From contig JANXUO010000112.1 of NCBI GenBank assembly GCA_025356245.1, forward strand, positions 1-38,560: DNA of 38,560 nucleotides, read 5' to 3'. This DNA comes from Hymenobacter sp. (GTDB taxonomy: Bacteria > Bacteroidota > Bacteroidia > Cytophagales > Hymenobacteraceae). Below are positions 1-38,560 of this stretch, in pieces; positions within the stretch are counted from its first letter, which is position 1, and each line of letters begins with the position of its first letter. Below the pieces are notes generated by a model that had not been told where the DNA came from, searched no databases, and was given only the letters and a program-made list of their open reading frames with translations. The translations under genes and the position numbers were made by a program.

Positions 1-1111
1 GGCGGGCACGTCGGTGAACATGAACGCCAACGAGGTGATTGCCAACGTGGCCCTCGAACTACTCGGGCACAGCCGGGGCGAGTACCAGTTTTGCCACCCC
101 AACAACCACGTCAACTGCTCGCAAAGCACCAACGACGCTTACCCCACGGCCTTTCGCATCGCCCTCAACAACAAGCTGGTGGGCTACCGCGAAACCCTGG
201 GCCGCCTCGCCGATGCCTTTGCCGCCAAGGGCGAGGAGTTTGCCAACGTCCTCAAAATGGGCCGCACCCAATTGCAGGACGCCGTGCCCATGAGCATGGG
301 CCACGAGTTTCGGGCCTTTGCCACCAACCTGCGCGAAGAGCTGCTGCGGATTGACGACTCGCGCCGCCTCATCTCCGAAATCAACATGGGTGCCACCGCC
401 ATCGGCACCGGCGTGAACACCCCGCCCGGCTACGCGGCGGCCGTCACAGAGCACCTGCGCCAGGTCACGGGCCTTGACCTGAGCCTAGCTGGCGACCTCA
501 TCGAAGCTACTTACGACACCGGCGCCTACGTGCAGCTCAGCGGCGTGTTGAAGCGCACAGCCGTCAAGCTGAGCAAGATATGCAACGACCTGCGCCTGCT
601 GTCCTCCGGCCCCCGCTGCGGCCTCAACGAAATAAACCTGCCGCCCTTGCAGCCCGGCTCCAGCATCATGCCCGGCAAGGTGAACCCGGTGGTGCCCGAA
701 GTAGTGAACCAAACTGCCTTCTACGTGGCCGGGGCCGACCTCACGGTGACGATGGCCGCCGAGGCGGGCCAATTGCAGCTTAATGTGATGGAACCCGTGA
801 TTTCCTTCGCTCTCTTCACCAGCATCAGCTACCTCACCAACGCCTGCAATACGCTGTGCGACAAGTGCGTGACCGGCATCACGGCCAACGCCGAACACGC
901 GGCCTCCCTGGTGTACAACAGCATCGGCATCGTGACGCAACTCAACCCCGTCATCGGCTACGAAGCCGCCGCCGACGTGGCCCGCGAAGCCCTGCAAACC
1001 GGCAAATCGGTCCACGACATTGCCGTGAGCGAACGCAATTTGCTTACCCAGGAAAAATGGGACGAGATTTTCACGTTCGAGAATCTGATTAGGCCGGTGT
1101 TTAGGAAGTAA
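1..1111 (+). CDS. aspA: Aspartate ammonia-lyase / class II fumarase family, 5' end outside the window
   Basis: The frame is open from the window start ([29 protein letters not shown]...). SxxMPGKVNP signature is present as '[19 protein letters not shown]', plus '[19 protein letters not shown]'. Confidence 0.9.
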
Positions 1112-1118
1112 GGCCGAC

Positions 1119-1146
1119 GTACCGCGCAGCTGGGGCTGCGCGGTAC
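1119..1146. terminator. GC-rich hairpin between convergent genes (12-bp perfect stem, 4-nt loop)
   Basis: gtaccgcgcagc-tggg-gctgcgcggtac, located just after the aspA stop and before the stop of the minus-strand lipoprotein. No clear T-tract, so it could be a REP-like palindrome. Confidence 0.6.
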
Positions 1147-1154
1147 AATCGCCC

Positions 1155-1685
1155 CTACTTCTTCTCCCCCATCGTACCCATTTTGCCCTGCGGCGGAGTT
1201 TCCGTGCCAGCCCCGGCGCCAGTAGCCGTGCCGGCGGTGTTGCTGGTGCCGGGCGCGGTGCCCCCCTCGCCGCCCACGCCGCTGTTCGACATCCGGGCAC
1301 TGGTACCGCCGCCAGCCCCGGTGCCTTTGGTGCCGCCGTTGGCCGCTTCGCCGTGGCCCACGCTGCTGCTGAGGCTGCCGCTGCTGCCGTGGCCCGCGCC
1401 GCCCACGTTGCCGCCGTGGCCGCCGCTATTGCCGGTCGAGGTATTGACGGCGTTGTTGGACGTGGGCGTGGCTCCGGTGCTGATGCCCGCACCGCCCATG
1501 TCGCTTTCGAGGCCGCCATTTTCGGTGGCTTCGGCCCGGAGGCCGGCGGTGTTGGGCGTGCCGCTGTCGGCGCTACTGGCGGTTTTGGTGCTGACCGTGG
1601 CTTCGGGTTTTGATTGGCAAGCGCCGAGCAGGGCGGTGCCGAGGGCCAGCGCAGCCAGTGTAGCCGGAAAGGAGGAACGGGACAT
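1155..1685 (-). CDS. Gly/Ser/Thr-rich low-complexity lipoprotein
   Basis: Start at MSRSSFPATLAALALGTALLGACQSKPEATVS (lipobox LLGAC), followed by low-complexity GG/NTSTGNSGGHGGNVGGAGHGSSGS sequence. Confidence 0.65.
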   Translation of the reverse strand: MSRSSFPATLAALALGTALLGACQSKPEATVSTKTASSADSGTPNTAGLRAEATENGGLESDMGGAGISTGATPTSNNAVNTSTGNSGGHGGNVGGAGHGSSGSLSSSVGHGEAANGGTKGTGAGGGTSARMSNSGVGGEGGTAPGTSNTAGTATGAGAGTETPPQGKMGTMGEKK

Positions 1686-1818
1686 GACAGAGGAAAGGGA
1701 GTTGATGAGCCGGGTTATACGCTGGCAGGCTTGAAAGGGCGGTGCCGCCCCGCAATTTTTGTTGGCCTTGCGGTTTGCCTTACCTTCGGATTTCGGTTGT
1801 CCGCCTGCCCGCCTGCTT

Positions 1819-3108
1819 ATGACTGCCCCGCTGCCCCCGGTTTCGCTCACGCCCCCGCCCCGGCGGTGCGGCCAGCGCACCCGCCGGGTACGGGGCATCA
1901 TCTTCCTAAAAGATGTGGCGGTGCTGGCCCTCACGGCGTTTGGGGGGCCGCAGGCGCACCTGGCCATGATGTTTCGGCTGCTGGTGGAACGCCGCCGCTA
2001 CCTCTCATCGGCCGAGCTGCTGGAGCTGCAGGCCCTGTGCCAGCTGCTGCCGGGGCCCACCTCCACCCAAACCATCACCGTGATTGGCTACCGACTGGGC
2101 GGCCCCAACCTGGCCTACCTCACCCTGCTGGTGTGGGTAACACCGGCCTCGGTGCTGATGACGATGGCGGCGCTTACTCTCAGTCATCTATCGCCCGAAA
2201 AACTGGCCGCGCTGGTGCAGTTTGTGCAGCCGGTGGCGGTGGGGTTCGTGGCCTTTTCGGCGTACCGAATTGGCGAAAAAGTCATTCAAACCAAAACGGC
2301 CGTGGGGCTGATGGTGGCGGCGGCCATGCTGGCGTATTTTTTTCAGCTGCCGTGGGTACTGCCGGTGCTGCTGGTGGCGGGCGGGGCCATCACTACGCTG
2401 CGCTACCGACGGCACCGTCTGGTGGCCGACAAAGTACCCTTGCGCATCGAGTGGGCCAACGGGGCACTCTGGCTGGGCATTTTGCTGGGCGCGGCTCTGT
2501 TGGGGCACTACACGCACCTGCGGCCCGTGCTGCTGTTCGAGAATTTTTACCGCAACGGCTCGCTGGTGTTTGGGGGCGGGCAGGTGCTGGCCCCGCTGCT
2601 GTTTGCCGAGTTTGTGGAGTTCAAGCACTACCTCACAAGCGCCGAGTTTTTGTCGGGACTGGGGCTGGTGCAAGCTATGCCGGGGCCTAATTTTTCGTTG
2701 GCGGCCTACATTGGGGCCTTGGCCATGCGCAATACTGATGGCGGCCCCGGCAGCCAGGTTTTGGGCGCCTTGGTGGGCGTGGCGGGCATCTTTTTGCCGG
2801 GCACGCTGCTCATTTTCTTCGTCATCCGCTTCTGGGACCGGCTGCGGCAATACCGCGTGGTGCAGGCCTCGCTCGAAGGCATCAACGCCGTGAGCGCCGG
2901 GCTGGTGTGCGCGGCGGCGCTGCTGCTCTACCACCCGCTGCCCGACCGCCTGCTGGCCCTACCCTTTGGCTGGCACCTGGGGCCGGTAGCGGGCCTGCCC
3001 CTCAACCCGTTGCTGGTGGGCCTCACTTTTTTGCTGCTGCTCTGGGAGCGGATACCGGGCGTGGTGCTGGTGGGGCTGGCGCTGCTGGCGGGCGCGGTGC
3101 TGCGGTAA
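1819..3108 (+). CDS. chrA: Chromate transporter, ChrA (CHR) family, two-domain form
   Basis: Duplicated CHR-type halves: 'FLKDVAVLALTAFGGPQAHLAMM...LCQLLPGPTSTQT' and 'FGGGQVLAPLLFAEFVE...GLVQAMPGPNFSLAAYIG'. Start chosen at MTAPLPPVSL. Confidence 0.85.
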   Translation: MTAPLPPVSLTPPPRRCGQRTRRVRGIIFLKDVAVLALTAFGGPQAHLAMMFRLLVERRRYLSSAELLELQALCQLLPGPTSTQTITVIGYRLGGPNLAYLTLLVWVTPASVLMTMAALTLSHLSPEKLAALVQFVQPVAVGFVAFSAYRIGEKVIQTKTAVGLMVAAAMLAYFFQLPWVLPVLLVAGGAITTLRYRRHRLVADKVPLRIEWANGALWLGILLGAALLGHYTHLRPVLLFENFYRNGSLVFGGGQVLAPLLFAEFVEFKHYLTSAEFLSGLGLVQAMPGPNFSLAAYIGALAMRNTDGGPGSQVLGALVGVAGIFLPGTLLIFFVIRFWDRLRQYRVVQASLEGINAVSAGLVCAAALLLYHPLPDRLLALPFGWHLGPVAGLPLNPLLVGLTFLLLLWERIPGVVLVGLALLAGAVLR

Positions 3109-3347
3109 GCTTTGGCCACCTGTTTCGGGGTCCGCGATTTTTGCAGCAAAAGCTGTTTCTGGCAAAGGCGCGGATGGCTGAGGGCCGTGTTAATTTTTGG
3201 ACAAAAAACGCCACGCCAACGCTGCAAACGACTTACTACGCAATAAAAAATCGTTAAATGATAGCCAACGGCTATGTTTTGACCTTACCGTTGCGTAGCT
3301 TCACAGGCCGAACGGCCGAGTAGTTCATTAATCCCCCTTCCTTATTT

Positions 3348-3824
3348 ATGAAGACAATTTTCCTCAAGTGGTGCTGCACTAGCGGCCGCACGGCACTAGC
3401 GCTGAGCGCCGTGCTGATGCTCGGCGCTACTACCTCCTCCCGCGCCCAGGATGCGCCCCGCCCCGCCAAGGCGGGCACCGTGCAGCCCCCGCTGGAGCTG
3501 GCCGAGCAGATGCCCGACTGCCCCGGCGGCTACGACAAGCTGCTGAATGACTTACGGGCCGCCGTGAAAATTCCGGCCAATGTCCACAACGGCGGACGCT
3601 GGCTCGTACGCTTCGTGATAGGCCCCGACGGGCGCGTAAGCAGCACCAACGTGCAGCCCAGCCCCCGCAATAAGCTCTCCGAAACATCGAGCGATGGCAA
3701 GGCCCTGGCCCAGGCCTTGCGGGCGGCCCTGCGCCAGGTGCTGGCCGATGCCGAGTGGACGCCCGGCCAGCAAGCCGGCAAACCGGTGGCCGTGGCCATC
3801 ACGCTGCCGCTGATGATGCAGTAA
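3348..3824 (+). CDS. Secreted protein with TonB C-terminal-like domain
   Basis: Signal peptide (MKTIFLKWCCTSGRTALALSAVLMLGATTSSRAQ), then 'MPDCPGGYDKLLNDLRAAVKIPANVHNGGRWLVRFVIGPDGRVSSTNV...W TPGQQAGKPVAVAITLPL', which is TonB-CTD-like. Confidence 0.7.
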   Translation: MKTIFLKWCCTSGRTALALSAVLMLGATTSSRAQDAPRPAKAGTVQPPLELAEQMPDCPGGYDKLLNDLRAAVKIPANVHNGGRWLVRFVIGPDGRVSSTNVQPSPRNKLSETSSDGKALAQALRAALRQVLADAEWTPGQQAGKPVAVAITLPLMMQ

Positions 3825-3957
3825 TCGGGCATGGCTGCGGCGGTTATAGCGCCAGTCCCAGGTTTCGCGTAACGACGCTAGGCAGTTAATTTACTGCTTC
3901 AAGCGCAAAGTCCAGGCGGTGCACTTGCCTCTTACGCCAACCTTCCTACTCCACCCG

Positions 3958-5313
3958 ATGCTGTTTTACACTGTTATGAAGCCCTTGGTGCAGGTGGCGC
4001 TGCGCGTTTTTTTTCGGCGCATTGAGGTGCGCCACCCCGAGCGGCTGCGGCTGCCGGGCCCGCTGTTGCTGGCTGGCAATCACCCCAATACGCTGATGGA
4101 CCCGCTGCTCTCGGCTGTGCACCGGCGCGAGCCCATTGCTTTTCTGGCCAAAAGCACGTTTTTTAAGAACCCCGTCAGCCGGGCGATTCTGGAGTCGGGC
4201 AACTCCATTCCCATCTACCGGGCGCAGGACGTGGCGCCGGGCAGCCCCCCGCCCACCCCGGCGCAGCAGGCCGCCCGCAACGAGGCCACCTTCGGGCGTT
4301 GCTACGACTACCTGGGGCAAGGCGGCACCATCATGATTTTCCCCGAAGGTACCAGCGTGAGCGAGCGCCGCCTGCGGCCCCTCAAAACCGGGGCGGCCCG
4401 CATTGCGCTGGGGGCCGAAGCCCGGCACGACTTCAAGCTCGGACTGCACGTAGTGCCGGTAGCAGTCAATTACTTCGACCCCGCCCGATTTCGCTCCGAT
4501 GTGCTGCTGAACGTGGCCCCGCCCATTGCCGTGGCCGAGTTTGCGGCCCTCTACGCCCAAAGCCCCGAAGCCGCCGCCGAGGCCCTCACCGCCCGCATCC
4601 GCGAGGCGCTGGAGCGCCGCCTGGTGGTGAGCCACGACGCCGCCGACGATGCCCTGGTGCTGCAAATCGAGCGCACCTTCGGCAGCCACCTCAACCCCGA
4701 CGACGACCCCGACACGCTCTACGACAACTTCCGCCTCAGCCAGCAGCTTCTGCTGGCCCTAAGCTGGTTTCAGGAGCACCACCCCGAACAGCTGGCCACC
4801 GTGCGCCAATTGCTGCACGACTACCGCGAGGCCCTGCACCAGCACCACCTCTCCGACGAAGCCATTGACGATGAGCGCCGTGGCTCGGTGGCCGGGCTCC
4901 TCAACCTGGTGCTGGGCGTACCCGTGTGGCTCTACGGCGTCGTGAACAACTACCTGCCCTACATATTGCCCAGTATGGTAGCCCGCCGCGCCACCAAGGA
5001 CGTTGAATTTGTTGCGCCCATCATGCTGGTGGTGGGCATGATAACCTTCCCGCTGGCCTACGCCCTGCAAGCCGCCGCTGTGCAGCACTGGCTGCACAAC
5101 GGTTGGCTCACGGCCGGCTATTTACTCAGCCTGCCCCTTACCGGCTTCTACGCCTTAGGCTACTACACCCAGCTGGCCGAACGCCTGCGGCGGCTGCGGG
5201 CGCGGCGCTTGTTTCGGCAGCAACCCGCTGTGGGGCAGCAGCTTTTGGCACAACGCGCCGCCATCGTGCAAGCCCTGGAAACGGCGCGGAAGGCATTTAT
5301 GGGCAAGGCGTAA
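3958..5313 (+). CDS. PlsC-like 1-acylglycerol-3-phosphate acyltransferase
   Basis: 'LLLAGNHPNTLMDPLL' (NHx4D-like), 'IMIFPEGTSVSERRLRPLKTGAARIAL' (FPEGT) and C-terminal TM segments. Confidence 0.85.
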   Translation: MLFYTVMKPLVQVALRVFFRRIEVRHPERLRLPGPLLLAGNHPNTLMDPLLSAVHRREPIAFLAKSTFFKNPVSRAILESGNSIPIYRAQDVAPGSPPPTPAQQAARNEATFGRCYDYLGQGGTIMIFPEGTSVSERRLRPLKTGAARIALGAEARHDFKLGLHVVPVAVNYFDPARFRSDVLLNVAPPIAVAEFAALYAQSPEAAAEALTARIREALERRLVVSHDAADDALVLQIERTFGSHLNPDDDPDTLYDNFRLSQQLLLALSWFQEHHPEQLATVRQLLHDYREALHQHHLSDEAIDDERRGSVAGLLNLVLGVPVWLYGVVNNYLPYILPSMVARRATKDVEFVAPIMLVVGMITFPLAYALQAAAVQHWLHNGWLTAGYLLSLPLTGFYALGYYTQLAERLRRLRARRLFRQQPAVGQQLLAQRAAIVQALETARKAFMGKA

Positions 5314-5366
5314 GCTTCTTGTTTCTTGCTCAAGGGGTTAGTCGCTGAAAACGAGAAACAAGAAAC
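5314..5366. terminator. Imperfect hairpin between convergent plsC-like and rfbA genes
   Basis: gcttcttgtttcttgc ... acgagaaacaagaaac; 13 of 16 positions pair. It starts at the nucleotide after the + CDS stop and ends 6 nt before the stop of the - CDS. Confidence 0.6.
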
Positions 5367-5372
5367 CCCACG

Positions 5373-6242
5373 TTACTCGTTGAGCGTCGGCAGGTTCATT
5401 AAGTAGTCGCCGTAGCCGCTTTTGCGCAGGGGTTCGGCAATTGCGCGGAGCTGGTCGGCATTGATGAAGCCCTGGCGGTAAGCAATTTCCTCGATGGCCC
5501 CGACTTTCAGGCCCTGGCGCTGCTCAATTACTTTGACAAACTCGCCGGCTTGCATCAGGCTCTCGAAGGTGCCGGTATCGAGCCAGGCGGTACCCCGGCC
5601 TAATATGCCCACTTTCAGGGTACCACGCCGCAGGTACTCACGGTTCACATCGGTTATCTCGTACTCGCCGCGTGGGCTGAGGGCCAGATTTTTGGCAATC
5701 TCGATGACGTCGTTGTCGTAAAAATACAGGCCGGGCACGGCGTAGTTGCTCTTGGGCTGGGCGGGTTTTTCCTCGATGCTGAGGGCTTTTTTGTCGGCAT
5801 CGAACTCGACCACGCCGTAACGCTCGGGGTCAGTTACGTGGTAGGCAAACACCACGCCGCCGCTGGGGTCGTTGTTGGCCTTGAGTAATTCTTCGAGGCC
5901 CGCACCGTAAAAAATGTTGTCGCCCAGTACCAGCGCCACATTATCGTCGCCAATAAAATCGGCCCCAATCACGAACGCCTGCGCCAGCCCGTTAGGGATT
6001 TCCTGGATGGCGTACTCGAAGTTGCAGCCCAGGTTTTTGCCATCGCCGAGCAGCTTCTGAAACTGGGCTTGGTCGTGGGGCGTGGTGATGATGAGCACGT
6101 CTTTAATACCTGCCATCAGCAAGATGCTGAGCGGGTAGTAAATCATGGGCTTGTCGTAAACCGGCATGAGCTGCTTGCTTACGGCTAGGGTGAGCGGGTG
6201 CAAACGAGTGCCGGAGCCGCCGGCGAGAATGATGCCTTTCAT
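5373..6242 (-). CDS. rfbA: Glucose-1-phosphate thymidylyltransferase
   Basis: [46 protein letters not shown]...[14 protein letters not shown]...[16 protein letters not shown], the RmlA/RfbA signature. Confidence 0.96.
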
Positions 6243-6315
6243 GAGGGGAGTTGGGTGGTCAGATTTAAGCCATTGAATAATTTTCAGCGGCTCTGGCAGC
6301 AGTTTGTAGGATGCC

Positions 6316-7791
6316 CTAATATGCTCTGGCGAAATACGCCCGGCGCACACTCGGCTGGCCCGTCACGATGCAGGTGCCGTCCTCGTCGGGCTCGTTGAGG
6401 GCCAGGCAGCGAATAGTGGCTTTGGTTTGCTCCTTGATAAGCTCCTCGGTGGCGGAGGTGCCATCGTAGTGGGCCAGCACGAAGCCCGCTTTGTCGTCGA
6501 GCACGCGCTTAAATTCTTCGTAGCTGTCCACGCGGGTGGTGTGGGTTTGCTGGAAGGCCTTGGCCTTGGCGTAAATATTGGCCTGAATGTCAACCAAAAG
6601 CTGGTCCACACTGGCCACGATGTCGGCCAGGGGCAGGCTCATCTTCTCTTTGGTGTCGCGGCGGGCCACTTCCACGGTGCCATTGTCGAGGTCGCGGTTG
6701 CCGATGGCCAGGCGCACGGGCACGCCCTTGGTTTCCCACTCGGCAAACTTAGCGCCGGGGCGCTCGGTGTCGCGGGCGTCAAGCTTCACCGAAATGCCCC
6801 TAGCAACAAGCCCCATTTGAATGGGCTTGATGCGCTCGATGAGGGCTTCCATCTCGCCGGTTTTGTAGATGGGCACGATGACGACCTGAATGGGCGCCAG
6901 CTTGGGCGGCAGCACCAGGCCGTCGTCGTCGGAGTGGGCCATCACGAGGGCACCCATCAGGCGGGTGCTCACGCCCCAGCTCGTGCCCCACACGTACTCC
7001 CGAACCCCTTCTTTGTTAGCAAATTGCACGTCAAAGGCTTTGGCAAAGTTCTGGCCCAGGAAGTGGCTGGTGCCAGCTTGCAGGGCCTTGCCGTCCTGCA
7101 TCAGCGCCTCGATGCAATAAGTATCCTCGGCCCCGGCGAAACGCTCGTTTTCGGTCTTCACGCCCTTGATGACGGGCAGGGCCAGGTGCTCCTCGGCAAA
7201 CTCGGCGTACACGTCGAGCATTTGGCGGGTTTCGGCCACGGCTTCGGCGGCAGTAGCGTGGGCGGTGTGGCCTTCCTGCCACAAAAACTCGGCGGTGCGC
7301 AGGAACAGGCGAGTACGCATTTCCCAGCGTACCACGTTGGCCCACTGGTTGATGAGCAGGGGCAAGTCGCGGTAGCTTTGCACCCAGTTTTTGTAGGTAC
7401 TCCAAATGATGGCCTCCGAGGTGGGGCGCACCACCAGCTCTTCTTCGAGCTTGGCGGCGGGGTCCACGCGCAGCTTGCCGGGGCGGTCGGGGTCGGTTTG
7501 GAGGCGGTAGTGCGTGACGACGGCGCACTCCTTGGCGAAGCCCTCGGCGTTCTTCTCCTCGGCCTCAAACAGGCTTTTGGGGATGAAGATGGGGAAGTAG
7601 GCATTTTCGTGGCCCGTGCGCTTAAACATATCGTCCAGGGTGCGCTGCATTTTCTCCCAAATGGCGTAGCCGTAGGGCTTGATGACCATGCAGCCGCGCA
7701 CGGCCGAATTTTCGGCCAGCCCGGCCCTTTTCACCAATTCGTTGTACCACAGCGAATAATCTTCCTGGCGGGTAGGCAACTTTTTGCTCAT
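6316..7791 (-). CDS. proS: Prolyl-tRNA synthetase (eukaryotic/archaeal-like ProS type)
   Basis: [50 protein letters not shown]...[59 protein letters not shown]. Confidence 0.96.
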
Positions 7792-8017
7792 TTCTGGTAT
7801 CTGGAGGGTAATCGAAAATAGTTCCCAAAGCTGGTACAGGTTTTGAGAATAGCTGGGTACCGAAGCCGCAGCTGGTTGCGGCATTCGGGCACTGTTTCGG
7901 GGTAAAATTACGTTATGAATGCGGGCCGTCCCGGCGTCGCGCTTCCGGCTTCATTCGGAAACCATCTGTTTGGTTGTTATTTTACAGTAGGCCCACCCGC
8001 TTTTTTTCTCCCCAGCC

Positions 8018-9589
8018 ATGAAAAACCTGCTCACTGCTACTCTCCCGGCTTTGGCCCTGCTTGCCCTTGGCGGCTGCGCCAGTACGGCGGGCCTGGCCAC
8101 GTCGGAAGACGACGGCGTTTACTATAATTCCAGCGACCACACCACGGCCGTGGCCTCAGCCGCTGGCTACGGCAGCGGCTATCAGGGCCAGGGCAACGGC
8201 GGCAACGCGGGCACCTACAACCAGCCCACTCCGGCCCAAACCCAAAGCGACGAAGCCGCCAACCCCGACTACAACGGCAACACCGGCACCACCCAAAGCG
8301 GTAACTCGACGCAGTACTACGACGACAATGCGGCCACCAACGGCAACGGTGCCTACAACCAAGGGTACAACAACGGGTACAACAACGGCCGCTCGTCGTC
8401 CATCTTCCACTCGCCCTACGCAGGGCCGGGCGTGGCCTATTACGCCCCGCCCATGTACGCGCCCTACACCGTCATTGCCGCGCCGGGCTACGGCTGGGGC
8501 GGCGGCTACTGCGGGTTCTCGTCGTTTGGCGGCTACGGCTATGACCCATTTTACAGCGGATTTTACGGGCCGGGCTACGGCTACGGGTCAGGTTTTAGCA
8601 TCAGCTTCGGCTACGGGTTTGGCGGTGGCTACGGCTACGGCCGACCTTACGGCTGGGGCTCGCCCTACGGCGGATTCTACGACCCGTATTGGGGTGGCTA
8701 CTACGGCCGCAACTACTACGGTGGTGGCTACGGTGGTGGCTACGGTGGCCGGCCCCGCAACGTAGTATACACGGGCAGCGGTAATTATGGTGGCGACCGG
8801 GGCGCGGGCAATACGGTGCTCGTAGGCCCGCGCGGCGGCCGGGGTGGCGACGTAACCGGCGGCAAAACCGCTGCTGGCGGGGCCAGCCAGGGCACCGGCG
8901 GCCGGGTAGGGCGCAGTTCAGCTTTCGATGGCACCGCCACACCCGGCGGCACCGGCGGCCGGAGCACTTACGGCGACGGCAACAGCTCGGCAACCGGCAC
9001 TATGGCTGCGCCGCAGCCGGGCCGGGTGTCGCGCATGGACGAAGGTGGCCGCGCTGGTTACAACACCCCAACGAATATTTCTAACAACCCCGACACTCGC
9101 AGCGGCGGGCGTTACAACGAAGCCCCGGTGGGCTCACTGCAAGGCACATCAGCCCCCACTGGCAAAGGCGAAGACAATGCCTACGGTGGTGGTCGCCCCG
9201 TGCGCATGGCTCCCGTAGATGGCGCGACGCCAACCACTAAAGACCCTTACTACAGCCAGCCTGCTCCGGCTGGTGAAGGCGGGCGTCGCGGCGGCCGTTT
9301 TGCCGATGGCAACTCCGGCTACAGCCAGCCCCAGCCGCAAGCGCAGCCCCAGGGCGAGGCCGTTCCTGGTGGCAAGCGGGGAGGCTTTTTTGGCGGCGGT
9401 GATGCCCAGCCCCAGCGCACATACGAGCAGCCGCAACGCAACTACGAGCGGCCCCAACGTACCTACGAGGCTCCGCAACGCACTTATGAGCAGCCCCAGC
9501 GCAACTACGAGCGGCCGGCCTCAGGCGGCGGGGGTGGCGGCGGCGGCAACTCCGGTGGCGGCGGCGGCGGGCGTAGCGGCCGTTGGTAG
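8018..9589 (+). CDS. Gly/Tyr-rich low-complexity lipoprotein with C-terminal QRxYE-type tandem repeats
   Basis: Lipobox MKNLLTATLPALALLALGGCAS; GYGGGYGYGRPYGWGSPYGG tracts; C-terminal (Q)PQRTYEQPQRNYERPQRTYEAPQRTYEQPQRNYERP and poly-Gly. Confidence 0.75.
   Translation: MKNLLTATLPALALLALGGCASTAGLATSEDDGVYYNSSDHTTAVASAAGYGSGYQGQGNGGNAGTYNQPTPAQTQSDEAANPDYNGNTGTTQSGNSTQYYDDNAATNGNGAYNQGYNNGYNNGRSSSIFHSPYAGPGVAYYAPPMYAPYTVIAAPGYGWGGGYCGFSSFGGYGYDPFYSGFYGPGYGYGSGFSISFGYGFGGGYGYGRPYGWGSPYGGFYDPYWGGYYGRNYYGGGYGGGYGGRPRNVVYTGSGNYGGDRGAGNTVLVGPRGGRGGDVTGGKTAAGGASQGTGGRVGRSSAFDGTATPGGTGGRSTYGDGNSSATGTMAAPQPGRVSRMDEGGRAGYNTPTNISNNPDTRSGGRYNEAPVGSLQGTSAPTGKGEDNAYGGGRPVRMAPVDGATPTTKDPYYSQPAPAGEGGRRGGRFADGNSGYSQPQPQAQPQGEAVPGGKRGGFFGGGDAQPQRTYEQPQRNYERPQRTYEAPQRTYEQPQRNYERPASGGGGGGGGNSGGGGGGRSGRW
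9412..9514 (+). repeat. In-gene tandem repeat of an 18-bp unit encoding PQR(T/N)YE
   Basis: Successive units cagcgcacatacgag / caacgcaactacgag / caacgtacctacgag / caacgcacttatgag / cagcgcaactacgag. Confidence 0.75.
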
Positions 9590-9692
9590 CCTTGGCAGAA
9601 ACTTGCTTTTTGCTGGCCCTGGTTAGAATTGAATGAAGGAACCGGTCTCGGTGGCCGGTTCTTTTTTGCCCGAATTTTCTGCTTTTTTTCTT

Positions 9693-11261
9693 ATGAAAAC
9701 CTTCGTTTTTCGCTTGGCAGCCACGGCACTGCTGTTGGGAACCGCTTTCATGGCCAATGCACAATCGCCCTATGTAGGCGAGTCGTTGAACTACGCCCGG
9801 CTGCAGTTTGGGGGACCGGCCCGCACCCAAGGCATTGCCGGAGCCAACGTGGCCCTGGGGGCCGATTTTGGTAACCTTAGCAGCAACCCGGCCGGGCTGG
9901 GGCTGTTCCAGAAATCGGAAGTGCATTTCAGCCCCGGCGTGGGCATTGGCAGCGCCGATGCCAGCGGCACGGGCACAGCCCTCACCAACCAAAAAAACAG
10001 CTTCCACGTGGCCAGCCTGGGCGGGGTGTTCACCAACCGGCGGGCCAGCGACGACGCAGAGAGCGACTGGCGCGGCGGCAGCTTCGCCGTTGGCTTTTCG
10101 CGGGTGACCGACTTCAACACTTCGTTCCAGTACGCCGGGCAGGTGGCCGACAACCGCTCGCTGTTTCAGTACCTGCGCGAGCCGGGGCGAGGCAGCTTTG
10201 GCACGGCTGCCTACCAAAGTGGCATCAATAGCATTGACAAGCAGTATAATCAAGGCACTAACCCCGCATATTCCAATATTGATGGGCTGGCATACGGGGC
10301 TTATCTAAGCGACATCCGCTCGACGCGCAACGGCACCGACACGCTGCGGTTGCTACGCCGCACCGGCCCCATCAGCCAAGGCGAAACAGTGACGACCTCC
10401 GGCTCGGTGTCGCAGCTCGATTTTGGCTACGGTGGCTCCTATAAAGACCGGCTGTTTGTGGGCGGGGCCATCGGCATTGTGTCAAGCAACCGGCGGCAGA
10501 TTCGCAATTTCAGCGAATCCGATGCGCCCGGCGCCGTGACGTTGGCCTTGCGCGACGAAACCCACACCACTGGCACGGGCTTCAACGCCCGCATTGGGGC
10601 CATTTACCGGGCTAACGATGTGCTGCGGCTGGGTGCCTCGGTACAAACGCCCACCTTCATGCAGCTCGATGATACGTATAATACCAGTCTCACCACCACT
10701 TTCTCGCCGGCTTTGCCCATCGCCGGCGGCCAAACCCTGAGTGGCAAAGCAGTGCAAACGCCCGCGGGCGAGTACGCTTACACGCTTACCACGCCGTTTC
10801 GGGCCAACGGCGGAGTGGCCCTGACGCTGGCCAAGCTTGGCTTCATCACCGCCGACGTGGAGTATGTAGGCTATAACCAATCGCGACTCAGCAATCAGCC
10901 CAACAATGCCAACGGCGACGATTACACGTTTTCAGCCGAAAATCAGGGCATTAAGGCCGCTTACCGCAATGCCGTGAACCTGCGCGTAGGCGCCGAGGCG
11001 CGCCTCGACGTTTTCCGCGTCCGGGCCGGCTACGCTTACTACGCCGACCCTTACCAGTATGCGCCCATCGACCGGAGCCAGCAGTTTTATACCGCGGGCC
11101 TGGGCCTGCGCCAGAAAAACTTTTTCCTCGACGTGGCCGGGGTATACACCGCTTACAAGCAGCTTTACTCGCCCTACGCCATCCTGAGCGGGCAGCAGCC
11201 GGTCATCACCGTCAACAACACCCGCTACACCACCACTGTCACGGCTGGGTTCACGTTTTGA
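9693..11261 (+). CDS. Outer-membrane transport protein, OmpP1/FadL/TodX-like
   Basis: Signal peptide MKTFVFRLAATALLLGTAFMANAQSPYVGESLNYARLQFGGPARTQGIAGANVALGADFGNLSSNPAGLGLF (typical FadL N-terminus) and a beta-barrel-like C-terminus ending TTTVTAGFTF. Confidence 0.85.
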   Translation: MKTFVFRLAATALLLGTAFMANAQSPYVGESLNYARLQFGGPARTQGIAGANVALGADFGNLSSNPAGLGLFQKSEVHFSPGVGIGSADASGTGTALTNQKNSFHVASLGGVFTNRRASDDAESDWRGGSFAVGFSRVTDFNTSFQYAGQVADNRSLFQYLREPGRGSFGTAAYQSGINSIDKQYNQGTNPAYSNIDGLAYGAYLSDIRSTRNGTDTLRLLRRTGPISQGETVTTSGSVSQLDFGYGGSYKDRLFVGGAIGIVSSNRRQIRNFSESDAPGAVTLALRDETHTTGTGFNARIGAIYRANDVLRLGASVQTPTFMQLDDTYNTSLTTTFSPALPIAGGQTLSGKAVQTPAGEYAYTLTTPFRANGGVALTLAKLGFITADVEYVGYNQSRLSNQPNNANGDDYTFSAENQGIKAAYRNAVNLRVGAEARLDVFRVRAGYAYYADPYQYAPIDRSQQFYTAGLGLRQKNFFLDVAGVYTAYKQLYSPYAILSGQQPVITVNNTRYTTTVTAGFTF

Positions 11262-11284
11262 CGATTTGCGCAATCGCAATAAAG

Positions 11285-11345
11285 TAAAGAACGAGGAATG
11301 AAGAATTTTGGCTTCCATCGCCAATTCTTCATTCCTCGTTCTTTA
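11285..11345. terminator. 23-bp perfect inverted repeat (bidirectional terminator-like hairpin)
   Basis: taaagaacgaggaatgaagaatt / aattcttcattcctcgttcttta with a 15-nt loop, between convergent genes ending at 11261 (+) and 11362 (-). Confidence 0.8.
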
Positions 11346-11361
11346 TTAGGTAGGCGAAGCG

Positions 11362-13125
11362 CTACTCCAGCGGCAACTGCCCAAACCAGAGGGTTTTGCC
11401 GCTCTTGTTTTCGCCGAAGAAAACGATTTGCTTGGTGCTGGCCCCGATGGGCAGTGTCGAGTACTTGTTGCTGACGTAGTATTTGCCCTCCTTCGTCACG
11501 CCGAAGGCTTTTTGAACGCCGATGGTGGCCGCACCCAGGTCGATGCGCGTGACGCTGGGGTAGCTGATGGTTTCGCGCTCGGTGGGGTCAAATAAGCCGC
11601 CTTTGCTGCCGTCGGCGGTAAGGCCAGAAACGGTGCGCCAGCCGTCCATCTCGAAGAACGTCCAGAACACGGCCTTGCCATCGGCAGTGCTGCGCATGAA
11701 CTGGGACGTGGGGGCCATCGAAGCCGTGGCGTTGTTTTCGGTGCGGCGTACGCCGTACTGTGCCCGCAGTGCGCCCTGGCCCGTAAAGTGGAAAAGCAGC
11801 ATATCGCCGTAGCTGCGGGTGGGGCCAATGGAACCGCCAGCGGTGCCGGTAAGGGTGCCGAGCAGCTTGTTGCCGCCGTTGGAGCCAGCGTGGGCCTTGA
11901 AGTTCTGGCCTCCAATAAAGATGTCGCCGTTGGGGGTTTCGCTGGCTAGGTTAATGGCGAAGCGCTTGCCGGTGTAGTCGGGGGTGCGCTTCTGGCCGGG
12001 CGGCACCTGCTGCTTGGCCTCAAACTCCTTAAGGTCGGTTTTAGTGAGCCAGGCCACTTTTCCATCCTTAATCTTGCCCAGCACGAAGTTTTTGGCTTTG
12101 AAGGAGTCTTCGGCGCTCATGCCGGCCGTGGGCGTGGGCATGGCTTCGGCGTAGTAATCGTCGGTTTTGGCGTTGGCGGGGCCGTAGAGCAACACGCCAC
12201 CATCGGCCATTGGCACAAAACCATTTACCAACCAAGCACTTACTGGAGAATCTACGCGCAACTTGTCTTTCACGTTGCCTTCGGCCCCGACGCGCAGGTA
12301 CTGGTACTCGGTGGCGGGGTGCAGGCCTTTTGTTTTGCCAGCGCCCTTGGTGTAGGCCAGCATGATGGCCACATCGGGCGAGGGCCGGCCGGTGTCGTCG
12401 GCTTCCTCGTCCTGGTCAAGGCCAATGGCGCCCATCTCCACGTAGCTCTGGGCCACGTCGGTGTCGAGGTAGGTGTCTTTGTCCAGCTCGGCGTCTTTGG
12501 TGAAGTGCAGCAGGTGCAAGCCGATTTTCAGACCCTTGACGTTGGTCAGGCGCACGTTTTCAGAGGCCAGCACCAAACTGCCGCCGGTGGCATCGTCGTC
12601 CACGTGGCTCAAGTAGTGAAAGCCGCCACCGGCCTCGGTCTTGGGCTTGATGGTTTCGAGCAGCTTCACCCGCTTGCGGTAGCCGCCGCCCAGCCAGCTC
12701 CATTTGTACTCGATGAGGCGGCGACGGATGAGGATGGTACCGGGCGGCGTGGCAATGGCCGCAAAAGCCGCAAAACCGACGCCGGCCGCGGTGGCCTCGA
12801 TGGTAATGGCCTCCTTGGAGTAGTTTTCGCCCCGGTAGCCCTTCACCTTTTCCATCGGAATGCTCGCCTCTTCCACACCCAGCAGGTTGTACTTAGTGTC
12901 GAAGTGGTAGGTTTGGGAAGCTACCTCCTTGGTAGTGCTTTTGGTGATGAAGCGCAGGTCAATTTTGCCGGCGGCGTTGTCCACCGATACGTCTTCGAGG
13001 TAGCCGCGCTTGGCTTTGCCCGATACGTCGTGAAACTTCTCGATGTCGAGCTTTTGGGCGATGGTCGGGACGGCCAGCAAGCCCGTTGCCAGCAGCAGCG
13101 CGGCGGAAGTAAGCAGATTTTTCAT
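11362..13125 (-). CDS. Secreted protein of unknown function (587 aa)
   Basis: Signal peptide MKNLLTSAALLLATGLLAVPTIAQ and an uninterrupted ORF. No motif recognised by eye. Confidence 0.75.
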   Translation of the reverse strand: MKNLLTSAALLLATGLLAVPTIAQKLDIEKFHDVSGKAKRGYLEDVSVDNAAGKIDLRFITKSTTKEVASQTYHFDTKYNLLGVEEASIPMEKVKGYRGENYSKEAITIEATAAGVGFAAFAAIATPPGTILIRRRLIEYKWSWLGGGYRKRVKLLETIKPKTEAGGGFHYLSHVDDDATGGSLVLASENVRLTNVKGLKIGLHLLHFTKDAELDKDTYLDTDVAQSYVEMGAIGLDQDEEADDTGRPSPDVAIMLAYTKGAGKTKGLHPATEYQYLRVGAEGNVKDKLRVDSPVSAWLVNGFVPMADGGVLLYGPANAKTDDYYAEAMPTPTAGMSAEDSFKAKNFVLGKIKDGKVAWLTKTDLKEFEAKQQVPPGQKRTPDYTGKRFAINLASETPNGDIFIGGQNFKAHAGSNGGNKLLGTLTGTAGGSIGPTRSYGDMLLFHFTGQGALRAQYGVRRTENNATASMAPTSQFMRSTADGKAVFWTFFEMDGWRTVSGLTADGSKGGLFDPTERETISYPSVTRIDLGAATIGVQKAFGVTKEGKYYVSNKYSTLPIGASTKQIVFFGENKSGKTLWFGQLPLE

Positions 13126-13316
13126 GGTCGGACGAGGGGTTGATTACCAGTTGGTTTGAATACCACAAAGGAATACCCACCGGCGGCCTGCTGTCAATCC
13201 GTGCTGCGCCGCATTTTTTTATCCGGGCTGGCACGGAGGCCAGGCCTCCCCGCCGCCGGGGCCAGCCCCGAGGCCGCGCTGTTTCTTCTTGCCCGGCCTA
13301 CACGCCACTAAGCAGC

Positions 13317-13376
13317 AGCCCCGAAACCCGAGAACCGCACTGGCAGGGTGAGCCAGGGTTCTCGAACTTCGGGGCT
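13317..13376. terminator. Large hairpin downstream of the 13413-13838 minus-strand gene
   Basis: agccccgaaacccgagaacc ... gggttctcgaacttcggggct, with inner ctggc/gccag pairing. Confidence 0.55.
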
Positions 13377-13412
13377 AATAACTTAGGGGTAAAAGCCTGA
13401 CTCAGACAGCTA

Positions 13413-13838
13413 CTAGCGGCCGGCCGTCAGCGCGGTGGGGGTGATGGCTGCGGGGGTAGCCGTGGGGCACACCACACTCAGCAGGCCCGTGCCTTCGTAG
13501 CGCACCTGCACGGCGTAGCGGTAGCGGGCAGCGCCCAAGCTTACCAGCACGGCGTAGTTGCCGGTGGGCAGGGTGCTAAACCCAAAGCGGTGGCCGTAAG
13601 CCGGGGCCTTGGTGGCTTCGCTGAACAACACTTGGTCGGTGCTGAGCTGCACGACCTGCACCCGGCCCGGCTCCTGGGCGGGGTTGGCAATGCGCACTTG
13701 AAAGCTGCTGGCGTCGGCCCGCACCAATTGGACGGGGGCAGCCTCCTGGGCCTGAACGGCGGGGGCATTTCCCAGAAACAACGCCACGGCGGCAGCAGCG
13801 GTGGCAAACGAAGAGCGGAGAATGGTGAAGAAGTTCAT
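13413..13838 (-). CDS. Small secreted protein of unknown function
   Basis: Signal peptide MNFFTILRSSFATAAAAVALFLGNAPAVQAQ followed by a beta-rich single domain. Confidence 0.65.
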   Translation of the reverse strand: MNFFTILRSSFATAAAAVALFLGNAPAVQAQEAAPVQLVRADASSFQVRIANPAQEPGRVQVVQLSTDQVLFSEATKAPAYGHRFGFSTLPTGNYAVLVSLGAARYRYAVQVRYEGTGLLSVVCPTATPAAITPTALTAGR

Positions 13839-14245
13839 GGCGTTTGGGGGGTTGAAGTGGGTTGGTTGCTCGGTGAAGACCGCGCCCGCTGCTGTTCGGA
13901 AGTGAACCGCAGCGGCCTGGTGTTGCCAAGGTGATTTCAAGCCCCGTGCCATATTTATAACTAACTGATTTTGAAAATTTTATGTCATTATTTTGTTTTT
14001 AAGAGTTTCGAAAAAGTGTCCATTGACGGACAGGTGTCCGGTTGCAGACGCCCACTTTGGTGGATTTTTTACTTGTTTCGAGCGGGGACGAGCTTTTTAT
14101 CGCTTGGTCGCGAATGCCTGCGTTGTTGTGGTACGAAAGAAGCATCTCAACCTTGTAAACGCACTAAATACAGGAGTCAAGCACACCCAGCCAGCCGGGT
14201 GTATCGGTGCTCATCCCAACACAACTCACGACCAAACCCTGCACC

Positions 14246-15172
14246 CTACTCCACTACCAGACGCTGGCACACATCGGCCCGACCGGGCACACGCAGCAGA
14301 TACAGGCCAGCGGGCACCGCGCCCAAGTCGAGGAGGCGCTCGGTGACGGGGCCGGCACTGGGGCGGGCGGGCCAGGCGCGAAGTAAGCGACCTTGGCTGT
14401 CAACTATTTCCAAAGCAGCGTGGGCCAGGGCAGCGTCGGCGGTGCGCAGTACAAATTGCCCGTTGGTGCTGGGGTTGGGATAAACTTGCCAGGCTAGCTG
14501 GGCCGCGCCCTGGGCGGTGGCAGCCGGCAAAGTCAGCGTCAGGTCATCCAACAAAAGCACAGCCGTGGTGGACGACCGCGTACTGCCTACCGACAAGTAA
14601 ATACGCAGGGAATCGGGCTGTAAGCTGCTGGGCCCGTAGGTGATGGGCAGCGTGGCCAGTGTGTAAACGGCCGTGTTGGCCGCCGGAGCCACCAAGTAGC
14701 GCGTGCCCACGCCCACCTGCCGCACGGCAGTGCCCGCGCCCCGGCGTAATTCGAGGTAGACGTTGGCCGAATCGTTGGCGGCCCCGCTGAAGCGGTACCA
14801 AAACTGCACCTGCGTGGGCCGCGCCGTGAACGGAATGCCGCCCCGAAAGGCGGTGTTGAACGTTGGCCCCACGCGGCTCACATCGCCCAACACGAGTACG
14901 CCAGGCAGGTTTTGGCCAAAAATTGACTGCACCGCCACCCGCGCCGCGAAGCTGCCACCGTGAGCCGTGGTCGTTTTGCTGACCGTGCCCTGCGACACCG
15001 CCAGGCCAAGGCGGGCATAGAGGTCGTCGCTCGTGACCCAACCCTGGGGCACGTCGCCGCCATTCCGCGTGAGCCAAGTTTCCAAGCCGCCGTTGGGGAT
15101 GGTTTGGGCCAGCAGGCGCGTGGGCAACGCCATGGCCAACAGCAACAGTGCAAAGAGGAAAGCAGATTTCAT
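14246..15172 (-). CDS. T9SS type A sorting-domain secreted protein
   Basis: Signal peptide MKSAFLFALLLLAMALPTRLLAQ; C-terminal 'QVYPNPSTNGQFVLRT...LEIVDSQGRLL...DLGAVPAGLYLLRV...QRLVVE', a Por-secretion CTD pattern. Confidence 0.85.
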   Translation of the reverse strand: MKSAFLFALLLLAMALPTRLLAQTIPNGGLETWLTRNGGDVPQGWVTSDDLYARLGLAVSQGTVSKTTTAHGGSFAARVAVQSIFGQNLPGVLVLGDVSRVGPTFNTAFRGGIPFTARPTQVQFWYRFSGAANDSANVYLELRRGAGTAVRQVGVGTRYLVAPAANTAVYTLATLPITYGPSSLQPDSLRIYLSVGSTRSSTTAVLLLDDLTLTLPAATAQGAAQLAWQVYPNPSTNGQFVLRTADAALAHAALEIVDSQGRLLRAWPARPSAGPVTERLLDLGAVPAGLYLLRVPGRADVCQRLVVE

Positions 15173-15492
15173 GATGCAAGAAAGTTAGTGCGCGCTGCAA
15201 GGTAAGCAGCAGCAGGCCAGACCCAAAAGCAAGGTGTCACAACGCAGGATTTTCAAGCTGGGCTGCTCACCCCGACTGGCCGCGGCGGCTGCTCGCGCAG
15301 TCATTGCTTGGCCGCGCCATCGTCGCCAGAAAAACGACGATATTGAGCAGGTTGACGTAGCCGGGAAGAGGCAGGAAACAGCGCCGGGCAAGTTGTGCCG
15401 CTACAGGACTGGGCCGACGAGGCAGGGCACGCAGCGGCATCTCTTGAGTAAAGCAGCTATGTCGGGCCGGCAGGTTTTCGGCTGCCAGCCGC

Positions 15493-16068
15493 CTACTCCG
15501 CCAGCCGAAACGTGAGCGGCAGCACGTACTGCACGGCCACCGGGTGCGAACCAAGGCGGCCCGGTATCCACTTGCCGGGAATGCTGTGGGCGATGCGCAT
15601 GGCTTCTTCGTCGCAGCCGCTGCCTAGCCTGTTTAACAACTTGTATCCCGAGATTTGGCCCAGCGTATCTATCACAAAGCTAACCACTAAACGCCCCTGC
15701 ACGTTTTGTGCCTGGGCCTGCATGGGGTAGTTAAGTTGGGTGGTGTAGGCAGCCAGCGCCGCATCGCCGCCGATGAACAGCGGAGGCTGGTCGAGCAGGC
15801 GGGTCTTCCACACGCCGGGGGCCGTTTCGGCGAGATAAAACGCATCGGCCGCGGGCCGGTAGTACAGCAGTCGTTGCTTGTCGTGGTCGTAGCGCTGCAC
15901 CAACACCTGCTGCTGCGCAGGCGTGCGACCAAAATATTCCCAAACGCCCACCTTGGTTTTTTTGGTCATCATGCCCCGCTCCCACTCGGTTTCGTGCAGT
16001 TTTTGGGCCGCCACAGCGGCCGATGTAAACAACAGGCAAAGAATAATCCTGTAGCGTAGCGTTTTCAT
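15493..16068 (-). CDS. Periplasmic TonB C-terminal-domain protein
   Basis: Signal peptide MKTLRYRIILCLLFTSAAVAAQ; C-terminal 'QLNYPMQAQAQNVQGRLVVSFVIDTLGQISGYKLLNRLGSGCDEEAMRIAHSIPGKWIPG...VQYVLPLTFRL'. Confidence 0.8.
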   Translation of the reverse strand: MKTLRYRIILCLLFTSAAVAAQKLHETEWERGMMTKKTKVGVWEYFGRTPAQQQVLVQRYDHDKQRLLYYRPAADAFYLAETAPGVWKTRLLDQPPLFIGGDAALAAYTTQLNYPMQAQAQNVQGRLVVSFVIDTLGQISGYKLLNRLGSGCDEEAMRIAHSIPGKWIPGRLGSHPVAVQYVLPLTFRLAE

Positions 16069-16245
16069 GAGGCAGGAAGGGTAAGTGGGACGAGAACGAA
16101 AATTAACAAAAATTTCGCTAAAGACCTAGGACTAACCTGCAAAAAATTTAATTTAATTACTAATTCTCGTTTTTTATTTATATTTCACCAAAAACCATAA
16201 CCATGGGGGCACCATAGGCGGCTATCGGCAACCCGCCGCTACGGC

Positions 16246-17547
16246 CTAGTGCGCCGGCAGCGCCTCGGTAGCGGGGGCCAGCGCCGCGGGCGGGTGCTTC
16301 CGCAACGAGCGCACGGCCAGCCCCACGCTGACTAGCGTCAGCACCGCGCCCAGCAGGAATGGCGCTCCGGGGAAATACACCGGCGCGGCCGGGCCGGTGA
16401 AGTGGGCAAATAAGTACGTCATCAGCAACGGCCCTACCACGCCGGTGGCGCTGATGAGGCTGGTGAGCGAGCCCTGCAATTCGCCCTGCTCGTTGGCCGG
16501 CACTTGCCCCGAAATAGTACCTTGCAGCGCCGGCCCCGCCAGTCCGCCCAGGCAGTACGGGGCCAAAAAGGCCAGCATCATCCACCCCTGCGAGGCAAAG
16601 GCAAATAGCACAAAGCCCACCACGTAGCAGCTCAGGCCAATGACGATGGCCCGTGCCGCGCCCAGCTTCGGGATGGCCACCCGCACCAGCCCGCCCTGCA
16701 CCAACCCCGAAAATAACCCCACTACAGCCAGCGAAATGCCAACGGCCTTTTCCGTCCACCCAAACTTGAGCATGGTGTAAAACGTCCAGACCGACTGGGT
16801 GGCCGAACCCGCCAGGTAAATGAGTATCAGCGAGGCCACCAGGCCCAGCACGGCCGGGTAGCGACGCAGGCGCAGCAGCGACGCCACGGGGTTGGCCCGC
16901 GCCCACTCGAAGGGCCGCCGCTGGACCAGGGCCAGCGACTCGGGCAGCACCAGCAGGCCGTAGAGGAAATTGCACAGGCTCAGGCCCGCCGCCACCATAA
17001 ACGGCACCCGCGACCCGAAATCGGCCAGCAGCCCCCCCAGGGCCGGCCCCACGATAAAGCCGATGCCAAAGGCTGCCCCCACCAGCCCAAAATTTTGGGC
17101 GCGTTTTTCGGGGGTGCTGATGTCGGCAATGTAGGCCGTGGCCGTGGTGAAGCTAGCCCCGGTGATGCCCGCAATGACGCGGCCCACAAACACCCAGCCC
17201 AACGTCGGGGCCAGGCTCAGAAATACATAATCGAGCCCCAGGCCCAGCAGCGAGGCCAGCAGCACCGGCCGCCGCCCCAGCTTGTCGGAGAGGCCGCCCA
17301 TTACCGGAGCAAAGCAAAACTGCGCACTCGCGTAGGCAAACGTGAGCCAGCCCGAATACTCCGAGGCCCGGCTCAGCCCCTCGCCCGTAAGCTGCCGGAT
17401 GAGCTTGGGCACCACCGGAATGATAAGCCCCAGCCCAATCACGTCAATCAGAATGGTGACGAAGATAAACCCCAGCGCCGGGGCGCGCGGAGTGCGCTGG
17501 GCGGCCTGAGGCGACGGGCTGGAGGCACTGTTTTCGTTGCTCATCAA
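16246..17547 (-). CDS. TetA-like MFS transporter
   Basis: 'IFVTILIDVIGLGLIIPVVPKLI', 'FAPVMGGLSDKLGRRPVLLASLLGLGLDYVFL', 'GRVIAGITGASFTTATAYIADISTPEKRAQNFGLVGAAFGIGFIVGPALGG', i.e. TCR/Tet-type signatures. Confidence 0.9.
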   Translation of the reverse strand: MMSNENSASSPSPQAAQRTPRAPALGFIFVTILIDVIGLGLIIPVVPKLIRQLTGEGLSRASEYSGWLTFAYASAQFCFAPVMGGLSDKLGRRPVLLASLLGLGLDYVFLSLAPTLGWVFVGRVIAGITGASFTTATAYIADISTPEKRAQNFGLVGAAFGIGFIVGPALGGLLADFGSRVPFMVAAGLSLCNFLYGLLVLPESLALVQRRPFEWARANPVASLLRLRRYPAVLGLVASLILIYLAGSATQSVWTFYTMLKFGWTEKAVGISLAVVGLFSGLVQGGLVRVAIPKLGAARAIVIGLSCYVVGFVLFAFASQGWMMLAFLAPYCLGGLAGPALQGTISGQVPANEQGELQGSLTSLISATGVVGPLLMTYLFAHFTGPAAPVYFPGAPFLLGAVLTLVSVGLAVRSLRKHPPAALAPATEALPAH

Positions 17548-17671
17548 AAGCGGGTTAGCGGCTGAATTCTTGCCCAGGGAATGCCTGAATTGTTTCGGCT
17601 CACGCTGGTTTTGTCTATTCGTCTTTGCATCTATTTAACCTCATCTTCCTGGCGGAGCCTTTAATAAAAGA

Positions 17672-18088
17672 CTATTCGTCCTCCGCTTGCAGCCATTTAA
17701 AAGCAGCTTGCTCCTCCACAAAACGCTCGCCCACGAATGGCTTGCCGTCGAAGTAAGTGGGCGGCGGGAAGGCAGCATCGGCCGCCGCATCGCGCAGGTA
17801 CTCGGGCATGAGTAAGTAGGCCAGGCGCGAGCGGCCACCCAGGCGAGGGCCCAGTTCGGGCAGCAGGGTGCGCACCATCCAGCTGGCCCCAACTTGGTGG
17901 GTATTGCGGCGGCGGCGCACGTCGAGGAGCCAGCGGCGGCACTGGCGCAGCTCGGCCTCGGCCAGCAGCGCCCAGTAGCCCTGCTCCATTTCGGCCAGCT
18001 CGATGGGCCGCAGCCAGCGGGCCACCAGCACGTCGAGGTCGGGGCGGTAGCTGACGGCAAGAAAGTCGGCGATGGCAGTAACAGTCAA
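17672..18088 (-). CDS. Hypothetical protein, about 138 aa; probable TTG start
   Basis: 'LTVTAIADFLAVSYRPDLDVLVARWLRPIELAEMEQGYWALLAEAELRQCRRWLLDVRRRRNTHQVGASWMVRTLLPELG...' is protein-like. The only in-frame ATG (18163) would overlap the divergent gene start; a TTG at 18086-18088 is more plausible. Confidence 0.55.
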   Translation of the reverse strand: MTVTAIADFLAVSYRPDLDVLVARWLRPIELAEMEQGYWALLAEAELRQCRRWLLDVRRRRNTHQVGASWMVRTLLPELGPRLGGRSRLAYLLMPEYLRDAAADAAFPPPTYFDGKPFVGERFVEEQAAFKWLQAEDE

Positions 18089-18157
18089 TTTGAAACGCAA
18101 TGGTTCGCCGCAAAAGTACGGTTCGCCCCGCCCGGCCGCCGTATTTTGCCGGCCCCA

Positions 18158-19240
18158 ATGCAAGCCGCGCCCTCCTCTCCTCTTACCTACCGGCCCGAGC
18201 TAAGCGGCCTGCGGGCCGTGGCCGTGGGCGTAGTGGTGCTGCACCACTGGCTGCGCCCGGCGTTTCCGCTGGGCGAGGTAGGGCGCAGCTTATTTTTTGT
18301 GATGAGCGGCTACCTGGTGTCAGGCATCATCTGGAAATACGGGGCCTGGCCCGGCGCACCGGGCGCGTGGCGGGCGCGGCTGGGCACGTTTTACCTGCGC
18401 CGGGTACTGCGCATTTTGCCGCCCTACTACTTGGCTTTGGCGGGCTGTGCGCTGCTGCCGCTGGCGGCATTGCGGCAGCACCCGGCGTGGTTTCTGCTGC
18501 CGGGGGCCAACCTGTTTTTTTACCACCTGCACGGTTGGGCCGACGGCCTGGGCCACTACTGGACGCTGGCCGTGGACGAGCAGTTTTACTTACTCTGGCC
18601 CGTGGTGCTGGCCCTCACCGGCCGCCGCCTGGGGCCGTTGCTGGCGCTGGCGGCGGCTGGCTGGCTATTTCGGGTGGCCTGGGCCGCCGCCTACGGCCCC
18701 GCCATGGTGCACCTGCTGCTGCCCGCTAGCTTCGATTTGTTGAGCCTGGGGGCGGTGCTGCGCCTGGGGCATCATAAGCCGTGGCTAGCCCGCCTGAGCC
18801 GGGGGCGCTACGCGGCCCTGGCCTGGGCCGCCTGGGTGGGCTTGGCCCTGGCCTTTAGCAATGGCACCGGCCGCAACGCAATTGCCTGGGAACTAAGCTA
18901 CGTAAGTGGCGGGGCGGTGGCCGCGTTCCTAACCTTGGCCTGGTTGCTGAAAGCACCGGCTGCCGCCCAGCAGCTGGGTTTAGCGCACCCGGCGGTGCAA
19001 TGGGTAGGACAACGCAGCTACGGCTTCTACCTCTACCACTTGCCGCTGCTGGTGGCCTGGCAGCGGCTGGTGTACCACTTGGTGCCCGATGCGGCGGGCC
19101 GGCAGCTTTGGCTGAGCCCCGTGCCGGTGCTGCTGGTGCTGGGGCCGCTACTAGCGCTGGGGGCCGCTGCCTCATGGCACTTCGTGGAAGCTCCTTTTGA
19201 GCGGCTGAAAGGGCGGTTTGGGTACAGTGGACGGGGGTAA
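18158..19240 (+). CDS. Acyltransferase family 3 (OafA/YrhL-like) membrane protein
   Basis: 'YRPELSGLRAVAVGVVVLHHW', 'SLFFVMSGYLVSGIIWK', 'YLRRVLRILPPYY', 'HYWTLAVDEQFYLLWPVVL'. Confidence 0.9.
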   Translation: MQAAPSSPLTYRPELSGLRAVAVGVVVLHHWLRPAFPLGEVGRSLFFVMSGYLVSGIIWKYGAWPGAPGAWRARLGTFYLRRVLRILPPYYLALAGCALLPLAALRQHPAWFLLPGANLFFYHLHGWADGLGHYWTLAVDEQFYLLWPVVLALTGRRLGPLLALAAAGWLFRVAWAAAYGPAMVHLLLPASFDLLSLGAVLRLGHHKPWLARLSRGRYAALAWAAWVGLALAFSNGTGRNAIAWELSYVSGGAVAAFLTLAWLLKAPAAAQQLGLAHPAVQWVGQRSYGFYLYHLPLLVAWQRLVYHLVPDAAGRQLWLSPVPVLLVLGPLLALGAAASWHFVEAPFERLKGRFGYSGRG

Positions 19241-19346
19241 CGACGCAATTCGCCGCCGCCGACGTACGCGCCAACCGGAAACCCGCCCCAACTTTGCAGG
19301 GACTGGCCCGTTTTACCGCTCCAATCTCCTTTACTTGCTTACACTG

Positions 19347-19838
19347 ATGAACACACTCGAAAAACTAGGAGCTTTCAATATTTGGGCCAACGAAACGCTG
19401 CTGGAACGCCTTACTACAGCGGCGGCTCCGGGCCAGGAACTGCCCGGCGCGGTGCTGCGCCTTTTCAGCCACGTACTCAATGCTCAGGCTATTTGGATTT
19501 CGCGCATCAACGGCACGCCCAGCCCCGTAAAAGTGTGGCAGGAGCACGGCCTCGCCACCTGCCAGCAGCTACACGAGCAGACTTCCGAACCCCTGCACCA
19601 GCTCATGGCCCAGGCCGACGATGCCGAGCTGCAACGCCTAGTGAGCTACACCAACTCGTTGGGCAACAGCTACGAAAGTCAGGTACACGACATCCTCACC
19701 CACGCTGTGGTGCACGCCAGTTACCACCGCGCCCAAGTGGCCCTGCGCTGCCGCGAGCACGGCATCGAGCCCGTCAACACCGATTTCATCACCTACTGCC
19801 GCGAGTTGAGTGCGGCCGGGGCCGTGCCCAGCCTCTGA
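19347..19838 (+). CDS. DinB family protein
   Basis: 'FNIWANETLLERL', 'LFSHVLNAQAIWISRI', 'DILTHAVVHASYHRAQVALRCREHGIEPVNTDFITYCRE' (DinB His-triad pattern). Confidence 0.85.
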   Translation: MNTLEKLGAFNIWANETLLERLTTAAAPGQELPGAVLRLFSHVLNAQAIWISRINGTPSPVKVWQEHGLATCQQLHEQTSEPLHQLMAQADDAELQRLVSYTNSLGNSYESQVHDILTHAVVHASYHRAQVALRCREHGIEPVNTDFITYCRELSAAGAVPSL

Positions 19839-19957
19839 GCCCCGCCGGGCGCACCGGCGCATAAAAAGTGGGGCGGGCAAAGTCCAGAAAGGAGTGGCCG
19901 TCGTATCATTGCCTACTGCTGGCACGGTTCAGGTTGCGGCGGGCTGGCTTTTTGCAC

Positions 19958-20668
19958 ATGATGAAACTATACCCGCTCGCGCTGCTGGCGCTAACCGGCT
20001 GGCTATTAATAGCCGCTGTGCCGACGCAGGCGCAACCCGCCATTGGCCCGCCCGATGCTTCGGCCGACCCTGCCCCTACCGTGCAAATTGGGGTGCGCCT
20101 GGGCTACAGCCGCTATACTTTGAGCGGCCCCGAAGCTGATTTACGGGCGGCCGTGCCGGGCAGCAGCTTCGAGCCCGGCCAGTTTGGCTGCGCCGGATTG
20201 GTGGTGCGCAGCCACGTGGCGGGGCCGCTGGCTTTGCAGGGCGAGATGCTGTACCTGCGCCGGGGCGGGCGCTACACCCAGCCTTTTTTTGGCGATAGCG
20301 AGCCTTTTGAGGAACACTCCCTGCAAGTGCCGCTGCTGCTGAGCCTGCGGCTGCTCCGCTGCGGCCCGCTGGCCCTGCGCGTAGAGGGCGGCTACGCGGC
20401 CCACTTGGCCTTGAGCGGCCCCGTCATCAACCAGGCCGCCTACCCTACCGGCACGCGCTTCGAGGACAAGGGCGTCACCTTCGGCCCCGCCGTGGGCGGC
20501 GAAATTGGCTGGAGCGTGGGCAGCCGGCAGTATTTTCTGCACGGCCGCTACACCTGGGAAAACACCGGCTTCTTCGTGCGCAGCTACGGCGGCCAGTCGT
20601 ATGGACTAAAAAACCAGGGCTTTATCATCACCACCGGGGTGCTGTTTGGCACCACCAAGCTGGAGTAG
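19958..20668 (+). CDS. Outer-membrane beta-barrel (PorT-like) protein
   Basis: Signal peptide MMKLYPLALLALTGWLLIAAVPTQAQ; alternating beta-strand pattern; C-terminal 'LKNQGFIITTGVLF'. Confidence 0.7.
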   Translation: MMKLYPLALLALTGWLLIAAVPTQAQPAIGPPDASADPAPTVQIGVRLGYSRYTLSGPEADLRAAVPGSSFEPGQFGCAGLVVRSHVAGPLALQGEMLYLRRGGRYTQPFFGDSEPFEEHSLQVPLLLSLRLLRCGPLALRVEGGYAAHLALSGPVINQAAYPTGTRFEDKGVTFGPAVGGEIGWSVGSRQYFLHGRYTWENTGFFVRSYGGQSYGLKNQGFIITTGVLFGTTKLE

Positions 20669-20669
20669 A

Positions 20670-20758
20670 TGAAATGTTGAGTGTTGAATGTTGAATGTTG
20701 AATGGTTCAGGATAAACAATCAGCATTCAACACTCAGCATTCAACACTCAACACTTCA
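20670..20758. terminator. 35-bp imperfect inverted repeat with TTGAATG-type arms, overlapping a CDS 3' end
   Basis: tgaaatgttgagtgttgaatgttgaatgttgaatg ... cattcaacactcagcattcaacactcaacacttca. The right arm includes the last codons of the 20734-22020 minus-strand CDS. Confidence 0.75.
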
Positions 20759-22020
20759 ATAATCTGCTCTGCTACTTCGCGACCGGTGGCCAGGGCGGCG
20801 TTTAGCGACGGGTAGGCGCTCCAGTCGCCGCAGCGGTAGAGGGTATCGGTCAGGCGCAGTGGGAGTTGGGTGGGTTGGCCGGCGGCGTACTCGGGCAGGG
20901 CGTTGGCTATTTCGTAGGTTTTGAGGTGCTCCCAGCCCGCCACCTGGGGGCCAAACCACGCCAGCAGCTCCTCGCGCAGCTGCCGGGTAAGGTCGGCGGC
21001 AGTCAGGCCGTGCGCGCCGTGGGTGCTGACGGATACCAGGTGGCGGCCCACCGGAGCGCAGGCCGGGGCCGTTTCGGAGGCAAACACTACGTTGTGGGCC
21101 AGCTGGTTGGGCATGGCGTTGAGGCGCAGCAGGCCATTGCGGTGGCCGGGGGCGGCGGCCCCGGCGGGGGTGGCAAAGTAGGTGCAGGTGGTGCGGCGGG
21201 CGGCGGCAATGCGGCCGTTTTCGGGCAGCACCTGGCCGGGCAGCAAGTGGGCCGGGGCCGAACCGTCAACGGCCAGCACCACGGCGGCGGCGGTCAGCAC
21301 CTCGCCGTTTTCGAGGTGGACGCGGCGGCCCTCTACACGGGCCACGCGGGTGCTGAGGCGCACCGTGCCCGTGGGCAGGCGGGCGGCCAGCTGCTCGGGC
21401 AACTGTTGCATACCGAGGGCCGGCACGGCCGCCGCGCCGCGCACAAACTGCTGAAACACAAACTCGAAAAAGTTGCTGGCCGTGCCCAGGTCGCGGTCGA
21501 GAAACACGCCCCCAAAAAATGGCCGGAAGAAGTTGTCAATCATGCCCTCGCTCCAGCCGTAGCGCCGCAGGAAGCTGAGCGTGTCGGTGGCTGGGCGGGC
21601 CAGCAGCTCGGCGGGCGTGTGCTTGGCCACGTGGCGCACCAGGCTCAAAATCCGCAGCTTGTCGGTGAGCGTACCAATGGGCGAGGCCAGGGCCGAAAAC
21701 GCCGCCAGCGGCCGCTGCAAGGGGTTTTGCAGGGTCGTTTCGCGCCCGTCGGCCAGCCGGATGACGGCCCCCGACTGGTAGGCTTTCAAGTTCAACGCCC
21801 CGTAGTCGAAGATGCGCCGGGCCTCGGGATACTCCGTCAGCAGCACCTGAAACCCCCGGTCGAGCCGGAAGCCCTCGGGCGTGACGTCGGTGCGCACGCG
21901 CCCGCCCACGGCATCAGCAGCTTCGAGCAGCAGCACGGAGCGGCCGGCGCGGTGCAGCCAAGTGGCGCAGGCCAAGCCCGCCATGCCCGCGCCAACGATG
22001 ATGGTTGGAGATTTTGTCAT
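20734..22020 (-). CDS. FAD-dependent oxidoreductase (amine oxidase / protoporphyrinogen-oxidase-like fold)
   Basis: 'TIIVGAGMAGLACATWLHRAGRSVLLLEAADAVGGRVRTDVTPEGFRLDRGFQVLLTEYPEARR' dinucleotide-binding motif; C-terminal 'LYRCGDWSAYPSLNAALATGREVAEQI'. Confidence 0.9.
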   Translation of the reverse strand: MTKSPTIIVGAGMAGLACATWLHRAGRSVLLLEAADAVGGRVRTDVTPEGFRLDRGFQVLLTEYPEARRIFDYGALNLKAYQSGAVIRLADGRETTLQNPLQRPLAAFSALASPIGTLTDKLRILSLVRHVAKHTPAELLARPATDTLSFLRRYGWSEGMIDNFFRPFFGGVFLDRDLGTASNFFEFVFQQFVRGAAAVPALGMQQLPEQLAARLPTGTVRLSTRVARVEGRRVHLENGEVLTAAAVVLAVDGSAPAHLLPGQVLPENGRIAAARRTTCTYFATPAGAAAPGHRNGLLRLNAMPNQLAHNVVFASETAPACAPVGRHLVSVSTHGAHGLTAADLTRQLREELLAWFGPQVAGWEHLKTYEIANALPEYAAGQPTQLPLRLTDTLYRCGDWSAYPSLNAALATGREVAEQIIEVLSVEC

Positions 22021-22052
22021 AATTGAAGCTTACGTGGTGGAAGCCATAAGGT

Positions 22053-22169
22053 CATTTCGCACGGAGTTTGGAATGAGGGAAAGGAGTCAAAAGGAGTAGC
22101 AGAGGGGCTTTTGAAACGGTGCGTTCTCTTTTTGACTCCTTTCCCTCGCCCTAAACTCTGTGCGAAACA
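22053..22169. terminator. 44-nt-arm imperfect inverted repeat immediately downstream of the aldehyde dehydrogenase stop
   Basis: catttcgcacggagtttggaatgagggaaaggagtcaaaaggag pairs with ctctttttgactcctttccctcgccctaaactctgtgcgaaacat. The right arm ends at the base adjoining the stop codon. Confidence 0.75.
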
Positions 22170-23627
22170 TCACCCGCCCGTCAGAGAAATGCACACATTC
22201 TGCGCCTCCGTGAAAAACCGGAGCGCCTCCAGGCCGCCCTCGCGGCCAACACCGGAGTTCTTCATGCCGCCGAAGGGCGTGCGCAGGTCGCGGTGCAGCC
22301 AGGTATTTACCCACACTACGCCGCTGTGCAGGGCCTGCGACAGGCGGTGGGCGCGGGTCAGGTTTTGGGTCCAGATGGTGGCCGAGAGGCCGTATTCGGT
22401 GGAGTTGGCCATGTGCAGCACTTCCGCCTCGGTGTCGAACGGCGTGAGGGTGACGACGGGGCCGAAGATTTCCTCCTGGTTGGTGCGGCAATCGTAGGGC
22501 AGCCCCTCGAAGACGGTGGGCTCCAGGAAGTAGCCGTCGGCGCAACGGCCGGGCACGGTGGCGCGGTGGCCACCGGCGAGCAGGGTGCCGCCCTCGTCGT
22601 GCGCCAGTTTGATGTAGGCCAGCACTTTGTGCAGGTGCGCTTCGCTGGCCAACGCGCCTTGTTTGGTGGCGGCATCGAGCGGGTCGCCGACGGTTTGGTC
22701 GGCCAATTGGCGCAGAAATTCGGTTTTGAACTGCTCGTAAATCGGGCGCTCCACAAAAAGGCGCGAGCCGCAGAGGCAAATCTGGCCCTGATTGGCAAAG
22801 CTGCTGCGGATGCTGGTGCGCACGGCGGCGGCCAAGTCGCAGTCGGCAAACACGAGGTTTGGGTTCTTCCCGCCCAACTCCAGGCTCAACTTTTTGAAGA
22901 GCGGCGCGGCCGTGGCCGCCAGGTGCCGCCCCGTGGCCGTGCCCCCGGTGAAGCTGATGGCCTTGATGCCCGGATGCTCGACCAGCGCCTGCCCGCAGCC
23001 CGGCCCCGTGCCGTGGATGATGTTGAGCACCCCCGCCGGCAGGCCCGCTTCGATGCATAACGCACTGAGCAAAAAGGCCGTGGCGGGCGTAATTTCCGAG
23101 GGCTTGGCCACCACGCAACAGCCCACGGCCAGGGCGGGCGCAATTTTCCAGGTGAAGAGGTAAAGCGGTAGGTTCCAGGGCGAAATGCAGCCCACCACGC
23201 CCACCGGGTGCCGCACGGTGTAGTTGAGGGCCAGGCCTTCCTGCACGTGGGCTTCGGTGGCGAAATGCGGCGCGGCAGTGCCAAAAAACCGGAAGTTGCT
23301 GGCCGCCCGCGGAATGTCCATCACCCGCGCCAGGGCCAGGGGTTTGCCGTTGTCGCGGCTTTCGGCCTGGGCCAGGCGTTCGAGGTTGGCGTCGATGAGG
23401 TCGGCGATTTTTTCGAGCAAGCGGCCGCGCTCCTCGGCGGGCCGGGCGCGCCAGGCGGGCAGCGCCGCTTCGGCGGCGGCCACGGCGGCGGCCACATCGA
23501 CCGGGCCGGAGTCCGGAATTTCGCCGTACACCTGGCCCGTAGCGGGCTCGATGTTAGGCAAATACTGGCCAGAAGCCGGGGCCACCAGTTGGCCGTTGAG
23601 GTAGTTTTGGATGCGGAACATAGGCAT
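22170..23627 (-). CDS. Aldehyde dehydrogenase (NAD(P)-dependent, ALDH superfamily)
   Basis: 'GVVGCISPWNLPLYLFTWKIAPALAVGCCVVAKPSEITPATA', 'KKLSLELGGKNPNLVFADCD', 'ANQGQICLCGSRLFVE', 'NQEEIFGPVVTLTPF'. Confidence 0.93.
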   Translation of the reverse strand: MPMFRIQNYLNGQLVAPASGQYLPNIEPATGQVYGEIPDSGPVDVAAAVAAAEAALPAWRARPAEERGRLLEKIADLIDANLERLAQAESRDNGKPLALARVMDIPRAASNFRFFGTAAPHFATEAHVQEGLALNYTVRHPVGVVGCISPWNLPLYLFTWKIAPALAVGCCVVAKPSEITPATAFLLSALCIEAGLPAGVLNIIHGTGPGCGQALVEHPGIKAISFTGGTATGRHLAATAAPLFKKLSLELGGKNPNLVFADCDLAAAVRTSIRSSFANQGQICLCGSRLFVERPIYEQFKTEFLRQLADQTVGDPLDAATKQGALASEAHLHKVLAYIKLAHDEGGTLLAGGHRATVPGRCADGYFLEPTVFEGLPYDCRTNQEEIFGPVVTLTPFDTEAEVLHMANSTEYGLSATIWTQNLTRAHRLSQALHSGVVWVNTWLHRDLRTPFGGMKNSGVGREGGLEALRFFTEAQNVCISLTGG

Positions 23628-23716
23628 TGGACGGGGCGTCGGACCGACAAAGTTGGCGAAGCTAACGCAGGTTGCGCCAGCCGGTGGCGGGCGTGGCGGC
23701 CCGCACCGCGCGCCGG

Positions 23717-25281
23717 CTAGGGCTGCAGCACCTCGGCGGCGTTGGCCACGGGGCCAAAGCGCTTAAAAATCAGCAGCTGCTCGTCTTCGTAGGCCACCCG
23801 GAAATCGGCCCGTGCCCGCAACTGCTCGATGGCCCGGGCGCTGGCGGCCAGGCTCAAGGGCCAGGCGCTGCCCTCGTCGGGGTAGCGCAGGATGGCCACG
23901 TAACGGGCATCGCGCACCACCGGAAACAAATACAGCTGCGGCCGCTCGGGCACCTGCGGCACTAGGCACGACTGCGCACTGAGTGCCACCGTGGCCGGCA
24001 GCCGGGCCAGGGCGGCGTGCAGGGCCGCCCGCTGGTAGTGGCAGCGGTAGTGCCGCCCGAGCAGGAAATTGGTGGTTGTGCGGTCGTACCAGGTGCTTTG
24101 CCGGGTGTAAAGCGTGACGATGGTAAACAGGGCCGTGACAGCTACTGCCACCGGCCCCGCCAGCGCCCGGCGCCCGGCGGGCAGGGGCGGGCGGGCAGCC
24201 AGCCAATCGGTCACGGCCAGCGCCAGCACCGGCGCAAACTCGATGGAATACTGGCCGTTGATGCCCCATATTCCAGGGTCGTTGGCCAGCAGCTTCTGGC
24301 CGACAATGGGCAGCAGCATCAGGGCGTACCAGGGCCGCCGCAGCAGCGCCCAGCCGCCCGAGAGCAGCAGCGCCGCCCACAGCTCCAGCTTGATGTAATT
24401 GTGCGCCGGGTCGCCGGTGGTGTTCTCCAACAACGCCGCCCACAGCGCCGCCGGGTGCGCCAGCACGTAGGCCACGGCGGCGGGCAACGACGGCCCCAAA
24501 TGACGGTAGCGCACCAGCTGGGCAAAGGCCCGGTGGGCGTGGTCGAGGCCCGGCATCACGTAGCTGGTTATCAACCAAAAGTAAGCTAGGGCGCCCCCGG
24601 CGGCCAGGCCCAGCCCGGCGGCCACCGCTCGCTGCCGCCGGTGCTGCCAGGCCAAGCCCAGCAGCACGAAAGCCAGCCACAGGGCCATGTTTTCTTTGCT
24701 GAGCAGCAGCAGCAGGGCGGCCGCGGCGGCGGGCAGCCAGCGGCGCTGCCCCACCCACAAGGCCAGCCAGGGCAGGGCCATGGCCCCCACCACGTTGTCG
24801 TGATAATCAAACCCCAGCGCCGAAAAAACGCCCCACTGGCTACCAAACAATGCCAGTGCCCAACTGGCCTGCCCCGGCGTAGCACCCCGCGCCAAGGCGT
24901 AGCACCCCGCGCCAAGGCGTAGCGCCACACGCCCAGCGCCCCCAGCAGCACCGCCCCCAGCTGCACCAGCAGCAGCGCCCACGCCCCGCCCGTTAGCCAG
25001 TAGAGCGGCACGGCCAGCACCGGCGTCAGGCTGAAATGCACGGCTAGAAACGGCATGGGCGGCGCGTCGTGCAGCAGCGTGGCCCAAGGCGCCCGCCCGT
25101 GGGCAAACGCCGCCACGGCCTGCGCCGTAATACCCAAATCAAGGGCGGCGGTGCGGAAGTTGAGCTGATTGACGAGTGAAATCAGCGCGTATGTCAGGCC
25201 GAAGCCCAGCAGCAGCAGGGCTGGTAGCAGATGCCGAAAGCGGGCAGCAAGAGTCGAGGATTCAGCCATGGAAAGCGCCAA
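23717..25281 (-). pseudogene. DUF2079-type multi-TM membrane protein, reading frame interrupted by a 20-bp tandem duplication
   Basis: N-terminal half in frame of ORF 24586-25281 (MALSMAESSTLAARFRHLLPALLLLGFGLTYALISLVNQLNFRTAALDLGITAQAVAAFAHG...GVWRYALARGATP), C-terminal half in frame of ORF 23717-25087 (...YALARGATPGQASWALALFGSQWGVFSALGFDYHDN...). Removing one 20-bp copy merges them into 514 codons plus stop. Confidence 0.85.
24881..24920. repeat. Perfect 20-bp tandem duplication (2 copies)
   Basis: agcaccccgcgccaaggcgt x2, flanked by further identity (ggcgt before, agc after). Confidence 0.97.
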
Positions 25282-25510
25282 CGCGGCTGCAATACTACAA
25301 CCGGGGGCGGGGCAACTCTTAAGTTACGATGCTGGCAACTGGCGGGCCGTGGCCGCACGGCTTACTACCAGATGCCACTGTAGCACCAGGCAACGAATGT
25401 GTTTTTAGCAAGCGCTCCGCAGTGCCGCCTCCTGTGCCGGGGCCAATTATCACAGCCCGCAGTTAGGGTGGCCAAGCGAGCGGTGTTGTGGCCCAGCTAA
25501 CAGCCGGCTG

Positions 25511-25518
25511 TACCTTTG
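25511..25518 (+). promoter_or_regulatory. Bacteroidota-type -7 box (TAnnTTTG)
   Basis: TACCTTTG, 23 bp upstream of the IS left end. Matches the published Bacteroidetes -7 consensus TAnnTTTG; no clean -33 TTTG at canonical spacing. Confidence 0.4.
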
Positions 25519-25540
25519 CTTTGACACGGCAGGAAGTATT

Positions 25541-26364
25541 GAAGCTGTTTAGAAAGTCAAAGGACTCCCAAAAAAGCGCGAAATTTGAGGTGCAACACTC
25601 ATCTTTTTCGCATTTTGATGGAAGTCCTGTCCAAAGATATGATTCGCCAATGGATTCTGCCCGTGCTCACCTTCTCCGCCCACGGCCGCCCCTCGGTCGT
25701 GGAGCCGGTCGAGTTAGTGGAAGTCATCCTCTACAAGCTCAAAAGCAGCTGCCAGTGGCGCTTGTTGCCTGTCAATCAGTTTTTTACGGGTGCAACGCTG
25801 ACCTGGCAGAGCGTGTACGCCCGCTTTAATGCCTGGCGCAAGAACGGGTCGTGGCAAGGGGTCTGGCTCCGTTTGTTGCGCGAAAACGGGGCCCACCTGG
25901 ACTGTTCCAGCGTCCAACTGGACGGCAGCCACACACCCGCCAAGAACGGCGGGGAGGCCGTCGGCTATCAGGGCCGCAAAAAAGCCCGCACCACCACGGC
26001 CCTGTTCCCGGCCTACAACCGGGGCCAGCCTTTGGCCTGCGCCCGCCCGCAGGCGGGCAACCACCACGACACGCACCGGCTCAACGCCTTGTTCGGGGAA
26101 ATCTGCGCCGCGCTCGAAGCGGCCAACATCCCCCGCAACCGCCGCGCCGCCGACTGGCAGACCGACGACGACACCCCCTTCGACCCCGAACTTTACGCCC
26201 GCCGCGTCGTGGTCGAACACGCCAACGCCTGGCTCGGCGGTTTTAAAACCTTGCTCGTCCGCTACGAAACCAGCGTCGGCAATTGGCTGGCCTGGCACTG
26301 GCTCGCCTTCGTCGTCATCCTTTTTGCAAAAAATCAACCAAAAGCCGACTTTCTAAACAGCTTC
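25541..26364 (+). mobile_element. IS5-family-like insertion sequence (824 bp), probably defective
   Basis: Perfect 18-bp terminal inverted repeats gaagctgtttagaaagtc (25541-25558) and gactttctaaacagcttc (26347-26364) enclosing a transposase. No clear target-site duplication. Confidence 0.88.
25618..26356 (+). pseudogene. IS5-like transposase, apparent internal deletion and 3' frameshift
   Basis: MEVLSKDMIRQWILPVLTFSAHGRPSVVEPVELVEVILYKLKSSCQWRLLP...LDGSHTPAKNGGEAVGYQGRKKARTTTALF...NHHDTHRLNALFGEICAALEAANIPRNRR...VVVEHANAWLGGFKTLLVRYETSVGNWLAWHWLAF. The annotated frame runs past the right IR; the alternative frame ends at TAA inside the IR (KINQKPTF*). Confidence 0.8.
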
Positions 26365-26393
26365 GTTATTTGCAAATCTATTGTATTAGCCTC

Positions 26394-27966
26394 ATGAGTG
26401 ACGTTTGGTTGATGTGCCTGCTTATTGGCAGCTTGTTTTTTTTGGTGGGTAGTTACGTAGGTTGGCGGCAGCAGCGCCCAGCTCAAGCCTTGCTACTGTT
26501 GATGGGAGCCGCCTTCTTGCTGCGCTTGACAATGATTGGCCTAGACCCCTTTCTGCACGATTGGGACGAACGGTATCATGCCTTAGTAGCTCGCAACCTC
26601 ATGGATGCCCCCTTGCGTCCAATGTTGCGGGCTATTCCCGCGTTGCCCTACAATTACAAAGCGTGGTGCTGCAACCACGTTTGGCTGCACAAACAGCCGT
26701 TGTTCCTGTGGCAAATGGCCCTTGCCATGAAAGTTTTCGGCACCAATGTAGTCGCGCTCCGGTTGCCCAGCGCCTTGCTCGCTCGGCAGTCTCTTGCTTT
26801 ATCCGATTTATCGCATTGCCCTACTGATTTACCACGACTTTAGCACCAGCTACCTGGCGGCCGTGCTGGCTGCTTTTGCCTTTTATGCGCTGGAGCAAAC
26901 CAGTGGCCTCATTGGTATGGACCACGACGATGTTGCCTTTACGGCCTACGTAGGTGCCAGCGTATGGGCCTACTACGAGTACCGGGTCAGTGCCCGGCCC
27001 GGCCGCTGGCTGGTGGCGGTGGGCGCATTTGCTGGCGCAGCGGTGCTGTGTAAGTGGCTTACCGGCTTGGTGGTATATGCTGCTTGGGGTTTGGATATTT
27101 TGAGCGACCCCGCCCGTCGTCGGGTGGTCATGCAGTACGTTCATGCCGGGTTATCTGTGGTGGCAGCCACCGTCGTCTGGCTGCCCTGGCAACTGTTCAC
27201 CGCCTACCACTACCCCCTCGAAAGCGCCTACGAGCGCAGTTACAATGCCCGCCATTTCACTGAGGCACTGGAAGGCCACGCCCACGACTGGTACTACCAT
27301 TTCGCGCTGCTTCCCATTCACTACGGGGCCATTTGTGGGCTGCTGGTCCTGGGGGTGGGTTGGGCGCTGTTTTCTGCCGACCGGCACCGCCCAGTGGGGC
27401 TGCTTTTGGCTATTGCGGGGTTGATTTACGCCTTTTTTACGCTGGCAGCAACCAAAATGTACTCATATACCTACGTTGTCAGCCCTTTGCTGTTTGTGAT
27501 AGCGGCTCGCCCGCTCGCATTGTTTATAGCATGGCTGCCGGGCCGATTTGCGGGCCGGCCCTGGGGGGTGGGTTTGGCAACTGCGGGGTTGCTGCTAGCG
27601 GTTGTGTTGCTTGATGCTCGTCCCTGGGGAGTGTACACGGTGCATTTTCAAGAAGGAAGCTACGGCCTTTACCAAGAAATGCTACAACGCCCAGCTCGTA
27701 CGGCCAACGCTAGGCTTTATGCGCAACTGGGCGAAGACCTACCCGCTGAATACCTGATAATCAACGTCCCCGGCAGCGAGGAAGTGCAGGCCATGTTCCA
27801 TTCTGGGCGCACCGTATACAGTTGGCCACCCAGTGAAGCACAAGTGCGCTCGCTAATACAGCAAGGCTGGCGCATTACGGCCTTCGACAGCCACCACAAC
27901 CAGCAGCTACCAACTTACGTTCGGGCCACACCGGGCTTTCGTCTCATTTGGGGCGCTCCAGAGTAG
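26394..27966 (+). pseudogene. ArnT/PMT-like GT-C glycosyltransferase, reading frame interrupted by a 4-bp tandem duplication
   Basis: N-terminal frame ...LDPFLHDWDERYHALVARNLMDAPLRP...WLHKQPLFLWQMALAMKVFGTNVVALRLPSALL; C-terminal frame ...GSLLLYPIYRIALLIYHDFSTSYLAAVLAAFAFYALEQTSGLIGMDHDDVAFTAY.... The join is at GCTCGCTC (26777-26784). Confidence 0.85.
26777..26784. repeat. 4-bp tandem duplication GCTC-GCTC at the frameshift
   Basis: ttGCTCGCTCggcagt. With one copy, ttg ctc ggc agt reads LLGS and joins both frames. Confidence 0.85.
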
Positions 27967-28112
27967 CATCGTCCACCCCTGACCTTGCAGGCCTCACTCA
28001 TCAATGCGCCGCAGTCGGACGCACCGCCCGCCGCCATTTTTGTACCCCATTGGCCTTGCAGCAAGTAGTTTTGAAGAACAACTGGGGGCAAAACCACACC
28101 CGGCTTGCTTTG

Positions 28113-30176
28113 ATGCGCACCTTCTACTTTATTTTGCTTTTGAAGTTTGCCGCAACGGCAGGGCAACCTGCAGTGGGGCAACCATGCCGCCCCCAGTATC
28201 CTTTTTACGATTCCACGGCTTTTCTGAACACGGCCCGCTACCTAGCCCGTGCCGTGGCCATGAACGGGCTCACCGACGAGAACCTGCCCATGGGGGTTGA
28301 CTGGAACCGCACCCCCGATGGCAGACGGTGCTACACCGGCGGCCCGCCCGCAGACCCCGCCAGCTACGTGGACAGCCTGACCTGCAACGGCCGATGCACA
28401 TTTGCTTATTGTCCAGTCAATTTCGCGGCTGATGTTGCGCTGTTGGTGCAGCTTAGGGCATCGTTTGTGCAATTTGCGGCCGCCAACTGGGACCGGGCTG
28501 AACGGTTTGTGCCGGGGTCTGATTTTTTGAAGGCAGCGGCCCAAACCGTAATCCGCATCAACGAAGCTTACGACTGTGTGGGGTTGCCGCGCCCCTTTAT
28601 CCAGGCATCGGTACTCGAAAACGTCGACGAAAGCCGTACCTGCGACCCACCGGCCACACCCTGCGAAAGTTGGATGAAGCCAGGGCCGCCAGGCACCAAC
28701 TCGGGAGTGCGCGACGTGGCCATCCTGCCTTCAGTTATCGAAGAGTTTCGCAACGAGTTGCACAACCCGGCCGACAGTGCCTATTACCTTGACGAGAACG
28801 GGCACCCCCGCACTAAGCTTCATTTTAGTTTTCCCCGGTTGTCGTATTTGTTTTGGCGGGCCGACTATGCTCCCGACGCCACCAAGCTGGAAGGCCGGAT
28901 GTGGCTCTATTACCAGGCCACCTGCTACCTCGACTGCGGCTACACCAGCCTGCACATGGGCCAGCCCAAGGTGTGGGCCAAGCTGCACCTGGTGCCCGCC
29001 GCCCAGATGCCCGCCGCCTTGCATCGGATGGGGCTGTTCCTGGCCCGCATTCGCCATTATGCCCGCCAACGCCCCGGCAACCTGCCCTTGTTGCTCACGG
29101 CCGAGCCCATGACTCTTTACGGCTCCAACGACCGCGAGATTCAGCACTTTGTGGATGGACGCGACGCGCTCGGCCGCCCACGCCTGCTTTTCGACTTTGG
29201 CATGGCCACCATGCGGCCCCGCGAAACGTACCCGGCCCTCGACGAAGCTGCCAATCCAGTTCCGAACGCCTTTAGCTGCCCCGACCTAGACCCGCTGGCC
29301 CTTACCGACGGGCCTTGCGCGGGCCGCCCGATGGCCACCATCGACCCGTGCCACGGCTACAATTTCGGGCCGGATGGCGGGGGCGTCACCCCCTTGGGTG
29401 CGCAGTACAAACAGTCCCCCTACGTCATTTATTTCGACCACGGCGACTCGGTGGCACCGCTGCCGGGCGGCGGCCTTGCAACCACCGGCGTACTGTGGCC
29501 CGGCAATGGCAGCGTGTGGGGCTGGGACGACTCGGCCTGGTTTTCCAAGGCACTGGGCGACAGCTGCCAGGCGCGTTGGCTTACCTACCAGATGCGCCGC
29601 GTTCAGGCGTTCAGCAACTCGCGGGGTTTCCTGGCGGCCCCCGGCCGGGTCACCAACAACCTGTACACGGGCTACAACCAAGGCCCGGGACGCCCCGACC
29701 AGCCCGAGCTATCGGTGGCCGACTACCGCTTGGCCGCCCATCCGGTGGTGGTGGCGGCCCTGGCGCAGGCGTGGCAGCCAACGGTTCCTTCTCCGGTGGT
29801 GAGCGTAGATGCCGGCGAGGGCATCCGCCAAGGGCAATGCCCCAACAGCTGGCTCTTCCATCGGCGCTACCGCCAGCTTCCCGCCTGGACGCTCCGCGTA
29901 AGCAACCCCGACCCAACCTCCCTCTACGCTTGGCACCTAGCGAATGGCACCGGCCCGGACACGGTGCTCTACGGCACCACCCAGCGGTTTTTGCCGGCCA
30001 CTGCGGGCAGCTATTCGGTGGTGCTTTACCAGCACAACCTGGGGTTGCCCCCCGAAAATCGCGGCGTCAGGCGGGTGCCCGTGCTGGCGGCCAGCGCAGT
30101 GGCCATTTGCGTAAGCCGCAAGCAGGCCCGGCACGGGCGCCGCGCCACCGCCGATGCCAAGCCAGCCATTCCTTGA
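28113..30176 (+). CDS. Large secreted protein of unknown function (687 aa), Cys-containing, possibly alpha/beta-barrel-like core with PKD-like C-terminus
   Basis: Signal peptide MRTFYFILLLKFAATAGQPAVGQ; long uninterrupted ORF with many Trp/Tyr/Cys and strand-helix-like segments (LHMGQPKVWAKLHLVPAAQMPAALHRMGLFLARIRHYARQRPGNLPLLLTAEPMTLYG; PYVIYFDHGDS). Fold statement is inference. Confidence 0.75.
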   Translation: MRTFYFILLLKFAATAGQPAVGQPCRPQYPFYDSTAFLNTARYLARAVAMNGLTDENLPMGVDWNRTPDGRRCYTGGPPADPASYVDSLTCNGRCTFAYCPVNFAADVALLVQLRASFVQFAAANWDRAERFVPGSDFLKAAAQTVIRINEAYDCVGLPRPFIQASVLENVDESRTCDPPATPCESWMKPGPPGTNSGVRDVAILPSVIEEFRNELHNPADSAYYLDENGHPRTKLHFSFPRLSYLFWRADYAPDATKLEGRMWLYYQATCYLDCGYTSLHMGQPKVWAKLHLVPAAQMPAALHRMGLFLARIRHYARQRPGNLPLLLTAEPMTLYGSNDREIQHFVDGRDALGRPRLLFDFGMATMRPRETYPALDEAANPVPNAFSCPDLDPLALTDGPCAGRPMATIDPCHGYNFGPDGGGVTPLGAQYKQSPYVIYFDHGDSVAPLPGGGLATTGVLWPGNGSVWGWDDSAWFSKALGDSCQARWLTYQMRRVQAFSNSRGFLAAPGRVTNNLYTGYNQGPGRPDQPELSVADYRLAAHPVVVAALAQAWQPTVPSPVVSVDAGEGIRQGQCPNSWLFHRRYRQLPAWTLRVSNPDPTSLYAWHLANGTGPDTVLYGTTQRFLPATAGSYSVVLYQHNLGLPPENRGVRRVPVLAASAVAICVSRKQARHGRRATADAKPAIP

Positions 30177-30235
30177 AATTGCCTTGGCCTCCGTTGGCAC
30201 TTCATCCCCTGGCACCCCATTAGCCCCCGAGCCCT

Positions 30236-30243
30236 TACTTTTG
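30236..30243 (+). promoter_or_regulatory. Bacteroidota-type -7 box (TAnnTTTG)
   Basis: TACTTTTG, 17-26 bp upstream of the candidate ATGs (30261, 30270) of the lipoprotein. Confidence 0.45.
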
Positions 30244-30260
30244 CGCTACTTACCCCTAAA

Positions 30261-30812
30261 ATGCCCCCTATGTCGCGTACCTCTTCGGCAGCTTGGCTGC
30301 TCCTTCTGCTCGCTCTGGCCGCCTGCGGCGGCAACAACTCCCCTACTGACGAGATGACGCTCAGTGGCAACGACTACGACCACCTGGAAGGCTGGGTTCC
30401 TGCTGGCACGGTTCCTTTTCTGACCAAGGAAAAGGCGCACTCGGGAGCTTATTCTGCCCGCATCAACGGGGCGGTTGAGTTTGCTGGGGGATTTACAAAC
30501 CTGCTAGGCAAGCTCAGCAGCACCCGCCTCAAAAAAATCACCATTAAAGCCTGGGTTTTGCTGCCCTCCAAGGATGCCAAAGCCAAGCTGGTGGTAAGTC
30601 TCGATAATATTGCTCCCGACAAGAACCTGAAGTACGAAGCCATCGACCTCGTGCCTGCGGCCAACAAGTTTGGGAGTTGGGTAGCGGTCACCAAAACCAT
30701 CGAGGTGCCCACCGAGGCTACCTACAACACCCAGTTGAAGGTGTACCTGTGGCGTGCCGAAAGCTCGCAGCCAGTATATCTGGACGATTTAGAAATAATA
30801 AAGGCTGAATAA
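30261..30812 (+). CDS. Lipoprotein with carbohydrate-binding-module-like beta-sandwich domain
   Basis: MSRTSSAAWLLLLLALAACGGNNS lipobox; 'KEKAHSGAYSARINGAVEFAGGFTNLLGKL...ITIKAWVLLPSKDAKAKLVVSL...VYLWRAESSQPVYLDDLEI' resembles CBM-type jelly-roll domains. Confidence 0.65.
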   Translation: MPPMSRTSSAAWLLLLLALAACGGNNSPTDEMTLSGNDYDHLEGWVPAGTVPFLTKEKAHSGAYSARINGAVEFAGGFTNLLGKLSSTRLKKITIKAWVLLPSKDAKAKLVVSLDNIAPDKNLKYEAIDLVPAANKFGSWVAVTKTIEVPTEATYNTQLKVYLWRAESSQPVYLDDLEIIKAE

Positions 30813-30917
30813 TAACAGTCAAACAACCGCGTGCTTGGCGGGGGCGCAACACGGACCCGGTCAGGTGCTTTGCTGCCTACTGGCGGTCTGTCTTGCTCTA
30901 CCAATAGCACCCTCCCG

Positions 30918-32492
30918 ATGGTCTTTGATGCCCTACCTACTACCCCGGCAAGTGCCCGGTGGCCTGCCCTTGGGCGCGGCTATTTTGGCCAGGGCAGCCC
31001 TTTGTGCAGCCGGTGGGGCGGCAAACTGCCCGCTTTTGCGCTGCTGGCACTGCTGTACCTCACTTCGCTGGTTGTTGCCTTCCTCACCGAGAACACCTAC
31101 GACGGCGGCGACAGCATCTACCATTACCTGTTTGCCCACTTTGCGTTTCAGCACCCTGAAAACCTGCTAAATGCCTGGGCAAAGCCGCTGTTTACGCTGC
31201 TGGCCAGTGGGCCAGCCCAAGCCGGCTTTTTGGGCATGAAGCTGTTTCAATGCACCGTGGTGGCGGCTTCGGTGTGGCTGGCTTATTTGCTGGCCCGCAC
31301 CTTGCGGCTGCCGTGGCCTGCGCTGGCCATTGTGTTCTGTTACGGAGCCCCCGACTACTTTCGGATTCAATTCTCGGGGCTCACCGAGCCGCTTTTCGGG
31401 TTGGTGCTGGTGGGGGCCGTGGTGCTGGCCGCCCACAACAAGTACTCCTGGTCGGCCCTGACGGTGTCGTGGCTGCCCTTCGTGCGCTCCGAAGGCTTTG
31501 TGCTGCTTGGCCTGTGGGGGGTGTACCTGCTGTGGCAGCGGCAGTGGAAAGCCCTGCCGCTTCTGGGCCTGGGCTATGGCGTGTACAGCTTGGTTGGCGG
31601 CGTTTTCCTGGGCAATTTCGGATGGGTGTTCAGCAGCAATCCTTACCTCGTCAACTCACAGTACGGCAGTGGCAAGTGGGTTCATTTTCTGGAACACATT
31701 CCCACGCTGCTCGGCTGGATACCAACGGCCCTGGTTTTACTCGGCGGGGTAGTGATGGCAAGCCGTATGCTACGGCGCTCGTTCTGGTCGCATTCCCTGT
31801 TCAGAACCGAACTGCTGCTCCTGTACGGCAACATCGCGGTTTTTATGCTTTTCCATTCTGCGGCCTGGGCACTGGGCTTGTTCAGTTCGTTTGGCATGAC
31901 GCGCGTACTCACCGTGCTGGCCCCACTTTTCGCAGTGGTGTCGCTAGCTGGCTTGGCCGGGGCGAGCCAGCTTATTGTGCCAGGTCCTAGGGCACAGGCC
32001 AGCGTGGCGGTCGTGGTGGTAAGTGCCCTGATAGTTATGCTGTTTCGAAACGATTACACGTACACCACCCCTACAGGTACCGCCGTTGGCTGGCACAGTA
32101 CCTTGCACTGGCACCGCGATTTTTTGAAACTCCCCGATTTGCAGCTCGCCGATAAAGGCACCCGCTGGCTTAAGCAACACGATGCCAGTTGGATGTGGCA
32201 CCCCATTGCTTTTGAGCACACCTACTACGCCATTCCCCTCCAACTTGACCTCTACAACCCGGTGCTTCGGCCGCCAATGCGGCACGAGTGGACTCCGCAC
32301 CTGGAAGACCTGCCGGTGGGCACTTACGTGTTCTGGGACGGGTGGTTTTGCCCGGTTGATGCCCATATTCCGCTGACTATGCTGAGCCGCGATACCCGGT
32401 TTAAGGCCCTCTGGTGCGATAGCACCCTTGCTTTTCCGGGCTGGCAGGAAGGCGGCTATTTTAAGGCTGTACTCTTCGAGAAAACTAATTAG
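30918..32492 (+). CDS. Multi-TM GT-C-like (GT39/mannosyltransferase-type) membrane protein
   Basis: 'LTENTYDGGDSIYHYLFAHFAFQHPENLLNAWAKPLFTLLASGP...GMKLFQCTVVAASVWLAYLLA' after TM1, many TM segments, C-terminal periplasmic-like region. Confidence 0.65.
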   Translation: MVFDALPTTPASARWPALGRGYFGQGSPLCSRWGGKLPAFALLALLYLTSLVVAFLTENTYDGGDSIYHYLFAHFAFQHPENLLNAWAKPLFTLLASGPAQAGFLGMKLFQCTVVAASVWLAYLLARTLRLPWPALAIVFCYGAPDYFRIQFSGLTEPLFGLVLVGAVVLAAHNKYSWSALTVSWLPFVRSEGFVLLGLWGVYLLWQRQWKALPLLGLGYGVYSLVGGVFLGNFGWVFSSNPYLVNSQYGSGKWVHFLEHIPTLLGWIPTALVLLGGVVMASRMLRRSFWSHSLFRTELLLLYGNIAVFMLFHSAAWALGLFSSFGMTRVLTVLAPLFAVVSLAGLAGASQLIVPGPRAQASVAVVVVSALIVMLFRNDYTYTTPTGTAVGWHSTLHWHRDFLKLPDLQLADKGTRWLKQHDASWMWHPIAFEHTYYAIPLQLDLYNPVLRPPMRHEWTPHLEDLPVGTYVFWDGWFCPVDAHIPLTMLSRDTRFKALWCDSTLAFPGWQEGGYFKAVLFEKTN

Positions 32493-32507
32493 TGACCTTG
32501 GCCCCGC

Positions 32508-33233
32508 TTACCCGCCCAGCAGCCCGTACTTCATGATGCAGTAGATGGCCCGGAAGCCGTCGCGCCAGCCAATTTTTTTGCCCTCGGCGTAGGTGCGGCC
32601 GTAGTAGCTGATGCCTACTTCGTAGATGCGAACGTCGGGCACCCGCGCTATTTTGGCGGTTACTTCGGGCTCGAAGCCGAAGCGCTTCTCTTGCAGCGTC
32701 AGGCCCTGGATGAGGTCGCGGCGGAAGAGTTTGTAGCACGTTTCCATGTCGGTCAGGTTCAGGTCGGTGCACATGTTCGAAAAGAACGTGAGGACAGCGT
32801 TGCCGATGCTGTGCCAGAAAAACAGGATGCGGTGCGGATTGCCACCCAAAAAGCGCGAGCCAAACACCACGTCGGCAAAACCCTTGAGGATGGGCTTGAA
32901 CAGCACGTTGTATTCCTCGGGGTCGTACTCCAGGTCGGCGTCCTGGATGATGACGTAGTCGCCGGTGGCCTCGCGGATGCCGGTGTGCAGGGCCGCGCCC
33001 TTGCCTTGGTTCACAGCGTGTTCGAGCAGACGCAGGCCCAGCTCGGGGTAGCGGGCGGCGTAGGCCCGGATGGTGTCGGCCGAGGCGTCGGTCGAGCAGT
33101 CGTTGACCAGGATGATTTCCTTCCGGATGTCGTTTACCAGCTTCAGCTCGCGCAGCAAATCCAGAATCTGGTGAATGGTGCGGGCCTCGTTGTAAACCGG
33201 AATGACGATGGAGAGCGTGTCAAATTTGACCAT
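32508..33233 (-). CDS. Glycosyltransferase family 2 (DPM1-like, polyprenyl-phosphate sugar transferase type)
   Basis: '[21 protein letters not shown]', '[13 protein letters not shown]', '[39 protein letters not shown]', '[24 protein letters not shown]', '[12 protein letters not shown]'. Confidence 0.92.
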
Positions 33234-33306
33234 GAAGCGAAAAAACAATTGGCAAATTACCAAAAAAAGCCACCCAGCGTCGCGGCTAAGTGGCTAATTC
33301 TGAATG

Positions 33307-33379
33307 AGCGAGAAACGAGGTTCGAACTCGCGACCCTCAGCTTGGGAAGCTGATGCTCTACCAACTGAGCTACTCTCGC
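33307..33379 (-). tRNA. tRNA-Gly (anticodon CCC)
   Basis: Minus strand GCGAGAG-TA-GCTC-AGTTGGTA-GAGC-A-TCAGC-TTCCCAA-GCTGA-GGGTC-GCGAG-TTCGAAC-CTCGT-TTCTCGC-T: full cloverleaf, 7-nt anticodon loop TTCCCAA, U73, CCA not encoded. Confidence 0.95.
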
Positions 33380-33530
33380 TTGTGGGCTTGGTGGAACAAA
33401 AGTACACCGGCCGGGCCGGATTGTCAACCCGAAGCCCGGCGGGCGGCGGGGGCGCCCGCACGGCCACACAAAACGCCGTGGCGGCCGTGGCGTATGACTG
33501 CCAACCATTTTTCTAACCCACGCCACCGCC

Positions 33531-33803
33531 ATGCCTACTCCCCTGCCTGCCGCCCACAGCCGCCTGGTTGGCTTGTTGTTCATCGTTTCGGGCGTGCTGC
33601 TGGCACTGGGGCTTCTGGTGCGACTGGTGCTGACGGCTTATTTATGGGAGCAAACCCAGGCTGATGCGGCCGCCCTGCCGCTGGGGCTGGTGTTGTTTAA
33701 CCTATTGGGTTTGGTGGCCGCCGGGTTTCTGGTGCGCTACGGGTGCCGCCTGCGCCGGGGCGGCAGCGTAGGCACTGGGCCAGCTGGCGAGATTTTGCTG
33801 TAG
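33531..33803 (+). CDS. Small two-TM membrane protein
   Basis: 90-aa ORF with two hydrophobic helices and a basic C-terminus (VRYGCRLRRGG). Confidence 0.5.
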   Translation: MPTPLPAAHSRLVGLLFIVSGVLLALGLLVRLVLTAYLWEQTQADAAALPLGLVLFNLLGLVAAGFLVRYGCRLRRGGSVGTGPAGEILL

Positions 33804-33814
33804 CGGCAGCTAAG

Positions 33815-33837
33815 GGCGCGGGTTGAAAACCCGCGCC
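33815..33837. repeat. REP-like palindrome, 10-bp perfect stem
   Basis: ggcgcgggtt-gaa-aacccgcgcc. Confidence 0.7.
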
Positions 33838-33856
33838 ACGGCCCGACCTTTGCGCC

Positions 33857-34417
33857 ATGTCCTCGCCCCTTCGCATTGTGCCGGCCAAAGCCAACGCCGT
33901 TACGGCCGCCCACCTGGCCGAACTTGGCCGCAAAACCTTTTCCGACACCTTCGGCGCCACCACGCGGCCCGACGACCTAGCTGCGTACCTGGCCCAATCC
34001 TTCGGGCCAGAAATTCAGCTGGCCGAGCTGCTGCGCCCCGACGTGACCTACCTCCTAGCCCAAATGCAGGGCCAACTGGTGGGCTACGCCAAGCTGCGCG
34101 ACAACTCGCCCCTGGGCCTACCCGACGAGGCTGACCCGGCCGCCGCCCACGGCCGCCTCGAAATAGAGCAGCTTTACGTGGCCGAGGATTGGATTGGTAC
34201 CGGCCTGGGTGCCGCCCTGATGCGGGCCACCCTGGCCCTGGCCGAGCAGCTGCACTGCACCGCCGTGGTGCTGGGCGTGTGGGAGAAAAACACCCGCGCC
34301 CTGGCCTTTTACCAACGCTTCGGCTTCAAGGAAATCGGCGAACACGAGTTTCGCCTGGGCACTACTATTGACCGCGACTTGGTGCTGCGCAAGGGCCTTG
34401 CGGGCCGGGGCGCGTAA
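33857..34417 (+). CDS. GNAT family N-acetyltransferase
   Basis: 'RLEIEQLYVAEDWIGTGLGAALMRATLALAEQLHCTAVVLGVWEKNTRALAFYQRFGFKEIGEHEFRLG'. Confidence 0.92.
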   Translation: MSSPLRIVPAKANAVTAAHLAELGRKTFSDTFGATTRPDDLAAYLAQSFGPEIQLAELLRPDVTYLLAQMQGQLVGYAKLRDNSPLGLPDEADPAAAHGRLEIEQLYVAEDWIGTGLGAALMRATLALAEQLHCTAVVLGVWEKNTRALAFYQRFGFKEIGEHEFRLGTTIDRDLVLRKGLAGRGA

Positions 34418-34453
34418 AAAGCACGGGATTGCCCCAGAAACCCGCGAGTAGCA

Positions 34454-34477
34454 GGCGCGGGCCTGAAGGCCCGCGCC
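34454..34477. repeat. REP-like palindrome, 11-bp stem
   Basis: ggcgcgggcct-ga-aggcccgcgcc, same design as 33815-33837. Confidence 0.7.
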
Positions 34478-34530
34478 AATGCAGCGTCACCCTCTCAACA
34501 GCAGTAACCAACGGCTTGCGCAGCTCGAAA

Positions 34531-35547
34531 ATGAGGCATTCAAGAAATCATTCCCCTCGCTTGTTCCTGCTGCTGGCGGGGGTGGGATGGCTGCTTGGTA
34601 GCTGCCAGGAGCAACCCGACGCCGCCGTGGCATCTGGGCCGCCACCTATGGGCCACTACCAGGGCAGTGTGGCACTGCCGGCCGGCCCGCACCTCGCAGC
34701 GGCCCTCGACGTGCGCCATCCCAGCCCCGGCCACTACGAAGCCGAGCTTACCCTGCCCGAGGCAGCCGGCTTGAGCTTTGTGGCCGACACCGTAACCTTT
34801 GCCGCTAACCAGCTGCGCCTAGTACGCCCCGGCCGCCCCGGCCAAACCCTACGCCTCACGCTCGACGGCGATTTTTGGCGCGGCACTCTGGCCCTCGACT
34901 CGGTGCGGGCCGCGGTGCTGCTGGTGCGGCGCGGTACGGCTGCGCCCAGCACCTACCGCGTCGAAGAGCTGCCGCAGGCCAGCGGCGGTACCGCCTGGCT
35001 GTTTGCCCCCGCCGACACCCGCACCCCCGGCCCCGCCCTGGCCCTGCTGCCCGACGCCACCACGGCCGCCGCGGCCCCGCTTTGGGCCGATGCCTTGGCC
35101 CGCAACGGCATAATTGTACTGCTGCTGCCCCCCGCCGACACCGCCGTGGCCCCGCTGCCAGCGGCCCTGCGCCTGCTCCGCGCCACGGCCGGGGCCGATA
35201 CCACCACGGTGGGCGCGTGGCTGGCTGGCGGCCGGGCGCTGGCCTTTGCGGAAGCCGCGCCAACGCGGCCAGAACCGGCGTTCCTGCTGCTGCAAAATAT
35301 TCCCGTGACCACGGGTCCTCCCCGCGCCGCTTGGGCAGCGCGGGGCCAAGCGGTGCGGCCCATCCTGGCCTTGGCCGCTGGCCGCGAAGGCAGCCGGGCG
35401 GTGCGGCAAGCCCTACCACGCCGCCGCACGACTACCCTACTCACGCTGCCCGCTGCCCAGGCCAATTTGCTGGTGCCGGGACCACTGGGGCCGGGGCTGG
35501 GGCCGCAAGCCCTGGCCCCAGTGCTGGAGTGGCTGCATGAGCGGTAG
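34531..35547 (+). CDS. Lipoprotein with divergent alpha/beta-hydrolase-like C-terminal region
   Basis: MRHSRNHSPRLFLLLAGVGWLLGSCQEQ lipobox; 'ALALLPDATTAAAAPLWADALARNGIIVLLLPPAD...TTTVGAWLAGGRALAFAEA' reminiscent of an alpha/beta-hydrolase core; no classic GxSxG seen. Confidence 0.5.
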   Translation: MRHSRNHSPRLFLLLAGVGWLLGSCQEQPDAAVASGPPPMGHYQGSVALPAGPHLAAALDVRHPSPGHYEAELTLPEAAGLSFVADTVTFAANQLRLVRPGRPGQTLRLTLDGDFWRGTLALDSVRAAVLLVRRGTAAPSTYRVEELPQASGGTAWLFAPADTRTPGPALALLPDATTAAAAPLWADALARNGIIVLLLPPADTAVAPLPAALRLLRATAGADTTTVGAWLAGGRALAFAEAAPTRPEPAFLLLQNIPVTTGPPRAAWAARGQAVRPILALAAGREGSRAVRQALPRRRTTTLLTLPAAQANLLVPGPLGPGLGPQALAPVLEWLHER

Positions 35548-35590
35548 CAAATTATTGTCATGCCGATGCCGACCCATTGTCAACACCTTG

Positions 35591-35791
35591 CTGGCGCGCG
35601 TTTTTAACGCGCTGCCACCTGGCTCCGCGTCTCCGACGCGTGGGAGGGACGATAAAATCGCCCGGCCATAAAACCTGAAATGGGTTCGCCTCACCGCTCT
35701 CATGCTTTACCAGGCCCAACCTTGAATTACTGCTCTTTACGCGCGTCAGGGACGCGAAACTAACCGGCAGCGGGTTGAAAACGCGCGCCAG
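35591..35791. repeat. 201-bp MITE/BIME-like element with 50-bp inverted ends (40/50 identical)
   Basis: Left CTGGCGCGCGTTTTTAACGCGCTGCCACCTGGCTCCGCGTCTCCGACGCG; reverse complement of right CTGGCGCGCGTTTTCAACCCGCTGCCGGTTAGTTTCGCGTCCCTGACGCG. Each end contains smaller palindromes. Confidence 0.75.
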
Positions 35792-35813
35792 CAGCAAATT
35801 CAGAAAGCCACAA

Positions 35814-35850
35814 AAAAAGCCCCGTTCTGACCAGCAGAACGGGGCTTTTT
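35814..35850. terminator. Bidirectional Rho-independent terminator
   Basis: aaaaagccccgttctg-accag-cagaacggggcttttt, 16-bp perfect stem with A-tract and T-tract, between convergent genes. Confidence 0.92.
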
Positions 35851-35868
35851 GGCGAATGAGCCTATCGA

Positions 35869-38560
35869 TTATTCCAGCACAATTTTGCGGGTCAGCACCT
35901 GGCCATCAACCACTACGCGCAGCGTGTAGAGGCCAGCCGCCAGGCCGCGCACCGAAAGGGTGGTTTCGGTGGCGTGGGCAGGCAGCGGCAGGGTAGCTAC
36001 GGCCTGGCCCAGCACGTTGAGCAGCGTGGCAGTACCGGCCGTAGCCGGGGCCGCGAGGCGCAGGGTCAACTGGCCGGTATTGCTGGGGTTGGGGTACACC
36101 AGCAGGGCGTCGGTATTGGCCAGGGTGCGGGTACCCAGTATGGTGTACGCCAGCGTAATGGCCCCGGTAAGGGAGTTGCTGTTATAGCCCGAAACGGCCA
36201 AATAATACGTGCGCCCGGCGGTGAGGCCGATGTAATCCTGGGCTGAAAGGGGCTGGCCATTAGCACTGCGGCGGCAGTTCACCAGGACGAAAGCCGTGGA
36301 GCAAGTGGCGGCCGTGTAAAGCCGCGCTACGCTGGCCGAGTTGCCTCTAAAAGTAATGGAAAGCGTCGTGTTTGGAGCCACAAAGCTGAACCACACATCG
36401 CGCGGGTTGTTGGCCCCCGAGCAGGTGGGCTGAGCAATGCCGGGCAGGGCGGTGGTAGTGGCTCCGGCGGTGGTGCTGGTGGCGATGGCCGAACTCAGCG
36501 ACAGCGCCCCGCAGGGGTCGTCGTTGGCGGGTACCACCGACACCGTGGTTACGCACAGCTGGAAGGTAGCCGAAGCCCCTACCGGCGTACCGCCACTGGG
36601 GTAGAGCCGCACGTAGTAAGTGCTGCCCACCGTGAGGGCATTGACCGTGAGCGTGCGCGAAGCACCCGCTGCAATGGTATTACAGGCGATGCTGGTGGTG
36701 TTGGCGCAAGCGCCGGAGCGCACGTCCACAATACCGTTAAATTCGGCGCTGGTTTCCACCACGTGCGTAGTGGCGGTGGCCACGAAGCTGTACCACACAT
36801 CGGAGGCGGTGGTGACGTTGCGGCCGCAGTTGGCGGTGGGGGCCAGGCTTTGAGTGGCCCCGGCCACGGTGCCGGCGCTGGGCATACTGCAATCGGCCGT
36901 AACCGGTACGCCGATGGCGGCCGTGCAATCGTCGTTGGCGGGCAGCACGGGGGCGTTGGTGAGGCAAAGCGTGAAGGCAGCGGCCGGGCCGGCGGGGGCA
37001 TTCAGCGCCAGCGGGTACACCCGCACGAAGTAGCTGACACCTACGGTGAGGCCCGTGAGCAGGCGGCTGGTGGTGGCGTTGGCCGCCACCGGGGCGCAGC
37101 TCAGGCTGGTGGAGGTAGCACAGGTGCCGCCACGCACATCGGCTACGGCGTTAAAGGCCGGGGCCAACGTGAGGACGTGCGACGTGGCGGTGGCCACGAA
37201 GCTGTACCACACATCAAACGCCGCCGGCAGACCGGGGCCGCCGCCGCAGTTGGCGGTGGGGGCCAGGCTTTGGGTGGCCCCGGCTACGGTGCCAGCGGTA
37301 GGCACACTGCAATCGACGGTAACGGGCAGCGCGGTAGCCCCGATGCAGTCGTTGTTAGCGGGCGCGGTGGGCGTGGCCGTTACGCACACCGTGAGGCCGG
37401 TGGCGTTGGCGGCGGGCGGCGGCCCTACCGGGTACACCCGCACAAAGTAGGTAGTGCCCACGGTGAGGCCCGCAATGCTACGGCTGGTGGGCGCGCCCGG
37501 AAAGCCAATGCCGCAGCCCAGGCTGGTGGAGGTGGCGCAGGTACCTGAACGCACGTCGATGGCCACCGCCGTTTGCGGATTCACTGTCACCAGTTGCGAA
37601 GTGGCCGATGCCACGAAGCTGAACCACACGTCGTTGGCTGGTCCGCCGCCGGGGCCGCCGCCGCAGTTGGCCGTGGCGGCCAGGCTTTGGGTGGCCCCGG
37701 CCAGGGTCCCAGATGTGGGGCTGGAGCAGTCAGTCGTGACGGGCACGACCACGGCCACGGCGCAGTCGTCGTTGGCCGGGGCCACGGCCAGGGTAGTAAA
37801 GCTGGCCGTAGCGGCCACCGAAGGGCCACTAGTGCAGTTAGAAATCACCGATACGGCGTACGTAGTACCGGGCATGAGGCCCGTCAGCGCCACCGGCGAA
37901 GCCGTGGGCGCAGGGCTGACGGTGACGGTCGTGCCACCCTGGGGCGTGTAGGTGACGGTATAGTTCGGTGCCGTGCCGGTGAAGGTGAGCGAGGCACTAG
38001 TCATCGTGATGGTGCGCACCGTGAGGGCCGTAGGGGCCGGGCAAGCCGCCGGAGCACCGATGGTGACGACGTAATCTTCGGTTTCGCCGGTGGTGAAGCT
38101 GGTACAGGCGTCGGTGGCAGCCACGCCCGCGCCACCGCCGGGGCCACCGGCCACCGTGCGGGTACGAATGCGCAGCTTGGTAAGTCCCTGCACCGCCGTG
38201 GCGGGCACGGTAAAGGCTACGGTAGCCGCCTGGCCGGGCCGGGTACCGCCACTGATGCGCGTAAACTCGCTGGCATCGAAGGCGTTGTTCTGGTCGTAGT
38301 CAATCCAAAACCCGCTGGCCGAAACGGCCGTCGAAGTTACGCTGAGCGCGTAAGCCCCCGCGCCGCTGGCCAGCGTGGCCGTGGTGCTGCCCGTGGCCGG
38401 AAACGTGCTGTACGAGCTGCCGTTGGCTGTTTGGCAGTTATTGGTGGTGTTGCTGAGAGCCGTACCCGCGATGCTGACGTCGCTGATGAGGTCGGTGGCC
38501 GCGCAGCCGCCGCCGCCCAGGTTGGCCACGCAGTAGCTCGCGGTACTGAAGGTGGTGGTG
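35869..38560 (-). CDS. Large GEVED-domain, multi-repeat T9SS-sorted cell-surface/secreted protein (N-terminus beyond window)
   Basis: GEVED motif 'WIDYDQNNAFDASEFTRISGG...GETEDYVVTI', an Fn3-like segment, tandem PPC-like 'PANDDC...DVWYSFVA...GLTVGTTYFVRVYP' repeats and C-terminal T9SS sorting domain 'LLVYPNPSNTGQLTLRLAAP...GLAAGLYTLRVVVDGQVLTRKIVLE'. Frame is open to the window end. Confidence 0.88.
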   Translation of the reverse strand, partial: TTTFSTASYCVANLGGGGCAATDLISDVSIAGTALSNTTNNCQTANGSSYSTFPATGSTTATLASGAGAYALSVTSTAVSASGFWIDYDQNNAFDASEFTRISGGTRPGQAATVAFTVPATAVQGLTKLRIRTRTVAGGPGGGAGVAATDACTSFTTGETEDYVVTIGAPAACPAPTALTVRTITMTSASLTFTGTAPNYTVTYTPQGGTTVTVSPAPTASPVALTGLMPGTTYAVSVISNCTSGPSVAATASFTTLAVAPANDDCAVAVVVPVTTDCSSPTSGTLAGATQSLAATANCGGGPGGGPANDVWFSFVASATSQLVTVNPQTAVAIDVRSGTCATSTSLGCGIGFPGAPTSRSIAGLTVGTTYFVRVYPVGPPPAANATGLTVCVTATPTAPANNDCIGATALPVTVDCSVPTAGTVAGATQSLAPTANCGGGPGLPAAFDVWYSFVATATSHVLTLAPAFNAVADVRGGTCATSTSLSCAPVAANATTSRLLTGLTVGVSYFVRVYPLALNAPAGPAAAFTLCLTNAPVLPANDDCTAAIGVPVTADCSMPSAGTVAGATQSLAPTANCGRNVTTASDVWYSFVATATTHVVETSAEFNGIVDVRSGACANTTSIACNTIAAGASRTLTVNALTVGSTYYVRLYPSGGTPVGASATFQLCVTTVSVVPANDDPCGALSLSSAIATSTTAGATTTALPGIAQPTCSGANNPRDVWFSFVAPNTTLSITFRGNSASVARLYTAATCSTAFVLVNCRRSANGQPLSAQDYIGLTAGRTYYLAVSGYNSNSLTGAITLAYTILGTRTLANTDALLVYPNPSNTGQLTLRLAAPATAGTATLLNVLGQAVATLPLPAHATETTLSVRGLAAGLYTLRVVVDGQVLTRKIVLE
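36521..37780 (-). repeat. Tandem repeats of about 411-420 bp within the GEVED protein gene (about 138-aa PPC-like units)
   Basis: PANDD(C)-encoding segments at about 36521, 36932, 37352 and 37769; near-identical sub-blocks such as gcagttggcggtgggggccaggcttt(g)gtggccccgg at 36831+ and 37252+. Confidence 0.85.

Follow-up and report, generated by a model that had tools for sequence, protein, structure and literature searches.

Why does a gene that occupies one open reading frame elsewhere in its genus lie here in two overlapping frames, with a perfect 20-bp tandem duplication at the break? The window analyzed, a stretch of 38,560 nucleotides, is contig C455 of an environmental Hymenobacter draft genome (4.38 Mb, 678 contigs, 81.9% complete), and its lesions are known from this assembly alone. 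A first-pass annotation had named three options: reversible phase variation, recent inactivation, and an assembly artifact. Recent inactivation fits best, phase variation is not supported, and we retain the artifact as a rival. We estimate a probability of roughly 0.73 that the duplication is a recent loss-of-function mutation, produced by slipped-strand duplication and since fixed.

A sequence check located the unit AGCACCCCGCGCCAAGGCGT at both positions given by the first-pass annotation, 24881-24900 and 24901-24920, and the two units are identical. Tandem Repeats Finder (TRF) describes the array (24876-24923, no strand assigned) as having a period of 20, 2.4 copies, and 100% matches; it comprises two units plus the 8-bp GGCGTAGC of a third and shifts the frame by +20. 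Because GGCGTAGC stands at each end of the 20-bp unit, the duplication is bounded by short direct repeats, which bears out the earlier suggestion that this repeat is a natural substrate for slippage. With up to three mismatches allowed, these are the only two sites in the window, compared to a mean of 0.03 in shuffled sequences, and the unit with three additional bases has no second site anywhere in the 4.38-Mb assembly. Insertion of a dispersed repeat was ruled out as the origin, since the unit is absent elsewhere in the genome. In the 476 kb of this genome that we sampled, the array is the perfect tandem repeat of out-of-frame length with the longest period, and a complete relative, examined over 380 kb, contains a comparable repeat of 19 bp. 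The array is rare, yet not unique in kind. Perfect 21- and 42-bp tandem arrays (GCGTGTTTTGCTTGCTCGTAA and related sequences) occur on other contigs of the same genome (L132, 12087-12178; L142, 4009-4103).

The gene affected encodes a GT-C-like protein of the DUF2079 family (PF09852) and spans 23717-25281 on the minus strand, an assignment based on the split Pfam match, the one-unit reading, and the fold match of a relative. Its start is likely the ATG near 25269. The N-terminal ORF (24586-25281, minus strand) encodes approximately 129 native residues followed by approximately 102 out-of-frame residues, and the C-terminal ORF (23717-25087, minus strand) carries the native C-terminal residues, approximately 395, in a different frame. 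These ORFs match adjacent parts of the DUF2079 profile (5-91 and 82-403). Scores for the two pieces are 96.3 and 45.0 bits, both above the curated Pfam cut-off of 28.2 bits. The frame is thus not continuous, being split by the additional 20 bp. Read with one unit, the gene is open for 514 amino acids without a stop (1565-20 = 1545 = 515 x 3), so the earlier frame arithmetic is correct, and the split match and the one-unit reading agree with the earlier claim that the duplication puts the gene off-frame. No further DUF2079 genes were found in this genome.

We found no papers on DUF2079 in the open literature searched, and structure prediction provides a hint about the type of protein. The AlphaFold model of a DUF2079 relative (L010; pLDDT 78, pTM 0.82) resembles the GT-C glycosyltransferases ArnT (5ezm) and PglB (5ogl) with a Foldseek probability of 1.00, but identity is 15% and 11%, respectively, and TM-scores are just 0.40-0.47. 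Matches of the model to ArnT, PglB, AglB, and yeast STT3 have E values of 1.9e-4 to 9.9e-4 and TM-scores below 0.5. DUF2079 may therefore be a putative GT-C glycosyltransferase family, and this fold-based link is a by-product of the analysis for a family absent from the literature searched. Mapped onto the L010 model, the break falls at residue 138, by the loop that separates helices 108-133 and 138-158.

Comparison with relatives indicates that the repeat is lineage-specific. Among 120 genomes of the genus surveyed, 28 contain a DUF2079 gene that scores above the cut-off, this genome included, and in all 27 others the gene is a single open frame of 509-838 amino acids. The first-pass annotation had considered that relatives might share the two-copy frame; instead, the relatives aligned at the site have a single copy, without the flanking 8-bp repeat. 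Close relatives have CGC TAC GCC at this position; different codons come next, and GCTACGCC does not recur. Of the two halves of the slippage repeat, the first thus encodes a conserved Arg-Tyr-Ala stretch, and the second (GCT ACG CC) is peculiar to this genome and lies in a different codon register, so the slippage substrate looks like a product of chance. A search for genomes of the same species found none, and the nearest homolog is approximately 73% identical in DNA. In genome G031, genes for an aldehyde dehydrogenase (ALDH), DUF2079, PMT, and GT2 are laid out similarly to this locus, and its DUF2079 and PMT genes are divergent and both intact.

Slipped-strand duplication between the 8-bp repeats is the simplest route to this arrangement, and it is well precedented by direct-repeat-bounded duplications arising de novo in a bacterial gene (PMC4169377). 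In the ancestor, a 20-bp interval would have been flanked by chance direct repeats of GGCGTAGC; mispairing during replication would then have produced a second copy of the interval and lengthened the gene by 20 bp. The frame would shift after residue 129 of the 514-residue membrane glycosyltransferase of putative GT-C type, in an inter-helix loop, and the product would be a truncated membrane protein, presumably inactive. Suitable substrates are common in this genome: direct repeats of at least 8 bp at an out-of-frame spacing of 9-60 bp occur at 0.87 pairs per kb, compared to 0.94 per kb in the complete relative. A genome-wide burst of gene-breaking duplications was considered and ruled out, as tandem repeat counts in the 476 kb sampled here resembled those in the relative's 380 kb; longer tandem duplications of out-of-frame length were not in excess in this comparison, and 4-5 bp tandem candidates were roughly equal in number. 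The coding-frame scan did not list the 4-bp PMT_2 lesion described below and is thus insensitive to genes of unusual composition.

The duplication is one of three repeat-associated indels within 2 kb, in surroundings that appear to have been damaged locally and recently. A PMT_2/ArnT-like gene (26394-27966, plus strand) is frameshifted, with its PF13231 match split into profile positions 3-32 and 38-160. It is broken by a 4-bp tandem duplication of GCTCGCTC (26777-26784, plus strand), recognized by comparing the one-unit reading with relatives: with one GCTCGCTC unit the gene reads LRLPSALLGSLLLYPIYR, in agreement with six relatives. Between this gene and the DUF2079 gene lies an IS5-family element (25544-26361, plus strand) with the ends GCTGTTTAGAAAGTC...GACTTTCTAAACAGC. 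A longer copy on contig C355 reveals a 93-bp deletion in this element at approximately 26121, between direct repeats of GGCCAACATYCCC, and the deletion removes part of the transposase. These two additional lesions, in the IS5-like element and the ArnT-like gene, suggest that the lineage is losing the function of the DUF2079/PMT_2 locus. Partial copies of the IS5-type element lie at the ends of contigs C63, C8, C54, and C334, and the element probably breaks the assembly. Two other features of the window were observed. Downstream of the PMT gene, a large ORF (27948-30176) has no Pfam or NCBIfam match. Between two converging genes, 20672-20759 contains heptad and 14-mer repeats (AATGTTG; TCAGCATTCAACAC) in inverted orientation; with up to three mismatches allowed, the genome has 37 sites, compared to 0 for a reversed control. 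The repeat is thus dispersed and intergenic, and it may be a terminator hairpin.

Judging from residue conservation, the DUF2079 and PMT_2 lesions are both recent, because invariant residues are retained in both broken genes and the 20-bp units are identical; the data give no finer dating. The read-through DUF2079 protein retains all 52 residues that are invariant in eight relatives. PMT_2 retains 122 of 135 invariant residues, which is close to the 122/125 to 122/133 obtained for the intact relatives, each left out in turn. Full retention in DUF2079 would be equally expected of a gene that is still sometimes ON, and would in that respect count against recent loss.

The strongest competitor to recent loss is an artifact of assembly, library preparation, or consensus calling, with one unit in the true chromosome. 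We consider this a minority possibility, though one to be taken seriously: the draft is fragmented and incomplete, all relatives are intact, and a second frameshift only 1.9 kb away would be expected where a stretch is poorly supported. However, no k-mer in common use for assembly is as short as 8 bp, and an assembler would need molecules that bear the second copy in order to report it. Moreover, none of the 14 other Pfam-matched ORFs checked in the window looks split, and the lack of excess of longer out-of-frame duplications noted above also argues against an artifact. We infer a genuine change that is common in the population sampled.

Phase variation, in which one unit would be ON and two units OFF, toggling a GT-C enzyme and hence a surface glycan, is improbable. 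It draws on a copy-number model in which the native C-terminus is reached with 1 or 4 units and missed with 2, 3, or 5, on the glycosyltransferase genes in the locus, on pneumococcal capsule genes, in which duplications reportedly govern phase variation (Waite et al. 2001, 2003, as cited in PMC4022640, according to their titles), and on de novo penA duplications that revert at measured rates of 9.3e-7 to 3.6e-5 (PMC4169377). Against it, the 20-bp repeat is private to this genome, with neither a conserved repeat tract nor copy-number or ON/OFF differences among relatives; the broken form occurs in 0 of the 27 other genus members; the array has just two units; and 8-bp substrates of this kind are common in the genome. 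The reversible switch envisaged by the first-pass annotation also faces the independent repeat-associated lesions of the adjacent gene and the IS element, since switching DUF2079 alone might not restore a locus whose neighboring GT-C gene is separately broken. A literature search found no paper on phase variation in Hymenobacter. Still less credible is a lineage-specific glycan switch with two locks, in which both GT-C enzymes of a polysaccharide locus would be OFF via precisely reversible tandem duplications of 20 bp and 4 bp. Least probable of all is that the two ORFs are translated as separate, cooperating proteins: both frames have long open stretches and in-frame ATG/GTG codons are present downstream of the repeat, but every relative has a single frame and the N-terminal ORF ends in the out-of-frame residues described above.

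On the most probable reading, a recent loss of function through a slipped-strand event, this locus is a clear, small case of short chance repeats breaking genes. Reversion by loss of one unit is possible and shows no sign of use, and such reversibility is alone insufficient to make a contingency locus. The case urges caution before two tandem units in a draft genome are called a phase switch. Known systems provide partial parallels. In Burkholderia thailandensis penA, de novo tandem duplications, some of them (TR1-3) bounded by direct repeats, were attributed to replication slippage (PMC4169377). As here, these are two-unit duplications in coding sequence that are reversible by loss of one unit; in contrast, the penA enzyme stayed functional, altered and antibiotic-selected, whereas here the frame is lost under no known selection. 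In pneumococcal capsule genes, as far as the titles cited in PMC4022640 indicate, spontaneous duplications similarly abolish the product from within a polysaccharide gene, but switching is reported there, compared to one draft sequence with no sign of switching here. The E. coli topA R168C mutator generates tandem duplications, of 2-19 bp in galK, that like ours are short, head-to-tail, and gene-inactivating (PMC6954433). Those duplications were independent of pre-existing repeats, whereas an 8-bp repeat flanks our 20-bp duplication, and unlike the mutator, this genome shows no genome-wide excess.
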